A program made the translations under genes and the position numbers. From assembly GCA_009841255.1 (NCBI GenBank), contig VXMD01000067.1, positions 62,001 to 126,000 on the forward strand: a stretch of DNA of 64,000 bases, written 5' to 3'. Of the stretch, positions 1 through 64,000 are shown piece by piece (position 1 is the stretch's first letter; every line of letters starts with the position of its first letter). The DNA comes from Candidatus Poribacteria bacterium. GTDB lineage: Bacteria; Poribacteria; WGA-4E; WGA-3G. The notes beneath the pieces are model-generated. The model was not told where the DNA came from. It was given only the letters and a program-made list of their open reading frames with translations, and ran no database searches.

Positions 1-995
1 AAAACTACAGAAACCTACTCATCTTGATATGTTGTCTGTCGTTGTTGAACTTCTCAATGGGCATTAAAGATGGATCCGCTGCGGATAGCGAAAGTCCTCT
101 TCCTGAAGAATTGCCGGTAGAGGGACCGCCTCTCTTCAAAACCATAGAGGGTGCGAAAACCTACATCGTACAGCACCAGAACGAAGATGGCGGCTGGCCC
201 CTAATTCCTGGTGGAGATAGCAATGTGGAGAACACTGCGTTCGCGGTTTGGGCATTGATCGATGCAGGATGGGGCACGGGATCACAGGTTGTTCGAATGG
301 GGGTTCAGTACCTCAGAAATACGCAGTGGGATAATGGGAGTTGGAACAACAACACCGCGCATACCACCTTTGCGCTTGTTGCCTTAGCAGCGGCAGAGAC
401 CGATCCCGAAGTCCGTTTTAATGGGCTGCGCTGGTTAAAGAAAGCGCAGAATCGTAGCGGTGCGTGGGGAAAAAAAGAACGGAACCCTGACAACGTTCTT
501 TACACTGCCGCTGTATTAGCTGGTCTCAGGAAACTCGGCTTCAAACAAAACTTTGAACCGATCTCTAAAGGGGCAGATTGGCTGGCTGAAGGTATCAATT
601 TTGATGGGGGCTGGGCGTTAGAACGTGGGGGTAAGTCTGACGTTTTCATAACGTCTTGGGTGGTCCAAGCCTTGGAAACCGTTTACGATATTGATGTCCA
701 AATTGCCTGGCTAAAACAGTTCCAGAATGATGATGGTGGATTCGGGCGGTATAAGGGCAGTCGAAGCGATCCAGAAATCACGGCGATTGCAATTATGGCA
801 CTCGCCGCTGGGAATGATCCGCTCAACACCCGTCGGATTGCTATCAACTATTTAACAGATGTGCGACAGGAAGATGGCAGCTTCGTCAGCAACACACCGA
901 TTGAACTGTCGGAACCGACTGCCAATTTACAGTCAACCTGTTTCGTTCTTATCGCTATCCATGCCAAGACGGCAGATGAACTCAATTTACAATGA
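1..995 (+). CDS. Secreted squalene-cyclase/prenyltransferase-repeat protein, 5' end outside window
   Basis: The frame is open from base 3 with no upstream stop. It reads NYRNLLILICCLSLL before the first start-like codon (TTG at 24), so the real start probably lies a codon or two left of the window and this copy is 5'-partial. The first ~25 residues look like a signal peptide. The rest contains six QW-type repeats (NEDGGWPL, WDNGSWNN, NRSGAWGK, NFDGGWAL, NDDGGFGR, QEDGSFVS), the building unit of the alpha/alpha toroid of squalene-hopene cyclases and prenyltransferase beta subunits. No DxDD acid motif of class II terpene cyclases is visible, and at ~330 residues it is about half a hopene cyclase. 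An exported repeat protein of unknown role is therefore likelier than a cyclase. It ends 35 bp before the convergent VWA gene. Confidence 0.75.
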   Translation, partial: NYRNLLILICCLSLLNFSMGIKDGSAADSESPLPEELPVEGPPLFKTIEGAKTYIVQHQNEDGGWPLIPGGDSNVENTAFAVWALIDAGWGTGSQVVRMGVQYLRNTQWDNGSWNNNTAHTTFALVALAAAETDPEVRFNGLRWLKKAQNRSGAWGKKERNPDNVLYTAAVLAGLRKLGFKQNFEPISKGADWLAEGINFDGGWALERGGKSDVFITSWVVQALETVYDIDVQIAWLKQFQNDDGGFGRYKGSRSDPEITAIAIMALAAGNDPLNTRRIAINYLTDVRQEDGSFVSNTPIELSEPTANLQSTCFVLIAIHAKTADELNLQ

Positions 996-1029
996 CAGAT
1001 AAATTACTAACGATGGAGAAACGGCGCAT

Positions 1030-2448
1030 CTATCTCCGCTCGTCGGCGATGGTAGACCCGGGCATGATGTAATGTTCGCCTTTGGTTGACTGAGCGACTT
1101 GACGTTGGAAGTTGTCGCCGATAGAACTACTTCGCATAGAGGTAACCCCACCGATGACGTAAACCTGCGCAAGCGCACCGCGACACACTGAAATCGCTCT
1201 GCCGGCGGTATACCCTTTTTCCGATCGTTTGCTCGTTGATTCATCTGTGACGATGATGAGGACGAGATTGCGCCCCTCTTCGGTCCGGAGTTTTGGTACG
1301 CCTTCAATGACGGCATCCAATAGGTGCTCATCACCGATTTTTGGGAGGCGAAATAGCGATTTCACCTGCTCTGGTTCCAATGGGGGTTTGGTTACAACAA
1401 TAGTACTTTCGCCGCCACCGACTGCCGCCCAAAACCGGATAATTCCAAATCGATAGTCCAGTCCCGTCGCCTTGAACACGGAGACCATGAGATCCAAACC
1501 ATCGCACGCGGCATCTGTTTTGGGTTCCATACTCAGACTGTAATCAAAGACGAACACAATATCTACTTTGCCAGGGTGACTCTGAACTAAGTTTTCCGCA
1601 ATACGCTTAAATATTCCGTCCACCCGGAGCAGTGCCTTATCGGCAATTGTCGCACCGCTCCGAATGCGCTGTCCATCCATCTTTCGCTGGTTCGAATCAA
1701 TTGGGTACCACATACCATTCGTTTCATCCGTAAGTTCCGCCTGAACCTTTTCGCTAATACCGATAAAGTTGAGTTGTACGTCGTTTTTTCGACAAAGGTC
1801 AATAATCTGTTCGCTAATTTTATTTTTCGCCTTTGTCTCTTTCCATGCAGTACGCATCCGCGAGTTGGTTACGACGACGAACTGCGTTATAATCCCTTCT
1901 CGGAATTCCAACTCATTCAAGCCTTTTACGATAGCGTCGAGTCCATATCCAGATTCAATGTTGTTTCCGGATTCGACGCGCATAGCTCGGAAAGCATTTT
2001 CAATATTGAGATAGTCAAATGTCCATTGATGGAAATTGACGCGGGGTTCCTCGTATACCGAATGAAAGCTCACCAAGGCAAATCTGTAGTCCATCGTTTT
2101 CGCCTCTATACCGGTGAGCATGTCAATGAACTTTTTTTCAAGGGCGGCGAGATGCCCTAACATTTGTCTGCTACCATCAATGACGAAAACGACATCCACT
2201 TTTGGATTTTGAGTGTATTGTGTTGCGCGTTTTGCGATGTCCTTAAGGCTTGCACCTATATCCGCTTTCAGGGTCTTGGTGTCCTCCTTCTTCGCTTTCG
2301 GATCTACCATGATCCTGTGTTTCCGTCGAGGCGGACGCACTTGTGCCGATGTTTGCAATGTGCATACCAACAAACCCACTACAAGCAAGCAGCATATCCA
2401 GCCTTTTTGGTGCCACTTGTCAACTAAACCTTGCTTAACAAAAGTCAT
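1030..2448 (-). CDS. Secreted protein with two von Willebrand factor A domains
   Basis: A 472-residue protein. Residues ~14-36 form a signal peptide or membrane anchor after a Lys-rich start. Two VWA domains follow. The first (about 84-250) starts VDVVFVIDGSRQM, where the metal site reads DGSRQ instead of DxSxS. The second (about 295-460) starts VDIVFVFDYSLSM with a full DxSxS. VWA domains bind protein partners through a divalent metal, so the intact second site suggests a metal-dependent adhesion or assembly role in the periplasm or on the surface. It is the last gene of the minus-strand operon: the start is 11 bp from the stop of the haem/barrel gene and is preceded by GGAGATCCT. The partner is unknown. 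Confidence 0.75.
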   Translation of the reverse strand: MTFVKQGLVDKWHQKGWICCLLVVGLLVCTLQTSAQVRPPRRKHRIMVDPKAKKEDTKTLKADIGASLKDIAKRATQYTQNPKVDVVFVIDGSRQMLGHLAALEKKFIDMLTGIEAKTMDYRFALVSFHSVYEEPRVNFHQWTFDYLNIENAFRAMRVESGNNIESGYGLDAIVKGLNELEFREGIITQFVVVTNSRMRTAWKETKAKNKISEQIIDLCRKNDVQLNFIGISEKVQAELTDETNGMWYPIDSNQRKMDGQRIRSGATIADKALLRVDGIFKRIAENLVQSHPGKVDIVFVFDYSLSMEPKTDAACDGLDLMVSVFKATGLDYRFGIIRFWAAVGGGESTIVVTKPPLEPEQVKSLFRLPKIGDEHLLDAVIEGVPKLRTEEGRNLVLIIVTDESTSKRSEKGYTAGRAISVCRGALAQVYVIGGVTSMRSSSIGDNFQRQVAQSTKGEHYIMPGSTIADERR

Positions 2449-2459
2449 AGGATCTCCGA

Positions 2460-3989
2460 TTAAAATTCAAATAGAAGCTGCGGCACAATTGTCGCACTGC
2501 GTCCGGTTTTTTCGATGTTGTTCATTTGGTAAACAATTCGTGCCAATGCGCCTTCTGTAAAATGCCACGTCAAAGCTCCACCGAGCGTTGTCCAAGTTTG
2601 GGCACTCTCTGTCCGGTTGAAGTTGAATGTTCCATACCTCTTGGTGTCTGGATTCCATACATCATATTTTAACCGAACATCCACGGTTTCTGTCAAGGGA
2701 ATTTCTGCGTGTAGATAATAACCTTCCACCGTCCTCGTGCGATTGCTTGACGTTATCGGTGTTTCAGCGTATTTTGAGAGATGCGTGTCTATTCCGCGTA
2801 CCCATTCAGCGGCGAGATCAAATCGCCAAATCTTGAAACTCGTTGCGAGCCCAACTCTGCGTTTGTAGAATAAGGCGGACGGATCCACATCACCGTTATT
2901 CGGATTGAAAGGATAACTATTGCCATCGAAGTAGGAACCCCCAAGCCAGATCCGCTTACCTAAGAGCGATAGCGTTCCGTTGACATGTAGAAATACAGGT
3001 GGACTGTTGTTTTGGATGGGTTTCAAAACGCCGCCACCACTGCCATGTGGACCAATTCGGATACCAGACTCTACCGTGCCATCAGTAATCGTGCGTAGCG
3101 AATCTGGTCCATCTGCGAGTGATAAAACGTAAGCAACGGGTCCAACGTATCCATTCAACTGTAATCCGCGATCAGAAATAAAACCGATATTTTTTCGGAC
3201 CAAATTATACAACGGATTTGCGGCGGCATCCGACTTTGTATCAATGCCGAAAGCGTGTCGAAAGCGTCCCACTTTCAAAGACGCGCCCTTCGGTAAAACC
3301 GGAAGTCCTGTGAGAATGGCGTAGACAAATCCATGGTCATCTGCGACTTGTGTGCCAAGAGGAGAGGTTGTCAGGAGTTGCTCCCCTAATATACCGACAT
3401 GGTCGCCTATATTTGTTGTCACGACGAACTCTGCAACGTGGATGAGTGTTGTACCGGTCCCCCAATTGTTTCCATCAGGCAGTAAATCGTTCCCGCGAGT
3501 GATTCGCCGAATATCCAATGCCCCACCAAAGATGAGATTACCGAAGGCGTCGTCAAGAAATCCAGAAGTATCTGTTTCTTGTGGCTCATCCGGCTCGTCG
3601 AAACTAAATATACTGTCATCGCCTTCCATGAGCGGATCATCTGTTTCGGCGGTTTTTTCTAAAGACTCGACATTTTCAGGTGTACTCGCTGGGTCACCAG
3701 GATAGGACCGGGCAATAATCTCAGCGATGTTGCTAAATCCATCTTTATCGGAATCTTCCTCCGCGATTCGGATGAACGTTGATGGATTCATCCCATTATG
3801 TAAAAATGCTCTGCCGTAAGGATTCGGTGCATCGCCGCCTTTCTTTGATGCATGGCAGACATTACATCCACTCGCCCATCTATATTCGCCACGGAACATC
3901 TTGTAAAAGGCAGGTAGTGCGAACGCGGAATTCTCAGCGATTAAGGCACAGAAAAGGGTTGCCAAGCAGAAAAGTAAAATTTTGCGCAT
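2460..3989 (-). CDS. c-type haem motif fused to an outer-membrane beta-barrel
   Basis: A 509-residue exported protein. A signal peptide (1-24) is followed by CNVCH (C42, C45, H46), the covalent haem-attachment motif. Next come NPYGRAF and a calcium-type loop DSDKDGFSN (79-87) of the thrombospondin-3 kind. An acidic linker (~105-145) leads into a long region of alternating residues, which ends in PQLLFEF as expected of an outer-membrane barrel. The parts suggest a porin-like barrel with a periplasmic electron-transfer or metal-binding head. Only one CxxCH is present and no distal Met ligand is obvious, so haem binding is inferred. It lies between the FMN-binding-like gene and the VWA gene, with AGAAGGA in front of the ATG. 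Confidence 0.7.
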   Translation of the reverse strand: MRKILLFCLATLFCALIAENSAFALPAFYKMFRGEYRWASGCNVCHASKKGGDAPNPYGRAFLHNGMNPSTFIRIAEEDSDKDGFSNIAEIIARSYPGDPASTPENVESLEKTAETDDPLMEGDDSIFSFDEPDEPQETDTSGFLDDAFGNLIFGGALDIRRITRGNDLLPDGNNWGTGTTLIHVAEFVVTTNIGDHVGILGEQLLTTSPLGTQVADDHGFVYAILTGLPVLPKGASLKVGRFRHAFGIDTKSDAAANPLYNLVRKNIGFISDRGLQLNGYVGPVAYVLSLADGPDSLRTITDGTVESGIRIGPHGSGGGVLKPIQNNSPPVFLHVNGTLSLLGKRIWLGGSYFDGNSYPFNPNNGDVDPSALFYKRRVGLATSFKIWRFDLAAEWVRGIDTHLSKYAETPITSSNRTRTVEGYYLHAEIPLTETVDVRLKYDVWNPDTKRYGTFNFNRTESAQTWTTLGGALTWHFTEGALARIVYQMNNIEKTGRSATIVPQLLFEF

Positions 3990-4046
3990 GATAGATTCCT
4001 TCTAAAAACGGATATAGGACGGAACCGCCGAATAAACCACCCGCCG

Positions 4047-5024
4047 TTAATATGTATCCAAGTCAATCTCTTCCTCGCTAAACCGGAGGTGTGCCTGGTC
4101 GACTAAAGTAACAATGGCATCCCACTGCTCACGCGTTTCGTCAGAGATACCTTCTTTCTCAAGTGATTCAGCAAATTTAAGGAGATTTTCGCTAAATGTG
4201 TCTTGCAAGTAGATATACTCGTCGGTCTGATCTGCGTTTTTGGGTGGCTCGAAATTGGAGATCTCCTTCGCATATTTAGCAAGGCGTTTCGCCGCCGCAA
4301 TGGCTTTCTCCTCGCTCTCTTTTTCATCAAAATAGTCAACGACGACAAAATAGTCATCTATCATCATCGCCATGAGCGTTTTCAAGTCTTCTGCTTCGGG
4401 TATCTCTTCCTCTGGTGCCTCAGGTATGGGCACTTTTGCAACATCAGGTTTCTGTTTCTGTTTCAGGAAGAGCGTATAACTCATTACTAACGTTTTTTTC
4501 GGGATCAGAGCAACGGCGTTTGAAGCAGCTTCATGCCCGTCAGCAGCCGCAATATCTTCTCCAACTTTGAAAGCGTTGTCTATGCTCATACCAATGAATT
4601 GCTTGAGAAATTCATCTCCGGCAATTGCGTCGGATTCTTTGTGTTCATAGACTGCCACTTTTACAACTTTTCCCTTCATGTCAAGTCCGACTGCTCCCTC
4701 AATAACACCCAGCGGTCCCTTGGTATCAGCGAAAAACACCAAACCCATAGGCTTCTTTTTCTCGCTGATTGGAATATAGAAGATCGGTTTCTGGTCTTCC
4801 GACCGAAGTTTAGCCCCGAGTTCCTTTTCAATGGAGGCTATTTTGTCTGGAGTTAGTACAGCATTGCGCTGGACGAATTTCTTCGCTTCCGGGAAGATAT
4901 CGGCTAATTTTTGACCGGGCCACTCGGTTTCATGGGCGTTACCGAGTAGCGGCAGACTTGCTATAAAAAAAACGAGTACCCATAGGATGCCTTTACGAGG
5001 CTGGCAACAGGTTTGGAAAAACAT
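4047..5024 (-). CDS. Exported FMN-binding-domain-like protein (degenerate flavinylation site)
   Basis: A 325-residue protein with a signal peptide (about 1-30, ending LLGNAHE). Residues ~40-190 resemble the FMN-binding domain of RnfG/NqrC/NosR. They contain a strand segment (MGLVFFADTKGPLG), a segment on turnover of a product (VVKVAVYEHKESDA), and then DGHEAASNAVA where the family normally has the SGAT(S/T)xxS(R/A)AV flavin attachment site. The usual modified Thr is therefore not recognisable, and covalent FMN is doubtful. The C-terminal ~110 residues are acidic, helical and unassigned. AGGAG sits at normal spacing before the ATG. Being between a copper-type HxH protein and a haem/barrel protein, it may belong to an extracytoplasmic redox chain; that is inference. 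Confidence 0.6.
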   Translation of the reverse strand: MFFQTCCQPRKGILWVLVFFIASLPLLGNAHETEWPGQKLADIFPEAKKFVQRNAVLTPDKIASIEKELGAKLRSEDQKPIFYIPISEKKKPMGLVFFADTKGPLGVIEGAVGLDMKGKVVKVAVYEHKESDAIAGDEFLKQFIGMSIDNAFKVGEDIAAADGHEAASNAVALIPKKTLVMSYTLFLKQKQKPDVAKVPIPEAPEEEIPEAEDLKTLMAMMIDDYFVVVDYFDEKESEEKAIAAAKRLAKYAKEISNFEPPKNADQTDEYIYLQDTFSENLLKFAESLEKEGISDETREQWDAIVTLVDQAHLRFSEEEIDLDTY

Positions 5025-5053
5025 CTGTAATCTCCTTTTTTAATTTTACCTTT

Positions 5054-6094
5054 TTACTTTTCAACTTCGACCATGAAGCTGGGCCATAGAATTTGATCGG
5101 CATGTTTCAGTTGTCCGAAGATCTGATAAATTCCAGCTTCAGGAAACGTTGTCATCAGCATCACAGTGGGACCAAATTTTTCCGGTGTGATGCCGTAATG
5201 TTGATGATGCCCAGTCATAGCGGACTTTTTCATTTCGTGTCCGGCGTGCGGATCTTTCATCATCTTGCGGGTATCCTCAGTCCCAGGAACTGTCCCGTGC
5301 GTATGCACAATACCATCTAAGCGCGTGCTAACAATAGCGAAATGCATTGGTGCGTCCAGAAATGGAACGAGGTCGGTAAGTGGTTCTCCATTGCGCGAAA
5401 AATGGTAGGTAATGTGTACCATCTCGCTGGCTTTAATCCGTTCTGGTGCCTCTATTTTTGCGTAATATGTAGATGGACCCTTTTTATCGGTTAGAGAAAC
5501 GGCTTTCGTATACCGATCACCGCCTTCGTCAGGATAACCGAAAATGACTTTTTCACGGCGGAAATCTTCTGTCATGTTAGCCAATTTCTTCTCACCCACG
5601 ACATCCACATATACGTATTTCTCGAATTCGGCATCCGCTGTCATCACATCAACAGCGAGAATGTATCTTCCTGCTGCCGGAAATGTGAAGTGAACCGTAT
5701 ACCGTCCCTCTAATTCAGCCATGATGTCGCGAGATTCAAAATCTTCAGGGTGAATATGCCCAATAATCTGTAAATTCTCGCTGACGAGGAGCACATGCAG
5801 AACACGGGCATGATGCACCAAAAGGTCGCTAACGGGTTCATCTTTCGCATCGGTGAGATGGAAGGTCAGTTCTGCAGACCTTCCCGCTTGAACGGTTTGC
5901 GGTTCAGTCTGAAGCACGACCTTGAGAGATGCAGTGCTATGCATTTCATGAGCGTCGTGCGTCTTATGTTCTTGCGTATAACCTATCTGAACAAAAAACA
6001 GCACACCCACCGCTATCGCCATTGTGCAATACAGATAGGCAAACTTCGTCATAGGACGAAAAATCGAAGAAAACGTGAAATTCTGGGATTGCAT
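5054..6094 (-). CDS. Exported His-rich protein with two tandem HxH metal-binding-like domains
   Basis: The start is placed at the ATG at 6094, because GGAGGAACAACA precedes it; the longer frame from TTG 6112 would run through that ribosome site. The 346-residue product has a membrane/signal segment (~18-40) and then HKTHDAHEMH. Two beta-rich domains follow that resemble each other: the first carries LLVSENLQIIGHIHPE, the second AIVSTRLDGIVHTHGT. A His/Met stretch (DPHAGHEMKKSAMTGHHQHY) comes near the end. Paired HxH motifs plus His/Met runs are typical of periplasmic copper or other soft-metal proteins, but no family member is recognised with certainty. It starts 18 bp downstream of the barrel gene's stop and is surely co-transcribed with it. 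Confidence 0.65.
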   Translation of the reverse strand: MQSQNFTFSSIFRPMTKFAYLYCTMAIAVGVLFFVQIGYTQEHKTHDAHEMHSTASLKVVLQTEPQTVQAGRSAELTFHLTDAKDEPVSDLLVHHARVLHVLLVSENLQIIGHIHPEDFESRDIMAELEGRYTVHFTFPAAGRYILAVDVMTADAEFEKYVYVDVVGEKKLANMTEDFRREKVIFGYPDEGGDRYTKAVSLTDKKGPSTYYAKIEAPERIKASEMVHITYHFSRNGEPLTDLVPFLDAPMHFAIVSTRLDGIVHTHGTVPGTEDTRKMMKDPHAGHEMKKSAMTGHHQHYGITPEKFGPTVMLMTTFPEAGIYQIFGQLKHADQILWPSFMVEVEK

Positions 6095-6112
6095 TGTTGT
6101 TCCTCCGTGCAA

Positions 6113-7165
6113 TCAAAATGAATAGGTCGTTGCCAAAGAGATCAAATTGCCAAATTCGATTGTGTCGCCCCCATCGTAAAGGGTCTCTTGCGTCAGCGGA
6201 AACATGACATTGGCAGACACAGCGATATCGCTTAGCGTTACCACGGACATACCCAGTGCTGCCATGCTATAACGCAGCCCTGTGTTGATGTCGCGTTCTC
6301 CATTCCAAGAGGCAGGGGATTGATAAAATCCAAGATAGTTTCCGTTAAATGCAAGCCAATCGAAGAAGCGATATGTAAAGCCGGCCGTGTAAGTTAACTC
6401 TACCGATCCTCGATACGTCTTGCTGTTTTGATAGAATGGAAACGTTCCACGTGTAGAAGCCGTAAGCGTCATACCCCGGTAGAGGGGTAGGTTGTATTGC
6501 AAATTGGCAGTCGGGTTAAAGGTACCCGTACCGAACTGGATATGGAGATGTTCAATGCCTGCATCTCCAAGTATCCAAGGATTTTCCTCGGTCTTGCCCG
6601 TCGGAATTGTTGAACCTAAACGAGCCAACAGTAGATCATCATTCTTAAAGAATCCACGAACCTTATAGCCCAAGAACAGATCCACATCCGTAAGCCCGGT
6701 GTAGGTTTCATTTCGGTGATGGATATCCCGACTCCGCAAGATAGCTTGCTCGTCTTCAGGACTTACGGGATCAATCCACTCAATACTTGCGTCTTGATTT
6801 TTAACTGCATACGGAACGTTTGCCTGCAGTGTCCACTGATCGCTCAGCAAGTATTGTAATCCAACATCAATTCGGTAAGTGCTCAACGCCACATGGTGTC
6901 TATGTAAAGGCGCATCGATAACCTTGCCTGTTGGTGAAAGTCCTCTTGCTTCAAGATGTCCACCTTGTGCATCAGGAGACATCAACATATTGACATTTAC
7001 TCTGAACTGATCTATCTCTTGTGAAGCCAAACTGACTTCATTCATCAAACCGCTGGGCGGTAAGACGGGATTGCTTCAAGCGGGACAACTTTCTTGTGCG
7101 AATCCGAGAGAGATAAAAACCCAATTGAACAACATCGCGTATAAAAACAGACGTATTTTCATCAT
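6113..7165 (-). CDS. Outer-membrane beta-barrel with in-frame TGA at codon 30 (candidate selenoprotein)
   Basis: Reading from ATG 7165 gives a clean signal peptide (MMKIRLFLYAMLFNWV through GFA), then QESCPA, then TGA at 7078-7076. The same frame continues as SNPVLPPSGLMNEVSLAS without shift for 320 codons to a TGA stop at 6113-6115. The downstream part alone (from TTG 7048) would lack any export signal, although it is plainly a beta-barrel: paired amphipathic strands, GYKVRGFF, RLGSTIPTGKTEENP, and a terminal TTYSF. The TGA sits where Cys-x-x-Cys would be expected, giving Cys-Pro-Ala-X. Two hairpins follow: ACCGC-CCA-GCGGT (7061-7049, loop 19 nt after the TGA) and UGAAGUCA-GUU-UGGCUUCA (7040-7022, loop 43 nt after). 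Alternatives are a nonsense mutation or a base error. TGA is an ordinary stop elsewhere in the window, so global recoding is excluded. Confidence 0.6.
7022..7061 (-). promoter_or_regulatory. Two hairpins downstream of the in-frame TGA (possible SECIS region)
   Basis: Both hairpins lie in coding sequence. The proximal one has 5 GC-rich pairs and a CCA loop at 20-22 nt after the TGA. That is within the 16-37 nt distance usual for bacterial SECIS elements, but its loop lacks the usual G in the first two positions. The distal one has 8 pairs (one G-U) and a GUU loop, so the G is present, but the loop begins 44 nt after the TGA. Neither is a perfect match. Confidence 0.3.
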
Positions 7166-7191
7166 TGTAATTTTTCTCATTTGAAAAGTAG

Positions 7192-7225
7192 TGTAGCGTG
7201 GCGAGACACGAAATCTCGCGCTACA
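7192..7225. repeat. Intergenic hairpin between the Cys-rich gene and the barrel gene
   Basis: TGTAGC, a GTG bulge and GCGAGA pair with TCTCGC and GCTACA across the loop CACGAAA, giving 12 base pairs. There is no T-run, so it is not a standard terminator. It may be an mRNA-processing or stabilising hairpin within the operon, or a copy of a dispersed palindromic element. Confidence 0.6.
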
Positions 7226-7344
7226 GGTCTATTAAGAGTTTTCCCTGCAAACCTTCATGAAAAGAAAGCACGGAAAAACACTATAAAAAAAGTAATGGGA
7301 TCAAGGAATAGGTGAGTGCGTGAAGAATTCCTGGTGGAACTCAC

Positions 7345-7785
7345 TTAGCACTGGATAAACGGAGGACCTCTATGGGATAGAGGGTGATCGGGGAAAAATG
7401 TGGAGGTTAGGGGTGCAGGGGAATTCTTGAACGATTCCCAAGGTATAACAGGTAAAGTTGCTGAGATAGGAAGAATTGAGACGAGAGACTGCTCCATCGA
7501 CTCACGGGATTCGTGTGTGTTGTATCTGTCGTCTGGAAAAACAAGTTCCAAACCTTTTGAGCAGCACGACTCACCGCTCTCTGATGGAGTTTCCGCTTCA
7601 CCCGCTGTGCTTGTTTTGGAGCTTTGGCAACAGGTTGATCGGGTATCGGTATTTCCACTCAGGACCCTTTGAGATAGGTCGTGGCAGGACTTTTCCTCTA
7701 AAGTTGCACATAGAAACGGACATACCGAATAAACGTACAATAGTCCCACAAGTAGAATGAGAATTTGCTGATGTTTTCGTAACAC
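7345..7785 (-). CDS. Small Cys-rich exported protein, unknown
   Basis: A 146-residue product. Residues ~7-27 are a signal peptide or membrane anchor (LLVGLLYVYSVCPFLCA). The mature part has an isolated Cys and two vicinal pairs (TCCQ, SCCS) in a Ser/Thr/Glu-rich stretch. The C-terminal half is Pro-rich and ends DHPLSHRGPPFIQC. Vicinal Cys pairs in small exported proteins often mean metal binding or disulfide clustering; I recognise no family. It is the first gene after a good minus-strand promoter (7846-7875), and the rest of the operon (HxH protein, haem/barrel) fits a metal theme. The GGAG in front is about 18 nt from the ATG, longer than ideal, so the start is less certain. Confidence 0.55.
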   Translation of the reverse strand: MLRKHQQILILLVGLLYVYSVCPFLCATLEEKSCHDLSQRVLSGNTDTRSTCCQSSKTSTAGEAETPSESGESCCSKGLELVFPDDRYNTHESRESMEQSLVSILPISATLPVIPWESFKNSPAPLTSTFFPDHPLSHRGPPFIQC

Positions 7786-7845
7786 TGCTCAATAGACTCC
7801 GCTATTTCGTCAGAAAGTGAAAATCGAATAACACACTTTAAGGAT

Positions 7846-7875
7846 ATTATACACCAAAATTTAAAAAAGTTGCAA
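7846..7875 (-). promoter_or_regulatory. Promoter for the Cys-rich/barrel operon
   Basis: On the minus strand TTGCAA (7875-7870) is followed, after 18 bp, by a perfect TATAAT (7851-7846). The first gene starts 60 bp downstream. Confidence 0.65.
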
Positions 7876-7902
7876 AAAAAAAAGCAGACAGCCAATTTTT
7901 GA

Positions 7903-8640
7903 GGTTACTATGAAATTATTTGGTGTTATCGTGATATTGGAAGCAAAACCACACAATACTTCAAAAAGAAACACGACACACTATTGGCGTATTCAAAATC
8001 TCAAACTTGGACACACAATGTCCAAAGAGGTGAAATTGCGGAAAGCACACGGAAACGCTATCAAAAGTATTTTGACAGTAATAACCAGATAACATACGCG
8101 GCTTTACAAGAATCCAACCCAGGTGTATTCAAAAAATTAAAAGGGATACCAGAAGATTTAAACGAAGTCTGGTTAGACGTAAAACGTGGGGCACAATTAA
8201 CTGATTGGTGGGTAGATATATCACCTTTAAAATCAGGGTTTAATGAAAGCATTGGCTACCCGACACAAAAACCCGTTGCTCTTTTAGATCGTATTATCAA
8301 AACTTCTTCAAACGAAGGCGAAGTTGTTTTTGATCCTTTTTGTGGATGCGCCACAACCCTTGTTGCAGCAGATAGACTTCAACGTAATTGGAGAGGCATT
8401 GATTTTATCATGTTGTTATCAGATTGGTATTCAGCAAGACAAGAAAAACGGCTTCAGGCTGCCGTAGCCAAAGCCAAAGCGGAAGCCACAGCCAAAGCCA
8501 AGGCGGAAGGTATTGCTGAGGGGCAACAGCAGGTTTATAGAGAAATCGCAGAATGGAATCGTCGGAGACGGGAAGCAGAAGCGCAGGGCGAGCAATTCAC
8601 AGAACCACCCCCCGGGGTGCCACAAAACAATTCTGAATAG
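7903..8640 (+). pseudogene. 5'-truncated DNA methyltransferase remnant with an unrelated charged tail
   Basis: The frame opens directly after a TGA at 7900-7902 and reads GYYEIIWCYRDIG then YFKKKHDTLLAYSKS, the internal EIIWxY...KKHDxILxYxK segment of alpha/beta-class N4/N6 DNA methyltransferases. Downstream are YPTQKPVALLDRII and FDPFCGCATTLVAADRL, the SAM-binding DPFxGxGT motif with Cys in place of the usual Gly. The N-terminal catalytic half (DPPY-type motif) is absent and no start codon suits the conserved start. After NWRGIDF the family match ends and a Lys/Ala/Glu coiled tail (KAKAEATAKAKAEGIAEG, then WNRRRREAEAQGEQF) follows in frame. It is most likely a fragment left by rearrangement; translation from TTG 7984 is possible but functional methylation is unlikely. 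Confidence 0.7.
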
Positions 8641-9087
8641 TGCGTGGATCCCAGAGCATCACCTGCTGAAGTTAGCGGCTCTCTTTTCCTTTCGACGATC
8701 CCCAATATGTTAAATATAATTTCACGTCTGTTTTTTCACGAAGAGGTGGTATATTGAATCTTGGGGACCCACGGCCCGCCTATGACGATAAAAATCTCCG
8801 TGATGCCTCCATGAAAGTTAACGTTCCCTCAGTATTCCTCCGTCCACTCTGAACTTTCAGAGTAAGTATTTCAAAGATCACCTATCAAAACCGTTCAAAA
8901 CCCAATCATTATGTGTGTTTAAGCCCCTCTTTGAAATCCACCCTTTTTCAGATTTTCTACTCTCACTGCGAGGCAATATCACCCCTACGGAGTGTAAAGA
9001 GGCACTTTTCCTCGAAAAATCTGTGTTTAAACGCTCAAAACCCATTAGGTAGCAACTTGGATAATTGTAGATAAATTAGTTCGTAGT

Positions 9088-9105
9088 CGTGCGATTTATC
9101 GTACG
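9088..9105. promoter_or_regulatory. Inverted repeat, possible operator
   Basis: CGTGCGAT-TT-ATCGTACG is an 18-bp dyad with one mismatch. It is centred about 110 bp upstream of the promoter of the MsrP-like gene. A transcription factor site is possible but unproven. Confidence 0.35.
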
Positions 9106-9211
9106 TTCGAAGGTCAAAAACGGGCAATGAATTGCCTTACTACAAACGGGGGTACTCCGAATTTTAGACCGGACAGACTCATAGTCCTATACTTTGGAGA
9201 GCATCTTTCCC

Positions 9212-9240
9212 TTGATTTTCTTTCCCGTGCATGTTATCCT
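9212..9240 (+). promoter_or_regulatory. Promoter for the msrP-like gene
   Basis: TTGATT, a 17-bp spacer and TATCCT; the gene's ATG is 67 bp downstream behind GGAGGAAG. Confidence 0.55.
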
Positions 9241-9307
9241 TTTACAATGTCTACAAGCATAAAGATTCCTATAGGCGTTGGGTGCTATCACAACGGAGGA
9301 AGATATC

Positions 9308-10267
9308 ATGGCGTATATTAAAATTCCGAAGGGATGGGAAATCCCTGAAAATCAGGCGACATCTGAGTCAGACTATATCAATCGCCGAAAATTCATCAAA
9401 GACTTGGGAACAGCAGGCGCGGGTGCGTTGCTCTTTTCGAGTTCAAATGCGTGCGCCCAGAATAAAGGGGTCGAAAAGCAGTTAGAACCTTTCCGTGCGC
9501 AAAAACTTGATGCCGAAAATAATGCAAACTTCACTGTAAATCGACAGATGACCGATGAAATAATTGCCGCTACCTACAATAATTACTATGAGTTTACCAA
9601 TAGGAAAAGCACTGTTTGGAAAAAGGTAGATAAATTCAGGACACGTCCATGGGAAGTTGAAATATCGGGATTGGTCGAAAAGCCGATGACACTGGATGTG
9701 GACGATTTAATCAAACAGATGCCGATCGAAGAGCGCATCTACCGATTCCGGTGCGTTGAAGCGTGGGCGATGGTGGTACCTTGGATCGGCTTTCCAATGA
9801 AAGCGTTGCTCGAAAAGGTTCAACCGACAGCCGATGCCAAATATGTTCGGATGCTCACATTTCTGGACCCTGACATGGCACCCGAACAAAACGACCTACG
9901 CATGCCGTGGCCCTACTTTGAAGGACTAACGCTCGCTGAGGCAATGAACGACTTGACGCTCCTCACTGTCGGCATCTATGGGCATATTCTGCCGCCACAG
10001 CATGGGGCACCGATTCGGCTGATCGTGCCTTGGAAATATGGATTTAAAAGTATCAAATCCATTGTCAGTATTGAGTTGACCGATGAGAAGCCGCGGACGT
10101 TTTGGAATACGCTGGCGCCGCGGGAGTATGGCTTTGACGCAAACGTCAACCCCAACGTGCCGCATCCACGCTGGTCACAAGCCAACGAACGGATGATCGG
10201 AACGAATGAAAGACACCGAACGATGATTTACAACGGCTATGGCAGTTATGTGGCACATCTCTATTAA
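9308..10267 (+). CDS. msrP: MsrP/YedY-like molybdoenzyme (protein-methionine-sulfoxide reductase catalytic subunit)
   Basis: The start at ATG 9308 is chosen because GGAGGAAG lies 5 nt upstream. The 319-residue product has a twin-arginine signal (NRRKFIKDLGTAGAGALLF, residues ~26-44), so a folded cofactor-loaded protein is exported. The sulfite-oxidase-type Mo-cofactor domain is clear: RPWEVEISGLV, YRFRCVEAWAM with the Mo-ligating C149, and LIVPWKYGFKSIKSI. This matches YedY/MsrP (334 residues in E. coli), which repairs oxidised Met in periplasmic proteins. The haem-b membrane partner MsrQ, which normally feeds it electrons, is not next door: the following genes are a serpin and a peptidase. 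Either the partner is elsewhere or another donor is used. Confidence 0.88.
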   Translation: MAYIKIPKGWEIPENQATSESDYINRRKFIKDLGTAGAGALLFSSSNACAQNKGVEKQLEPFRAQKLDAENNANFTVNRQMTDEIIAATYNNYYEFTNRKSTVWKKVDKFRTRPWEVEISGLVEKPMTLDVDDLIKQMPIEERIYRFRCVEAWAMVVPWIGFPMKALLEKVQPTADAKYVRMLTFLDPDMAPEQNDLRMPWPYFEGLTLAEAMNDLTLLTVGIYGHILPPQHGAPIRLIVPWKYGFKSIKSIVSIELTDEKPRTFWNTLAPREYGFDANVNPNVPHPRWSQANERMIGTNERHRTMIYNGYGSYVAHLY

Positions 10268-10304
10268 GACAAGTCTTCAAAGTTACAGAGATAGCAGGAA
10301 ACAG

Positions 10305-11561
10305 ATGGATAGAAAACAGACAACCACAAAAACTTTCTTTGGACTCTTCTGCTCGGTGGTACTACTATTTGCCGGATGTGATGAGTTTCGCATCGACATG
10401 TTTGATAAGACGGACGTTAAACTTGAGATTGGCTCCATTGATACCCCTGTTATCACAGCGAATACACAATTTGGTTTTAACCTGTTCGATGAAATCCGTA
10501 AAACTGAGCAGGATAAAAATATTTTTATTTCGCCGTTCAGTGTTTCTCTCGCTTTAGCGATGACACTCAACGGTGCAGCCGGGGAAACTGAACAGGCAAT
10601 GACCGACACATTGCAATTGCAAGGCTTAGACTCCGAAGCGATTAACATTAGCTATGCCGCATTGCGACATGCACTCTTGACAGCAGATCCGAAAGTGACA
10701 CTCGCTATTGCAAACTCGCTTTGGGCGCGCCAAGGTGTCCCATTCAATCAGAGTTTTCTGTGGCGAAACGCCCAATTTTTTGGTGCAGAGATCTCAACAT
10801 TAGATTTTACGGATCCACGCATTGTAGAAACGATTAATCAGTGGGTGGATACCAATACGAATGGTAAGATTACAAAAATCCTTGATGAAATCGACCCAGC
10901 GGCGGTGTTGTTCCTTATTAATGCTATCTACTTCAAAGGCACGTGGCAGGAAGAGTTTGACCCATCAGAGACACGAGAGGGTCCTTTTCATCTCGCAAAT
11001 GGTGATGTAAAACAGGTGCCAATGATGCGGCAGGAGCGTGAGTATCCATATTACCGAGGGGAAAATTTTCAAGCGATTCGCCTCGCTTATGGTGATGGGC
11101 AGACAGGTATGTATATTTTCCTCCCGGACCGTGAATCCGATCTCAATAACTTCTTAGAGAATTTGAACGCCGAAAGTTGGGAGCATTGGATGTCACAGTT
11201 TCATGAGCAAGACGTGTCTCTCGTCATGCCGAAATTTAAGTTGGAATATGAAAAGGAACTTAACGATACACTGAAAGCACTCGGTATGGGTATCGCGTTT
11301 GATTCAGGACGCGCAGATTTCAGTCGGATGGCAATCTTGAGTGAAAATTTGTATATCGGGGAAGTGCTTCATAAAACCTTCGTCGAGGTCAACGAGGAAG
11401 GGACTGAAGCTGCAGCGGTAACCAGTGTTGGGGTTAGGGTTACGAGTGTGCCACCGCCGCCGATTCCTTTTACTATAGACCGCCCGTTTTTCTTTGCGAT
11501 TCGTGATAATAAGACAGAAACGGTGCTTTTTATGGGGCGTGTTGTAGACCCAGCTCCTTAG
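10305..11561 (+). CDS. Lipoprotein serpin (serine/cysteine protease inhibitor)
   Basis: ATG 10305 is favoured over upstream in-frame starts because it gives a classic lipoprotein signal ending LLFAGC (C25), with AGCAGGA upstream. The 418-residue product is a full-length serpin: NIFISPFSVSLALAMTLNGA at the start, LINAIYFKGTWQEEF in the shutter/sheet-A core, VSLVMPKFKLEYE, and the hinge EVNEEGTEAAAVTSV before the reactive-centre loop, followed by RPFFFAIRD. The small residues in the hinge are those of inhibitory serpins, so real inhibition by loop insertion is expected. The loop is about 3 residues longer than in alpha1-antitrypsin and includes four prolines, so I cannot name P1 safely. The membrane-anchored inhibitor lies just upstream of a metallopeptidase gene and may guard the periplasm or cell surface against proteases. 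Confidence 0.9.
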   Translation: MDRKQTTTKTFFGLFCSVVLLFAGCDEFRIDMFDKTDVKLEIGSIDTPVITANTQFGFNLFDEIRKTEQDKNIFISPFSVSLALAMTLNGAAGETEQAMTDTLQLQGLDSEAINISYAALRHALLTADPKVTLAIANSLWARQGVPFNQSFLWRNAQFFGAEISTLDFTDPRIVETINQWVDTNTNGKITKILDEIDPAAVLFLINAIYFKGTWQEEFDPSETREGPFHLANGDVKQVPMMRQEREYPYYRGENFQAIRLAYGDGQTGMYIFLPDRESDLNNFLENLNAESWEHWMSQFHEQDVSLVMPKFKLEYEKELNDTLKALGMGIAFDSGRADFSRMAILSENLYIGEVLHKTFVEVNEEGTEAAAVTSVGVRVTSVPPPPIPFTIDRPFFFAIRDNKTETVLFMGRVVDPAP

Positions 11562-11572
11562 GTGGGATATGT

Positions 11573-12481
11573 ATGAAAAATCTTATTTTCCTCCTATTAC
11601 TGTTGCCTATATTTTCTGCCTCAGCGGCTTGGCAATCAGTAGAGAGCCCACACTTCCGGGTCTACTACCGAGAGGGAACAGTGGATCCCGTGTCAATCCT
11701 TCAGGTTGCGGAGGACTTCTATGCTGAAATGCCACAGTTGACGAGTCGTATGCCAGCGGGAATGATTGATATCTGGGTGTGTGATACGCAAGAGGAGTTT
11801 CAGACTTCCGTCCATGCGCCGATTCAAGATTGGGCGGTCGGATGCGCCTTTCCGTTGAGTAGACGTATCGTTATCCAAAACCCGAAGCATATCACCCTTG
11901 CGAAGTTGCAACTGGTGCAAGTTTTGCGTCACGAGATTGCACATGTCCTTTTTGGACAGTGTACACGCAAAGCCGTAAAGGAAATCCCACTCTGGTTCAT
12001 AGAAGGTATCGCAATTTATTTCGCTGAGGAGTGGGTACCGAGCCGCCACGAAACATTGCTAAAACATATTTTTTCAAAATCTATCATACCACTTCAGGAA
12101 CTGGAGCGAAGTTTTCCACGTACGCAAGCCGGTGCGGATTTGGCATACGCTGAGAGTCAGGATACCGTCCGCTGGTTGGTCGAGGTCAAAGGCAGAGAGG
12201 TCCTGTTTTCGCTCATCGCGGAACTTCACGCCGGCAGCAATTTCAGGACTGCTTTTGAAGCTGTCGTTGGATGGGATCTTGCCACCTATGATATCCTTTG
12301 GCGCGAATCGCTGACGGAACGTTATCAATGGGCATCGCTTTTTTCTAATTCCTACGTCTTGTGGGGCGGCTTCGGTGGACTTGCCCTGATTGGTTATCTC
12401 GTCTGCTGGACCCGTAGACGACGGCACTTGAATAAACTCGCACAGGAAGAAAACACTATAGACCCATTCTTCAGATTTTAA
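11573..12481 (+). CDS. Membrane-anchored peptidase of the MA (gluzincin) type
   Basis: A 302-residue protein. The signal peptide spans 1-19. A zinc site follows: HEIAH (H120, E121, H124) and the third ligand E144 in WFIEGIAIYFAEEW, the spacing of gluzincin MA-clan peptidases. A C-terminal membrane helix (about 262-283, YVLWGGFGGLALIGYLVCW) ends in RRRRH, so the catalytic domain faces the periplasm. The ATG follows AGGTGGGAT and is only 12 bp after the serpin stop, so the two are co-transcribed. Serpins inhibit serine/cysteine proteases, so the serpin is not expected to inhibit this enzyme. The substrate is unknown. Confidence 0.8.
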   Translation: MKNLIFLLLLLPIFSASAAWQSVESPHFRVYYREGTVDPVSILQVAEDFYAEMPQLTSRMPAGMIDIWVCDTQEEFQTSVHAPIQDWAVGCAFPLSRRIVIQNPKHITLAKLQLVQVLRHEIAHVLFGQCTRKAVKEIPLWFIEGIAIYFAEEWVPSRHETLLKHIFSKSIIPLQELERSFPRTQAGADLAYAESQDTVRWLVEVKGREVLFSLIAELHAGSNFRTAFEAVVGWDLATYDILWRESLTERYQWASLFSNSYVLWGGFGGLALIGYLVCWTRRRRHLNKLAQEENTIDPFFRF

Positions 12482-12524
12482 TCTTACCTTGCTGTTCGGA
12501 TAGGTGGGTTTGGACATTGCATCT

Positions 12525-13523
12525 ATGAACATTTCACTCATTGAAATCTCGCTCTGTTTAATCTGTTTTGCCTCCGCGGCGATCGCCCAACCCAAACGCC
12601 TCGCGCAGTACCCTAATCAAATGACGCGCGATGGGCACGTCGTTGTTCTCCCGGATCACGGCACTATCTACATGGTTTCCGATCTACATGCGCATTGGGA
12701 CGATTTTAACCAATGGTTACGACTCACGAAATTGGTTGAACGCCTTCAAGCAGACGAAGATGTTTACGGATTGATACTCGGTGATGCAGTCGATTATAAA
12801 CCCGATGAACCGAGACATCCGCCCTATGGAGATACACGCATCGTTGACCGGGTTATGGAACTCCAAAGACAACTTGGCAATAAGGGGAACAGGCTCATCT
12901 ATCTCCGAGGAAATCACGAATTCGCTGCCGCAGACGCCTATGCAATGCTCAAAAGGCAAGGGATGACTGCAGAGAACCGGCGGCACTTTATTCGCGCGCT
13001 ATATGGAAGCCCTCTGGGTGCCTATTACGAGCAGTTCAATTTTATTGAGAGAATGACAGACACACATTATGAATTTCTGATGAACCTCCCGACGGTGGTT
13101 ATTGGAAAAAACGGCTTCGTCGGTGTCCATGCGGGTCCTGGGCGTTTTGTCACAAGGCTCACCGATTTGGTCAATCCGAACCCGAAAACTCTTGAGGAGC
13201 TTCTTTGGCATCGTCCAGAGATCACCTATAGCGGCGGATACACTTTATCGCATATTAAAAATTTCCTTGAAGCCATCGAAGGGAATATTCTTGTCGTTGG
13301 ACATACCCCGATTCACTATTTCCCAAAACGAAATGTCAGAGATGGTATAGCGACGTTCGGTGAAAGCCAACTCATTTTTTCGACAGGCTACAGTGGTCGA
13401 CCTGGAATCCCTGCGTATATTGAAATAGACTTGGCAGAGACGTATCCGTCTGTGAATGCGCTGAAGTTAGGTACAAACATCCATCACCTCTATAGCGAAA
13501 CCCAAAAGCCAAAATCCGACTAA
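12525..13523 (+). CDS. Exported calcineurin-like metallophosphatase
   Basis: The product (332 residues from ATG 12525) begins with a signal peptide (MNISLIEISLCLICFASAA then IAQ). The metallophosphatase motifs follow in order: SDLHAHWDDF, LGDAVD, RGNHEF, GVHAGPG and VVGHTPIHY, supplying the Asp/His/Asn ligands of the two-metal centre. The arrangement is that of PPP-type phosphatases, so a phosphoester is cleaved; the natural substrate is unknown. A GTG at 12504 is a possible longer start, but ATG gives the better signal peptide. No strong ribosome site is seen at either. It sits between the peptidase and the TPR gene in the same run. Confidence 0.8.
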   Translation: MNISLIEISLCLICFASAAIAQPKRLAQYPNQMTRDGHVVVLPDHGTIYMVSDLHAHWDDFNQWLRLTKLVERLQADEDVYGLILGDAVDYKPDEPRHPPYGDTRIVDRVMELQRQLGNKGNRLIYLRGNHEFAAADAYAMLKRQGMTAENRRHFIRALYGSPLGAYYEQFNFIERMTDTHYEFLMNLPTVVIGKNGFVGVHAGPGRFVTRLTDLVNPNPKTLEELLWHRPEITYSGGYTLSHIKNFLEAIEGNILVVGHTPIHYFPKRNVRDGIATFGESQLIFSTGYSGRPGIPAYIEIDLAETYPSVNALKLGTNIHHLYSETQKPKSD

Positions 13524-13553
13524 AGAGTTATTCTCGTCAGAAAGACGCTCATC

Positions 13554-14450
13554 ATGCGACCCCTTATTTACATCATGACCCCAGTGCTGATTCTTACAAT
13601 CATCCTTGCTTCTCGCTTTGTAACATGGGAAGCGATAAAGGGGGTAAAACCACAGGCGCAAATAGACGTTCAGGAAGGGACAGTATCGTTGAGGACCTGG
13701 AAGATTTCGCACGCAATAGCGGCGTTTACACGTGCGATTGAGACTGAACCGAAATATGCTGAAGCTTACGTGAAACGTGGACTTGCCTATTATCGCGCCG
13801 GGCAGTACAAAGCAGCTATCGCGGATTACACCCGAACGTTAGATCTGAATCGGTATCACGCTGATGCGTATGCGAGTCGTGGCGATGCCTATCGAGCATT
13901 AGGGGACGGACAACACGCTATTGCGGATTACGCCGCCTCGTTGGAAAAGAGATGGAATGCTGGCGTTATGCTAAGGCGTGCAGAAACCTATTTTGAACGG
14001 GGTGAGGTTCAACGTGCGCTCACCGATTACAGTACTGTCATTAAGCGACAACCGAGTGCTGTGGCTTACCATACTCGTGGTAATGCCCATCTACGGCTTT
14101 CTACTGAAAGTGATAAAGATCGTTTAAGACTTGCTTTGGGAGATCTGAATCGGGCTATCGATTTGGAACAGCGTTTTGCCCGTGCTTATATCGATCGTGC
14201 GCAGGTTCACACACGTTTGGGAGAACGGGTAGCGGCAAACGCTGATTATAGGAAAGCTGTAGAACTCTTCACCGAAACAATTCGCATATGGCAAGGCGAA
14301 CCGAGCGTGCTTACACCGGTTTACCTCTGGCGCGCCTTCGCTTACCAAAAATTGGGTAAAGTTGTCAAAGCAGAAACAGATGTCCATGAAACGTATAAAC
14401 GTGTTTTCAGTTTTTTCTTGAAAAAACTAAGAAATTGTGGTATACTATAA
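13554..14450 (+). CDS. TPR-repeat protein with N-terminal membrane anchor
   Basis: A 298-residue protein. One membrane helix (residues ~4-21) is followed by about six tetratricopeptide repeats, shown by units such as AEAYVKRGLAYYRAGQYKAA, DAYASRGDAYRALGD and ARAYIDRAQVHTRLGERVAA. TPR arrays hold protein partners together, so a periplasmic scaffold role is likely. It is the last gene of the serpin-peptidase-phosphatase run; its final codons contain the promoter of the microcompartment genes. Confidence 0.8.
   Translation: MRPLIYIMTPVLILTIILASRFVTWEAIKGVKPQAQIDVQEGTVSLRTWKISHAIAAFTRAIETEPKYAEAYVKRGLAYYRAGQYKAAIADYTRTLDLNRYHADAYASRGDAYRALGDGQHAIADYAASLEKRWNAGVMLRRAETYFERGEVQRALTDYSTVIKRQPSAVAYHTRGNAHLRLSTESDKDRLRLALGDLNRAIDLEQRFARAYIDRAQVHTRLGERVAANADYRKAVELFTETIRIWQGEPSVLTPVYLWRAFAYQKLGKVVKAETDVHETYKRVFSFFLKKLRNCGIL
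14418..14446 (+). promoter_or_regulatory. Promoter of the microcompartment genes
   Basis: TTGAAA, 17 bp, TATACT. It lies inside the 3' end of the TPR gene and would give a leader of about 145 nt before the shell-protein gene. Confidence 0.6.
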
Positions 14451-14491
14451 GGGTGAGATTTTAGCATTTTGCTTGATTTTCCCCTTTTTTT
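14449..14491 (+). terminator. Terminator or attenuator in the BMC leader
   Basis: AAGGG (14449-14453) pairs with CCCTT (14482-14486), an inner AGC pairs with GCT, and a run of seven T follows. Because it starts right at the stop of the TPR gene and right after the BMC promoter, it could end the upstream transcript or attenuate the BMC transcript. The stem is short, so strength is uncertain. Confidence 0.4.
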
Positions 14492-14597
14492 AGGCGCGGA
14501 TTCGCGATCAGAAAATTGCTTTTACTGTACGACTCACAAGCTAAAAACTTGACTTTATTTTTGAATTAATTTTCAACAGGAGGCTATTAGAATTAAT

Positions 14598-14873
14598 ATG
14601 ACCGGAGAGGCATTGGGTTTAGTTGAAACGAGAGGCTTAGTTGGGAGCATCGAAGCTGCCGATGCTATGGTGAAAGCGGCAAATGTCCATCTTATTGGTT
14701 ATCAGCAAATTGGTGCTGGCTACGTGACTGTCATGGTCCGTGGCGATGTCGGTGCCGTGAAGGCTGCAACGGATGTTGGTGCTGAGGCTGCGGCGCGCGT
14801 CGGCGAAGTGGTGTCCGTTCATGTGATTCCGCGGCCGCACGCTGAAGTCGAAACTATGTTGCCAAAATCTTAA
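14598..14873 (+). CDS. Bacterial microcompartment hexameric shell protein (BMC-H)
   Basis: A single 91-residue BMC domain: [20 protein letters not shown], then [20 protein letters not shown], as in PduA, EutM and CcmK. Hexamers of such proteins tile the facets of a protein-shelled organelle. The central pore residues read G39-A40-G41, where PduA has Gly-Ser-Gly, so the pore lining is less polar. GGAGG is 14 nt upstream of the ATG, a slightly long spacing. It is followed by PduL and a flavoprotein. No second hexamer, trimer (BMC-T) or pentamer (BMC-P) gene is in the window, so the shell must be completed from elsewhere. Confidence 0.95.
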
Positions 14874-14952
14874 ATTAGGGAGTCCGCGGATTCATTGGAC
14901 GCTTCTGGTTCCATGGCGTCCAGTATATCCTAACCAAGAAGGCAGAACATAG

Positions 14953-15666
14953 ATGCCAGACCGTGCCCTTGTTGAGTTGATTACCCAGCGTGTTGTTAAT
15001 AGACTGACGACAGATCAGGCATGTAGTGGTTGTGCGTTGCGGACGTGTGATGCAGGAAACCGCGCGTGTGATGTTGTTGCACAACAGCAGCAGATTCCCG
15101 TTGGGGTTTCAGCACGACATGCCCATGTAACGCAGGAACACCTTGAAATTCTATACGGTGCCGGACATCAACTGACTGTCTACGCCCCGCTCTATCAACC
15201 CGAAGCATTCGCTGCGAATGAAACGTTAACGGTCGTTGGGAAACGGATGCGTGCTATTGAAGCGGTTCGTATCCTTGGTCCAGTGCGAGATTATTCTCAA
15301 GTCGAAGTCGCTCAAACGGAAGCAATCCGGCTTGGATTAAATCCACCCATTCGAGACTCAGGTGACCTGGTCGGTGCCGACCCTATTACCCTCGTTGGTC
15401 CCGCTGGAAGCATTTATTTGCCAGAAGGGGCAATCTGTGCGACGCGACACATCCACATGACGCCTGGAGACGCGAATGCCCTCGGTATTCGCGAGGACGA
15501 ACTTTTAAAAGTGCATTTCCGTGGCGAGCGCGCCCTAACGTTTGAAAACGTTCGTCCCAAAATTCATGAAGATTATGTGCTTCAGATGCACTTAGATACC
15601 GACGATGCTAACGCAGCAGGTTTAAAAGGCGGTGAACCCGTTGAAATCGTCCGCGATGCCGGTTGA
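14953..15666 (+). CDS. pduL: PduL-type phosphate acyltransferase with a Cys-rich insertion
   Basis: A 237-residue product. Residues 4-20 (RALVELITQRVVNRLTT) form an amphipathic helix like the encapsulation peptides that target cargo into microcompartments. The catalytic domain then shows the zinc histidines in SARHAHV (H56, H58) and CATRHIHM (H166, H168), as in PduL. PduL exchanges CoA and phosphate on an acyl group inside the organelle, recycling CoA. Between helix and domain is CSGCALRTCDAGNRAC with C24, C27, C32 and C39, a four-Cys cluster not part of the PduL fold. It could bind zinc or an iron-sulfur centre, or form disulfides. AGAAGG precedes the ATG. Confidence 0.92.
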   Translation: MPDRALVELITQRVVNRLTTDQACSGCALRTCDAGNRACDVVAQQQQIPVGVSARHAHVTQEHLEILYGAGHQLTVYAPLYQPEAFAANETLTVVGKRMRAIEAVRILGPVRDYSQVEVAQTEAIRLGLNPPIRDSGDLVGADPITLVGPAGSIYLPEGAICATRHIHMTPGDANALGIREDELLKVHFRGERALTFENVRPKIHEDYVLQMHLDTDDANAAGLKGGEPVEIVRDAG

Positions 15667-15698
15667 GATATACAGGTTTCCTAATACGTTGAGGCAGT

Positions 15699-16445
15699 AT
15701 GAATCAGGAGCTGATTGACCAGATTAGGAGAATTGTGGAGAAGGTTCTGCAAGAGCAAACATCAGTCTCCACACAAATTACACACGAAAAACGACTGCTC
15801 GCCATTTTTGGTGCAACACAACTTGCGTTGGATGAACCCATCCAGCAACTTCAGACTTGCAGGCAAAATGGATGGGAAATTACAGTAATTCTGTCCGATC
15901 TCGCAACTAAAGTTATAGACCTCGAACCAATTCATGGCGCATTTGGCGAAGAGAATATTTTACAGGAGCATGTTCTAAGCGATATAACAACTTTTGTGAA
16001 GACATATCAGCAAATTGTGCTTCCTGTCTTTTCATATCCGATGGCTGCGAAACTTGCGTTAAGGTTGGTGGACACGCCGTGTGCCTATCTGGTGTTTGAA
16101 GCCCTCTCTAAAGGGAAAAAGGTTATAGCAGCCTCTGACGCACTTAATCAGAATGAAATTTCCGTAAAAACGGATCCTATTTTCAGTAAACTTGAGAACG
16201 ATTATGTAAACGCTTTGTCCGAACTCGGCGTTCAATTGGTACCAATGACCCAAATTGCCGAGTCGGTCGTAGAGAGAATGAGCGGTTCGCGTGCTGTTGT
16301 GGAAGCAACTTTAATTAGCGCAACGACTATTTCAAACTTGGATGCGAATGTGCGAGAGTTAGTTCATGTAAACCCGGTGATTATTACACCACTCGCCCGT
16401 GAGCACGCAAAGAAAAGAGGTATTGAACTGATACCTGAAAACTAA
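15699..16445 (+). CDS. Microcompartment-associated flavoprotein-family protein
   Basis: A 248-residue product. The N-terminus (ELIDQIRRIVEKVLQEQ) is another amphipathic helix of encapsulation-peptide type. The body is Rossmann-like (LLAIFGATQLALD, ITVILSDLATKVIDL, IVLPVFSYPMAAKLALRL) and resembles the phosphopantothenoylcysteine-decarboxylase/flavoprotein family found in several BMC loci. The final helix region (VNPVIITPLAREHAKKRGIEL) is a tail frequent in BMC-associated proteins. Flavin binding is inferred from the family, not visible as a single motif. It starts 32 bp after PduL and closes the BMC run. Confidence 0.7.
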   Translation: MNQELIDQIRRIVEKVLQEQTSVSTQITHEKRLLAIFGATQLALDEPIQQLQTCRQNGWEITVILSDLATKVIDLEPIHGAFGEENILQEHVLSDITTFVKTYQQIVLPVFSYPMAAKLALRLVDTPCAYLVFEALSKGKKVIAASDALNQNEISVKTDPIFSKLENDYVNALSELGVQLVPMTQIAESVVERMSGSRAVVEATLISATTISNLDANVRELVHVNPVIITPLAREHAKKRGIELIPEN

Positions 16446-16558
16446 GAAGAATTGGTAAAATCATTCGTTTTTCCAAATAGAGGTAAGAAGCTCGTTCACT
16501 TTTAAAGGGTGAGTCGTGATTACACGGTCTGAACTATCGACTGTCGTTTGATTAACCC

Positions 16559-16587
16559 TTGACAATTCTTAAAGAAAATTGTATCAT
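16559..16587 (+). promoter_or_regulatory. Promoter for the Tyr/Ser/Arg-rich secreted protein
   Basis: TTGACA, 17 bp, TATCAT: a near-consensus promoter with a leader of about 110 nt to ATG 16706. Confidence 0.7.
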
Positions 16588-16705
16588 TTTTATGGCAATT
16601 TGATTAAGAGAGTTTAATTTGATACGCATTACGTCCGCGCGCTCGGTGGGTAGAAGCCTATTGGCAATGCCAAACGAAGGACCTGAATATAGGAGGAGGA
16701 TTCTC

Positions 16706-18361
16706 ATGAAGACCCAGATTTCTATTTTAAGTGCAGTATACCTCATCAGTTGCTTTGCAATTGCTGGGGTGTTAACCCCTGCCGCTGCGGATTACGATTA
16801 CTACGCGGATCGATTGAGTCGAGAGCATCGCGTTGCAAATGATGTTGATGAATGGATAGAACGTGGGAATGCGACAATTACCGCCAGTCCGCGTTTTGAA
16901 GATGGCGTTCGACTCACCGCTTGGGCAAATGCTGCCGAGGACGCGAATAACTACGAATTCGCGATTGCCAGCGCGGTATATCTCTTTGAAATTCCAACAG
17001 GGACCCAGTACATCGAAATTTTGGTGAGGTATCGAGGGGAACCCCATCATCTGGAGATTGAAGACTACGAAGAACCAATCGCGGGACGTGTTTGGATTCG
17101 TAACACTCAGCGCGAGACGACCCGTCGCGGCTATCACGACGAGAATGCTAAGGAGACACGCTACGGGGACACCTTTGTCCTACGAGCAAAAAATCGTTCT
17201 GAACTCATTAAGATTCCTGCAGTGGGTCACATCAAAAATGGATGGATGGAACTTCATATCGTCGCAGAGGGTGGGGAACAGATTGACGTAGAGCATCTTG
17301 AGGTATCTACTTATCGGAGACAACCGAAGGTTAAAGTGATTCAGCGGTACACACCGGCTTATCGTTGGCGCCCGTGGCACCGTTACACTTATCTTTATTT
17401 TTACGATGGTCCGATCTATTACGCGACGGACTACGACTATTATCTCCGATGGAGTTACCCCATCTACGATCACCACTATCTCTCGATCCGTTCATATTAC
17501 GGCGGATATCTTGGACGCTACCGTAGGTATTATTCGGGTGCTTACTACCGCGGTTATTCACCGTATTACGGTTCTTACGGAGGTTACTATCGCGGTACAC
17601 CGAAGGTTTATCAGCGGCGAACGCGTTTGAATCGGTGGAGCACCCAGCATGAAACAGCGCGCCGGCAATACAGTCGCAGTCGATTAGCTGCGAACGGTCG
17701 TCATGGAGAACGAACAACGGTCAGGAGAAACATCCGCACCGCGCTTGAAAATCACCGAAGGCAGGCCCCGGCGACAACAGAACGGATGGCGCGTCAGTCA
17801 ATTATTTTGGAGAAACAGCGCTCGCGTGCTTCAGCATCAGCACTGCAGCGGAGTAATGTCAGGCGGAGTACATACTCTGGGAGCGCACTTAGCAAACAGC
17901 GGCGTTATCCAAGTGAGACGACACAGCGAGCGAGCAGTTATAGAAGTTCCGTAGAGAGACAGCGGACGACCCCACTTTATAGACGTTCGACTTCCTCTTC
18001 AACTCGGTCATTCTCGTCTGGTACCAGCAATGACTCACGTTTAAAGTATAGGAGTTCGACATCGAGTTCGACGCGCTCGCGTTCAAGCATAAACCGTTCG
18101 AGTTCGACGTCAAGTCCGAGTTCAACGCGCTCACGTTCAAGCGTCAGCCGTTCAACTGAGAGGTCCCGTATAAGTCGTTCAAGTTCAAGTTCGAGTTCGA
18201 CGCGCTCGCGTTCAAGCATCAGCCGTTCCTCTTCTACAAAGACTCGGACGCGCCCGACGACATCAAGTTCGAGTTCATCGCGTAGCAGCTCAAGTAGTAG
18301 TAAGAAGGATGACGATGATAATCGCAGTCGGACAACGGAACGGACGAAACGGAGACGTTAA
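16706..18361 (+). CDS. Low-complexity secreted protein: Tyr/Gly-rich middle, Arg-Ser-rich tail
   Basis: The start at ATG 16706 follows AGGAGGAGG; longer in-frame starts would include that site. The 551-residue protein has a signal peptide (1-27, ending TPAAA), a folded-looking region (~30-220) of beta character, and a Tyr/Gly/Arg-rich segment (~225-320; units like YYSGAYYRGYSPYYG). A basic segment precedes a tail of about 150 residues dominated by Ser and Arg (TRSRSSINRSSS, TRSRSSVSRS) ending in DDDDNRSRTTERTKRRR. The DNA of the tail contains tandem imperfect repeats at 18000-18230. The composition suggests a cell-surface, matrix or nucleic-acid-binding protein; no family is recognised. Confidence 0.7.
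   Translation: MKTQISILSAVYLISCFAIAGVLTPAAADYDYYADRLSREHRVANDVDEWIERGNATITASPRFEDGVRLTAWANAAEDANNYEFAIASAVYLFEIPTGTQYIEILVRYRGEPHHLEIEDYEEPIAGRVWIRNTQRETTRRGYHDENAKETRYGDTFVLRAKNRSELIKIPAVGHIKNGWMELHIVAEGGEQIDVEHLEVSTYRRQPKVKVIQRYTPAYRWRPWHRYTYLYFYDGPIYYATDYDYYLRWSYPIYDHHYLSIRSYYGGYLGRYRRYYSGAYYRGYSPYYGSYGGYYRGTPKVYQRRTRLNRWSTQHETARRQYSRSRLAANGRHGERTTVRRNIRTALENHRRQAPATTERMARQSIILEKQRSRASASALQRSNVRRSTYSGSALSKQRRYPSETTQRASSYRSSVERQRTTPLYRRSTSSSTRSFSSGTSNDSRLKYRSSTSSSTRSRSSINRSSSTSSPSSTRSRSSVSRSTERSRISRSSSSSSSTRSRSSISRSSSTKTRTRPTTSSSSSSRSSSSSSKKDDDDNRSRTTERTKRRR
18000..18240 (+). repeat. Imperfect tandem repeats encoding Arg/Ser tail
   Basis: Units built on TCGACGCGCTCGCGTTCAAG recur about every 60 bp with base changes (near 18070, 18125 and 18200). 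They encode the TRSRSS motif and point to expansion by slippage or unequal recombination. Confidence 0.65.
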
Positions 18362-18382
18362 TAAGTCTATTAGGAGTAGTAT

Positions 18383-18416
18383 AGGCTTTGCGCAGCTTTT
18401 TAGGTGCGTAAAGCCT
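18383..18416 (+). terminator. Hairpin after the Arg/Ser-rich gene
   Basis: AGGCTTTGCGCA pairs with TGCGTAAAGCCT (12 pairs, one G-T) around a 10-nt loop that contains five T. No T-run follows, so it may be a weak terminator. It ends 10 bp before the next gene. Confidence 0.5.
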
Positions 18417-18426
18417 TCATATTCAG

Positions 18427-18990
18427 ATGCGATTTTTGTTAATTACATCACTATTGTTGTTGAGCCTCCACGCCGGTTTCGCGCAGGAGGCTGAAAATGG
18501 TACGGATACCGAGCAACAATCACCTGAAGCGGTGGCAGAGGAGAACCTCGTTTCACCGATTGGGGCTATGGTGCGTTCTGCGATTTTTCCGGGATGGGGA
18601 CAATTTTATAGCCGTGGTTATATCCGCGGTAGTTTCACTATTCTGGGCATAGGGGGTTCTGTTGTGGGTGCGTTGTTGGCACAACGCTCTTTTATGGATC
18701 GTTACAATGCCTACGCAACGTATGCGAGTTTGTATCCGAATGACGATCAAGGTGTGTTAGACAGGTACGAATATGCGAATCAGCGTTACAAACTGAGGAT
18801 GTTTTTTCTGTATACGGGTATCGGTGTCTGGGTTTACAGTCTTATCGATTCCTATGTTGGTGCTAATTTTTACAATGCCACAACATTAATTAAGTCTATT
18901 GAACAGGATGCACAGGATATTGAAAAATTGGGGATTGAGGTCGGGGCAACCCCATCACGTCTTTATTTGGGTATTGTTAAAACCTTTTAA
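18427..18990 (+). CDS. DUF5683-like exported membrane protein
   Basis: A 187-residue protein with a signal peptide (1-19), a short acidic linker, and then VSPIGAMVRSAIFPGWGQFYSRGYIRG, the SP-A-x-x-S-x-x-PGxGQ signature of the DUF5683 group, split here over residues ~42-68. Two hydrophobic helices follow (~70-85 and ~130-150). Function is unknown in the family; members are found near envelope and assembly genes. The gene sits 10 bp after a hairpin and 19 bp before a lipoprotein gene. Confidence 0.7.
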   Translation: MRFLLITSLLLLSLHAGFAQEAENGTDTEQQSPEAVAEENLVSPIGAMVRSAIFPGWGQFYSRGYIRGSFTILGIGGSVVGALLAQRSFMDRYNAYATYASLYPNDDQGVLDRYEYANQRYKLRMFFLYTGIGVWVYSLIDSYVGANFYNATTLIKSIEQDAQDIEKLGIEVGATPSRLYLGIVKTF

Positions 18991-19009
18991 ATTAAGGAGG
19001 GTACTTATT

Positions 19010-19570
19010 ATGTTCAGGGCTTTTGCAAAAGTCACCGGCGTACTCATCTTACTCATAGGTTTTATGGGGTGTGGGGACGCCGAAAAGGTAGGTCAGGTTC
19101 CGCCTGAAGAGATGCTTCAAATCAATAAAGTCTTAGACCGATGGCGCCAAGGTTATGAGACGGAAGATGTTAACTCTTATATCGGCACTTTTTGGGAAGA
19201 CGGTTTCCTCTATGTCTCTGATATGGGAACAGACGGGGACAAAACAGACGATTTGGAGTTTGATGACATTCGTCAGGAACGGGATGCCGCGACTCGGGTC
19301 TTTGAGAAGTTTCAGGACATCGAGATAGAACTCTCTGTCCCACCAGAAATTTCTATGAATGACGATGGCAGCCAAGCGGAAGTACGAAATCACTACAGAA
19401 TCCAACTTTTCATCTCCGATGGACATTCACTTGAGGGTGGATTTAGTGGTGTGTACGCCGAAGGGGACAACCTTTTTATTTTTGAAAAAAGAAACGATGA
19501 ATGGCGTATCGTTGAATGGCATGACGAAGCCTTTAACGAAGAGGAAATTCGTATAGCCAACAACCTATAG
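19010..19570 (+). CDS. NTF2/SnoaL-like lipoprotein
   Basis: ATG 19010 follows AAGGAGGG at proper spacing; the longer frame overlaps the previous gene and was rejected. The 186-residue product starts with a lipobox (LLIGFMGCGD). The mature part has the layout of an NTF2-like/DUF4440 fold: an N-terminal helix (INKVLDRWRQGYETEDVNSY), then FWEDGFLYVS, and C-terminal strands ending DEWRIVEWHDE. Such domains bind small ligands or act as dimer modules. The specific role is unknown. Confidence 0.7.
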   Translation: MFRAFAKVTGVLILLIGFMGCGDAEKVGQVPPEEMLQINKVLDRWRQGYETEDVNSYIGTFWEDGFLYVSDMGTDGDKTDDLEFDDIRQERDAATRVFEKFQDIEIELSVPPEISMNDDGSQAEVRNHYRIQLFISDGHSLEGGFSGVYAEGDNLFIFEKRNDEWRIVEWHDEAFNEEEIRIANNL

Positions 19571-19630
19571 GCTTGAAAAAAAGGAGGGGTAATGTCTTGC
19601 CCAAGCATTGGGTGAGAATTCCACACGTTC

Positions 19631-21055
19631 ATGTCGCAACAGGAGGAACATCTCCGCGATTATCTTCAATTGATCCGAAAGCATGATTTTACACTTTGTT
19701 TGAGTGTTTTGTTGGTGTTAGGAACCGCCTTGGTTATCTCACTCCGCTTGCCTAAAACGTATGCCGCTTCTACTTTAATGTTATTCGTCCAACCTAATAC
19801 AACATCTGCCTTGCCTTCAACGAACCTATTTCAAAGCGTGCTCTCTGGTGGTGTTGACCGACGGGAAATGGAGACAATCAGTGCTCGATTTTCCACAGAA
19901 TCAATGCTAAAAGCGGCAGTAGACAATCTCGAAGAGAGTGGTAACGCTGAGGCAGTTTCTCTCCTTCCACCGGCAGGTAAACTCAAACGAATGCTGAAGG
20001 CTCAGCTAAATCCAGATGCCGATTATATCAACCTTTCGCTTGCTTTGACTGAGGTGGAGGGAGGGGAGCGCAATGCGGCTCTTCTCGTTAATCAGCTCGC
20101 AGAAGATATGAAAACACTGAGGCGTGGACATGAAGAGATAAAACTCAAAAAGCGGATGGAGCTTCTCGAAAATAAACGACAAGAAATCCAAACCGAAATA
20201 GAGAAAGATTCTGACGCTCTGCTGGTATATGTTCGCGAAAATGGCAGCCCGGAAACATGGGTCCCGACGCTTACGAATTTACTTCAACGCCATGCCAGTG
20301 TCCGAGAAAACTTGGAAACTAATCAACAGCAACTTCATGCGACGCGTATTCACATCGCCTATCTACAGGAACAACTCAACCTCTTACCAGAGCAGACGAA
20401 GATATCAGAAACCACATCCTACGACCCCGTTTGGCTTTTTCAGCAAGAGAAACTCTTCAACCTTGAATCGCAACGTGCTGCGGATACGGAACAGGTAGGC
20501 AAAACTGCCTCAGAGTTGAAGGGACTTGACGCCCAAATTGCTGAAATCCGCGAAAAAAGTGCTAAAACCTCCCCTACGGCTACCACTGTTACTTCCGGCA
20601 CCTCTGCCCATTATACTTATATAAAGAATCAGCTGTTGGCGTTTGTTCCGAGTCTGTCGCGTTATGAAAACGCTGTAGAACGCCTTAAGCAGGAACTCAG
20701 CACGTTGGAAACTGAATTGGCGCGCATGCTGGAACAGATTCCAGAAAACCAGATAACCCTTACGCGGATGGGAGCCAAAATTCAGAAAACGAATGAACTT
20801 GCTGAAGAGATTGCGAAACGGTTACTCGAAGCTGAAATATTATATGCTGAATCCAAGTTAAATACCGCACGCAACCAGATAGGTGGTATTGAAATCATTG
20901 ACCGCGCCGTCCCAAGAAAAATTCCGGTTCGTCCTCAACTTAGGTTCATTTTGGTGATCGCGGGAATTGCGGGTCTATCCTTGGGTGTTACGACCGCCTT
21001 GCTTATCGAATATTTCAACAAAAATCCTGAGAATCTAAGAGATTCAATGCTCTAA
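19631..21055 (+). CDS. Wzz/chain-length-determinant-like polysaccharide co-polymerase
   Basis: A 474-residue protein with a membrane helix near each end (about 20-38: LCLSVLLVLGTALVISLRL; about 440-462: FILVIAGIAGLSLGVTTALL) and a long coiled-coil periplasmic part between them. A Pro-containing segment (VPRKIPVRPQ) precedes the second helix. This is the Wzz/BY-kinase-activator layout (PCP family), which sets the chain length of O-antigen or capsule. No kinase domain is attached and no polysaccharide genes are adjacent. The ribosome site is weak; the start is the only Met near the helix. Confidence 0.75.
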   Translation: MSQQEEHLRDYLQLIRKHDFTLCLSVLLVLGTALVISLRLPKTYAASTLMLFVQPNTTSALPSTNLFQSVLSGGVDRREMETISARFSTESMLKAAVDNLEESGNAEAVSLLPPAGKLKRMLKAQLNPDADYINLSLALTEVEGGERNAALLVNQLAEDMKTLRRGHEEIKLKKRMELLENKRQEIQTEIEKDSDALLVYVRENGSPETWVPTLTNLLQRHASVRENLETNQQQLHATRIHIAYLQEQLNLLPEQTKISETTSYDPVWLFQQEKLFNLESQRAADTEQVGKTASELKGLDAQIAEIREKSAKTSPTATTVTSGTSAHYTYIKNQLLAFVPSLSRYENAVERLKQELSTLETELARMLEQIPENQITLTRMGAKIQKTNELAEEIAKRLLEAEILYAESKLNTARNQIGGIEIIDRAVPRKIPVRPQLRFILVIAGIAGLSLGVTTALLIEYFNKNPENLRDSML

Positions 21056-21119
21056 TTTCAAAGTTTTACAGCCGATTCTCAGGCTCAGACGCCTTATATT
21101 GATGGCTGTATGAAAAAAA

Positions 21120-21149
21120 ATGTCAATTTTTCTCAAAATGTAGTATAAT
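21120..21149 (+). promoter_or_regulatory. Promoter-like site with perfect -10
   Basis: ATGTCA (four of six -35 matches), 18 bp, TATAAT. It would transcribe the hairpin-rich part of the gene-free region. Confidence 0.4.
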
Positions 21150-21460
21150 TATAGTACGCCTAATGTGCAGTGTTGCATGACTTGTTTGCTGCCATTGTGA
21201 GAATACTTACAAATTTATACCAGGATCCATCATTATTTGGGTCCTAAGACAATACAACTTTATTATCTACTTTCTATTGTCTTTGGGTGTCTTCAGGAAG
21301 ACAGTAGTTGTCAAAATGATCCTTATATTAGGGGCTCACCCCACAGCACTTTGTGGGATAATTACTTGGGCACCCGCGGGAGTGACGTGTAGATCACGAA
21401 GCGACTCATCTTCAAGATGGGCGAAAAATCGAAAATAAAATGGCGCTGATATAATTAAAC

Positions 21461-21488
21461 TTGAAAAATATGACGTTTGTGGTATGAT
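21461..21488 (+). promoter_or_regulatory. Promoter-like site
   Basis: TTGAAA, 16 bp, TATGAT, upstream of the large surface-protein gene. Confidence 0.4.
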
Positions 21489-21534
21489 TATACGAAATTA
21501 CCACCCCAATGTATGCGTTTTTTCTGTTAAAAAC

Positions 21535-21563
21535 TTGACAGAAATTTGAATCAGTGCTATTTT
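21535..21563 (+). promoter_or_regulatory. Likely main promoter of the large surface-protein gene
   Basis: Perfect TTGACA, 17 bp, TATTTT. The leader to ATG 21909 would be about 340 nt. Confidence 0.5.
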
Positions 21564-21908
21564 AAATGCTAAGAACAGTTTTGTGGGCATTTTATCACCT
21601 CTTTATTGAGAATTCTCGCAAAACAAACCCTTAATTCGTTGGAAGGAGACTTGCTTTTTGCAGGCTTCGCATGGTGTTCACGACTTTATGGATACGCGCC
21701 TGGCGGTAACGGGTAAAGGACGAAATTGAAATGATGTTGGTTACATTAACAGAATTTCGGACTTTTCGTTTACATGTAAAGCAATTTCCATCCATTTTTA
21801 AGGTTTTTTGTCGGAAACCGAGGTAGGGACAGCGAAAATGAACACTCATATCGTAGTCCCGTCGCCCAAACATCCGATTCATTATTTCCAAGGAGGAAAA
21901 ACAAAGTA

Positions 21909-24900
21909 ATGAACAGGCTAAAACAATCATTTGATGTTTTACTTGTAGCGACCTGTATCCTGAGTGCTTTTGTGCTTTACGGTTGTGGTGCACAGAGCCT
22001 TGGTCCACAAGAACCCCTATTGCCAACAATTGAGGGGAGTTCTAAATTTTCAGCACGGTTCCAGTTGGAAGAAGAACCGCAGTTCTTCTATGACCTGTTT
22101 GGAAAAGAGCTGCTTGAGGGTAACGAGGTCTATAACTATGTTGAGGAGAAAGAGTTTGACCAAGCGGGTACATTGATTGTTGGTCGGACCGGTCAGCTGG
22201 ATAGCGAACGATTCTCAGCGCAGCTGGATAGAACCGTCTTGACAGAAGACAGTTTCCGCGGTAGATATACCGAGTTTGCTATTGGCGATAGCATGCGTTT
22301 CAAGCCCTCTACATTATTCCCGAATCGCTACATCCTCTACAAAACAGAGTTTGATGGGCTTCGTTGGGATATCTCCTTTGCACAGGAACGCCACCTTTTC
22401 ACGCTCATTAACTCACGTATCTCGAACCCCGTTCAGTTGACAGATGCAGCGGCGAACCTCGCGCCAACGCTCGGGCGTCGAAACGGTTTAAATGAAGATG
22501 CCGGTGTTCGGCATATTGAAAACGCACGACTCGTCGGTTTCCGAGCTCAGGGACTCTTGGGCGACATTTTCCGCGTTGGGTTTACTTATGTCAACCTTCA
22601 CAAAGAACATCCCGAACGCGTTGAGAACCCGATCATGGGTACTGTAGCGAATACACCGCCAGAAGTGATCTCTGTTGTTTTCCGCGATGATTCGCCTGAA
22701 GACAATCACGGTTCCGTTACCCTATTTTCTGGCTATGATGAAGCGAAACATAGCGGTAATATTCAAGGTGGTGTCGGTGCGGCTTTCAAGCAGATGACGG
22801 CTACAGTCATTACACAAGAGTTGGAAGACTTAACACCCGAAGAAATTGAAGATGGTGTTGAACCGAAAGCGCAGCCGGCACAAACACAAAAGATTGATAT
22901 CTTCTCCAGCGATGTCACTCCGATTGATGTAGGGGGACTTCCCTCTGATATTCGTACATCTGGGGATTGGGCACTTGTGGATGGCTTCAATAAAATGAAG
23001 TATGATCTCGTCTTTGCGGACCATGATATCGATCCTCGGACGGTTCAATCGGTCGTTTTTGACATGGTCGTCGCGGGTGATTATAACATTGCTGTTATCG
23101 GATTCAGTGATGCTAACAAGGCTGCTGAAGGTGCAGATCCGTTCGTTGAAGAGTGGATTAAAACCGAAGATGGGCACATTGAAATGCCATATCGCGATGT
23201 TATTCAAGCACCGGGTAACTATGGACAATCCTCGGATTACATTCAGAACCGCGATGCCCGCTTTGATAATCCAGATAGCTGGACAGGCGAAGGTAGACCG
23301 CGCAAAGTTCGGTATCGCTATGGCGCGGCGCGCGCGGCACTTCTCTACGGACTTGACTTAGAAGGTACTGTCGGCAACGTTTTCGTTCGTGCGCATTACT
23401 CTATCAACGGTAAATATAAGCAGTATCCGACGATCCCCAAAGATCAGACTGGATTTAGCAGACTTACACCGACTATTATAGGTGAGGATGGTGAGGAAGA
23501 AACGGGTGTTTCTGTTGATCCGGCAACCGGCTTGCCATTAGACCGGAACGGTGTACCTACCTATTCAGAGACCGAGGGTGAACGCTTTGAAGCAAGGTTG
23601 GGTGGTGACGGAACTGACGAAAGTGGCGACGGAGAAATGGGCAGAGAAACCGCCTGGTTTGTCCAACTCAAATCCCGCTTTGGGAAATTATACCTTGAAG
23701 GGGTCTACTACCATATTGATCCTGGGTACACCACAACCTATCTCAACTTCGGTGCGAATACCGACAGAGACCAACCGTATTCGCTGGAACGAACTCCTGA
23801 ATCCCAGGCTGAAAGAGATCCGTGGGATGAGGTTAATTACGCCCTCATTGAAGATGATGATGATGATGATGACTGGCCCGATGATATTGACTTCGACGGA
23901 GTCCTACCCCGCGCTGATGATAGAGACCAGAATGGCGTTTTGGATTTCCAAGAAGACTTCCTCATCTTTGATGCCGATCCCCCTGTGTTTACCGACCTTG
24001 TCGATCTGAACAACAACGGTACCATCGATTCTCTTGAGGACGACTTTGAACCACAATATGAGTATGGGGTAGACAGGCAAGGATACCATGTCTTCGCTGA
24101 ATATGACCTCCTTGATAACCTTTCACTCAAAGTCGGATGGCTCAATGAAAACGAAGTTTCAAGCCGCCGGAAGAATGATTCCAAATACCTACATGTTACC
24201 TATCAACGTGACATTCCTGATTTTGGAACTGTTCTTTTCCAAAACCGATTCGTCCGCGTACGAGACGATATTCCAGATTACACCATTACCCTGCGTGTCG
24301 GTGAATTGGAGCCTGTTCAAATTTCCGACGAGCTTGATTTCTACAATGCTCGTGTGAATACGACGACACTGCAGTTCCTCTACACCGCTGTTCCTAACCT
24401 CACGCTCGAAGCGAAGTTCCTCGTTGTGCTGCAAAAACAGTTTGAGCAGGATCAGGAAGGCGCGATTTTCTTGGATGTTGAGGGATCAGGAGACGAAGGC
24501 GATCCTCTCAATGCCGATCAACGCGTTGACTTTATGGTCCCTGTTGAGCAGGTTCGAGCCTCCGGTGACAAACGGGAATTCCCATTCTATCCAGACCACG
24601 GAATTAACGCTTTGAATCCTGAGGACCCGGGCTTAATCTATGATGCGGAAAACTGGAAGAAGCGTCGTTACCCCGAACGGGATATTCGTAATCAGCAGAC
24701 GATTCTCAAAGCCAGATACGAAATTCCACTGGGCGATCTCCCCTTCGTTGACAGAATCGGTGAAGATTTGACGCTTACACCGATGGTGAAGTACATTTGG
24801 GACCGCGCTTTCGATCGCGGCGCAGAGGAAATTGGGGATGCCCTTAACCCACGTCTGTTTGTTCCGACTGATGACGAACCCATCGAATACTTGCGCTTCA

Positions 24901-25229
24901 ACCGTAGAAGTCGTGAAGATGTTCTCGGTGTTCGGCTTGATTATCAGTTCACGCAAAGAATGAACATTCTTGGGGGTTTCCAGTACAGGAAGTTCACCAA
25001 CCGGGATAATAACTTCAAACAATATTTGACGAATTTCCCGGAGGATGAGGATGTCCCAGTCCTTTTCCGACCCGATCTGCGAACACGTATCTTTGAAGTC
25101 CAAGCAATCAACCGTGGTGAGTGGCTTGGGTTTAACATTGTTATCCTCGCGGGTTACCGGCGAACCACCATCCTGCTCGACCACACAACGAGTAACACGA
25201 CGTTTGTGCGAGCAATGATGGGTTTCTAA
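21909..25229 (+). CDS. Large outer-membrane/surface protein with calcium-type loops
   Basis: An 1106-residue product, with AAGGAGG 12 nt before the ATG. The N-terminus ends in a lipobox-like VLYGCG (C26). Most of the protein alternates short beta strands (FDGLRWDISFAQE, FRVGFTYVNLH) and it ends with a strand and Phe (TTFVRAMMGF), as outer-membrane barrels do. Around residues 640-720 there is an acidic block (seven Asp in a row) followed by DRDQNGVLDFQED and DLNNNGTIDSLEDD, which read as EF-hand/dockerin-type calcium loops. The next genes encode an ExbB-ExbD-ExbD motor, so an energised outer-membrane role is tempting. No TonB box or plug domain is evident. The lipobox and barrel end are unusual together. 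Confidence 0.6.
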   Translation: MNRLKQSFDVLLVATCILSAFVLYGCGAQSLGPQEPLLPTIEGSSKFSARFQLEEEPQFFYDLFGKELLEGNEVYNYVEEKEFDQAGTLIVGRTGQLDSERFSAQLDRTVLTEDSFRGRYTEFAIGDSMRFKPSTLFPNRYILYKTEFDGLRWDISFAQERHLFTLINSRISNPVQLTDAAANLAPTLGRRNGLNEDAGVRHIENARLVGFRAQGLLGDIFRVGFTYVNLHKEHPERVENPIMGTVANTPPEVISVVFRDDSPEDNHGSVTLFSGYDEAKHSGNIQGGVGAAFKQMTATVITQELEDLTPEEIEDGVEPKAQPAQTQKIDIFSSDVTPIDVGGLPSDIRTSGDWALVDGFNKMKYDLVFADHDIDPRTVQSVVFDMVVAGDYNIAVIGFSDANKAAEGADPFVEEWIKTEDGHIEMPYRDVIQAPGNYGQSSDYIQNRDARFDNPDSWTGEGRPRKVRYRYGAARAALLYGLDLEGTVGNVFVRAHYSINGKYKQYPTIPKDQTGFSRLTPTIIGEDGEEETGVSVDPATGLPLDRNGVPTYSETEGERFEARLGGDGTDESGDGEMGRETAWFVQLKSRFGKLYLEGVYYHIDPGYTTTYLNFGANTDRDQPYSLERTPESQAERDPWDEVNYALIEDDDDDDDWPDDIDFDGVLPRADDRDQNGVLDFQEDFLIFDADPPVFTDLVDLNNNGTIDSLEDDFEPQYEYGVDRQGYHVFAEYDLLDNLSLKVGWLNENEVSSRRKNDSKYLHVTYQRDIPDFGTVLFQNRFVRVRDDIPDYTITLRVGELEPVQISDELDFYNARVNTTTLQFLYTAVPNLTLEAKFLVVLQKQFEQDQEGAIFLDVEGSGDEGDPLNADQRVDFMVPVEQVRASGDKREFPFYPDHGINALNPEDPGLIYDAENWKKRRYPERDIRNQQTILKARYEIPLGDLPFVDRIGEDLTLTPMVKYIWDRAFDRGAEEIGDALNPRLFVPTDDEPIEYLRFNRRSREDVLGVRLDYQFTQRMNILGGFQYRKFTNRDNNFKQYLTNFPEDEDVPVLFRPDLRTRIFEVQAINRGEWLGFNIVILAGYRRTTILLDHTTSNTTFVRAMMGF

Positions 25230-25240
25230 GAAGTGTTTGG

Positions 25241-25273
25241 ATCGCTGGACATGGTCTCTTTGTGTCCAGCGAT
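25241..25273 (+). terminator. Strong hairpin after the large surface-protein gene
   Basis: ATCGCTGGACA pairs perfectly with TGTCCAGCGAT (11 bp) around an 11-nt loop, followed only by TTT. It is placed 12 bp after the stop, as a terminator would be. Confidence 0.65.
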
Positions 25274-25323
25274 TTCGCGTCTCACGATATCACCTGTGCT
25301 GCCATTTTCGATGGAGTTTGGAT

Positions 25324-25453
25324 AAAACTTGCGTAACTTCTGAAGCACTCAGGTGTTATTAATGAGAATGGTGTTGTAACGGGTGGGCGCGGTTTCTGAT
25401 TGCTTTCACCCGCCCTAAAAACTTTTGTAGTTTTTGAAATGCTCAAGTGTTAG
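25324..25453 (+). repeat. Imperfect direct repeat in the leader of the exbB gene
   Basis: A ~36-bp unit beginning AAAACTT and ending CTCARGTGTTA occurs at 25324-25359 and again at 25418-25453, about 72% identical. Between the copies are G/C-rich complementary blocks (GGGTG/CACCC and GGGCG/CGCCC). Confidence 0.45.
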
Positions 25454-25507
25454 CAAAATCGAGTTGTTGGGCAAGGTTCCGACAATACTTTATGAGATGA
25501 CTTGTAA

Positions 25508-25532
25508 AACTTGCCAGCGTATTCGGCAAGTT
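25508..25532 (+). promoter_or_regulatory. Hairpin just upstream of the exbB ribosome site
   Basis: AACTTGCC pairs with GGCAAGTT (8 bp). AAGGAGG starts six bases after the stem (25538), so the hairpin could influence translation initiation or mRNA stability. Confidence 0.5.
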
Positions 25533-25554
25533 ACCCTAAGGAGGATCAGAACGA

Positions 25555-26547
25555 ATGACTCGTTTAAGTTTGGTGTTAATGTTGGTTGCTTGCCTCGGTA
25601 TGTCTGCCGGTGTTGTCCTCGCACAGGATAGCGGCGGAACCGTCCGAGGGCAGATTGTTGATACAACCACAGCACAGAACCCAATCCCAGATGTTGAAGT
25701 TAAGATTGTTGCCCAAAGTGGCGAAGAATATGCAGCGACAACGGATGCCAACGGTGATTATGAGCGCTCCGGTGTTCCCGCCGGTCGTTACCTCATCAGT
25801 ATCTATAGAGAAGGATACGGTGATAGGCTTGGTAAACCCGTTACAGTCGTTAACGGTGGTGACCACTTTGTCCCACTCAAGATGACGAAAAAAGACAATA
25901 TTGTTACTTTCTTCCAGAAGTTTGGATTCGTCTTCTGGCCCCTCGCACTCTGCTCTATCACGGCGTTGACTTTCATTATTGAAAGACTTTTCACTTTCGT
26001 TAGGAGCCGTTCGCGAATTGGAACCGAACAGTTTATTGCCAGTATCGCCGATTCACTGCGGAAAGAGAACATCATGGAAGCCGTCTCGACTTGTGAAGAA
26101 GCCGGTGGACCGCTTGCTAACGTTCTTAAAGCCGGATTGCTGCGATACAGCCAAGCCCAAATTGAGGAACGCGATATTACCAAAGAGGAGATTCAGGAAG
26201 CTATTGAGGAAGCAAGTCTGCTTGAAATCCCTGAACTCGAAAGGAATCTCCCGGTCCTTGGTACCGTTGCAGTCGTGTCTCCGTTGTTTGGCTTGCTCGG
26301 GACAGTTACAGGTATGATTAGTGCATTTACGACAATCGCACTTGAAGGTACTGGTGACCCGCAGCAGCTCGCCGGTGGTATCTCACAGGCACTTCTCACA
26401 ACCGCTGCTGGTTTGACAGTTGCTATTCCCTGCTTGATTTTCTTCCAGCTTTTCGATAGTTGGGTCAACAGGCACATGGTTGAAATCTCTCAGGTTTCTA
26501 CCGAGATTGTGAACCAGTTGATTGTTGGTGAAGGCGGCGATGCCTAA
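25555..26547 (+). CDS. exbB: ExbB/TolQ/MotA-type proton channel with an N-terminal periplasmic domain
   Basis: A 330-residue product. The signal peptide spans 1-23 (to VLAQ). A carboxypeptidase-regulatory-like beta-sandwich (residues ~28-110: GGTVRGQIVD, TTDANGDYERSGVPAGRYLI) precedes the usual channel. The channel part has a first helix (~128-148), a cytoplasmic loop and two C-terminal helices (VLGTVAVVSPLFGLLGTVTG and LLTTAAGLTVAIPCLIFFQL), the MotA/TolQ/ExbB signature. ExbB with ExbD uses the proton gradient to energise outer-membrane processes. The extra exported domain places a binding module in the periplasm at the motor and is not part of E. coli ExbB. AAGGAGG precedes the ATG. Confidence 0.88.
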   Translation: MTRLSLVLMLVACLGMSAGVVLAQDSGGTVRGQIVDTTTAQNPIPDVEVKIVAQSGEEYAATTDANGDYERSGVPAGRYLISIYREGYGDRLGKPVTVVNGGDHFVPLKMTKKDNIVTFFQKFGFVFWPLALCSITALTFIIERLFTFVRSRSRIGTEQFIASIADSLRKENIMEAVSTCEEAGGPLANVLKAGLLRYSQAQIEERDITKEEIQEAIEEASLLEIPELERNLPVLGTVAVVSPLFGLLGTVTGMISAFTTIALEGTGDPQQLAGGISQALLTTAAGLTVAIPCLIFFQLFDSWVNRHMVEISQVSTEIVNQLIVGEGGDA

Positions 26548-26663
26548 TCTTGTAGGGGAGAGGGCGGGTACTTCACTTGCCCTCTCCGAATTAGATAGGC
26601 TTTATAGGGTACCAAGTAGTTGTACCTTAGCTCGCTTCTCATTACGAGAAAGGAGACTCTGAA

Positions 26664-27116
26664 ATGCAACAAGCCGGCAGTGATATGAAATTGAGTCTGC
26701 TTGCGACCAAGATCCGGGAACGCAAGCCACCGACGCTCAGTATGGCACCTATGATTGATTGTGTGTTCCTGCTCCTAATCTTCTTCATGGTGTCAACGAC
26801 TTTCTCGCCGATTCCAGGCCTCCGGGTGCAGTTACCCCCGCCGGGGAAACCGTCACCTGATAAACCCAAAGGTTTGACAGTTCGGATCGCAAATCCGGAA
26901 CCCGGTGATGACAGAGGCACTATGGTGCTGAATGACGAGGTCGTCCAGATTGATGAAATGTTCAATCGCTTCATCAATGCCCCTGACGAAGCAACAAGCA
27001 TGCTCATTATCCAATCCGAACGAGAAGTGCTACATGAGCAGATCGTGCACGTGATGGATATCGCGAAACAGGCAGGTATAGATAAAATCGGGTTCGCTAT
27101 TGTCGCGAGAGACTGA
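26664..27116 (+). CDS. exbD: ExbD/TolR-type motor protein 1
   Basis: A 150-residue product. A short cytoplasmic N-terminus leads to one membrane helix with the proton-carrying Asp in MAPMIDCVFLLLIFFMV, followed by a Pro-rich linker (QLPPPGKPSPDKPKG) and a periplasmic domain ending in KIGFAIVARD. It follows exbB by ~115 bp with AAAGGAGA at proper spacing, and precedes a second exbD. Two different ExbD chains could form a heterodimer in the pore of the ExbB pentamer, or serve two outer-membrane partners. Confidence 0.9.
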   Translation: MQQAGSDMKLSLLATKIRERKPPTLSMAPMIDCVFLLLIFFMVSTTFSPIPGLRVQLPPPGKPSPDKPKGLTVRIANPEPGDDRGTMVLNDEVVQIDEMFNRFINAPDEATSMLIIQSEREVLHEQIVHVMDIAKQAGIDKIGFAIVARD

Positions 27117-27169
27117 CATGTCTCACGCGATGACCATAGCACTCCACTCTTTATAGGAGGAGAATTCAG

Positions 27170-27592
27170 ATGGCTTTGAACATGTCTCGACGGAAGAAAA
27201 CAGGCGATGATGATGACATTCCGATGGCACCAATGATCGATTGTGTCTTCCTGTTGCTCATCTTCTTCATGGTATCTGCTGTCATGCGGGTTCCCCCGCC
27301 TTTCACTGTTACCTTACCCGATTCCGCAACCAAGCACGAGTTCACACGGAAGAAGTATAATCTCTTCATTAGCGGTGACGGACGGATTTCGATTGATGAC
27401 CAGGAGATGTTGACCTTGGAAGATATGGAGTTGTTCATCGCAGCCCATGAAAACCAGATCAGCACTCTAATTATCAAGGCAGATAAGCGTGCAAAGCACG
27501 GGGTCGTTATTGATGTGGTGGAACGAGCGAAACAACGCTCCAGTAAAACGGAGGGGCTTGAAATCGCTTTCGCGGTCTCGGAAGAGGACTGA
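27170..27592 (+). CDS. exbD: ExbD/TolR-type motor protein 2
   Basis: A 140-residue product with the same layout as its neighbour. The helix motif is nearly identical (MAPMIDCVFLLLIFFMVSAV), but the cytoplasmic start is charged and acidic (RRKKTGDDDDIP) and the linker is shorter. The C-terminal domain (LEIAFAVSEED) completes the periplasmic fold. ATAGGAGGAG lies just before the ATG. It is the last gene of the run and is followed by a perfect terminator. Confidence 0.9.
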   Translation: MALNMSRRKKTGDDDDIPMAPMIDCVFLLLIFFMVSAVMRVPPPFTVTLPDSATKHEFTRKKYNLFISGDGRISIDDQEMLTLEDMELFIAAHENQISTLIIKADKRAKHGVVIDVVERAKQRSSKTEGLEIAFAVSEED

Positions 27593-27611
27593 AAATCGCA
27601 ACGCAGTTAAC

Positions 27612-27642
27612 AAAAAAGGCAGCTTCGGCTGCCTTTTTTTTT
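27612..27642. terminator. Bidirectional intrinsic terminator between exbD and gltB
   Basis: AAAAAAGGCAGC, loop TTCG, then GCTGCC and nine T. The A-run before the stem makes a U-run on the other strand, so it can end both converging transcripts. Confidence 0.92.
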
Positions 27643-27694
27643 GAGAAAGTATAGTATTCTGGTGAGATAATTCAACTCTTGCAATCGCGTTTTT

Positions 27695-30600
27695 TTATCG
27701 CTGTCGCTTGCGCTCTCTCCGACCAGCGGCTCTTCTTTTAAGCTGGACAGGTGCGGGAGGTGGCGGCGGCGGTGGCGTTATAACCTTCCAGAAATGCGAA
27801 AGGAGATCCTTCCAATTGGTGAGGATTTTCTCGGCGTGTTCACTACCGGTATAAGCGACGTGATTTTGTATAAGTGCCATCAGATTTTTAATATCTGTCT
27901 CATTCGTTACCTTTTCTAACTTCACCCAATCCGAGTTGTACTTCTTCTCAAACTGTTGTTTTTCGTCAAGGACATAGGCAGTGCCGCCAGTCATCCCAGC
28001 TCCAAAGTTTCTACCCGTTTCGCCGAGAATTACGACTGTGCCGGCGGTCATGTATTCACAACCGTGATCCCCGACACCTTCAACGACAGCGGTTGCCCCA
28101 CTATTTCGGACACAGAACCGCTCACCGGCTCTGCCGGCTGCATAAAGCGTACCACCTGTGGCACCATACAACACTGTATTCCCAATGATTGTATTTTCAT
28201 AAGTTAGGAACCGTGCAGTCGGTGCCGGTTTAATAATAATTTCTCCACCTGCCATGCCCTTACCTACATAGTCATTCGCTTCACCTGTCAAAGCGAATTG
28301 TACACCGCTGATACAGAAAGCACCAAAACTCTGTCCCGCACTGCCTTTAAAGTCGCACTGGATTGTCCTATCAGGTAAGCCAGCGTCACCATAGTGCCTC
28401 GCAATTTCGCCGGACAACTTTGCTCCCACTGTTCGGTGCGTATTCCGAATAGCATAAGAGAGTTGGATCGACGTTTTCTGTGAGATCGCTTCCTTAGCAT
28501 CCTCCAGAATCTGGTCGTCAAGAGAGATGTCATCCCGATTGTTTCGCTTTTGTAGATGGTAACGTGGCTGAGTTCCAGTTGGATCGGCAGGTGTCAAGAT
28601 TTCACTCAAATCCAGCGTTCCAGTTTTCGGGTAATCTGCCAAATCGACGGGTTGCAGCAATTCTGGGCGCCCAATAATATCGTTGAGGCTCTTGTGTCCG
28701 AGGTTGGCAAGGATAACTCGCACTTCATCCGCTACACCAAGCATGAAATTGACAACCATTTCTGGGGTGCCGGGATATTTCGCCCGAAGTGCGGGATCTT
28801 GGGTAGCGACACCAACCGGACACGTATTTAAGTGGCATTGACGTGCCATCACACACCCTGTCGCGACCATGGCTATCGTTCCAAACCCATATTCTTCCGC
28901 GCCTAACATTGCGGCAATAACAATATCGCGTCCGGAACGCATTCCACCGTCAGCCCGTAACACGACGCGATCTCGCAATTCATTGGTCACGAGTGCACGC
29001 TGTGTTTCAGCCAATCCGAGTTCCCAAGGGGTCCCTGCGTTCTTAATGGAACTGAGCGGAGATGCCCCCGTGCCGCCTTCATGCCCACTTATTTGTATTA
29101 CATCAGCATAGCCTTTTGCGACCCCTGAGGCAATCGTTCCAACGAGGAATTCGGATACCAGTTTTACGGCTACCTTTGCCCGTGGGTTCGCCTGTTTCAG
29201 ATCGTAGATGAGCTGCGCCAAATCCTCAATGGAGTAAATGTCATGGTGTGGCGGTGGTGAAATGAGTGGGACTCCTGGCACAGAATGTCGAAGGGACGCG
29301 ATCTCGGCTGTCACTTTATGTCCTGGAATCTGTCCACCTTCTCCGGGTTTTGACCCTTGCGCCATCTTAATTTCCAGTTCCTTCGCCGATATGAGATATG
29401 TTGGCGTCACACCGAAACGTCCGGATGCCACCTGTTTGATGGCACTGGAAGCGAGATCACCATTGGGTTGAGGTTTGAAGCGTGTGCTGCTTTCACCGCC
29501 TTCTCCACTTCCCGATTTTGCACCGAGACGATTCATAGCGATTGCCAAGGTTTCGTGTGTCTCGCGACTTAACGCGCCGAAAGACATGCTACCGGTTGTA
29601 AAACGCCGAACGATATCTTCCGCTGGCTCCACCTCTTCAATCGGAATAGGGGTACTGGGTTTGAAAGCAAGCAAATCTCGTAAACTGGAAGGTTCTCCAC
29701 TCTCAACGGCAGCAGCATATTTTTCATAGTCTTCAGGCTTACCACCCTTTACAAACTTGTGAAGTGACTTAAATACCGTTGGATTAAAAGCATGGAATTC
29801 GCCATTTCTACGGAATCGGAAATAGCCTGCTTCTTCTAAGGATGTGTCGTTTTCATTTCCGGAAAACGCTTTTGTGTGGAAGTGGAGCGTCTCCGCTGCA
29901 ATTTCAGCAAAGCCAATGCCACTTAAACGTGAGGTAGTGCCTGTAAAACATTTATCAATAACTGTTGAATTGATACCCAGTGCTTCAAATATCTGGGCAC
30001 CGTGATAACTTGACACCGTCGAAATTCCCATCTTTGCCATAATTTTCAAAATACCCTTTTCGACGGTTGCTTTATAGGTTTCAATTGCCTTCGATGCGGT
30101 AAGTTCTGCGAATTCACCATCCTCAGCAAGTTGAACGATCGTTGAGAAAGCAAGATACGGGTTGATTGCAGTTGCGCCATAACCGAGAAGAACGGCAAAG
30201 TGGTGTTCTTCTCTCGCATCTCCAGTTTCAGCGATGAGACTTGCCCGCATTCGTTTTCCTTCCCGAATCAAATGGTGATGGACAGCACCAATAGCAAGTG
30301 CCATCGGAATTGGAGCAAGGTCAGGGCTCACCTCTTTGTCACTTAGCACGAGGAGTGTTATTCCCTCATCAATCGCCGCGGAGGCGCGTCGACAGAGTGT
30401 TTCTAATGCCTCTTGTAAACCCTGTTCGCCAGAAGCGACGCGGAAACAAACAGAGAGTGTCTCTATCTGAAAATCGGCTATATCCAGTTCACGCAATGTT
30501 TGTAAATCTGTATTTGTCAAAATTGGCGAATGTAACCGAATCAGTCGAGCGTGTGCTGGCGTTTCTGTGAGTAAACTATCCTGTTTCCCGAGGTGTGTTG

Positions 30601-32194
30601 TCAGAGACATTACCAAACGTTCCCGGATCGAATCAATCGGTGGATTCGTAACCTGCGCGAAACGTTGTTTGAAGTAGCTATAGAGTAAACGCGGATGCCG
30701 AGAAATCACAGACGGCGGTGTGTCATCACCCATTGAACCGACTGCTTCCTTCGCTTCCGCTACCATGGGTTTAATAAAGCGTTCTACGTCTTCGGTCATA
30801 TAGCCGAAAGCTTTCTGATATATCGACAATTTTTTAGGAACAGTATTCGTCGTGGCACGCGACCCATTTTTTTCAGTGGGGAGTGTTACGATACCCTTCC
30901 GTACCCACTCGGCATAAGGCTTTTGTTTGGCAACATCATGTTTAATCTTGGAATCTTTCAGCAATTTTCCTTGTGCTGTATCAACGGCAATCATTTGTCC
31001 AGGTCCCAAACGTCCCTTTTCCACGACGCGACTGTCATTAAGTTCAATAATGCCAACTTCGGACCCCATGATAACCGTCCCGTCTTCAGTGACCGTATAG
31101 CGTGCGGGTCGTAGTCCGTTTCTATCCAAACTTGCCCCGACGATAACGCCATCCGTAAAGGCAACCGCCGCCGGTCCATCCCAAGGTTCGCTGACACATG
31201 AGAGATACTCGTAACAGGCTTTCAAGGCGTCCGGCATATCGGGAATCTGCTCATAGGCTTCGGGGATCAGACACATCATGGCATGTAGAATACCACGCCC
31301 CGAGTGTGTTAGCAACTCTAACACGTTATCCAGGCTCATTGAATCGCTGCCATGTGGGTTGATAATCGGAACGAGTTTTCGGATGTGTTCGTCCCAGAGG
31401 GGCGACTGTAAGTCGGCTTCGCGCGCCCGCATCCAATTCCGATTGCCCATCAAGGTATTGATTTCGCCATTATGTGCCAGTGCATGGAAAGGTTGGGCGA
31501 GCATCCATGTGGACGAGGTGTTTGTACTGTAGCGTTGATGGAAAACGGCAAGTGCTGCCTGAAAATCAGGGTCTTTTAAATCCGGATAAAACTGGGTAAG
31601 CTGGGGTGCCACCAGTAATCCTTTATAGACGATCGTCCGGTGTGAAAAAGAGGCGATATGGAATTCGTCGAGTGCTGCCGCTGTAATACGGTGCTCTAAC
31701 TCTTTACATATCAGATACAAACGTTGTTCAAAAGCATCATCGATGAGCTGCTCTGGACGCCCGACCAATACCTGTTGAATTTCCGGCAGCGTTTCCAGTG
31801 CCGTGGCACCGAGTGCGGAAAAATCCTGAGGGACGGAACGCCATCCAAGGAAGGGGACATCGTACTCCTGTAATATCTCTTCAACGATTGCACGCCCTTG
31901 TGCCTGTGCATCCCGGTCATGTCTGGGTAGGAAAATCATCCCGACCCCCAGATCATTTATTGAATCGAGGTGAATTCCGAGTTTCTCAAGTTCTTTTTGA
32001 AATAATTTTTCTGGGATCTGTGTTAAAATACCTGCTCCGTCACCTGTTTTTGCATCAGCCGCCACCGCGCCTCGGTGCGTCAAGTTCGTGACCGCTTGCG
32101 TCGCCATTTTGATAATATCGTGGCTTCGCTTTCCAAAACGGTTTGCGATAAAACCAACGCCGCAGGCATCTTTTTCTTTTAAATCATTATACAT
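27695..32194 (-). CDS. gltB: Glutamate synthase, large subunit
   Basis: A 1499-residue product, normal for GltB. The N-terminal glutaminase has its nucleophile C11 after a short propeptide (MYNDLKEKDACGVGF). The synthase domain has the iron-sulfur cysteines in GCVMARQCHLNTCPVGVA, and the C-terminal beta-helix has repeats of the GGxAYV kind. It turns 2-oxoglutarate and glutamine into two glutamates. Two things are odd: no gltD (NADPH subunit) is nearby, so electrons may come from ferredoxin or a distant subunit; and the protein ends with a proline run followed by PVQLKRRAAGRRERKRQR, which is not part of the family. A long leader precedes it. Confidence 0.96.
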   Translation of the reverse strand: MYNDLKEKDACGVGFIANRFGKRSHDIIKMATQAVTNLTHRGAVAADAKTGDGAGILTQIPEKLFQKELEKLGIHLDSINDLGVGMIFLPRHDRDAQAQGRAIVEEILQEYDVPFLGWRSVPQDFSALGATALETLPEIQQVLVGRPEQLIDDAFEQRLYLICKELEHRITAAALDEFHIASFSHRTIVYKGLLVAPQLTQFYPDLKDPDFQAALAVFHQRYSTNTSSTWMLAQPFHALAHNGEINTLMGNRNWMRAREADLQSPLWDEHIRKLVPIINPHGSDSMSLDNVLELLTHSGRGILHAMMCLIPEAYEQIPDMPDALKACYEYLSCVSEPWDGPAAVAFTDGVIVGASLDRNGLRPARYTVTEDGTVIMGSEVGIIELNDSRVVEKGRLGPGQMIAVDTAQGKLLKDSKIKHDVAKQKPYAEWVRKGIVTLPTEKNGSRATTNTVPKKLSIYQKAFGYMTEDVERFIKPMVAEAKEAVGSMGDDTPPSVISRHPRLLYSYFKQRFAQVTNPPIDSIRERLVMSLTTHLGKQDSLLTETPAHARLIRLHSPILTNTDLQTLRELDIADFQIETLSVCFRVASGEQGLQEALETLCRRASAAIDEGITLLVLSDKEVSPDLAPIPMALAIGAVHHHLIREGKRMRASLIAETGDAREEHHFAVLLGYGATAINPYLAFSTIVQLAEDGEFAELTASKAIETYKATVEKGILKIMAKMGISTVSSYHGAQIFEALGINSTVIDKCFTGTTSRLSGIGFAEIAAETLHFHTKAFSGNENDTSLEEAGYFRFRRNGEFHAFNPTVFKSLHKFVKGGKPEDYEKYAAAVESGEPSSLRDLLAFKPSTPIPIEEVEPAEDIVRRFTTGSMSFGALSRETHETLAIAMNRLGAKSGSGEGGESSTRFKPQPNGDLASSAIKQVASGRFGVTPTYLISAKELEIKMAQGSKPGEGGQIPGHKVTAEIASLRHSVPGVPLISPPPHHDIYSIEDLAQLIYDLKQANPRAKVAVKLVSEFLVGTIASGVAKGYADVIQISGHEGGTGASPLSSIKNAGTPWELGLAETQRALVTNELRDRVVLRADGGMRSGRDIVIAAMLGAEEYGFGTIAMVATGCVMARQCHLNTCPVGVATQDPALRAKYPGTPEMVVNFMLGVADEVRVILANLGHKSLNDIIGRPELLQPVDLADYPKTGTLDLSEILTPADPTGTQPRYHLQKRNNRDDISLDDQILEDAKEAISQKTSIQLSYAIRNTHRTVGAKLSGEIARHYGDAGLPDRTIQCDFKGSAGQSFGAFCISGVQFALTGEANDYVGKGMAGGEIIIKPAPTARFLTYENTIIGNTVLYGATGGTLYAAGRAGERFCVRNSGATAVVEGVGDHGCEYMTAGTVVILGETGRNFGAGMTGGTAYVLDEKQQFEKKYNSDWVKLEKVTNETDIKNLMALIQNHVAYTGSEHAEKILTNWKDLLSHFWKVITPPPPPPPAPVQLKRRAAGRRERKRQR

Positions 32195-32570
32195 TTCTAA
32201 ACTGACTCTCCATACATTCTTCTATATATTTCTTTTGCATTGGCATTGCAGAGTGGGCTTCCGATCCCTCACCATTTTATATTTACTCCGCGGGGCGAGG
32301 TTTGCGCGTCTTAGCCCTGCTCCTTTTTATCAAGGGTACACAAACAATCAGAAAACGGATTTCGTTTTCAAGGCTGGATAGGATGTTTTGTACGGCTTAA
32401 GTCGGATGCTGGCTACTCATATCCTACCAGAGATAGCGCACTCCAAGGCAAGAGACCCCTCGGAATCAACAGCGATCCGCGATCGCATCAACGGTGATGT
32501 GCGACCAGCTTGGCGGGCTTACATGCTTCGGTTCGGTCTTCAATCTTTGAGCCGAAACCGCCTGTTAGTT
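32195..32570 (-). promoter_or_regulatory. Long structured leader of gltB
   Basis: About 375 nt between the promoter and the gltB ATG. Possible stems on the transcript: GGTTTCGG/CCGAACC with one bulge, GCGATC-GCG-GATCGC, GGTAGGAT/ATCCTATC, and GAAAACG-AAATC-CGTTTTC. No named riboswitch was recognised. It may be a regulatory leader or contain a separate small RNA. Confidence 0.45.
32292..32308 (+). repeat. Copy of a GGGGCGAG...GCGCG dispersed motif
   Basis: GGGGCGAGGTTTGCGCG here resembles GGGGCGAGTTTTTGCGCG on the minus strand at 39769-39752. The motif lies in the gltB leader. Confidence 0.4.
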
Positions 32571-32575
32571 TTAAT

Positions 32576-32604
32576 ATTATACCCTAATTTAAGCCAAAAG
32601 TCAA
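32576..32604 (-). promoter_or_regulatory. gltB promoter
   Basis: TTGACT (32604-32599), exactly 17 bp, perfect TATAAT (32581-32576) on the minus strand. It lies 18 bp past the ggt stop, so gltB has its own transcription start. Confidence 0.8.
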
Positions 32605-32621
32605 AAAAATTACCTTCCGTT

Positions 32622-34232
32622 TCAATAGCCGACTGCGCATCCATCCCGTCTCGGATCTGAACCTGCGATCAGCGTGTTAAAGGCTGGATGGATGAAAATT
32701 GCTTGTCCCCCGCCAAAAAAAGTGTTCCCCGGTATGATAGGATGTCCTTTTTGTGCCAATGCTGCTTGTGCATTCATTGGAATGCCTGTCTCTAACAGAA
32801 TCCGCGAGTCGTCCATCACTCGAAACCGAGGAGCGTCCAACGCGTTCTGTATGTCCATATTGAAATCCACAAGGTTGCATACAAATTGTAAATGTCCTTG
32901 TGCTTGCATTTGTCCTCCCATGACCCCGAAGGTGACCAAGGGCAGCCCGTTTTGCGCAATCATGCCCGGGATAATGGTATGCAATGTCCGTTTATGGGGC
33001 GCAATACAATTCGCGTGGTCGGGATTAAGCGAGAAACCTGCACCCCGATTTTGTAACATAATCCCCGTATCGCCAGCCACTAAACCTGAACCAAAACCAG
33101 CGAAAAGACTGTTGATAAAGGAGACAACATTTCGCTCGCTGTCAACCGCACAGAGGTATACCGTGTCACTTCCCATTGCGGGTATACCCGGGCTTGGCTG
33201 CGCGTTCGCCCGTTCTGGTGAGATGCATGCGCGCTGGCTTTCTGTATAGTCGTTGGAAAGCAGTCCATCTACTGGCACATCTACAAACGTCGGATCCGTC
33301 ACGTATTCGTAGAGATCCGAGAATCCTAATTTCATTGCCTCAATTGCATGGTGTAGATGTTCAGGAGTGTTATGCCCCATCGCTCCGAGTTCAAATCCTT
33401 CGACGATGTTGAGCGCGAGAAGAGCAGCAATACCTTGCCCATTTGGGGGTATCTCATAAACATCGTAGCCCCGATAATTGGCAGAAATCGGTTCTACCCA
33501 ATCTGATCTGTGTTCGGCAAAGTCGCGTTGTGTAAATAAACCTCCGTTTTCATCGGAGAATTTCACGATTTTCTCAGCAATTTCCCCTTGATAGAAGGCA
33601 TCACGCCCACCTTCCGCAATCAACCGAAATGTCCGTGCTAAGTTCGATTGATAAAAGATTTCCCCGGGTGCCGGTGCCTTTCCATTCTGGAGGTACGTTC
33701 GCGCTGTGTCGGGATGCTGCGCCAACATCTGCCCACTTTCTTGCCATGCAAGACTAATCTGAGGACTGACAGGAAACCCCTTTTCGGCGTAATCAATGGC
33801 AGGCTGAAGAACCTCTGCTAACGACATTGTTCCACACTCGTCAAGAAGTGTTGCCCACCCGTCAATTGTACCAGGGACCGTGACTGGATACATACTCCCA
33901 AAAGAAGGAATATTCATCAACCCCTGTTTGGTAAAGAACTCTGGTTCTGCAGCGTAAGGTGCTCTACCACTCGCGTTTAAACCGCGGATCACCCCATCTT
34001 TGGGTTGATAAACGAGCATAAAGGCATCTCCGCCAATGCCGGTTGACATTGGCTCAACGACGTTAAGTATTGCGGCAGTCGCTACCGCCGCATCAACGGC
34101 GTTCCCACCCTTCTGTAAAATCTGCAACCCACCCTGCGCGGCGAGCGGTTGACTTGTTGCCACTGCCCCATGTTGGCAGATGACAGCTGAACGTCCAGGT
34201 CCAAATTGGTTTGGGGAGTACCCATCAAACAT
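32622..34232 (-). CDS. ggt: Gamma-glutamyltranspeptidase
   Basis: A 536-residue NTN-hydrolase precursor. The large-subunit part shows GGNAVDAAVATAAILNVVEP, STGIGGDAFMLVY and NASGRAP. Autocleavage is expected before the Thr of GSDTVYLCAVD, which becomes the nucleophile of the small subunit (NSLFAGFGSGLV, NRGAGFSL). The enzyme transfers or hydrolyses gamma-glutamyl groups, for instance of glutathione. Unlike E. coli Ggt it has no signal peptide (MFDGYSPNQFGPGRS), so it is predicted cytoplasmic. AGGAG precedes the ATG. Confidence 0.94.
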   Translation of the reverse strand: MFDGYSPNQFGPGRSAVICQHGAVATSQPLAAQGGLQILQKGGNAVDAAVATAAILNVVEPMSTGIGGDAFMLVYQPKDGVIRGLNASGRAPYAAEPEFFTKQGLMNIPSFGSMYPVTVPGTIDGWATLLDECGTMSLAEVLQPAIDYAEKGFPVSPQISLAWQESGQMLAQHPDTARTYLQNGKAPAPGEIFYQSNLARTFRLIAEGGRDAFYQGEIAEKIVKFSDENGGLFTQRDFAEHRSDWVEPISANYRGYDVYEIPPNGQGIAALLALNIVEGFELGAMGHNTPEHLHHAIEAMKLGFSDLYEYVTDPTFVDVPVDGLLSNDYTESQRACISPERANAQPSPGIPAMGSDTVYLCAVDSERNVVSFINSLFAGFGSGLVAGDTGIMLQNRGAGFSLNPDHANCIAPHKRTLHTIIPGMIAQNGLPLVTFGVMGGQMQAQGHLQFVCNLVDFNMDIQNALDAPRFRVMDDSRILLETGIPMNAQAALAQKGHPIIPGNTFFGGGQAIFIHPAFNTLIAGSDPRRDGCAVGY

Positions 34233-34261
34233 TTATTTTCTCCTACTTTCAGACTGGTATC

Positions 34262-34290
34262 ACTGTAGCACACCCCATGTTTTTTGTCAA
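34262..34290 (-). promoter_or_regulatory. ggt promoter
   Basis: TTGACA (34290-34285), 17 bp, TACAGT (34267-34262) on the minus strand, 30 bp before the ggt start. Confidence 0.6.
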
Positions 34291-34442
34291 ATTTAGCACC
34301 AAAGGCATATTCGATTTCTGTAGGAATGCTGTGCAAGAACAGAGGATCCGGTGCGGTTGCAAACTGCACTTACCGAACTGGTTGCTCAAAATCTTCCTAA
34401 AAGACGGAAAACTCAACAGCCCTACTCTTAAACTGTCTCATC

Positions 34443-34472
34443 TTGACAACCCTCCACCTTTCGTGTTAAAAT
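34443..34472 (+). promoter_or_regulatory. lpdA promoter
   Basis: TTGACA, 18 bp, TAAAAT, about 30 bp before the ATG. Confidence 0.65.
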
Positions 34473-34501
34473 CAAATGTATCTCGTAAAATAGGAGCAGT
34501 T

Positions 34502-35890
34502 ATGACTACGTATGATGTCGGAATTATCGGCGGAGGACCAGGAGGTTACGTCGCAGCTATTAAAGCGGCGCAACTTGGCGGTAGCGTCTGCCTCATAGAA
34601 AAGGGAGCGTGGGGTGGCACTTGTCTGAATCGTGGGTGTATCCCAACGAAAACGCTTTTTGCAGTTGCCAACTTGGCGACACAGGTCCAAGAAGCGTCCG
34701 CTTTCGGTGTGAATATCAATGGCGACGCAACAATTGACTATCCGCAAGTATTGACCCATAAAACCTCGGTCATCCAGCAACTTACAGGAGGCATTGCGCA
34801 ACTGCTGAAGGCAAATGGGGTTGATACCTTTAACGGAACAGCGACACTTATTGACAGAAATACGATTGTCGTCAGCAAACCTGACGGAACAACCGAACAA
34901 TTAGACGCAAAAAATATTATTATTGCGACAGGTTCTGAACCTGCAGAACCACCTGTCTTTGAAATTGACGAAAACCAAGTCTTGACGACAACAGGTATCC
35001 TCAATCTCACAGAACTCCCCGAAAGCCTACTGATCGTTGGTGGCGGCGTTTCAGGCTGTGAATTCGCTTCCATCTTTAATGCCCTCGGTTGCCACGTGAC
35101 TGTATTGGAACTCCTCCCTACAATTTTGGCAACTGAAGATGTTCACGTTATCCGACATATCCAACTTTTCATGAAACGGAAAGGTATCACCATCCACACA
35201 GGTGCGAAACTGACTCATGTCAAAAAATCGGATACGAGTGTCACAGCAGTCCTCGAATCGGGTGAAGAGTTGACTGCCGAAAAGATGCTTATCTCGATTG
35301 GAAGGCGTTACAACACAGACGGGATAGGTTTAGAAAAAGTTGGCGTTCGTACAGAGGCAGGGAAAATCGTCGTGGATCCCCAAATGCAAACGAACGTTGC
35401 GGGTATCTATGCCGTTGGAGATGTCGCGAGTCGGTATCTGCTGGCACACGTTGCATCGGCAGAGGGAAAGGTTGCCGCACAGAACTGCCTTGGTGACAGC
35501 GTTGAGATGGATTATCAGGTTATCCCATGGTGCGTTTTTACCCTTCCTGAAATTGGGCACGTCGGCATGACGGAAAAAGAGGCCACGGATGAAGGTTACG
35601 ACGTGAAGATAGGACGATTCCCGTACGCCGCGAACGGGAAGGCATTGGGGCTACGTGAGACAGACGGGTTCGTTAAGACCGTCTCTGATTCGGATAGCGG
35701 TGATATTCTTGGTGTTCATATCGTGGGTGCCCATGCTTCAACCCTTATTCATGAGGCTGCTGTCGCGATTCGCACGGGCGCGACTACGATGGACATAGCA
35801 GGTACCGTGCACGCACATCCAACCCTCGCAGAAATGGTGATGGAGTCCGCTGAAGCAGCATACGATAGAGCAATTCACAGCTTACACTAA
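34502..35890 (+). CDS. lpdA: Dihydrolipoyl dehydrogenase (E3)
   Basis: ATG 34502 follows TAGGAG, and the protein then begins directly with the FAD fold (MTTYDVGIIGGGPGGYVAA). The 462-residue product has the redox disulfide in GGTCLNRGCIPTKT, the NAD-binding GGGVSGCEFASIF, FAD site AVGDVA, and the C-terminal catalytic His-Glu dyad in HAHPTLAEMV. It reoxidises dihydrolipoamide in 2-oxoacid dehydrogenase or glycine-cleavage complexes. No E1/E2 genes are adjacent. It overlaps the convergent PfkB gene by 4 bp. Confidence 0.96.
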   Translation: MTTYDVGIIGGGPGGYVAAIKAAQLGGSVCLIEKGAWGGTCLNRGCIPTKTLFAVANLATQVQEASAFGVNINGDATIDYPQVLTHKTSVIQQLTGGIAQLLKANGVDTFNGTATLIDRNTIVVSKPDGTTEQLDAKNIIIATGSEPAEPPVFEIDENQVLTTTGILNLTELPESLLIVGGGVSGCEFASIFNALGCHVTVLELLPTILATEDVHVIRHIQLFMKRKGITIHTGAKLTHVKKSDTSVTAVLESGEELTAEKMLISIGRRYNTDGIGLEKVGVRTEAGKIVVDPQMQTNVAGIYAVGDVASRYLLAHVASAEGKVAAQNCLGDSVEMDYQVIPWCVFTLPEIGHVGMTEKEATDEGYDVKIGRFPYAANGKALGLRETDGFVKTVSDSDSGDILGVHIVGAHASTLIHEAAVAIRTGATTMDIAGTVHAHPTLAEMVMESAEAAYDRAIHSLH

Positions 35891-36792
35891 AAACGGACGG
35901 CTTCTTGAAGTTCACAATACCGCGATGAAATCTCTGAAAACTGCACCTCTTTTTGTCTATTGATGCTGAAGTCTTCAATGTTAAAAGAGGCGATAATTGT
36001 TCCATACACCATTGCACTGCGTATTGCTTTTTCCGACGTATCCTCAATAGATGCGAGGTAACCCATCATACCCCCAGCAAAACTATCACCCGCCCCCGTC
36101 GGATCAACTACTTGTGTAAGCGGATATGCCGGCACACTAAAGAAGGATGATTCTGTCACACTGATTGCTCCATGCTCCCCTTTCTTAATGATAACCCGCT
36201 TTGGACCATAGCGCAGGATCATTTGTGCGGCTCGCATTAAATTAGAATCGCCTGTTAATAAAAGTGCCTCACTATCGTTCAGGATAAGGATATCCACCCG
36301 AGTTAAGAGTGCTTCTAATGCTTCCCGCTCTTCGTTAATCCAAAAATCCATCGTGTCACAGACAACCAATTTCGGGTGTGTTGCCTGCTGAATAATGCTC
36401 AATTGTAAACTTGGCGGGTTATTTGCGAGAAAGAGGTAGGGGGTTTCTCTGTAAGTTTCAGGCAGAATGGGTTGAAAATCACTTACAACATTCAATTCCG
36501 TAAAAAGCGTATCGCGTACGTTAAAGTCGTCGGTGTAACGACCACCCCATCGGAACGATTTGCCGCCGTTTACCCGTTTTACCCCTTGCAGGTCAATGCC
36601 TCGGGTGCCGAGAAAATCTGTGTAAGCGTGTGGGAAATCAGCCCCAACGACGCCAATAAGCTGAACAGGACTTCCGAAAAAACTCGCGGCGACAGCCGCG
36701 TAGACACCGGAACCGCCCAAGATATCCTCTACCCGTTTACTCGGCGTTTCCACCGTATCTAAAGTAACCGTGCCGACGACTAAGACTCCCAT
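35887..36792 (-). CDS. PfkB-family sugar/nucleoside kinase
   Basis: ATG 36792 follows AAGAGGAT at good spacing and yields a 301-residue protein that starts right at the first strand (MGVLVVGTVTLDTVETP). The longer frame (to 36882) adds a charged stretch with no counterpart in the family. Motifs: GGSGVYAAVAASFFG for the sugar side, and DPTGAGDSFAGGMMG with the catalytic Asp and anion hole. The substrate cannot be read from sequence; ribokinase- and adenosine-kinase-like members are alternatives. Confidence 0.88.
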   Translation of the reverse strand: MGVLVVGTVTLDTVETPSKRVEDILGGSGVYAAVAASFFGSPVQLIGVVGADFPHAYTDFLGTRGIDLQGVKRVNGGKSFRWGGRYTDDFNVRDTLFTELNVVSDFQPILPETYRETPYLFLANNPPSLQLSIIQQATHPKLVVCDTMDFWINEEREALEALLTRVDILILNDSEALLLTGDSNLMRAAQMILRYGPKRVIIKKGEHGAISVTESSFFSVPAYPLTQVVDPTGAGDSFAGGMMGYLASIEDTSEKAIRSAMVYGTIIASFNIEDFSINRQKEVQFSEISSRYCELQEAVRF

Positions 36793-36890
36793 ATTGCGAA
36801 TCCTCTTATGACATGCCTTCTCATCAGGTTGCGTGTCTATTCCAGAACGACTGTATTCGACGTATGTATTCTGATCTTTCATGGGTAAAA

Positions 36891-37121
36891 TTAGAAAGGT
36901 CCGGGTCTATTCTTGTTTTCGCGTAGTGCGCGGATAACCCGTCGCAGTCGGCGAATAAAAATGACACTCAGCACAATGATGACGGGATACTGCAAGAAAC
37001 CCAAGACCTTCAGCACCGTCGGTGGAAGATCTATCTGTTGAGAGGATGCCATCCAGATCGGTAATAATAGCACCGCTGACAGGAGTAATATCACTCCCTC
37101 CAAAATCTCTGATTTTTTCAT
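36891..37121 (-). CDS. Small two-helix membrane protein, unknown
   Basis: ATG 37121 follows GAGAGGG. The 76-residue product has two hydrophobic helices (ILEGVILLLSAVLLLPIWMA and VLGFLQYPVIIVLSVIFI) and a basic C-terminus (RRLRRVIRALRENKNR), consistent with both ends in the cytoplasm. No family is recognised. It sits between ahcY and the PfkB kinase on the same strand. Confidence 0.6.
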   Translation of the reverse strand: MKKSEILEGVILLLSAVLLLPIWMASSQQIDLPPTVLKVLGFLQYPVIIVLSVIFIRRLRRVIRALRENKNRPGPF

Positions 37122-37192
37122 AGGGCCCTCTCTCATAAAAGGGTGGTATCTAAACTTGTAATAGTATATGAGACAGTTCTGGAAATAGGGCA

Positions 37193-38455
37193 CTAAGTCC
37201 CCATTTCCCACGAGTTGAGGTATTTTTCCTGTTCCGCCGTGAGTGTATCAATCTCAACACCGAACGCTTCCAACTTGAGCTGCGCCACGGTCTCGTCGAT
37301 AGATTCGGGAACATCATATACGCGATTCTCAAGATTATCCTGATTTTGGGCGATGTACTCAAGGCACAATGCCTGATTCGCGAAACTCATGTCCATAACA
37401 CTCGCGGGATGCCCCTCCGCAGCCGCCAGATTGACCAATCTTCCTTCGCCAACAAGATAGAGTTTCCTACCATCTTCGAGGGTATATACCTCTACATACG
37501 GACGCGCGTTTCCTTTGTCGACGCTTAATTTCTCGAGTGCTGGAATGTCGATTTCAACGTTGAAGTGCCCGGAGTTCGCTATAATTGCGCCGTCTTTCAT
37601 CGCTTTGAAATGTTCCTGACGTAAGACGTGAATATCCCCTGTGAGGGTCACAACCAAATCTGCCTCTTGAACCGCCTTCTGCATCGGCATTACTCGAAAT
37701 CCATCCATCACCGCTTCTAATGCTTTTAAGGCAGTGACCTCCGTCACAATGACGTTCGCGCCTAAGCCGCGTGCTCGGTTCGCAACGCCCCTGCCACACC
37801 ACCCATAGCCTGCGACAACCACTGTCGTTCCGGCAATAAGCAGATTCGTCGCTCTGATAATACCGTCTAACGTACTCTGTCCGGTGCCGTATCGGTTATC
37901 AAAAAAATGCTTTGTCCGTGCGTCGTTTACAGCAATAATCGGATATCTCAATACCCCCTCGGTTGCCATACTCCTGAGTCGGATAACGCCAGTTGTTGTT
38001 TCTTCTGTTCCAGCAACGACTTTTTCTACTAAAGCCGGATTCGTCTCTTCAGAATGAAGCCTTGAGACGAGGTCGGCCCCGTCATCCATAGTAATTGTCG
38101 GTTGCAAATCAAGAGTGGCATCAATATGTTTGTAATAAGTTTCTGTATCTTCTCCGTTAATCGCAAAAACGCCTATCTCTTCGTCAACAACGAGAGATGC
38201 GGCGACATCGTCCTGCGTACTGAGTGGATTTGATGCACAGACAACCGCCTCCGCTCCACCAGCCTTCAGTGTTTTCATTAAGTTGGCTGTTTCAGTTGTG
38301 ACATGTAAACATGCTGCGACTCTCAAACCTTCCAACGGTCGTTCATTTTGAAATCGGTCGCAGATGGAATCCAGAACAGGCATGAACCGGTTTGCCCAGT
38401 CGATTCTCTGTTTACCCGCCGCTGCGAGCTCGGTTGTCTTTATATCGTAGTTCAT
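37193..38455 (-). CDS. ahcY: S-adenosylhomocysteine hydrolase
   Basis: A 420-residue NAD-dependent enzyme. Motifs: [38 protein letters not shown] (the substrate Lys/Asp region) and the NAD fold [20 protein letters not shown]. It splits S-adenosylhomocysteine into adenosine and homocysteine. It lies 32 bp downstream of metK on the same strand, so both steps of the SAM cycle are expressed together. At 420 residues it is the shorter form without the insertion found in many proteobacterial enzymes. Confidence 0.96.
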
Positions 38456-38487
38456 TATTATCCTTTTTGATTATGGGTATTTTCAAT

Positions 38488-39612
38488 CTATCGGAGTTTC
38501 TCGACGTAGTCGGTTTCTTCCCAAGTAAAACCGGGTTCTTCACGCCCAAAATGTCCATATGCGGCAGTATTTTGATAAATAGGCTGACGTAATTTCAACC
38601 GTTCTATGATGCCGGCAGGTGTTAAATCGAAGTGTGCATTGACAAGTTTCGTGAGAGCCTCTGCATTGCCAGTACCAAACGTATCTACCATAACAGAGAT
38701 AGGTTCTTTTCTCCCGATTGCGTAAGAAATTTGAATTTCACATCGTTCTGTGAGGCCAGCGGCAACAAGGTTCTTAGCAACGTGTCGTGCAGCGTAAGTT
38801 GCACTCCGATCTACTTTGGTAGGATCTTTCCCAGAAAGTGCGCCTCCACCATGCCGTCCCATCCCGCCGTATGTATCAACAATAATCTTTCGTCCGGTTA
38901 ATCCGGCATCACCTTGGGGACCGCCGGTCACAAAACGTCCGGTTGGGTTGATATGATATTTAATATCTGGGCTTTGGAGATTTTCAGGGATAATCTCTTT
39001 GATAACCTCTTCAATAATTGCTTCACGTAGTTCGCTATCCGCAATGTCAGGATCATGCTGTGCAGAAATGACAACTGTAGTGACAGCCTTAGGTTTACTG
39101 TCGACATACTCCACTGTTACTTGAGATTTTCCATCGGGACGGATAAAGGGGAGGGTACGATCTTTGCGAACCTTAGCCAAACGCTGGGTTAATTGATGGG
39201 CAAGGGTAATCGGCAATGGCATCAACTCTGGTGTCTCAGTACATGCGTATCCAAACATTAATCCTTGATCGCCTGCACCGCCGGGGTTTACACCCATTGC
39301 AATATCAGGTGATTGCTTATCAATGACGCTCAATACAGCACTGCGTTCAGCATCAAAGCCGTATTCGATATTAGTGTAACCGATATCAGCTATTACTTTT
39401 CGCGCGATTTGTTGTGCATCGTAGTTTGCCGTGGTCGTGATTTCACCAGTAATGACGGCAAGCCCGGTTGTGACCAAGGTTTCACAGGCGACTCTGCCGA
39501 GTGGATCAGTCGTGAATATGGCATCAAGGATCGCGTCAGAAATCTGATCTGCGATTTTGTCCGGATGCCCTTCAGTGACAGATTCGGACGTAAACAGAAA
39601 ATTTTTGCTCAA
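38488..39612 (-). CDS. metK: S-adenosylmethionine synthetase
   Basis: TTG 39612 is chosen as start because TAGGAG is 8 nt upstream of it and the product then begins [18 protein letters not shown] like other MetK. The GTG at 39618 is only 2 nt from that site. The ~374-residue product has all three domains: [17 protein letters not shown], the ATP loop [12 protein letters not shown], and [19 protein letters not shown]-like residues (here [16 protein letters not shown]). It makes SAM from Met and ATP. ahcY follows. Confidence 0.95.
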
Positions 39613-39702
39613 TTTCACGTCTCCTAATCTACATATCTATCTTCGCTCTGTCTTGTGGAGTATAAACTCCTGTACCTCGTTAAATCTTTCGTACAAGAGA
39701 AG

Positions 39703-39786
39703 ATGGGTGGACCCGTACGCCCACCCATGTACATGCAATAACGAAACTGGGCGCGCAAAAACTCGCCCCTACATTTTAAATGTAGG
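39703..39786. repeat. Three consecutive hairpins between rpsA and metK
   Basis: ATGGGTGG/CCACCCAT (39703-39728), GGGCG/CGCCC (39749-39768) and CCTACATTT/AAATGTAGG (39768-39786) follow each other with little spacing. None has a T-run. They could protect or end the rpsA transcript, or be a dispersed palindromic element, since the middle part matches a motif at 32292. Confidence 0.6.
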
Positions 39787-39860
39787 CACACGTCGCAGCG
39801 AGATTTTTCGCCTTTTCCCCGAAAGTTTGGATTTAATTTGGGGAGAGGATACGAAAAACA

Positions 39861-42257
39861 TTAATTCTCAGAGTTCTTCGCGTTCTCAACGTCTTCAGAA
39901 CTCTCTACATCCTCAACGTTTTCAGGGTTCTCAACGTCCGCAGAAACTTCCACAGTTTCAACATTTTCAGGACTCTCAAGGTCCGCAGGACTCGCTGCAC
40001 CTTCAACGTTTTCAGGGTTCTCCGCGTTCGACTTACCCATTTCCTCTTTGAGCAATGCCCCCAATGTGGTGACAGTCTCTTCGCGTGCTGGCATTTGCCG
40101 TCTCGGTTCCCGTTCTCGCCGTGATCGCGGGGGTCGTTCGGATCGCGTTCTCGTCGGCTGTTCCTCTTCAGTTGCCACAGCGCGTTCTTGCTCGGCAAGG
40201 AGTGCTTTCAAACTCAGCCCGATCCGTCGGTCTTTTGGAGACAGGTTAATCACTTTTAAATCCAATTCGTCCCCTACGGAAACTACCTCTTCTGGTTTTT
40301 CAATCCGTCGGTCTGCGAGTTCAGAAATGTGAATTAAGCCTTCAATGCCTTCTTCAAGTTTGGTGAATGCTCCAAAACTTGTGAGATTGACCACTGTGCC
40401 TCGGACCACGGAACCGACCTTGTACTTCTCCGGCACTTCTGCCCATGGATCCGGCTGTGTCTGCTTGAGTCCCAATGAGACTCTACGTTCAGCAGCGTCA
40501 ATCTGCAATACAACGACTTCAATCTCACTGCCTTCCTTAAGTTCGTCATTGGCTGCAGTCCCTCGCTTCGTCCATGATAGGTCTGAGGTATGAATTAAAC
40601 CGTCAATTCCTGGTTCTATCTCAACAAACGCTCCAAAACTCGTTAAATTTCGGATACGTCCAGTGATCTTACTACCAACAGGGGATCTCTCTTCCAAAAG
40701 TTCCCAAGGGTTCTGTTTCAATTGCTTGAGCCCAAGTGAAATACGCTTATCTTCCCTTGAGATTTCAAGCACAACGGCTTCAATTTCATCACCTTTATTG
40801 ACAATCCGCGATGGTGCGACGTTACGACGCGTCCATGCCATCTCAGAGACATGAATTAAACCTTCAACGCCCTCTTCGAGTTGTAGAAACGCACCATAAT
40901 TGACGATATTAACAACAACCCCGCGAACTGTGGAACCAACGGGATATTTTTCCTCAATGTTTGTCCATGGATCGGGAGTTTTCTGTTTCAAGCCCAAAGA
41001 AATTTTCTCATTTTCTTGGTTGATACCGATGACCTGGACTTCGATTTCTTCTCCAACAGAAACAACATCAGATGGATGATGTATCCGTTTCCATGCCATA
41101 TCTGTCTTGTGAAGTAATCCATCAACCCCACCGAGATCAACAAAAGCTCCAAAAGCAGTGATGTTTTTCACAACTCCTGCCACGTGTTGACCAACTTCAA
41201 GTGTGTTGAGAACTTCCGAGCGTTTTTGGACAAGTTCGGCTTCCAACCAAGCACGCCGTGACAGAACAATGTTATGCCGTCGCTTGCTCAGGCTGATCAC
41301 CTTCATTTCAAGGGTTTGTCCTACATACTGTTCAAGGTTCTGGATAGGGCGTAATTCAACTTGCGAAGCCGGTAAAAAACCTCGGAGGGACCCAACGCTA
41401 ACTCGCAGTCCGCCTTTAATCCGTTCGATGATACGTCCCATGACGGGCGTACCCGTTTCGTACGCGCTCGCAATTTCATCCCAAATGAGTGTTTGGTCGG
41501 CGATCTTTTTCGAAAGGACTATCTGCCCTTCAGAGTCTTCGCGCCGTACAATATAGACATCAATCTCATCGCCCACCTGAACAGTAGGCAAATCGTCTTG
41601 TCCAGCATCGAATTCAGACGCTGGAATATAACCTTCGGACTTAAAGCCGATGTCAATCATGACTTCATCGCGATTGACATCTACGACGATACCTTTAACA
41701 ATCTCGCCATCTGTAAACGCCTTGATCGAATTATCATACGCTTCCTCAAGAGATTCCGGACTCATCGATTCCGCTGGTTCTTCCGGTGCTGCCTCTTCAG
41801 AGGTAGCTTCATCAGTGGGTGTTACTGTTTCTTCAGTATCAGCATCCGCAACGACTCCTTCTACTACCTCTTCAGGTACAGTTTCATCGGCGACTGCCAC
41901 TGCCTCTTCAGCATCGCTCCCAGCGACTTCGACTGCCTCTTCGGAGACGGTTTCGTCAGTTTGTTCGGAATCAGCGTCCCTATCAGCCGCTTCTACCGCC
42001 TCTTCGGGTGCACTTTCATCAGTAAGCGTTGTTGCTTCTTCAACATCAGCGTCGTCTGCAATCGCTTCCACTTCACTGTTTGTGGTTTCTTCATGCTCCT
42101 CAGCGTCTGCGTTGGTTGCAGATGCAGCTTCTGCAACGTCTGAAGCCTCTGTCTCGCTCGCTACTTCCTGATTTACTTCAACTGAATCCTCAGTTGGCTG
42201 TTTTTCCTCATCCACATCAACAGTGGACGCATTTGTATTTGCTTGTTCGTTGTTCAT
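39861..42257 (-). CDS. rpsA: Ribosomal protein S1 with acidic N- and C-terminal extensions
   Basis: A 798-residue product, against about 557 in E. coli. Six S1 RNA-binding repeats occupy residues ~185-630, recognisable by GEIVKGIVVDVN, GTPVMGRIIERIKGG, GQHVAGVVKNITAFGAF, GSTVRGVVVNIVNYGAF, GSKITGRIRNLTSFGAF and GSVVRGTVVNLTSFGAF. In front is about 170 residues of Glu/Ala/Asp/Thr-rich repeats (VEEATTLTDESAPEEAVEAA and similar). Behind is a basic stretch (RSERPPRSRREREPRRQ) and an acidic tail of ENPENVE-type repeats. S1 brings mRNA to the 30S subunit. The ATG at 42257 has no Shine-Dalgarno sequence and overlaps the stop of a mini-ORF (TGATG). Confidence 0.92.
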   Translation of the reverse strand: MNNEQANTNASTVDVDEEKQPTEDSVEVNQEVASETEASDVAEAASATNADAEEHEETTNSEVEAIADDADVEEATTLTDESAPEEAVEAADRDADSEQTDETVSEEAVEVAGSDAEEAVAVADETVPEEVVEGVVADADTEETVTPTDEATSEEAAPEEPAESMSPESLEEAYDNSIKAFTDGEIVKGIVVDVNRDEVMIDIGFKSEGYIPASEFDAGQDDLPTVQVGDEIDVYIVRREDSEGQIVLSKKIADQTLIWDEIASAYETGTPVMGRIIERIKGGLRVSVGSLRGFLPASQVELRPIQNLEQYVGQTLEMKVISLSKRRHNIVLSRRAWLEAELVQKRSEVLNTLEVGQHVAGVVKNITAFGAFVDLGGVDGLLHKTDMAWKRIHHPSDVVSVGEEIEVQVIGINQENEKISLGLKQKTPDPWTNIEEKYPVGSTVRGVVVNIVNYGAFLQLEEGVEGLIHVSEMAWTRRNVAPSRIVNKGDEIEAVVLEISREDKRISLGLKQLKQNPWELLEERSPVGSKITGRIRNLTSFGAFVEIEPGIDGLIHTSDLSWTKRGTAANDELKEGSEIEVVVLQIDAAERRVSLGLKQTQPDPWAEVPEKYKVGSVVRGTVVNLTSFGAFTKLEEGIEGLIHISELADRRIEKPEEVVSVGDELDLKVINLSPKDRRIGLSLKALLAEQERAVATEEEQPTRTRSERPPRSRREREPRRQMPAREETVTTLGALLKEEMGKSNAENPENVEGAASPADLESPENVETVEVSADVENPENVEDVESSEDVENAKNSEN
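39910..40025 (-). repeat. Direct repeats in the acidic tail of rpsA
   Basis: The 20-bp string TCAACGTTTTCAGGGTTCTC (plus-strand reading) occurs at about 39914 and again at about 40002, encoding ENPENV units, with degenerate copies between. Confidence 0.6.
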
Positions 42258-42298
42258 CAAGATACCTGGTCCATTTAAAAACGCGCAACGGCGTTCAT
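42257..42298 (-). CDS. Two mini-ORFs between the strong ribosome site and rpsA
   Basis: AAGGAGG lies 9 nt before ATG 42298, which encodes only MNAVARF and stops. The next codon is another ATG (42274) encoding MDQVS, whose TGA shares its A with the rpsA ATG. The two are in frame with each other but not with rpsA. They are probably not functional peptides. They are a likely device to deliver ribosomes to rpsA by termination-reinitiation. Confidence 0.5.
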
Positions 42299-42320
42299 CC
42301 GCCAGTTCCTCCTTATATTC

Positions 42321-42339
42321 AAAGTGCTTTTGGCACTTT
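42321..42339 (-). promoter_or_regulatory. Leader hairpin of rpsA
   Basis: AAAGTGC pairs with GCACTTT (7 bp, 5-nt loop) in the leader, just upstream of the AAGGAGG. E. coli rpsA is autoregulated through leader hairpins, so a similar role is conceivable. Confidence 0.5.
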
Positions 42340-42356
42340 CAAATCGGTTGCATAAT

Positions 42357-42386
42357 AGTATATCATAAATGCAGAAAGAAAATCAA
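42357..42386 (-). promoter_or_regulatory. rpsA promoter
   Basis: TTGATT (42386-42381), 18 bp, TATACT (42362-42357) on the minus strand. Confidence 0.6.
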
Positions 42387-42478
42387 CAATAATTTTTTTA
42401 TTCACACAATTTAATCTTGAGAAAGAGCTTCCATTGGAAGACACTTCTGCGATTTACGGTTCAAACACAGAATTTTGC

Positions 42479-42507
42479 TTGATTTTTTTATCGGTTTAAG
42501 ATAGAAT
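42479..42507 (+). promoter_or_regulatory. Promoter for the STAS/anti-sigma pair
   Basis: TTGATT, 17 bp, TAGAAT, about 55 bp before the first gene. Confidence 0.6.
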
Positions 42508-42561
42508 TTAAGAACGGTTCCTTGAGTCAGGACTGGTTTTAATCTATGAGAGGTGATTTCT

Positions 42562-42906
42562 ATGGATTCGACAAAATTAATGAAACTCCGAGAGGAATCC
42601 GGCATCAAAATAATTGAAATAAAAACAGACTTGAGTAGTTATGCAGCCTCTGATTTACGGAGGATGCTTGAAGGGCTCTTAGCGGAGAAAGTCGAGAAGG
42701 TTGTTGTCAATCTTAGTCAAGTGAGTCATATAAACAGCACGGCTGTGGGTGCCTTGGTAGGTGTTGCAAAACGGCTTCGCCAGAGTGGTGGTGATCTTAA
42801 AATTTGCGCGCTTGCAGACAACTTAACGCGGACCTTTAATCTCATTGGTGCATCCAGCGTCGTCGAAATCTACGAATCAGAAAACAGTGCCCTCGCAGCG
42901 TTTTAA
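42562..42906 (+). CDS. STAS-domain anti-anti-sigma factor (RsbV/SpoIIAA-like)
   Basis: ATG 42562 follows GAGAGGTG. The 114-residue product is one STAS domain. The switch region reads VSHINSTAVGALVGVAKRL; the Ser in INST takes the place of the phosphorylated Ser in the usual DSSGLG. Unphosphorylated STAS proteins bind and neutralise a kinase/anti-sigma partner, and such a partner is encoded 19 bp downstream. Confidence 0.88.
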   Translation: MDSTKLMKLREESGIKIIEIKTDLSSYAASDLRRMLEGLLAEKVEKVVVNLSQVSHINSTAVGALVGVAKRLRQSGGDLKICALADNLTRTFNLIGASSVVEIYESENSALAAF

Positions 42907-42924
42907 GCAAAGCAAATTTAGTAC

Positions 42925-43380
42925 ATGGCGCAAGCAGATATTCAACTTCAAATTCCGAGTGCTGCCTTTTATATAGAACCTGTTCGGGCATTTGTTGGGA
43001 ACCTCGCACAAAGCCTCGGATTCCCGAGAAAACGTGTAGCCGACATCCAACTGGTCCTTGACGAAATCTGCAGTAATGCGGTCCATCATGGCTCAGCTGA
43101 TACTACAGTTGGCGTCAAACTGTGTATCCGTATTGGTACAGATGCCCTCGAAATTTTAGTAAGGGATACCGGTGCGCGGCAGGCGGAAGAAAAGAATTGG
43201 TTAACACATGAAAGGCTCTGGGAGATTGAGATGAACCGCTCCCCAAGCAATGAGAGCGGACACGGTATTTTCATCGCTAAATCTCTGGCGGATATGCATG
43301 AAATGCGACCCAACGAGGTAGGCGGAACCGATGTCCGAGTCGCTTTTCGCTTTTCAAAACCGAGAGATACCGAAATTTAA
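42925..43380 (+). CDS. Anti-sigma-factor serine kinase (RsbW/SpoIIAB-like HATPase)
   Basis: A 151-residue GHKL ATPase: N-box DEICSNAVHHG, G1 box RDTGARQ, G2 box NESGHGIFIAKSLAD. It would phosphorylate the upstream STAS protein and hold a sigma factor or other target when STAS is absent. No sigma factor gene is adjacent, so the final target is unknown. Its stop overlaps the convergent receiver-phosphatase gene by 4 bp. Confidence 0.9.
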   Translation: MAQADIQLQIPSAAFYIEPVRAFVGNLAQSLGFPRKRVADIQLVLDEICSNAVHHGSADTTVGVKLCIRIGTDALEILVRDTGARQAEEKNWLTHERLWEIEMNRSPSNESGHGIFIAKSLADMHEMRPNEVGGTDVRVAFRFSKPRDTEI

Positions 43381-44567
43381 CCTTCCCCTGAAACTTCAAT
43401 AGCAATTAGTGTCAGATCGTCGTCTTTCGGGCAGTTATTGGTGAAGGTATCAATAGCCTCCGAAACGCTGGTGATAAGTTCCGCTGCAGATTTTTCTGCG
43501 TCGGTACATACTAATTTTTGGAGGCGATCTACTGTAAATTCCTCGCCCTGTGAGTTTTTGGCTTCGTAAACACCATCGGTATAAAGGAACACTCTGCTTG
43601 ACCGATCAAATGGATAATGTATTGTTTCATAAACCGAATCTCGCCAAATGCCCAATCCATTTCCTGTATGCTGATCGCCAATAGCTTGGTACGTTTGCTG
43701 CTGCGTGTTGTATAAAAGTGGAAATGAATGCCCGGCGTTTGCACAGATCAGTTTCCCTTTATCAAGGTCAATAATACCGCAAAAGGCTGTTGCAAACATA
43801 AACAGTCGTGAACTAATCAAATCATTAAAACGGGTATTTAGTATTTCAAGCAGATATCCTGGATTATCTTCGACTTGTTGCTGAAATTCCGCCAGAATTG
43901 TTTTAATGAAGACTGTTACGAAAGCTGCTGAAACGCCATGTCCCATAACATCAGAAATAAAAACACCGAGTCGATTCGGTGCTATTTCCCAGATATCAAA
44001 AAAATCTCCTCCGACTGCCATTTCAGGACGACAGTGTGAAGCGATTCGAAATCCGGATAATTCCTGCACACCGTTCTGAGGAATCAGAATTTCCTGAATG
44101 CTTCGCGCCATTTGGAGTTCTTCTTGCAAGCGGGTGTTATATTCTGCGAGTGTATCTTGGTAGCGTTTAATTCGCAAGAGTGAACGCACTCGGGCGAGCA
44201 CCTCTAAACTATCAAAAGGCTTCTCAATAAAATCATCAGCCCCTGCTTCAATGGACTTAATGCGATTTTCGCGGGTGTCCCGTAGAGCGGTTATCATCAC
44301 AATCGGAATGAATTCGGTAGCCTCATTCGATCGGATTCGTTTGACAACTTCAAACCCGTCCATCCTCGGCATGTTGATGTCCAACAAGATGAGATCCGGC
44401 ATTTCTTTTTCGACGGTATCAAGTGCCTCAAGTCCATCTGCGGCTGTGTAGACTGTATATCCGCGTGCGTTAAGTTGAATTTGAAGAATCTTGACATTTT
44501 TGGGTTCATCATCAACAACAAGGATTTTTGCCCCTTCTTGCTGTTCGGAAATTACTTCCTCGTTCAT
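43377..44567 (-). CDS. Response regulator with PP2C-type (RsbU/SpoIIE) phosphatase output
   Basis: A 396-residue product. The receiver domain (~12-130) has the acidic pair in VDDEPKNVKIL, phospho-Asp in LILLDINMPRMDG, and Lys in FIEKPFDSL. A helical linker leads to a PP2C-like phosphatase (~170-390): MAVGGDFFDIWEI, ISDVMGHGVSAAFVT, YTDGVYEAKNS and KDDDLTLIAIEV hold the metal-binding Asp residues. It should dephosphorylate STAS proteins when its receiver is phosphorylated. It shares 4 bp (ATGA) with the upstream receiver gene. Confidence 0.93.
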   Translation of the reverse strand: MNEEVISEQQEGAKILVVDDEPKNVKILQIQLNARGYTVYTAADGLEALDTVEKEMPDLILLDINMPRMDGFEVVKRIRSNEATEFIPIVMITALRDTRENRIKSIEAGADDFIEKPFDSLEVLARVRSLLRIKRYQDTLAEYNTRLQEELQMARSIQEILIPQNGVQELSGFRIASHCRPEMAVGGDFFDIWEIAPNRLGVFISDVMGHGVSAAFVTVFIKTILAEFQQQVEDNPGYLLEILNTRFNDLISSRLFMFATAFCGIIDLDKGKLICANAGHSFPLLYNTQQQTYQAIGDQHTGNGLGIWRDSVYETIHYPFDRSSRVFLYTDGVYEAKNSQGEEFTVDRLQKLVCTDAEKSAAELITSVSEAIDTFTNNCPKDDDLTLIAIEVSGEG

Positions 44568-44983
44568 GTCTCTGTCCTCTTGATGTGAGTCTCTACACGT
44601 TCCACCAAAACTTTGATGTCAATAGGCTTACTGAGATAATCATCGCATCCAGCCTTGAGGATACGCTCTCTATCCCCAGACATTGCTGCGGCTGTCAGGG
44701 CAATAATAGGTATATCTACCCACGCCATATTTGCTTTAATCCGTTTTGTTAAATCTTCGCCGCTTTGTCCAGGTAAGGCAATATCCATGAGAATAAGTTG
44801 TGGTATTGCATCTTCCAAACTGGCGAGTGCCTCCGTAGCATCAGTCGCTTCCACGACTGCATACCCCTTTGATTGCAAGACAATGCGCACAACTTTACGG
44901 TTCAACTCTTGGTCTTCAATTACCAGGATCCGCTTTTGCGTCTCTGTCTGTTTTTTGGCTGGGAATGGGTTTTCAGTTTTCAC
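44564..44983 (-). CDS. Single-domain response regulator (CheY-like)
   Basis: GTG 44983 is taken as start since AGAAGG lies 6 nt before it; a TTG at 45001 is the longer option. The ~139-residue product is one receiver: VIEDQELNRKVV, phosphorylation Asp in LILMDIALPGQSG, ALTAAAM, and Lys in YLSKPID. It carries no output domain, so it probably relays phosphate or competes for it between the PAS histidine kinase just upstream and the receiver-phosphatase just downstream. Confidence 0.88.
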   Translation of the reverse strand: MKTENPFPAKKQTETQKRILVIEDQELNRKVVRIVLQSKGYAVVEATDATEALASLEDAIPQLILMDIALPGQSGEDLTKRIKANMAWVDIPIIALTAAAMSGDRERILKAGCDDYLSKPIDIKVLVERVETHIKRTET

Positions 44984-45096
44984 AGATTGCCTTCTATTCA
45001 AGCCAGTCCTTATGAAATGAACCGGAGTTGTGCAGTCAAATCTCTTGTCGTGTTTGTCTTATGTCCATTTACCAGACCCTATATTGGATTCACGCC

Positions 45097-46632
45097 CTAA
45101 TTGCTGAAAGGGTGTTGAAGGGGAATTTTCAGAGTAAAATTACTCCCTTCTCCCTCTTGGCTTGTCACACTAATCTCGCCACCGTGTAACATGACAAGCC
45201 TGTGTGTCAAGGCTAAACCGAGACCGGTTCCACCGTACCGCCGAGATTTTGACGTATCAATCTGTGTAAAGGGTGCGAAGAGTTTTGCCTGATCTACTTC
45301 GGCGATACCTATACCTGTATCAATAACTTCGGCTTGCAATTCTGTTGTTCCAACCTCCAGTACTGTTGCGACTTTACCGCCTTCTGGGGTGAATTTCACT
45401 GCATTGGAGAGTAGGTTATAGAAAATCTGCTTGAATTTAACCCGGTCAGCTTCAATCATACCATTCTGGTTGTATTTCAAGGTAAGGTCTAGATCTTTCT
45501 TCACGGCAAGTGCGGTGATAATCGCGTTGACCTCCTCAACCGCTTCAACAATAGAGAATGTCTCTAATTGCAGTGCCATTTTTCCGGCTTCGATTTTTGA
45601 AAGGTCAAGGATATCATTAATCATTTCGAGCAAATGTTCGCCGCTAATATGAATATCATTGATGCATTCCTTTTGTTCGGCGTTAATGCTTCCGACGAGT
45701 TCATCCCGCAGGATTTCGGCGAATCCGATAATGGCATTCAAAGGTGTGCGCAGTTCGTGGCTCATGTTTGCGAGGAAATCGCTTTTTGCCCGGCTTGCGT
45801 ACTCAACGGCTTGTTGCGCGCGATAGTACTCAGTTATGTCCCGCGAAATACCACATGTTCCCACTATGCGCCCTTCTCTATCTCGAATTGGGACTTTAGT
45901 TGTTGATACCCACGTATCCTGCTCATTGGGCCAGGTTTCCCTTTCCTGCTTCGCCTCAATAGGTTTTCCGGATTCAATGACATCTTGCTCGTCCTGATAC
46001 GCCTGTTGCGCATGTTCGCGGGTAAAGAAGTCAAAATCGGTTTTATGGACTGCCTCTACGGGGTTCTTTAAACCGAACCGATCCGCTAAAGAGCGATTGA
46101 TTCGTATAAACCTACTCTCGGTATCTTTGAAATAGATATGGTCAGGGGTATTATCCATCAGGGTATGCAACAGATCTGCTTCTTGGACATGTTTTGCCGC
46201 CAATTGCTGGAATCGGGTTTCACTCTCTTTCAATCTCGCCTCTAACTGCTTTTGCAGCGTTATATCTGTTGCGACGACGTAGCAGCGTTGTTTTTCATCA
46301 TCCTTTGCTACGCGCCATCTTAGCCACCTATAAGACGCGTCTTTGTGCCGAAATCGGCTTTCAAAGGGTCTCACGCGTTCTCCTGTTTCCACCTTTTCGA
46401 TTTCAGTAAGCATTTCCTCCCGATCCTCGGGATGTATGAAGGTGGCCCATTCGGCGTTTCGAAGTTCCAATTGTGTGAATCCGAGGATATCTTTCCATAC
46501 CGAGTTGAGAGCGACGAAGTTACCGTCACAACTAATATACCCGAACATATCCGTAGAAAGCTCTAAGAAGCAGTTTGGTTTAAGGATTTCATCCATTAGC
46601 ATGTGCTTGCGAGTTGTGTCTTCAGGCTTCAT
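45097..46632 (-). CDS. PAS-PAS sensor histidine kinase (soluble)
   Basis: ATG 46632 follows GGAGGT. The 511-residue product has two PAS domains (~15-120 and ~140-265; the second opens LLHTLMDNTPDHIYFKD). The HisKA helix with the phospho-His follows in ANMSHELRTPLNAIIGFAE, then the ATPase with VKFKQIFYNLLSNAVKF, DTGIGIA and GGTGLGLALTHRLV. No membrane helix is present, so it senses a cytoplasmic cue. It lies upstream of the two receiver genes and is the natural kinase for them. Confidence 0.93.
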   Translation of the reverse strand: MKPEDTTRKHMLMDEILKPNCFLELSTDMFGYISCDGNFVALNSVWKDILGFTQLELRNAEWATFIHPEDREEMLTEIEKVETGERVRPFESRFRHKDASYRWLRWRVAKDDEKQRCYVVATDITLQKQLEARLKESETRFQQLAAKHVQEADLLHTLMDNTPDHIYFKDTESRFIRINRSLADRFGLKNPVEAVHKTDFDFFTREHAQQAYQDEQDVIESGKPIEAKQERETWPNEQDTWVSTTKVPIRDREGRIVGTCGISRDITEYYRAQQAVEYASRAKSDFLANMSHELRTPLNAIIGFAEILRDELVGSINAEQKECINDIHISGEHLLEMINDILDLSKIEAGKMALQLETFSIVEAVEEVNAIITALAVKKDLDLTLKYNQNGMIEADRVKFKQIFYNLLSNAVKFTPEGGKVATVLEVGTTELQAEVIDTGIGIAEVDQAKLFAPFTQIDTSKSRRYGGTGLGLALTHRLVMLHGGEISVTSQEGEGSNFTLKIPLQHPFSN

Positions 46633-46682
46633 GTTTACCTCCACAAGATGCGAGGTAAGATCACCTCGTGAGTCACGTAAAT

Positions 46683-47444
46683 CTATGATGTTACGAGGAC
46701 TGCACGGTTTGCGAGTTTTACAACAGTTTGCGTAGTACTTTGGAAAACAAGCTCGTACAATCTCCCATGATGACTCGCACTCAGTGCGATGAGATCACAA
46801 TCATTTTCTTCTGCGTTCTCCAAGATGTTTGTTACTGTAAAACCACGAGCAGTGAGGAAGTCGGTTTGAACGTCATAATATTTTAAATACGCTTCCATCT
46901 GCTGCTTAATCTGAGTTGCCTCCTGCTGTGTGCTTGAAAGAGCAAGTCCTAAAACTCCGGCTTTTGTTAATTCCCCGATTTCGGCGACGAGCCCTAAGGC
47001 GTGATCAGAATAAGCATCTCCATGATGTACAGCGAGAATCTTCCGCAACAGTGTGCATTGTTCATGCACGACGATAATAGGTCTCGTGATATGGAGCAAC
47101 ACGTCGTCGATCTGACTCTGGATAAGTTTGAGGCGACGTTTTCTGATATCTTCAGGAAGCCCGACAACAACGAGGTCGGCGGAATGCGCTTTTTCACAGA
47201 TCATCTGCCGCGGGTTGCCAGCGACAGCCTCAACATGATAATCCAAGAAGTCGTAGAGCGAGCATTCCGCTTCCGTTCGACGTATGACGGTCGCTGCGAC
47301 ATCAGCGTTTCCACCGTGTTGGCTGTCCTGAAAGAAAACACATGATAAGTGTGTTCCCAAAAGCACTGCCAGTTGTCCAGCGTACTCAAAGGCGTTTTTC
47401 TCGTAATCTGTATCGCCAATGGCAACGAGGATATTTTTTATCAT
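46683..47444 (-). CDS. Tandem universal stress protein
   Basis: A 253-residue product of two Usp domains. The first begins MIKNILVAIGDTDYEKNAFEY and ends ITRPIIVVHE. The second begins RKILAVHHGDAYSDHALGLV and ends NRAVLVTS. The classic ATP loop G-2x-G-9x-G(S/T) is not clearly present in either half, so it may be a non-ATP-binding type. It belongs to the minus-strand run with the histidine kinase (50 bp downstream). Confidence 0.85.
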   Translation of the reverse strand: MIKNILVAIGDTDYEKNAFEYAGQLAVLLGTHLSCVFFQDSQHGGNADVAATVIRRTEAECSLYDFLDYHVEAVAGNPRQMICEKAHSADLVVVGLPEDIRKRRLKLIQSQIDDVLLHITRPIIVVHEQCTLLRKILAVHHGDAYSDHALGLVAEIGELTKAGVLGLALSSTQQEATQIKQQMEAYLKYYDVQTDFLTARGFTVTNILENAEENDCDLIALSASHHGRLYELVFQSTTQTVVKLANRAVLVTS

Positions 47445-47546
47445 GAGACGTTCCCTTATAGATGCGAGGAAGTAGAGCTTTACTCACAAGTTTCCGACGT
47501 TAGCAAGGCACCTCTCGCTGTAATAAAACTAAGATTAGCTTGAATC

Positions 47547-47900
47547 TCATTCGGGATGCTGCATCAAGGCGGCAACAGCATCATCTTCGCTTTCAAAGCT
47601 TTTAAAGACGGTGATTAACCGCGCCATGACAATGAGGTTTTTGACATGTTTGTTGACATTAATCACTGCTATTTTCCCACCGCGCGGGTGGATATCGGAA
47701 TAGATTTTCATAAGCACACCAAGCCCAGAACTATCCATTCCAGTTACTTCTTTGAAATCAAACAGGAGTCTCGGAGGAGAGGAGTGCACTGCGAGTGCCT
47801 CCTCTACAGTTTCCGAAACTTCTTTGACCCCCGGGGTGATAATTCTGCCGCTCAGTCTGAAAATAACGACCCCTTCTTTCTCAGACACGGTAATTGCCAT
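47547..47900 (-). CDS. STAS-domain anti-anti-sigma factor 2
   Basis: ATG 47900 has TAGGAG 10 nt upstream; the earlier ATG (47909) is too close to that site. The 117-residue STAS domain has the phosphorylation motif MDSSGLGVLMKIYSD. It is adjacent to, and related to, the next STAS gene, which suggests two inputs into one partner switch. Confidence 0.88.
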   Translation of the reverse strand: MAITVSEKEGVVIFRLSGRIITPGVKEVSETVEEALAVHSSPPRLLFDFKEVTGMDSSGLGVLMKIYSDIHPRGGKIAVINVNKHVKNLIVMARLITVFKSFESEDDAVAALMQHPE

Positions 47901-47964
47901 AGTGTACATACTCCTAATGCTACTGCGCGTTTAGGTTAGGGGTGGGCTCTCCTAATCACGGCAC

Positions 47965-48312
47965 TTAACTTTCGCTCGATAGTGCCGAAACTGCGGCATC
48001 CTCGGTGTCAAAATGTTCAAAGATACTGACGAGCCGACTGCGAACGATCAGATTTTTGATATTCGTTCCAACGTTGATGACACCGATACGCCCCTTCTTC
48101 CGCGTTGCGGCGACATGTGCGCCCATCAGCGTGCCGAGACCTGAACTATCCATCATATTGACCCGATCGAAATTAATGAGAATGCGTGGCGCATCAGAGG
48201 CATCAATCTGTGAAGTGATCGCCTCTCGCAATTCCGATACTGAGGATCCCATTATTTTTCCACTCGGTTCTAAGATTGCAACACCATCTTTCTGGCGAAT
48301 CGTGGTTGCCAT
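47965..48312 (-). CDS. STAS-domain anti-anti-sigma factor 3
   Basis: A 115-residue STAS domain with MMDSSGLGTLMGAHVAATRK, the conserved Ser site. It starts at ATG 48312 behind AGGAGAC and is first in its transcript after a consensus promoter. With the STAS protein at 42562 there are three candidate substrates for the PP2C phosphatase in this island. Confidence 0.9.
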   Translation of the reverse strand: MATTIRQKDGVAILEPSGKIMGSSVSELREAITSQIDASDAPRILINFDRVNMMDSSGLGTLMGAHVAATRKKGRIGVINVGTNIKNLIVRSRLVSIFEHFDTEDAAVSALSSES

Positions 48313-48368
48313 GACTGTGTCTCCTTTTTTGGTTTGCTGGAAAACTGAAATTTCGATTCACACCTCTA

Positions 48369-48397
48369 ATTTTACATTATTTGAAAATATTTGTCAA
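48369..48397 (-). promoter_or_regulatory. Promoter of the STAS pair
   Basis: TTGACA (48397-48392), 17 bp, TAAAAT (48374-48369) on the minus strand. Confidence 0.75.
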
Positions 48398-48621
48398 CCT
48401 GCAAATTGGATAACCGTTTGATTTTGTGAAATGTTGCCAAAAAGAGTGGCTCTTTCCAATTTTAAAACTTTTTTCAACTTTAAACTTCAATTTTGAAATT
48501 TTCTTCAACTTTAAGGACAGCAGTTCACCTACGCAGAAAACGACTCACTATTGACCCATGTTCCTTATATTTTTCGCGGAAAATGGGGACGCAATTCCCG
48601 TGAAATGCAATCGGATTTTGT
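48398..48621. other. AT-rich spacer with short direct repeats
   Basis: Between the divergent STAS and radC promoters. TTCAACTTTAA occurs at 48473 and 48504, with related CAATTTTRAAA strings beside them. No gene is seen. Confidence 0.5.
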
Positions 48622-48650
48622 TTGTTTTTAATGCTGAAATAGAGTATAAT
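48622..48650 (+). promoter_or_regulatory. radC promoter
   Basis: TTGTTT, 17 bp, perfect TATAAT, 33 bp before the ATG. Confidence 0.6.
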
Positions 48651-48683
48651 GTTGACGAATTTCTATTAATAGAAAGGAAAGCA

Positions 48684-49433
48684 ATGTACGATCCAGACCG
48701 TATACGAATTAAGGACCTTCCCGAAGATGAACGTCCCCGTGAAAGACTTCGGAAACATGGACCGGAGGCATTGAGGGACTCTGACCTCTTGGCTATCATT
48801 CTTAAAAGTGGTTTCCAAGGAACGACCGCTATCCAACTCGGTGAACAGATTCTCATGGCATTTGAAGGTGATTTGAAGCGGATGGCGGATCACAGGTCCA
48901 AACAATTTGAGAAAATTAAAGGTGTTGGTGAAGCGAAAGCTGCACAGATTGTCGCGGCACTTGAACTCGGCAAACGATTAGCACGTTTCCACGCCGAGCG
49001 CGATAAAATTACATCTCCAGCGGATGTCGCAGATCTGATGATGTCCAGAATGCGGTACCTACAGAAAGAAATTGTTTGCGTCCTTTGCCTTGACACCAAG
49101 GGTGGTGTGACAACCAAAGGCATCACGGGTGATCTGAGTGAGGATTTGGATTGGGGCAAAAGATTATTGTCAGAAGGAACCGTCTTTGAAGGCACGCTCA
49201 ACGCCAGTGTTTTTCACCCACGCGAAATTTTTCGGTTCGCTATCGAGGAGTCAGCGAATTCAATTATCCTTGTTCACAATCATCCATCTGGAGATCCTCA
49301 GCCGAGCCAAGAGGACATTCGGGCAACAAAACAGTTGATTGAGGCTGGAAATCAGATTGGAATAAAAGTGTTGGATCACATTATTATCGGCGACGGGATT
49401 TTTGTTAGTCTGAAGGAAGAAAACTTCATTTGA
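48684..49433 (+). CDS. radC: RadC-family JAB/MPN-domain protein
   Basis: ATG 48684 follows GAAAGGA; an upstream in-frame start (48558) lies before the promoter and was rejected. The 249-residue product has an N-terminal helix-hairpin-helix region (RERLRKHGPEALRDSDLLA; IKGVGEAKAAQIVAALELG) and the JAB metalloprotein motif VHNHPSGDPQPSQED. RadC proteins are widespread; the old link to DNA repair is doubtful and the activity is unknown. Confidence 0.93.
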   Translation: MYDPDRIRIKDLPEDERPRERLRKHGPEALRDSDLLAIILKSGFQGTTAIQLGEQILMAFEGDLKRMADHRSKQFEKIKGVGEAKAAQIVAALELGKRLARFHAERDKITSPADVADLMMSRMRYLQKEIVCVLCLDTKGGVTTKGITGDLSEDLDWGKRLLSEGTVFEGTLNASVFHPREIFRFAIEESANSIILVHNHPSGDPQPSQEDIRATKQLIEAGNQIGIKVLDHIIIGDGIFVSLKEENFI

Positions 49434-49444
49434 AGCGCGCTGAT

Positions 49445-50185
49445 TCATTTCACATCGCGTTGCCGAATTACTTCATATAACAGCACACCTGCTGCAACTG
49501 AAACGTTCAGCGAATCAATTTTGCCTAACATTGGCAGGTGAACAAGATAATCACATTTTTGTTTGACGAGTTGTCGGAGACCTTTACCTTCACTTCCTAA
49601 GACGAGACACACAGGCACACGAAAGTCAGCATCTGTGTATAAGTGAGGCGCGTTGTCAGTGGCACCGGCAACCCAGATCCCGCTGTTTTTAAGCGTTTCT
49701 ATGGTATGTGCGATATTTGTCACTTTGACGATAGGTACATATGTGGAAGCACCTGCTGATGCTTTGTGCACAGCTGCTGTGATGCCGACAGCACGATTTT
49801 TTGGAATGATAACAGCATCGGCATTCACAGCCTCAGCAGTACGGAGAATCGCCCCAAGGTTCCGTGGGTCCTGAATGCTATCTAATACAATCAACAACGC
49901 GTTGCGCTCGCTGCGTTCTATTTTCGCGAGTATTGAAGACAGATCGTCATAACGCGTTGGACTGACAAGGGCAATAACACCTTGGTGTGGTACAGATGGT
50001 TCAAGCCGATCCAATTCACGTCGTGTACAGTGTTTTATAGGAACACCGACCTTTTCTGCCATTTTGACGATATGTTGGATCCGCGAGTGGGTACTCCCTG
50101 CAGCGATCCAGATTTTTTCTACGGCTTGAGTCCCGCGCTGTAGATGTTCTATAACTGGATTTCTACCAACAATGTATTCGGACAT
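49445..50185 (-). CDS. rlmB: SpoU-family 2'-O rRNA methyltransferase (RlmB-like)
   Basis: ATG 50185 is used: it starts at the substrate-binding domain (MSEYIVGRNPVIEHLQRG) and lies 25 bp after the stop of the Zn-ribbon gene. The 246-residue product has the knotted SPOUT motifs: LDSIQDPRNLGAILRTAEA, LVLGSEGKGLRQLV, and DSLNVSVAAGVLLYE with the catalytic Asn/Ser. By analogy it methylates G2251 of 23S rRNA. TrmH-like tRNA specificity cannot be excluded from sequence alone. No good ribosome site precedes it, so translational coupling is likely. Confidence 0.92.
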   Translation of the reverse strand: MSEYIVGRNPVIEHLQRGTQAVEKIWIAAGSTHSRIQHIVKMAEKVGVPIKHCTRRELDRLEPSVPHQGVIALVSPTRYDDLSSILAKIERSERNALLIVLDSIQDPRNLGAILRTAEAVNADAVIIPKNRAVGITAAVHKASAGASTYVPIVKVTNIAHTIETLKNSGIWVAGATDNAPHLYTDADFRVPVCLVLGSEGKGLRQLVKQKCDYLVHLPMLGKIDSLNVSVAAGVLLYEVIRQRDVK

Positions 50186-50210
50186 ATCAAAGCGTGGACG
50201 AAGAGAGGTA

Positions 50211-50450
50211 TCAGTCCCCACGAACGAATTTAACATCTGGTCCGCGCGGTTCAATATTAATATCAGGATCTACAGTTTGGCATTTAACGCAGGTAATATC
50301 ACCGACGTTTGCGTTCTCCATGCGCGGCGCGAGTGTTCCCAACTTAAACACAAACCCTAAAATATCCGCTGCTGGAATCTTCTCATCGCATGAACCGCAA
50401 GGAATCGCTTCCGCGGATTTGACTTTTGCTAAAAGTTCCGATGCTTTCAT
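50211..50450 (-). CDS. Small zinc-ribbon-like protein, unknown
   Basis: ATG 50450 follows AAGAGAAG. The 79-residue product has PCGSCDEKI and, about 30 residues later, TCVKCQTVD, two CxxC knuckles that probably share one zinc. The rest is short helices. It sits between iolD and rlmB and is likely co-transcribed with both. A nucleic-acid- or protein-binding adaptor is plausible, but no family is recognised. Confidence 0.65.
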   Translation of the reverse strand: MKASELLAKVKSAEAIPCGSCDEKIPAADILGFVFKLGTLAPRMENANVGDITCVKCQTVDPDINIEPRGPDVKFVRGD

Positions 50451-50479
50451 GACTTCTCTTCGTCCGCCTCCACTCAATG

Positions 50480-52345
50480 TTATAGGAAGTATCGTTCCTT
50501 TTGCTTCTCCGATTCGTATTCTTCGTACGCCTCTTGTGCCGTGTCCACTTCGGAGACTTGAGCAATAGGAACATCCCACCACGATTCGTAACGCGGCACC
50601 CCTTGATAGTAGTCGACATCAATCTTCACAACGGTTGTGTGCTCAGCTTCGCGTGCCTCATGTAGGGCAGCTTTCAGGCTTTGCAAGGTTGTTGCTTCAA
50701 TTACCTTGGCACCAAGACTCGCGGCATTCGCGGCGAGATCCACCGGTAAAAAGTCGCCTTCAAGTTCACCCGTTTTTTCGTCGCGGTAGCGGAAACGGGT
50801 GGCGAAACCTTGCACACCGGTTGCCCGAGACAGTCCGCCGATGCTGCTATGTCCCTCGTTGTTCACAAGTACGATAATGAGTTTAAAACCTTCCTGAATT
50901 GATGTAATGATCTCTTGTGCCAGCATTAAGTATGAACCATCACCTACCATGACGTAGACATCGCGGTTTGGATCCGCCATTTTGATGCCCAACCCACCGG
51001 CAATTTCGTAGCCCATACACGAGTATCCATATTCTAAGTGGTACTGCTTCGGATTACGAGTGCGCCATAATTTGTGCAAGTCCCCAGGAAGACTCCCTGC
51101 GGCGCACACCATGACATCCTCTGGACGCGAAAATTCGTTAACCACGCCGATGACTTCGCTTTGGCTCGGTAAAGGTGCATGACCCAAGTGGTAAAGGCGA
51201 TCAACTTCTTCTTCCCATTCGGCACGATAGCTCCTGATTTGTGTGGCATAATCAGCATCAACGTGATAGTTCCCCACGGCAGTAGCGAGTTCTTCAAGTG
51301 TGATGCGTGCGTCTGCGACGAGTGGTAAGGCGGCGTGTTTAAAGGCGTCAAATTCAGCAACATTAATGTTGATGAAACGGACGTTGGGGTTTTGGAAAGC
51401 AGTCTTGGAAGCAGTCGTGAAGTCACTCAAGCGGGTCCCGATTGCAATCACCAAATCCGCTTCTCGGGCAGTGACATTTGCGCCTGGCGTTCCAGTCGCG
51501 CCGATTGCTCCAAGATTCTGCGGATGGTTGTAGGGCAATGACCCTTTTCCGGCGAAGGTTTCACCGACAGGAATACCGGTTTGCTCTGCAAATTGTGCGA
51601 GTTGCGCTGTGGCTTCACTGTAGATAACACCACCACCGGCAATAATTAAAGGAGATTTACTCTCCCGAATCCATGAGGTTGCCCGATTCAGGAGGCGGAC
51701 ATCAGCACGGGATCGAGATATGGTATAAACACGTTTCTCAAAAAGTTGTGAGGGATAATCATACGCCTCTGCTTGAACGTCCTGTGGAAGTGCTAAGGTT
51801 ACTGTCCCGGTATCAGCCTGCGATGTCAGCACGCGCATTGCCTCTGGCAAGGCAGTAATTATCTGTTCTGGACGATTAATGCGATCCCAATACCGTGAGA
51901 TCGGCTTGAAACAATCGTTTACTGAATAATCTTGTGAACTCGCTGACTCCAACTGTTGTAAAACTGGGGCGACTAAGCGTGTGGAAAAAATATCCCCGGG
52001 TAGTAAGAGTACCGGCACTCGGTTAATTGTTGCGCCCGCAGCACCTGTAATCATGTTTGTTGCCCCTGGTCCGATAGATGTCGTGCAAGCAAAGGTTCGA
52101 AGGCGATTGCTCATTTTGGCAAATGCAGCGGCGGTGTGTACCATCGATTGCTCGTTCCGAGTCTGATAGAAACGGAAGGAATCGGAATACTGATGCAACG
52201 CTTGCCCGATACCTGCAACGTTTCCGTGCCCGAAGATGCCGAACATACCGGCAAAAAATTGGGTTTCGTTTCCATCTCGTTCGACATATTGTTGTCGAAG
52301 AAATTGAACGATAGCTTGTCCCATCGTGAGTTTTTGTGTTTTCAT
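50480..52345 (-). CDS. iolD: 3D-(3,5/4)-trihydroxycyclohexane-1,2-dione hydrolase
   Basis: A 621-residue thiamine-diphosphate enzyme. Motifs: FGHGNVAGIGQAL and YQTRNEQSMVHTAAAFAKMS (the catalytic Glu region), SIGPGATNMITGAA, and the ThDP/Mg site GDGSYLMLAQEI ending in NNEGHSS. The FGHGN start is typical of IolD rather than acetolactate synthase. IolD opens the ring in myo-inositol catabolism. AAGGAG is well placed before the ATG. iolC is directly upstream; iolB, iolE and iolG are not in the window. Confidence 0.95.
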   Translation of the reverse strand: MKTQKLTMGQAIVQFLRQQYVERDGNETQFFAGMFGIFGHGNVAGIGQALHQYSDSFRFYQTRNEQSMVHTAAAFAKMSNRLRTFACTTSIGPGATNMITGAAGATINRVPVLLLPGDIFSTRLVAPVLQQLESASSQDYSVNDCFKPISRYWDRINRPEQIITALPEAMRVLTSQADTGTVTLALPQDVQAEAYDYPSQLFEKRVYTISRSRADVRLLNRATSWIRESKSPLIIAGGGVIYSEATAQLAQFAEQTGIPVGETFAGKGSLPYNHPQNLGAIGATGTPGANVTAREADLVIAIGTRLSDFTTASKTAFQNPNVRFININVAEFDAFKHAALPLVADARITLEELATAVGNYHVDADYATQIRSYRAEWEEEVDRLYHLGHAPLPSQSEVIGVVNEFSRPEDVMVCAAGSLPGDLHKLWRTRNPKQYHLEYGYSCMGYEIAGGLGIKMADPNRDVYVMVGDGSYLMLAQEIITSIQEGFKLIIVLVNNEGHSSIGGLSRATGVQGFATRFRYRDEKTGELEGDFLPVDLAANAASLGAKVIEATTLQSLKAALHEAREAEHTTVVKIDVDYYQGVPRYESWWDVPIAQVSEVDTAQEAYEEYESEKQKERYFL

Positions 52346-52410
52346 GAAGATTGCGGCTCCTTTGATATAGTAGTGTATGGCTGCGGTATGGAATTTAAAT
52401 CAAAGTATAT

Positions 52411-53418
52411 TTACCATCCGCCGCGTTCGGCGACAAACGCATCAACTTCGGGCATTGTTGGCATAAAGTTCGCACAACCGTGTCGTGTTACGACGATTGC
52501 ACCCGTGGCGTTGCCGAGACGGGCAGATTTTTCCCAACCCCAACCACTCAGATGACCGTAAATAAAACCGCTCGCGAAAGCATCACCGGCACCGAGCGTA
52601 TTGTAAACTTCGACAGGGAAGGGTTCAGCGTGAACAATTTCCCCGTTCACTAAATGAACATCCGCACCTTCAATCCCACGTTTTACTATCAGAGCATTTG
52701 GACCGGCACTTAAAAGCGTCTCAATAGCGAGTGCCATATCCCCTTCAATCGTAGGATTCGAGATTTGAGAGTGTTCAATTGTGAGTTGTGAAAGACTCGT
52801 AAGCGTTGCTGCTTTGATTTCTTCCTCTGTCCCAATGGCAATATCAATATAACGTAAGGCGGATCGCATGACAACACCGAACGCTCTTGGATCGTGCCAC
52901 TGATCCGCCCGGAAATCAAGGTCCAAAAAGACGTGCTTGCCGAGTGCTTGTGCGTGTTCTGCAGCGTAGAGCGTTGCGCTGCGGCTTGGTTCTTTACTCA
53001 AACCAGTACCAGATATTAGCACGGCTCGACTTTCAGCGATCGGTGCAGCGAGAACATCGTCAATAGTGAGTTCAATATCCGCACAGTTATCGCGATAATA
53101 AATCAATGGGAACCGATCTGGCGGTTCAATACCGAGAACAACAGCACTTGTTCGGCACCCCGGTTTGTGTGGAATAAACTGGATTTCAACGCCCTCATCC
53201 TTCAAAAACTTGAGTAGGAATTCTCCAACGGGATCCTCACCGACGGCGGTGAGGAGTGCGGCTTGAAGCCCAAGCCTCTGAACACCAACGCTGATATTCG
53301 TAGGACATCCACCAACAAAGGCACCAAAACTTTTAATATCTGGAAATGCAGCACCGATGTCGTTCGCGTAGAGGTCTAAAGAACTTCGTCCGATTGTGAG
53401 AATATCGTAATTTTCCAT
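52411..53418 (-). CDS. iolC: 5-dehydro-2-deoxygluconokinase
   Basis: A 335-residue PfkB kinase. It opens YDILTIGRSSLDLYANDIGA, has FVGGCPTNISVGVQRLGL for sugar binding, YYRDNCADIELT, and the catalytic NTLGAGDAFASGFIYG. The opening and the YRxNCAD stretch are those of IolC. It phosphorylates 5-dehydro-2-deoxygluconate, the step after IolD/IolB. GAGGG precedes the ATG, 8 bp after the aldolase gene stop. Confidence 0.93.
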   Translation of the reverse strand: MENYDILTIGRSSLDLYANDIGAAFPDIKSFGAFVGGCPTNISVGVQRLGLQAALLTAVGEDPVGEFLLKFLKDEGVEIQFIPHKPGCRTSAVVLGIEPPDRFPLIYYRDNCADIELTIDDVLAAPIAESRAVLISGTGLSKEPSRSATLYAAEHAQALGKHVFLDLDFRADQWHDPRAFGVVMRSALRYIDIAIGTEEEIKAATLTSLSQLTIEHSQISNPTIEGDMALAIETLLSAGPNALIVKRGIEGADVHLVNGEIVHAEPFPVEVYNTLGAGDAFASGFIYGHLSGWGWEKSARLGNATGAIVVTRHGCANFMPTMPEVDAFVAERGGW

Positions 53419-53426
53419 TCATACCC

Positions 53427-54215
53427 TCATTCACGAGCGTTTGAAGCGATTACTGCATTTTTAAATTTTTGATGTTCCTCAGCAAATTTACGGGTTATGA
53501 GAAAAGCATCATTCCCGCATGCGATCAGTTGAACACCGAGATTTAACCACTGTTCACCGCTCTCAAAGTCGTTGACATAACAGCCTAAGGGGATATTACG
53601 TGCCTGTGTAAGGTTAATAATATTTTTTATGGCTTCTAAAAGTAGCGGATGGTTGAGTTCACCAGAGATACCCATAGACGTCGATAGGTCGTAAGGACCA
53701 ATAAACACGACATCTAACTCGCCGGTATCGAGGATTTCATTTAGGTTTTTAACGGCTTGGATGGTTTCAATTTGCCCGATGGTGAGGATTTCCTGATTTG
53801 CGTTGTGGACATATTCTCTGGTATTGAGTTTTGTGAAATCCCCATAATCGGTATGCCCAATACCGAAAGCGACACCTCGGTCGCCTTCTGGGGCGTATTT
53901 TGTCCATTTTTTAATTTTTTCAATGTCTTCACAGGATTCAACGCGAGGAATCATGACCCCGGTCGCGCCAGCGTCAAGTACCCGAGAGACAAAATGGCGT
54001 TCAAGTGCGGGAACACGGACAATACAGGGAAGATTTGAACCACGTGCGTTCCGAATTGTCCGTCCAATAGTTTCCATGGAAAAGGAGCTGTGTTCCAAGT
54101 CTGCGATAATAAAGTCCGCCCCGGCACTTGCGAGCAGTGTTGCAATCGCGGAGCCAGCGAATTCCAGTACAAATGTTCCAACAAGCACTTCTCCGCGCTT
54201 CAAAGCTGCTTTCAC
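53427..54215 (-). CDS. HpcH/HpaI-family class II aldolase
   Basis: A 262-residue product from GTG 54215 (AAAGGAA upstream). Motifs: IIADLEHSSFS with the active-site His, VRVPALERHFVSRVLDAGA with its Arg, PRVESCEDIEKI, and GQIETIQAVKNL with the metal-binding Glu. Family members cleave 2-oxo-3-deoxy acids, giving pyruvate and an aldehyde. In this operon it may act in place of IolJ on an inositol product or on a sugar acid; that is inference. Confidence 0.88.
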   Translation of the reverse strand: MKAALKRGEVLVGTFVLEFAGSAIATLLASAGADFIIADLEHSSFSMETIGRTIRNARGSNLPCIVRVPALERHFVSRVLDAGATGVMIPRVESCEDIEKIKKWTKYAPEGDRGVAFGIGHTDYGDFTKLNTREYVHNANQEILTIGQIETIQAVKNLNEILDTGELDVVFIGPYDLSTSMGISGELNHPLLLEAIKNIINLTQARNIPLGCYVNDFESGEQWLNLGVQLIACGNDAFLITRKFAEEHQKFKNAVIASNARE

Positions 54216-54228
54216 CGATGTAGTTCCT

Positions 54229-56163
54229 TTAACTTTCGACCGGGATCTCGGACATTAATTTTTGTGCTTCGCTTACCATTTTTGTCGGTGTAGACATTTT
54301 TTCACCGACTGCTAAGATTAACGTGTAAAAGTCATAAGCGGTTTGTAATTCATTATTGAGATGAGCACTTTCAGCAGCGTTAAAATAACAGACGGTTGCC
54401 ATTCGATGACATTCTTCAACGAGCGATGGCAAATTAGCGTAGCCATGGTTGTAGGCGGCGAGAATATAAGACTTTCCTGCTTCTTCCCATGAACGTTGCA
54501 GTTCGAATTGACGTGCCAAGCGCGTGTAATAAATTCCACCTTTTTTGGCGTTTTTCTTCGCGAGCCGCTGCTTCTCTGCGACCGTGTAAGCGAAGCGAGC
54601 GCGCGTATAACAGTTGGCAACAAGTTCTAAATCGTCTTTCTTGACAAAGTTGTTAGCCTGTTTTTGATAGAATCTACCGAGCTTCTTATAAAGAACGTGG
54701 CACTGCCGGGTCCGCCCCTGTTGTTCATAGATTTGAATTTGCCGGAAGATACGAAATGCTTCTACTTCATGTGGATATTGGATGTCACTGTGAATCTGGT
54801 CGAGTAGGAATTCCGGTGACGCTTCCTCAATTACGAGCCGATAATTGCCGGTTGCCCTAACGCGAGGACGTATGGGCGTTACATCTGTTGTTTCTTCTGG
54901 TACGGGTACTTGATGTTCAAACCATGTCCGAAGGACAGTGCTTTCATTCTCCGGTAATTTTTGAATGAGTGCAACAATTTCTTCAACTGTCGGATTTGCT
55001 GGGAAGACCATGTTGGCGGCGCTGAGTTCTTCAAACAAATTGTCTATAGTTTTGGTTAACCCCTGATCGTCGACATAGAGACGGCTTGCTTTGCGGAGTT
55101 CCGATAGTAGACTTTGAAAGTCTTGGTTTTCGATGTAACGCGTGGCGAGCGTATAGTGTCTTTGAAGCTGGGTTGCCATCTTCTCGCGCTTATTATTTTC
55201 TTCTCTCTGCCGTCGTAGAAAAAAGAGGTTTTGATTCATCCGTTCGGCATCTGCGAGCGAGAGACGAAATGTTTTACGGTATCGTTCAAGTGCGCCTGCC
55301 AATTTTGGATTATTGGAATTAACGCTCGCATCAATAAGCTGAGAAACTTGTTTAACATATTCATCTTGGCGAATCCGATCCAGTTCTTCGTACATTTCAT
55401 CGGCACCCTGATGGCGCTCAGAGAGTTGTCGATGTAGTGCTTTTTGCAGGAAATTGCGGAGTACTTCGGGACATCTATGGATTTCTTCTATTTCTCCGGC
55501 TGCTTTCTTTTTATCCATTTCCTTGTTTTCACCTGAAAATGGGAATCGTCCGGTTCCCGCTTGATACAAGATGAGTGCTGTGGAATAAAGATCGGCGCGA
55601 TAGTCATAAGCCCCATAGTGTTGTTCGGGTGCCATGTAGCGTCGGGTGCCAGCCATAGTTTCAGCGAATTCAGTGGTTTCGCCAAAAATGCGAGCGATGC
55701 TAAAATCGGCAACTTTTGCCTCTTTTTTGGTTGTGAGTAAGATATTTTGCGGTTTGATATCGCGATGCATAATTTTATGAGCATGTGCTGTCTTCAGTCC
55801 GCGACAAATATCTAAACCGATATTGAGCGTATCCGTTAGGCTGAGCGGTCCCTCCTGCATGAGTTCGTGAAGACTCTTGCCCTCAACATATTCCATTACG
55901 ATCCACGCGACATAGTCCCCCTCGCCGGGTTCGACGGTATGAATGGAGACAATATTTGGGTCTCCCCAAATCTTAGACATTGCTTGAAACTCGGTCAACA
56001 AAAATTTCATTCTGCTGGCAGGGTAGGCGGTTTTTGCCAGGGCTTTAATCGCAACTTCTCGATTTGTCATTTCTTCGCGGGCGCGAAAAACCGAAGAGAA
56101 TCCCCCCGAATTGAGAAACTCAAGCAATCTATATTTACCTAAGATTAGTTGGTCAATCTGCAT
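54229..56163 (-). CDS. Ser/Thr protein kinase with a helical-repeat C-terminus
   Basis: A 644-residue protein. The kinase domain (~8-270): Gly loop LNSGGFSSVF, VAIKALAK, catalytic HRDIKPQNILL, VADFSIARIF where the usual DFG is DFS, and MAPEQHYG. The remaining ~370 residues are helical and TPR-like, with units such as YKKLGRFYQKQANNFVKK and AGKSYILAAYNHGYANLPSL. No membrane segment is seen, so it is cytoplasmic. It is the first gene of the inositol-type operon, 13 bp before the aldolase. Confidence 0.9.
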   Translation of the reverse strand: MQIDQLILGKYRLLEFLNSGGFSSVFRAREEMTNREVAIKALAKTAYPASRMKFLLTEFQAMSKIWGDPNIVSIHTVEPGEGDYVAWIVMEYVEGKSLHELMQEGPLSLTDTLNIGLDICRGLKTAHAHKIMHRDIKPQNILLTTKKEAKVADFSIARIFGETTEFAETMAGTRRYMAPEQHYGAYDYRADLYSTALILYQAGTGRFPFSGENKEMDKKKAAGEIEEIHRCPEVLRNFLQKALHRQLSERHQGADEMYEELDRIRQDEYVKQVSQLIDASVNSNNPKLAGALERYRKTFRLSLADAERMNQNLFFLRRQREENNKREKMATQLQRHYTLATRYIENQDFQSLLSELRKASRLYVDDQGLTKTIDNLFEELSAANMVFPANPTVEEIVALIQKLPENESTVLRTWFEHQVPVPEETTDVTPIRPRVRATGNYRLVIEEASPEFLLDQIHSDIQYPHEVEAFRIFRQIQIYEQQGRTRQCHVLYKKLGRFYQKQANNFVKKDDLELVANCYTRARFAYTVAEKQRLAKKNAKKGGIYYTRLARQFELQRSWEEAGKSYILAAYNHGYANLPSLVEECHRMATVCYFNAAESAHLNNELQTAYDFYTLILAVGEKMSTPTKMVSEAQKLMSEIPVES

Positions 56164-56206
56164 AATGGTCGCTTAAAGGGGACAGGGTCTACATTTTATG
56201 GTAATA

Positions 56207-56235
56207 TAATTAACAGAATTACGATTAATTGTCAA
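56207..56235 (-). promoter_or_regulatory. Promoter of the kinase-inositol operon
   Basis: Perfect TTGACA (56235-56230), 17 bp, TAATTA (56212-56207) on the minus strand. The -10 is weak. Confidence 0.45.
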
Positions 56236-56320
56236 CATAAAAATACATTTTCAACCAATTTTTAATTTTACCTTGCGGAGGAATAACCTGCGTTTCAACT
56301 CTGACGTGCGTCCCTCATCC

Positions 56321-56349
56321 CCGTCCTCCGCTCCGCTTACGGAGTACGG
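56321..56349 (-). terminator. Hairpin downstream of the KDPG-aldolase gene
   Basis: CCGT and CTCCG pair with CGGAG and ACGG with one mismatch (9 pairs, 9-nt loop). No T-run, so a terminator or dispersed palindrome. Confidence 0.4.
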
Positions 56350-56410
56350 ATTTGGAACTAACGAACCTCTCTTAACTGACTGCCGATTGCCAATCGCTAA
56401 TTCTTTCTTT

Positions 56411-57070
56411 CTAAACTGCCTGAGAACCTGAGCGGGCGCGTTGGACCTCCTTGACTAACATCTCAGCTCTCTCAGTGAGTGTTGCGAATTCACCGGCTGC
56501 GATGAGTTGATTGTTAACGAGGGCACTTCCGACTCCCAAAGCGGTTGCCCCGGCAGTGATAAAATCAGCTGCGTTTTCTACATTGATGCCACCAGTTGGA
56601 ACCAACGGGATTTGTGGCAGTGGCGCTTTCACATCCTTTATATAGTTGGCACCGACGCCGCTTGATGGGAATACCTTTACATAGTCTGCTCCTGTTTCCC
56701 ATGCCATCAAGATTTCGGTTGGGGTAAATGCCCCCGGAATAACAACTTTACCGTAGCGATTACAAATTTCGATTACATCTGGTTTTGTAACCGGACTGAC
56801 GACAAAATCAGCACCCGACAACATCACAGCGCGTGCTGTTTCTGCGTCCAATACCGACCCAGCACCAACGAGAACTTTACTTCCATAAGTGGCTGAAACG
56901 TTGTTAATGACTTGTAACGCATTGGGTGTTGTCATTGTTACTTCAATTACGTCAACCCCCCCTGCATGAATCGCCGCTGCTGCTTCAATTAATTCATCTG
57001 CGCTATTCGCACGAATGATAGCGACAATACCACATGCTTCGATTTGTTGCATCTGTTTTAATTTTGTCAT
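56411..57070 (-). CDS. eda: 2-dehydro-3-deoxy-phosphogluconate / 4-hydroxy-2-oxoglutarate aldolase
   Basis: ATG 57070 follows GAGGAGG. The 219-residue class I aldolase has GIVAIIRANSADE, VIEVTMTTPNAL with the catalytic Glu, and DYVKVFPSSGVG with the Schiff-base Lys. It cleaves KDPG to pyruvate and glyceraldehyde-3-phosphate (Entner-Doudoroff) or 4-hydroxy-2-oxoglutarate. No edd or sugar-acid kinase is next to it, so the pathway is not fixed by context. Confidence 0.93.
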   Translation of the reverse strand: MTKLKQMQQIEACGIVAIIRANSADELIEAAAAIHAGGVDVIEVTMTTPNALQVINNVSATYGSKVLVGAGSVLDAETARAVMLSGADFVVSPVTKPDVIEICNRYGKVVIPGAFTPTEILMAWETGADYVKVFPSSGVGANYIKDVKAPLPQIPLVPTGGINVENAADFITAGATALGVGSALVNNQLIAAGEFATLTERAEMLVKEVQRARSGSQAV

Positions 57071-57149
57071 AGACCTCCTCAAAATTAAGACGATTCGTTC
57101 GAGGCTAAAGGTGTTCTTAATATTGGCTTACAAGCACCATCTACAAAAG

Positions 57150-57179
57150 TTAATATTTTTGTTGCGATTTTTTTGTCAA
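57150..57179 (-). promoter_or_regulatory. eda promoter
   Basis: TTGACA (57179-57174), 18 bp, TATTAA (57155-57150) on the minus strand. Confidence 0.6.
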
Positions 57180-57292
57180 TATGTTATTTTTAAATAAATA
57201 AGGAAGCCTAGATTATCAATTACCGCTGATTCAGTGTATCTAATAGCAATTTTCGGCGTGTAGTTCCACCGACAAGTTGTTTTCAAAAAAGA

Positions 57293-58639
57293 ATGGAAGC
57301 TGTTCCACTACTCCCCTATCTGATCGGTTTAACAGGGTTACTCGTCCTCTCAGGCTTTTTCTCTGGCTCCGAGACGGCTTTATGCGCACTTACGCGTGTC
57401 CAAATCGAAAGGCTCCGTCTTGAAAAGGGCAGTGCGTCTGCAATTGTCAGTTTTGTTGACAACCCACGTAGATTGTTTATTACCGTTCTCCTTGGTAATA
57501 ATCTTGTCAATGTCTCCTTTGCAATTCTGATGCTATGGCTTGTTAAACAAGTGCTTCCCGAATACACAGAAGTGATTCAGTTTACGACAGCGACAGCCGT
57601 CAGCGTCGTGCTTATGCTTATTTTCGGCGAGATGACTCCGAAAACTTTTGCGATTAAGCATGCGGAATTTTTTGCGAAAATCGCTGCGCCACCGCTATGG
57701 ATATTTTCCATTATTATTTCGCCGCTACGTGGCTTGTTACGGCGGATCATTGACTTCCTTATCCCCGTATTCGGCGGACACCCATCACCTACGGAACACC
57801 TCACGGCGACAGATTTTAGAGATATTGTCGATACCTACCACGAAGAAGCACTGCAGCCCGACGAACGGGAAATCGTGAGCAATATCCTTCAACTACGTGA
57901 TATCGAAGCAAAAGAGATTATGGTACCGCGGACCGAAGTCGTTGCCGTCCCAACATCAAACACCATTCAAGAAACATTAAGACAAGCAAAGGAATATGGG
58001 TTCTCACGCATTCCGGTCTATCAAGACCAAATTGATAATATCTGTGGTATCTTCTATGTCAAAGATTTAGCACTTTGGCGACACGCCGCTGTGAATGCCC
58101 TTACAATTGATGCTTTCCTCGAAAAACGGGATCAGATTTCTGAAGCGCCATCTAATGCCTCCCTCATTCGTGAACCTATCTTCGTTCTTGAGACCCGTAA
58201 GATAGGGATATTGCTCCTACAACTCACACGCGAAAAGACCAAAATGGCGATTCTCCAAGACGAGTATGGAGGCGTTTCAGGAATTGTCACCACCGAAGAC
58301 ATTGTTGAACAGGTTGTTGGAGACATCGTCGATGAACATGATAAAGATGACTCTCCACCGGATCTTGTCAAACACTCTGAAACACCGCTGTTACTTGAAA
58401 CTTCCGGGCGTATGAGCATTCGCGAGCTCAACCAGCAATTTGAACTAAAACTCAGCGAAGATGACGTAGACACCATTGGTGGGTATGTCCTTGGACTCTT
58501 TGGTCGCATTCCCTCCGTTGGCGAATCCTACATTGACGAGAATCGTATCGAATTTGAAATTACCGCTACAGAAGGCAATGCCATCACAGGTTTATTTATT
58601 AAAATGCCGGTTACTGACGGAAACCAAACCGAAGTGTAA
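57293..58639 (+). CDS. CNNM/CorC-type membrane protein 1 (hemolysin-related)
   Basis: A 448-residue product. The N-terminal DUF21/CNNM membrane domain (~1-180) has GFFSGSETALCALTRVQIERL, NNLVNVSFAILML and FGEMTPKTFAIKHAEF. Two CBS domains (~205-330; REIVSNILQLRDIEAKEIMVPRT-like start, DEYGGVSGIVTTEDIVEQ end) and a C-terminal CorC/HlyC domain follow. Family members act in magnesium export or homeostasis. A paralogue with the same plan follows 27 bp downstream. Confidence 0.92.
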   Translation: MEAVPLLPYLIGLTGLLVLSGFFSGSETALCALTRVQIERLRLEKGSASAIVSFVDNPRRLFITVLLGNNLVNVSFAILMLWLVKQVLPEYTEVIQFTTATAVSVVLMLIFGEMTPKTFAIKHAEFFAKIAAPPLWIFSIIISPLRGLLRRIIDFLIPVFGGHPSPTEHLTATDFRDIVDTYHEEALQPDEREIVSNILQLRDIEAKEIMVPRTEVVAVPTSNTIQETLRQAKEYGFSRIPVYQDQIDNICGIFYVKDLALWRHAAVNALTIDAFLEKRDQISEAPSNASLIREPIFVLETRKIGILLLQLTREKTKMAILQDEYGGVSGIVTTEDIVEQVVGDIVDEHDKDDSPPDLVKHSETPLLLETSGRMSIRELNQQFELKLSEDDVDTIGGYVLGLFGRIPSVGESYIDENRIEFEITATEGNAITGLFIKMPVTDGNQTEV

Positions 58640-58666
58640 CAACAACGGATACCGGATACAAATCAA

Positions 58667-60031
58667 TTGAAAATTCTTCTATTATCGATCTTTTTAATCG
58701 GTGCAGGTAGTACAGAACAGATAGCTGTATTAGGTTCGCTTGTGCTAGCAGTTCTTGTGTGCCTTGTCCTGTCAGCCTTTTACTCTGGTTCGGAAACAGC
58801 ACTTGTTTCCGTGAACAAATTCCGAATTAATCAACTTGTTGAATCCGAGAACGCCAGAGCGAACATCGTTCATCGTTTAGTAGAATCACCCCAGAGAATG
58901 CTCGCACTCACACTGGTCGGGACGAATCTCGCAAATGTGCTTATTGCTCAACTCGGTGAAGGACTTGTTGCCCGAGGACTCCCGAACCTTGCAGTCAGTC
59001 TACAGGGACTCATTGCAACGGCGGGTATAACCGCTCTACTCCTCATCTTTGGAGAAATTCTACCGAAAACTATCTTTCGTGTCAAGGCAGATGCCTTAGC
59101 ACTCCGCTACGCCTATCTTTTACGGCTCTCTGAAATGATTTTAGCACCCCTTATCTATCTTGTGCAAACTTTGACGCAGTTTATCGTCAAACTCATAGAT
59201 CGGGGTGCAAGCACACCGAGTCCTGATGCCCAGCGTGAAGAACTAAGGCTTCTCGCAACAATGGGAGAACGTTCTGGCAATTTGCACACCGACCAACGGC
59301 GTATGATCCATAGCCTGCTCAATCTACAAAACCGGACGGTTGCACAGGTCATGGTCCCACTTGTCGACATTGTTGCGATTGAGAAAAATACAAAATGTGA
59401 AGACTTTTTGCAGATTGCTGCTGAATCCGGCTTTTCAAGGATTCCGGTCTACGAAGAACAAATCTATAATATCGTTGGGATTGTGAACCTCCTGGACGTT
59501 ATTTATAATGACGTTGAATCAGAAGGGGATTCAAATCCTCACAAAAAATCAGATACCCTGCCTAATACGATTCAACCTTTCATTCGAACAGTGTTGCACG
59601 TCCCTGAATCTAAAAACATTAATGCGCTTCTGAAAGAGATTCAGCATACCCGGCACACGATGGTATTTGCCGTTGATGAATATGGCGGTACCGTTGGTCT
59701 TGTCACCATCGAAGACCTTGTTGAAGAAATTGTTGGCGAATTTGCCGATGAACGTGATGCCCCCGAATTCATCCGTTTGATTACGCCTCAGCTCCTCGAA
59801 TGTGATGCGAGAACAGAAGTAGATTTGCTCGAAGAACGCTACGGACTCGCAATTCCCGAAGGTGATTATGAGACGGTTGCTGGCTATATTTTGGATCGGA
59901 CGGGTACGATTCCGGCAATTGGCTCTGAACTTGACTTAGGTGATTCTATCATCACAGTTATAGAGGCTGACGCGCGTGCTATCCGCAAGATTCGGATTCG
60001 GCGACGACTTGGACGCTTTTCAAACAATTGA
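58667..60031 (+). CDS. CNNM/CorC-type membrane protein 2 (hemolysin-related)
   Basis: A 454-residue paralogue of the upstream gene, starting at TTG 58667. DUF21 domain: SAFYSGSETALVSVNKFRIN, GTNLANVLIAQLGEG, FGEILPKTIFRVKAD. The CBS pair spans about 210-345 (MVPLVDIVAIEKN; DEYGGTVGLVTIEDLVEEI) and a CorC/HlyC tail ends the protein. The two copies differ greatly outside motifs, so the duplication is old. Together they could form a hetero-oligomeric transporter. Confidence 0.9.
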   Translation: MKILLLSIFLIGAGSTEQIAVLGSLVLAVLVCLVLSAFYSGSETALVSVNKFRINQLVESENARANIVHRLVESPQRMLALTLVGTNLANVLIAQLGEGLVARGLPNLAVSLQGLIATAGITALLLIFGEILPKTIFRVKADALALRYAYLLRLSEMILAPLIYLVQTLTQFIVKLIDRGASTPSPDAQREELRLLATMGERSGNLHTDQRRMIHSLLNLQNRTVAQVMVPLVDIVAIEKNTKCEDFLQIAAESGFSRIPVYEEQIYNIVGIVNLLDVIYNDVESEGDSNPHKKSDTLPNTIQPFIRTVLHVPESKNINALLKEIQHTRHTMVFAVDEYGGTVGLVTIEDLVEEIVGEFADERDAPEFIRLITPQLLECDARTEVDLLEERYGLAIPEGDYETVAGYILDRTGTIPAIGSELDLGDSIITVIEADARAIRKIRIRRRLGRFSNN

Positions 60032-60146
60032 ATATGGAGGTTGTTCCTCTACAGAGATATCACCCCTACGAGGTTCAAGAAGGAATTCCTTTTGAGCATC
60101 CCAGCGAAGTGAATGTCTATAGGGCCCAGATTTCCACAGTTAGCAA

Positions 60147-60908
60147 TCAGAGAATTCCGAGTGGCGGCATTACAACAATTTCTTCAGTCACCATACCGGG
60201 GGGTTGCTGACAAACGGAGACAACCGTATCAGCCACATGTTCCGGTGTTAACATCAGCTTAAAGTCTGGGTGTTCCGGTACATCGTCCCAAAATGGGGTG
60301 TGCACTGACCCGGGTAACACAGCGGTAACTCGAATGTTCCGTTGGCGGACTTCACTGGCTAAAACCTTTGTCAGTGCTAAGGCACCTGCTTTCGCGGCGC
60401 AATACGCACTTGAAGCCTGAAAAGGGACTTTCGCGGCGATTGAAAGTACATTAATAATCTGACCACTCCCTCGTTCCAACATGGATGGAAGCGCGTACTT
60501 TGCACAAAGATAAACAGCCTTTAAATTGGAATTGAGTACCGTATCCCAGTCATCAGGATCGAAATCAACAACGGGTCCAAACTGACCGATCCCTGCGTTG
60601 TTAATCAGAATATCCACGCTTTGGTAAACATCCAATGTCCGTTGGATGAGTTGTTTCACAGCATCAACGTTGGTAACATCTGTCGGAACAGCGAGTATGG
60701 AATCGGGGTTAGAAATCCTTCCTCTAAGCTCCGCTGCGACCTGTTCAAGTGTCTCACGGGTCCGTGCAGCGAGTACAATCTTCGCGCCTGCTACTGCGAA
60801 AGCGGAAGCGGTCGCTTTACCAATCCCTTTTGACGCGCCGGTAATCACGACGACCTTACCGTCAAGTTTTCCTATTTCTACCGCGTTGAGATAGTCGGGA
60901 GAAACCAT
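60147..60908 (-). CDS. Short-chain dehydrogenase/reductase (SDR)
   Basis: A 253-residue Rossmann enzyme: TGASKGIGKATASAFAVAG (cofactor), VPTDVTNVDAV, NNAGIGQFGPV, and the catalytic Tyr-Lys in AYCAAKAGALALTK with the Ser of VLSIAAKV upstream. The Arg in LAARTRETL after the second strand suggests NADP(H). It follows folE and the pterin synthase in the same direction, so a sepiapterin-reductase-like role is a reasonable guess. The sequence alone does not separate it from other SDRs such as 3-oxoacyl reductases. Confidence 0.88.
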   Translation of the reverse strand: MVSPDYLNAVEIGKLDGKVVVITGASKGIGKATASAFAVAGAKIVLAARTRETLEQVAAELRGRISNPDSILAVPTDVTNVDAVKQLIQRTLDVYQSVDILINNAGIGQFGPVVDFDPDDWDTVLNSNLKAVYLCAKYALPSMLERGSGQIINVLSIAAKVPFQASSAYCAAKAGALALTKVLASEVRQRNIRVTAVLPGSVHTPFWDDVPEHPDFKLMLTPEHVADTVVSVCQQPPGMVTEEIVVMPPLGIL

Positions 60909-60959
60909 TTTTTAATTTTTCCTTGCGGGTTGAGCAAACGAGAAAGTCCAAGAAATATA

Positions 60960-61538
60960 TTAGGATACTTGGATACACCTCAGAAACTCGGCACGCGTTG
61001 CACTATCTTCACGGAACGTCCCCAGCATAACATTCGTTGTCATTACCGGTGCTTGCTTTTCGACACCACGTGCCATCATACACAAGTGTCGTCCTTCCAT
61101 CACTACCGCGACCCCTCGCGGGTCAAGGGCGGTTTCGAGGGATTCGGCAATCTCGCGCGTAAGACGTTCCTGAACTTGCAACCGACGGGAAAACATATCT
61201 ACAATGCGCGGAATTTTACTCAAACCCACAATTCGTTTCCGTGGGAGATACCCAACATGACATTTACCCCAGAAGGGGAGGATATGGTGTTCACAGAGAC
61301 TGTAAAATTCAATCTCCTTCACAATCACCATTTCGTCATAATCTTCGTCAAAGATAGCTCTATTCAGAATTTTATCAACGCTTTGATGATAGCCGCTTGT
61401 CAAAAATTCCATGGCTTTCGCGGCACGATATGGTGTTTTCACTAAGCCTTGACGACTTGGATTTTCGCCTAAACTTTCAAGGATTTTTGTGTAAAGCCCT
61501 TCCAACTCAGGGGTAACGTTAGCTTGATTAAACTCCAT
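60960..61538 (-). CDS. folE: GTP cyclohydrolase I
   Basis: ATG 61538 is the start; an in-frame TTG (61559) overlaps the GGAGG site. The 192-residue enzyme has the zinc site [19 protein letters not shown] and [14 protein letters not shown] with the second Cys, and [14 protein letters not shown]. It converts GTP to dihydroneopterin triphosphate, the first step to folate, biopterin or queuosine. It stands between the pterin synthase (39 bp upstream, counted from the TTG) and the SDR. Confidence 0.95.
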
Positions 61539-61598
61539 TATGTTAAAATGTGCCTCCAATAGGCTGTATTTTATGTGCTTGCCCAGTAGAAAGATAGA

Positions 61599-62426
61599 TT
61601 ACTCGCCGTAGTAGTCGAAATGGTTTTTGGGTGTCTCCCGCAAGCGAAGACGGTGTAGAACCACTGGGCGCAAATTCGGTTCTAACACCTCCCAAAGCAC
61701 TTTGACAAAGTTCTCCGAGGTCGGGTTGAGCGTCTCAAACTCGGGCGTATCGAGATTTAGATGTTTGTAGTCGAAACGCGCATAAACCTGTTTCTGAACG
61801 ACTTCGTCAAGAAGATTTAAACCCGCAACCAATCCGGTTTTCGTATCTACGCCGCCTTTGACGGTAACTTCAAGAACATAGTTATGCCCATGCCCAGCCG
61901 GATTATTGCACTTTCCGAAAATATCCCGGTTCTCTTCATCACTGAGCGCGTGGCTGTGCAAACGGTGGGCTGCGCTAAATTCGTAGACTTTCGTAAGATA
62001 AACCATAGGTCCTTCCCCATAATAGTCTGCAAAATCCGTCGCACTTTCGTAGAGACGCACCCTGTGCAACATTCCGTCCGGTAAAGAGGAGACAAGCCGT
62101 TGCCAAATCTCTATAGTGATGTTCTCACATGTCGGTTGTAGATGCGGGTTCTTCGCGAAAACAGGATGTTGACGGTTTAGATGTTTGTGATCGTAATTGG
62201 CAAGCACCTCGGTCTTCAACACAGCGTCCAAGGTGACCAAATTGATGACCATACCGTCATCTACATCCACACAGCCTTTCACCATCACCTCAAGCACATA
62301 ATTATGCCCGTGGCTATTTGGGTTTGCAGCAGCACCAAACAACTTAAAGTTCTCCGCATCGCTTAATCCAAGGATACGATTATAATGTGATGCTTCAAAC
62401 GCCGTCTGCCGAGTTAAGTAGTACAT
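61599..62426 (-). CDS. Tandem 6-pyruvoyltetrahydropterin synthase / QueD-type protein
   Basis: A 275-residue protein made of two complete PTPS domains (1-137 and ~140-275). Domain 2 closely follows the animal PTPS pattern: FSAAHRLHSHALSDEENRDI, FGKCNNPAGHGHNY with the catalytic C173, FDYKHLNLD, and RLRETPKNHFDYYGE. Domain 1 keeps the zinc His residues (EASHYN, SHGHNY) and the terminal Glu (RLYESATD), but reads FGAAANPNSHGHNY: the catalytic Cys is Ala33. So one half can bind but probably not catalyse. With FolE and an SDR next door, a tetrahydrobiopterin-like route is suggested, with queuosine synthesis as the alternative. Confidence 0.88.
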   Translation of the reverse strand: MYYLTRQTAFEASHYNRILGLSDAENFKLFGAAANPNSHGHNYVLEVMVKGCVDVDDGMVINLVTLDAVLKTEVLANYDHKHLNRQHPVFAKNPHLQPTCENITIEIWQRLVSSLPDGMLHRVRLYESATDFADYYGEGPMVYLTKVYEFSAAHRLHSHALSDEENRDIFGKCNNPAGHGHNYVLEVTVKGGVDTKTGLVAGLNLLDEVVQKQVYARFDYKHLNLDTPEFETLNPTSENFVKVLWEVLEPNLRPVVLHRLRLRETPKNHFDYYGE

Positions 62427-62459
62427 CGGTTTCGTGATGTTACGTTGTCTATCAAAGAC

Positions 62460-62858
62460 CTAAGCATTGTGCCGCGGCGGAACAACGAGTTCAGCGTTGA
62501 TTGACTCATATTGAACCGCCATGAGCCATTCGCCCGTTCCGCGTATCTGGACATTGCACTTTTTCAGCCACTCGATTAAGGCAACGCTGTTGCGCGCTTC
62601 CCATTCGCAGACCATTCGTCCTGATAGTGTATCGCACAAGACTCGGATATTGATTACATCAGCGTTTTCTTCTTCTTTGAAACGCTTCAGCAATCGTGAA
62701 ACGTCTTGGCGTGTCATGCAGGCAATAACATGGGTAGAAACAAATTTGGGCACTTTTAATTTTCCTTGCGGTTCGATGAAATGGGTCGTGTTAAAATGTG
62801 CCTCGGCGTATATCCGTCCCGGCGCGTTGCTTGGGACTACGATCTTTGGTTCAGGCAC
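62460..62858 (-). CDS. Small conserved-looking protein, unknown
   Basis: A 132-residue product from GTG 62858; the frame is open further upstream to 62912 and no ribosome site fixes the start. The central part (FVSTHVIACMTRQDVSRLLKR, then GRMVCEWEARNSVALIEWLKK) has the beta-alpha-beta look of small ferredoxin-like alpha/beta domains. It resembles DUF4242/SCO4226-type proteins only weakly. It is inside the rhodanese-pterin operon. The string CCGCAAGGAAAATTAAAA within it is a dispersed motif. Confidence 0.5.
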   Translation of the reverse strand: MPEPKIVVPSNAPGRIYAEAHFNTTHFIEPQGKLKVPKFVSTHVIACMTRQDVSRLLKRFKEEENADVINIRVLCDTLSGRMVCEWEARNSVALIEWLKKCNVQIRGTGEWLMAVQYESINAELVVPPRHNA

Positions 62859-62912
62859 GTCGCAGGGATTCTCACTAGCGAAGCAGGTTTCCCAAGACTG
62901 ACAGCTATTCCT

Positions 62913-63761
62913 TTAGTCGCGTGCAATGGGTGCTCCGACAAGATTGCCCCATTCCGTCCAACTGCCATCGTAATTGCGGACCTTCTCATAACCGAGTAGA
63001 TATTTCAGCACAAACCAAGTATGCGAGGAGCGTTCACCAATACGGCAATAAGCGATTGTTTCCTTACTCTCATCAACACCGGCACCGCCATAGATGGCTT
63101 GCAGTTCGTCGTGCGACTTAAAGGTGCCGTCTTCAGCAACTGCTGTTGCCCATGGGATATTCGCTGCGCCGGGGATGTGTCCACCGCGTTGCGCTGTCTC
63201 GCTCATACCGGGAGGTGCGATAACTTCGCCCGTGAATTCAGCAGGCGAACGGACATCAACAAGGTTAACACTCCCTTGCCCCAATGTATCGCGAACCGTC
63301 CCCGCTGTAGCACGAACGTTATCATCGGGAAACTTCGCCTGATATTCTGTACTCGCGTGATCCGGAACGTCAGTGTCAAGCTCTCTGCCTTCATCAATCC
63401 ACTTTTGACGACCGCCGTTCATCACTTTCAACAAACTTTCATCGTGTCCGTAATAGCGGAATTGCCACAAAGCATAGGTTGCGAACCAGTTATTGTTATC
63501 TCCATAAAAAATAACAGTCGTATCGTTGGCGATGCCGCTGTCGTTGCAGAGTGTCTCGAACTGTTCTTTTGTGAGGATATCGCGTCGCACTTGATCGCAC
63601 AATTGTGTTTCCCAATTGAGTCCCACTGCCCCAGTGATATGTCCTTCAGCATAAGCTGAGGTATCAACATCAACCTCAAGGAGTCGGATGCCAGCACCAT
63701 CACCGTGCGCAGCGACCCATTCCGTACTTACCAAAACATCAGGATTTGCGTAATCAGCCAT
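62913..63761 (-). CDS. sseA: Two-domain rhodanese (thiosulfate/mercaptopyruvate sulfurtransferase)
   Basis: ATG 63761 follows AGGAGG; the longer frame starts inside that site. The 282-residue product has an inactive first domain (AYAEGHITGAVGLNW; no Cys at the loop) and a catalytic second domain with AYCRIGERSSHTW. The loop CRIGERS is of the thiosulfate type rather than the CG(S/T)GVT of mercaptopyruvate enzymes. It transfers sulfane sulfur to cyanide or thiols. It is first in the pterin operon, after a consensus promoter. Confidence 0.93.
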   Translation of the reverse strand: MADYANPDVLVSTEWVAAHGDGAGIRLLEVDVDTSAYAEGHITGAVGLNWETQLCDQVRRDILTKEQFETLCNDSGIANDTTVIFYGDNNNWFATYALWQFRYYGHDESLLKVMNGGRQKWIDEGRELDTDVPDHASTEYQAKFPDDNVRATAGTVRDTLGQGSVNLVDVRSPAEFTGEVIAPPGMSETAQRGGHIPGAANIPWATAVAEDGTFKSHDELQAIYGGAGVDESKETIAYCRIGERSSHTWFVLKYLLGYEKVRNYDGSWTEWGNLVGAPIARD

Positions 63762-63823
63762 TTTTGCGTTAAGCCTCCTCATTGTATCCCTGTTAAAACT
63801 TACTTATATAGGCATATAAACTG

Positions 63824-63838
63824 CGTCCTAAAAGGACG
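63824..63838 (-). promoter_or_regulatory. Leader hairpin of the rhodanese operon
   Basis: CGTCCT, three bases, AGGACG, 13 bp downstream of the -10. It may stabilise the 5' end of the transcript or act as an operator. Confidence 0.45.
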
Positions 63839-63850
63839 ATTCTTGTTTAT

Positions 63851-63879
63851 ATTATACATACCTAACCCTGATTTGTCAA
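63851..63879 (-). promoter_or_regulatory. Promoter of the rhodanese-pterin operon
   Basis: TTGACA (63879-63874), 17 bp, TATAAT (63856-63851) on the minus strand: both boxes are perfect. Confidence 0.9.
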
Positions 63880-64000
63880 ATAGAAATGCGATTTTGCTAC
63901 CATCTCATCTATTTTCACAGGATTTATTGGCTTTCCAGCAAAATTGGTTTATAGTAAAGTCCATAATTATGTGAACACTTTTATTGTCGCGTAGACTGTC

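What the first reader, a model, noticed from the sequence alone, without database searches (positions are those of the whole stretch)
6113..7165. In-frame TGA in a CxxC-like site of an outer-membrane barrel: candidate selenoprotein
One uninterrupted frame joins a textbook signal peptide (ATG 7165, cleavage after GFA) to a beta-barrel through Cys-Pro-Ala-TGA-Ser-Asn-Pro. The only blemish in 350 codons is that TGA, placed where a CxxC would fall just after the signal cleavage site. Bacterial selenoproteins often use CxxU redox or metal motifs. Without read-through the barrel would have no export signal, and the signal-peptide part would be a useless 29-mer. An exported outer-membrane protein with Sec would be unusual.
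Basis: partly seen in the sequence, partly recalled or inferred. Interest (0 to 1): 0.85.

Follow-up and report, generated by a model that had tools for sequence, protein, structure and literature searches.

The report
Selenocysteine-containing outer-membrane channel of Poribacteria
Sponge-associated Poribacteria appear to make a family of outer-membrane channel proteins carrying one or two selenocysteines (the rare 21st amino acid) at the very start of the exported protein, probably to bind a soft metal or act as a redox switch in the pore.

Summary
One minus-strand frame (7165-6113) joins a signal peptide to a barrel through Cys-Pro-Ala-TGA-Ser-Asn-Pro. The genome (Candidatus Poribacteria) has selA, selB, a UCA-anticodon tRNA-Sec beside selB, and a selD that itself holds an in-frame TGA. 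Homologues occur in 67 of 85 Poribacteria genomes and none of 302 others. In 84 copies the codon is always TGA: 0 changes on the tree, against 21 for the same genes' terminal stop. Elsewhere in the order the upstream Cys is TGA too (UxxU); it was exchanged with Cys twice independently. Two hairpins follow the TGA, with compensatory changes and strong silent-site constraint, but most copies do not fit the textbook bacterial SECIS. AlphaFold gives a 12-stranded barrel closest to the COG4313 channel 4RL8 (Z 24.6), whose N-terminal segment plugs the pore. Most orthologues sit in a CusA/CusB-type metal-efflux cluster; the window has another module. The family is absent from Pfam, NCBIfam and a 2026 list of 119 prokaryotic selenoprotein families. 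Sec incorporation and function are untested; metal binding or redox gating by the plug segment is inference.

The parts
6113..7165 (-). Selenoprotein gene: exported 12-stranded outer-membrane barrel, 350 residues with TGA read as Sec
7097..7165 (-). Signal peptide MMKIRLFLYAMLFNWVFISLGFA (cleavage after GFA judged by eye)
   Evidence: translation; aligned in homologues
7085..7087 (-). Cys codon TGT at motif position 1; TGA (second Sec) in 47 of 84 homologous copies
7076..7078 (-). In-frame TGA at motif position 2, inferred Sec; TGA in 84 of 84 copies
7043..7067 (-). Hairpin 1; core 7061-7049, apical loop 19 nt after the TGA; SECIS candidate
7022..7040 (-). Hairpin 2, TGAAGTCA-GTT-TGGCTTCA, loop 43 nt after the TGA; SECIS candidate with compensatory changes and nearly frozen synonymous codons
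7345..7785 (-). Upstream gene: small Cys-rich protein, found upstream in all 27 orthologue loci whose contig reaches that far
5054..6112 (-). Downstream gene: YtkA-like exported protein (more likely start ATG near 6094)
4047..5024 (-). Downstream gene: protein with a weak FMN_bind match, below the family cut-off
2460..3989 (-). Downstream gene: exported protein with a CxxCH (heme-type) motif
1030..2448 (-). Downstream gene: von Willebrand A-domain protein

Best explanation
The gene encodes an exported outer-membrane channel in which UGA 7078-7076 is decoded as selenocysteine. Shown here: the conserved reading frame, the Sec machinery, the TGA conservation, the Sec/Cys exchange at the partner position and the downstream RNA hairpins. 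Inferred: an RNA element after the UGA recruits SelB and tRNA-Sec so that the signal peptide and the barrel are made as one chain; after signal cleavage the mature protein begins QESC-P-A-U (QESU-G-A-U in paralogues). As in the structurally closest channel (COG4313, 4RL8), the segment of about 30 residues before the first strand folds into or against the pore, which places a Cys-Sec or Sec-Sec pair at its periplasmic mouth. Together with some of the seven invariant His of the barrel, the pair most likely binds a soft metal ion (Cu, Ag or Hg type), or else forms a reversible selenenylsulfide/diselenide that gates the channel. In the window's genus the CxxU form is tied to heavy-metal handling.
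For: Sec decoding: selA 8.6e-156; tRNA-Sec 78 bits, anticodon UCA, beside selB 2.6e-105; selD with its own in-frame TGA. TGA in 84 of 84 copies with 0 changes on the tree, against 21 changes for the terminal stop of the same genes. Motif position 1 is TGA in 47 and TGT/TGC in 37 copies, two independent exchanges. The gene itself ends in TGA, so TGA is not simply a sense codon here. Hairpin 2: 98.5% of cells paired, 21 cells with changes on both sides against 3.2 shuffled; Ser44 codon AGT in 68 of 68. Channel: barrel model, pLDDT 74.5; 4RL8 Z 24.6 over 252 residues; its N-terminal 14 residues occlude the lumen (PMC4493636). Invariant H70, H88, H90, H149, H150, H206, H208. Metal context: 18 of 28 orthologue loci continue with YHS, two OEP and an HMBD CusB-like adaptor; the one read further has a CusA/CzcA RND pump above cut-off.
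Against: No homologue with Cys at the TGA column was found. Only 12 of 84 copies have a hairpin meeting all four published bacterial SECIS constraints (constraints from PMC13188914): hairpin 1 has the right spacing but often no G in the first loop positions, hairpin 2 has the G but sits 40-43 nt away. The N-terminal segment is modelled with low confidence (pLDDT mostly under 50), so its place in the pore rests on analogy. The window itself and 8 of 28 orthologue loci lack the efflux module, and the two-Sec paralogues sit beside an oligopeptide-type ABC transporter and an aldo/keto reductase instead, so the metal link is indirect. No expression or mass data.
Confidence: 0.55

Rival explanations
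1. Selenoprotein as above, but the CxxU/UxxU pair is a redox (oxidoreductase-like or electron-transfer) site rather than a metal ligand; the window's operon partners (FMN_bind-like and CxxCH proteins) would pass electrons.
For: CxxU/UxxU is a redox motif in many selenoproteins (PMC13188914); the window operon holds a CxxCH protein and a weak FMN_bind/RnfG-like protein.
Against: No thioredoxin-type fold; most orthologues have metal-efflux genes in place of the CxxCH protein.
Confidence: 0.28
2. Selenoprotein whose barrel is an uptake channel for a small organic or metallophore substrate, the Sec pair recognising the cargo; the two-Sec paralogues feed the neighbouring ABC importer.
For: Paralogues are followed by an SBP_bac_5 binding protein and a permease in most loci of the window's genus and two related genera; COG4313 channels are proposed to take up hydrophobic molecules (PMC4493636).
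Against: In another genus the ABC genes are absent next to the barrel; the CxxU form sits in an efflux cluster in most orthologue loci.
Confidence: 0.1
3. The TGA is a real stop: the N-terminal 29-mer and the barrel are separate products, or the gene is a pseudogene.
For: A TTG could start an internal ORF at 7048.
Against: TGA never changes to TAA or TAG in 84 copies while the terminal stop changes 21 times; the frame is kept across it; amino acids on both sides are conserved with silent codon variation; the barrel would have no signal peptide.
Confidence: 0.03
4. TGA is read as another amino acid by a suppressor tRNA or a reassigned code.
For: Readthrough of some kind is needed.
Against: 16 of 84 homologues, this gene among them, end in TGA; at motif position 1 TGA alternates with Cys codons only; complete Sec machinery is present.
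Confidence: 0.02

Closest known systems
COG4313 outer-membrane channels (Pput2725, PDB 4RL8; SphA, TcpY)
   Same: 12-stranded barrel with a segment before strand 1; best structural match, Z 24.6, 2.7 A over 252 residues
   Different: 11% identity and no Pfam match; this family has a CxxU/UxxU motif in the N-terminal segment and a longer segment (about 30 versus 14 residues)
GSU2204-family CxxCH/MtrB-PioB-like barrel selenoprotein (NF041027) and FCYXU-type TonB-dependent receptor (NF049945)
   Same: Predicted outer-membrane selenoproteins; the TonB-dependent receptor also bears CxxU (PMC13188914)
   Different: The window protein and two relatives match neither NCBIfam model
UxxU double selenoproteins: Prx-like, NF041115 metal-binding protein, FmdB-like (PMC13188914); SelL (from memory)
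   Same: Two Sec spaced by two residues
   Different: Not listed as barrels; here the motif opens a mature outer-membrane barrel
Sec-containing metal-transport proteins (mercuric transport protein, SO_0444 Cu/Zn efflux transporter, SaoB/SaoX)
   Same: Sec in transporters linked to heavy metals (PMC13188914)
   Different: Inner-membrane or periplasmic components (from general knowledge), not outer-membrane channels; no sequence relation found

Membership tests
Bacterial selenoproteins | Conserved in-frame TGA with conserved coding on both sides | tested here: met
   84/84 TGA, 0 changes on the tree
Bacterial selenoproteins | Sec machinery SelA, SelB, tRNA-Sec, SelD in the same genome | tested here: met
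Bacterial selenoproteins | Sec/Cys pair: homologues with Cys at a TGA column | tested here: inconclusive
   Met at motif position 1 (47 TGA, 37 Cys, two exchanges); not found at position 2, the window's TGA (0 of 84)
Bacterial selenoproteins | Downstream SECIS hairpin meeting the consensus (G in first two loop positions, 16-37 nt spacing, energy -7.5 kcal/mol or lower) | tested here: inconclusive
   Two covarying hairpins; all constraints together in 12 of 84 copies, not in the window
Bacterial selenoproteins | Selenium actually incorporated in the protein | not testable with these tools
   needs mass spectrometry or 75Se labelling
COG4313 / PF13557 outer-membrane channels | 12-stranded barrel fold | tested here: met
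COG4313 / PF13557 outer-membrane channels | Sequence match to the Pfam family | tested here: not met
   no Pfam family for the barrel of the window or a two-Sec paralogue
COG4313 / PF13557 outer-membrane channels | N-terminal segment inside the lumen | tested here: inconclusive
   segment precedes strand 1 but is modelled with low confidence
NF041027 and NF049945 outer-membrane selenoproteins | Match to the NCBIfam model | tested here: not met
   no such match for the window protein, L048 or L082 at E up to 1
Cus/Czc metal-efflux systems (as an accessory gene) | Conserved location in a metal-efflux gene cluster | tested here: inconclusive
   18 of 28 orthologue loci, but not the window itself, where another four-gene module follows

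The most novel reading that the evidence does not exclude
A gated outer-membrane channel whose pore plug carries a diselenide (Sec-x-x-Sec) or selenenylsulfide (Cys-x-x-Sec) switch that opens or closes on metal binding or redox change: a channel-gating use of selenocysteine outside the thioredoxin fold, which I know of in no other protein.
Probability: 0.25. Interest if true: 0.9.

Novelty: new variant of a known kind. Interest (0 to 1): 0.72.

Why it matters
It adds a selenoprotein family, mostly with two Sec residues and present in most sequenced Poribacteria, that current family libraries and the 2026 inventory do not list; gene callers that stop at TGA would split it. If the Sec pair sits in a channel plug it would extend selenocysteine chemistry to outer-membrane channels and soft-metal handling in sponge-associated bacteria, and the tandem-hairpin arrangement would test how strict the bacterial SECIS model is.

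Tried and rejected
Sequencing or assembly error and pseudogene: rejected, TGA conserved in 84 copies from separate genomes. Code reassignment: rejected, the same genes can end in TGA. A known family: no Pfam match; NCBIfam gives nothing for the window protein and only far sub-cut-off barrel matches for L048; no PDB sequence match; Rfam nothing meaningful for the hairpin region. DNA search of the plasmid collection: nothing. All-Cys relatives outside the phylum: none in 302 other genomes, and the 80 loci listed from the named-genome scan are all Poribacteria (47 further loci were not shown). Literature: no held paper has both 'Poribacteria' and 'selenoprotein'; two have 'Poribacteria' and 'selenocysteine', each with a single mention of selenocysteine, not read. 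A named-genome rescan was not available (cap).

Full report
Observation. The minus strand from 7165 to 6113 reads as one frame, a signal peptide followed by QESCPA[TGA]SNPVLPP and a barrel-like chain, with a single internal stop at 7078-7076. The gene's own end is also TGA.

Genome. The window lies in a 5.73 Mb genome of 87 contigs. Homologous loci from the named collection are all from Candidatus Poribacteria records. The genome has SelA (8.6e-156), tRNA-Sec (78 bits, anticodon UCA) next to SelB (2.6e-105), and SelD (8.7e-108), whose own sequence reads KCAG[TGA]ASK. SelA matches occur in 81 of 85 genomes of the phylum, although in some of these only weak matches to the family were found.

Conservation. 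A protein search found homologues in 66 of 98 genomes; a profile search found them in 67 of 85 genomes of the phylum and in none of the 302 further genomes. Every orthologue in the genus that covers the stretch reads CPA-TGA-SNP. A second copy in the same genome (L048), and all intact copies in other genera and families but one, have two in-frame TGAs: S-TGA-G-A-TGA-SNP. Over 84 copies the second codon is TGA 84 times; the first is TGA 47, TGT 29 and TGC 8 times; the terminal stop is TAA 51, TAG 17 and TGA 16 times. On a tree of 82 copies the second codon changes 0 times, the first 2 times, the terminal stop 21 times. A plain stop would not behave like this; a selenocysteine codon would, and the only alternative at the partner position is a Cys codon (in the CPA-TGA orthologues and, independently, CSA-TGA in L080).

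RNA. Two hairpins follow the TGA. The window folds at -20.1 kcal/mol against -12.1 for shuffles (z -3.0); the L048 region gives z -2.1. Hairpin 2 pairs in 98.5% of cells with 21 compensatory cells against 3.2 expected from shuffles (consensus fold). Hairpin 1, with its loop 19 nt after the TGA, shows weaker covariation. Codons inside hairpin 2 are nearly frozen (Ser44 AGT in 68 of 68, Ser47 TCA in 77 of 81, Glu42 GAA in 75 of 78), and codons 31-50 hold nearly the lowest silent variation in the gene (4th of 149 stretches, the lowest overlapping it). Against the published bacterial SECIS rules (PMC13188914) only 12 of 84 copies have one hairpin that meets them all, so which hairpin is the SECIS is open. 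The SelD gene of the same genome has no strong textbook hairpin either.

Protein. AlphaFold gives a barrel with mean pLDDT 74.5 and a poorly modelled N-terminal segment of about 30 residues before the first strand at residue 54. The best solved neighbours are the COG4313 channel 4RL8 (Z 24.6, 2.7 A, 252 residues) and FapF. In 4RL8 the N-terminal 14 residues occlude the lumen (PMC4493636). The Cys/Sec pair (residues 27 and 30) lies in the corresponding segment. Seven His are invariant in a 26-row alignment (H70, H88, H90, H149, H150, H206, H208). Whether they face the lumen was not tested.

Neighbourhood. All 27 orthologue loci that reach upstream have the Cys-rich gene of window 7345-7785. Downstream there are two layouts: 18 of 28 have YHS, two OEP outer-membrane efflux proteins and a CusB-like adaptor with HMBD domains, followed in the one read further by a CusA/CzcA RND pump (941.9 bits, cut-off 701.45); 8 of 28, like the window, have the YtkA / FMN_bind-like / CxxCH / VWA genes; two could not be assigned because the contig ends. 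The RND cluster that was read further also ends with an FMN_bind-like gene. The two-Sec paralogues lie downstream of an aldo/keto reductase in most loci and, in part of the genera, upstream of an oligopeptide-type ABC binding protein and permease.

Interpretation. Sec decoding is very likely (I put it near 0.93). That the Sec pair sits in a pore plug and binds a soft metal or acts as a redox gate is an inference from structural analogy, the invariant His and the neighbourhood (0.55 for the full statement as given).

Known or new. The family matches nothing in Pfam, only far sub-cut-off barrel models in NCBIfam for one member, no PDB sequence, and does not appear in the table of 119 prokaryotic selenoprotein families (PMC13188914) or in the passages found in the deep-Sep paper (PMC12013277). 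Outer-membrane selenoproteins have been predicted twice before, so the kind is known; a two-Sec outer-membrane channel is a new variant. The library of papers is partial, so an earlier description elsewhere cannot be excluded.

Noticed in passing
L109 minus strand, about 2440-1420: The genome's SelD is itself a predicted selenoprotein (KCAG[TGA]ASK), without a strong textbook SECIS hairpin.
   Followed up: partly
L083 (G068:C20:9090-10115); fragments in G038:C2:632522-633145 and G045:C1:1198170-1198804: Decayed copies of the Sec barrel, so the family is also being lost in places.
   Followed up: no
L056 (G029:C5:4400-5479): A third in-frame TGA where relatives have Trp (MMR[TGA]FDAQ): mutation, sequencing error or a third Sec.
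   Followed up: no
window 14598-15666 +: Genes that look like bacterial microcompartment parts (a small shell-type protein and a PduL-like enzyme), judged from the translations only.
   Followed up: no
window 9278-10267 + and 10239-11561 +: An MsrP-type methionine sulfoxide reductase (NF003767) followed by a serpin-like protein judged from its translation; both are divergent neighbours of the Sec gene in many orthologue loci.
   Followed up: partly
L097 1590-2618 and similar copies in several genomes: A more distant barrel family with a Met- and His-rich N-terminus matches the Sec barrel weakly (E about 1e-6) and has no Pfam or NCBIfam match.
   Followed up: partly
L176 11678-13044: In another genus the Cys-rich gene is followed directly by the YtkA-like gene with no Sec barrel between them.
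   Followed up: no
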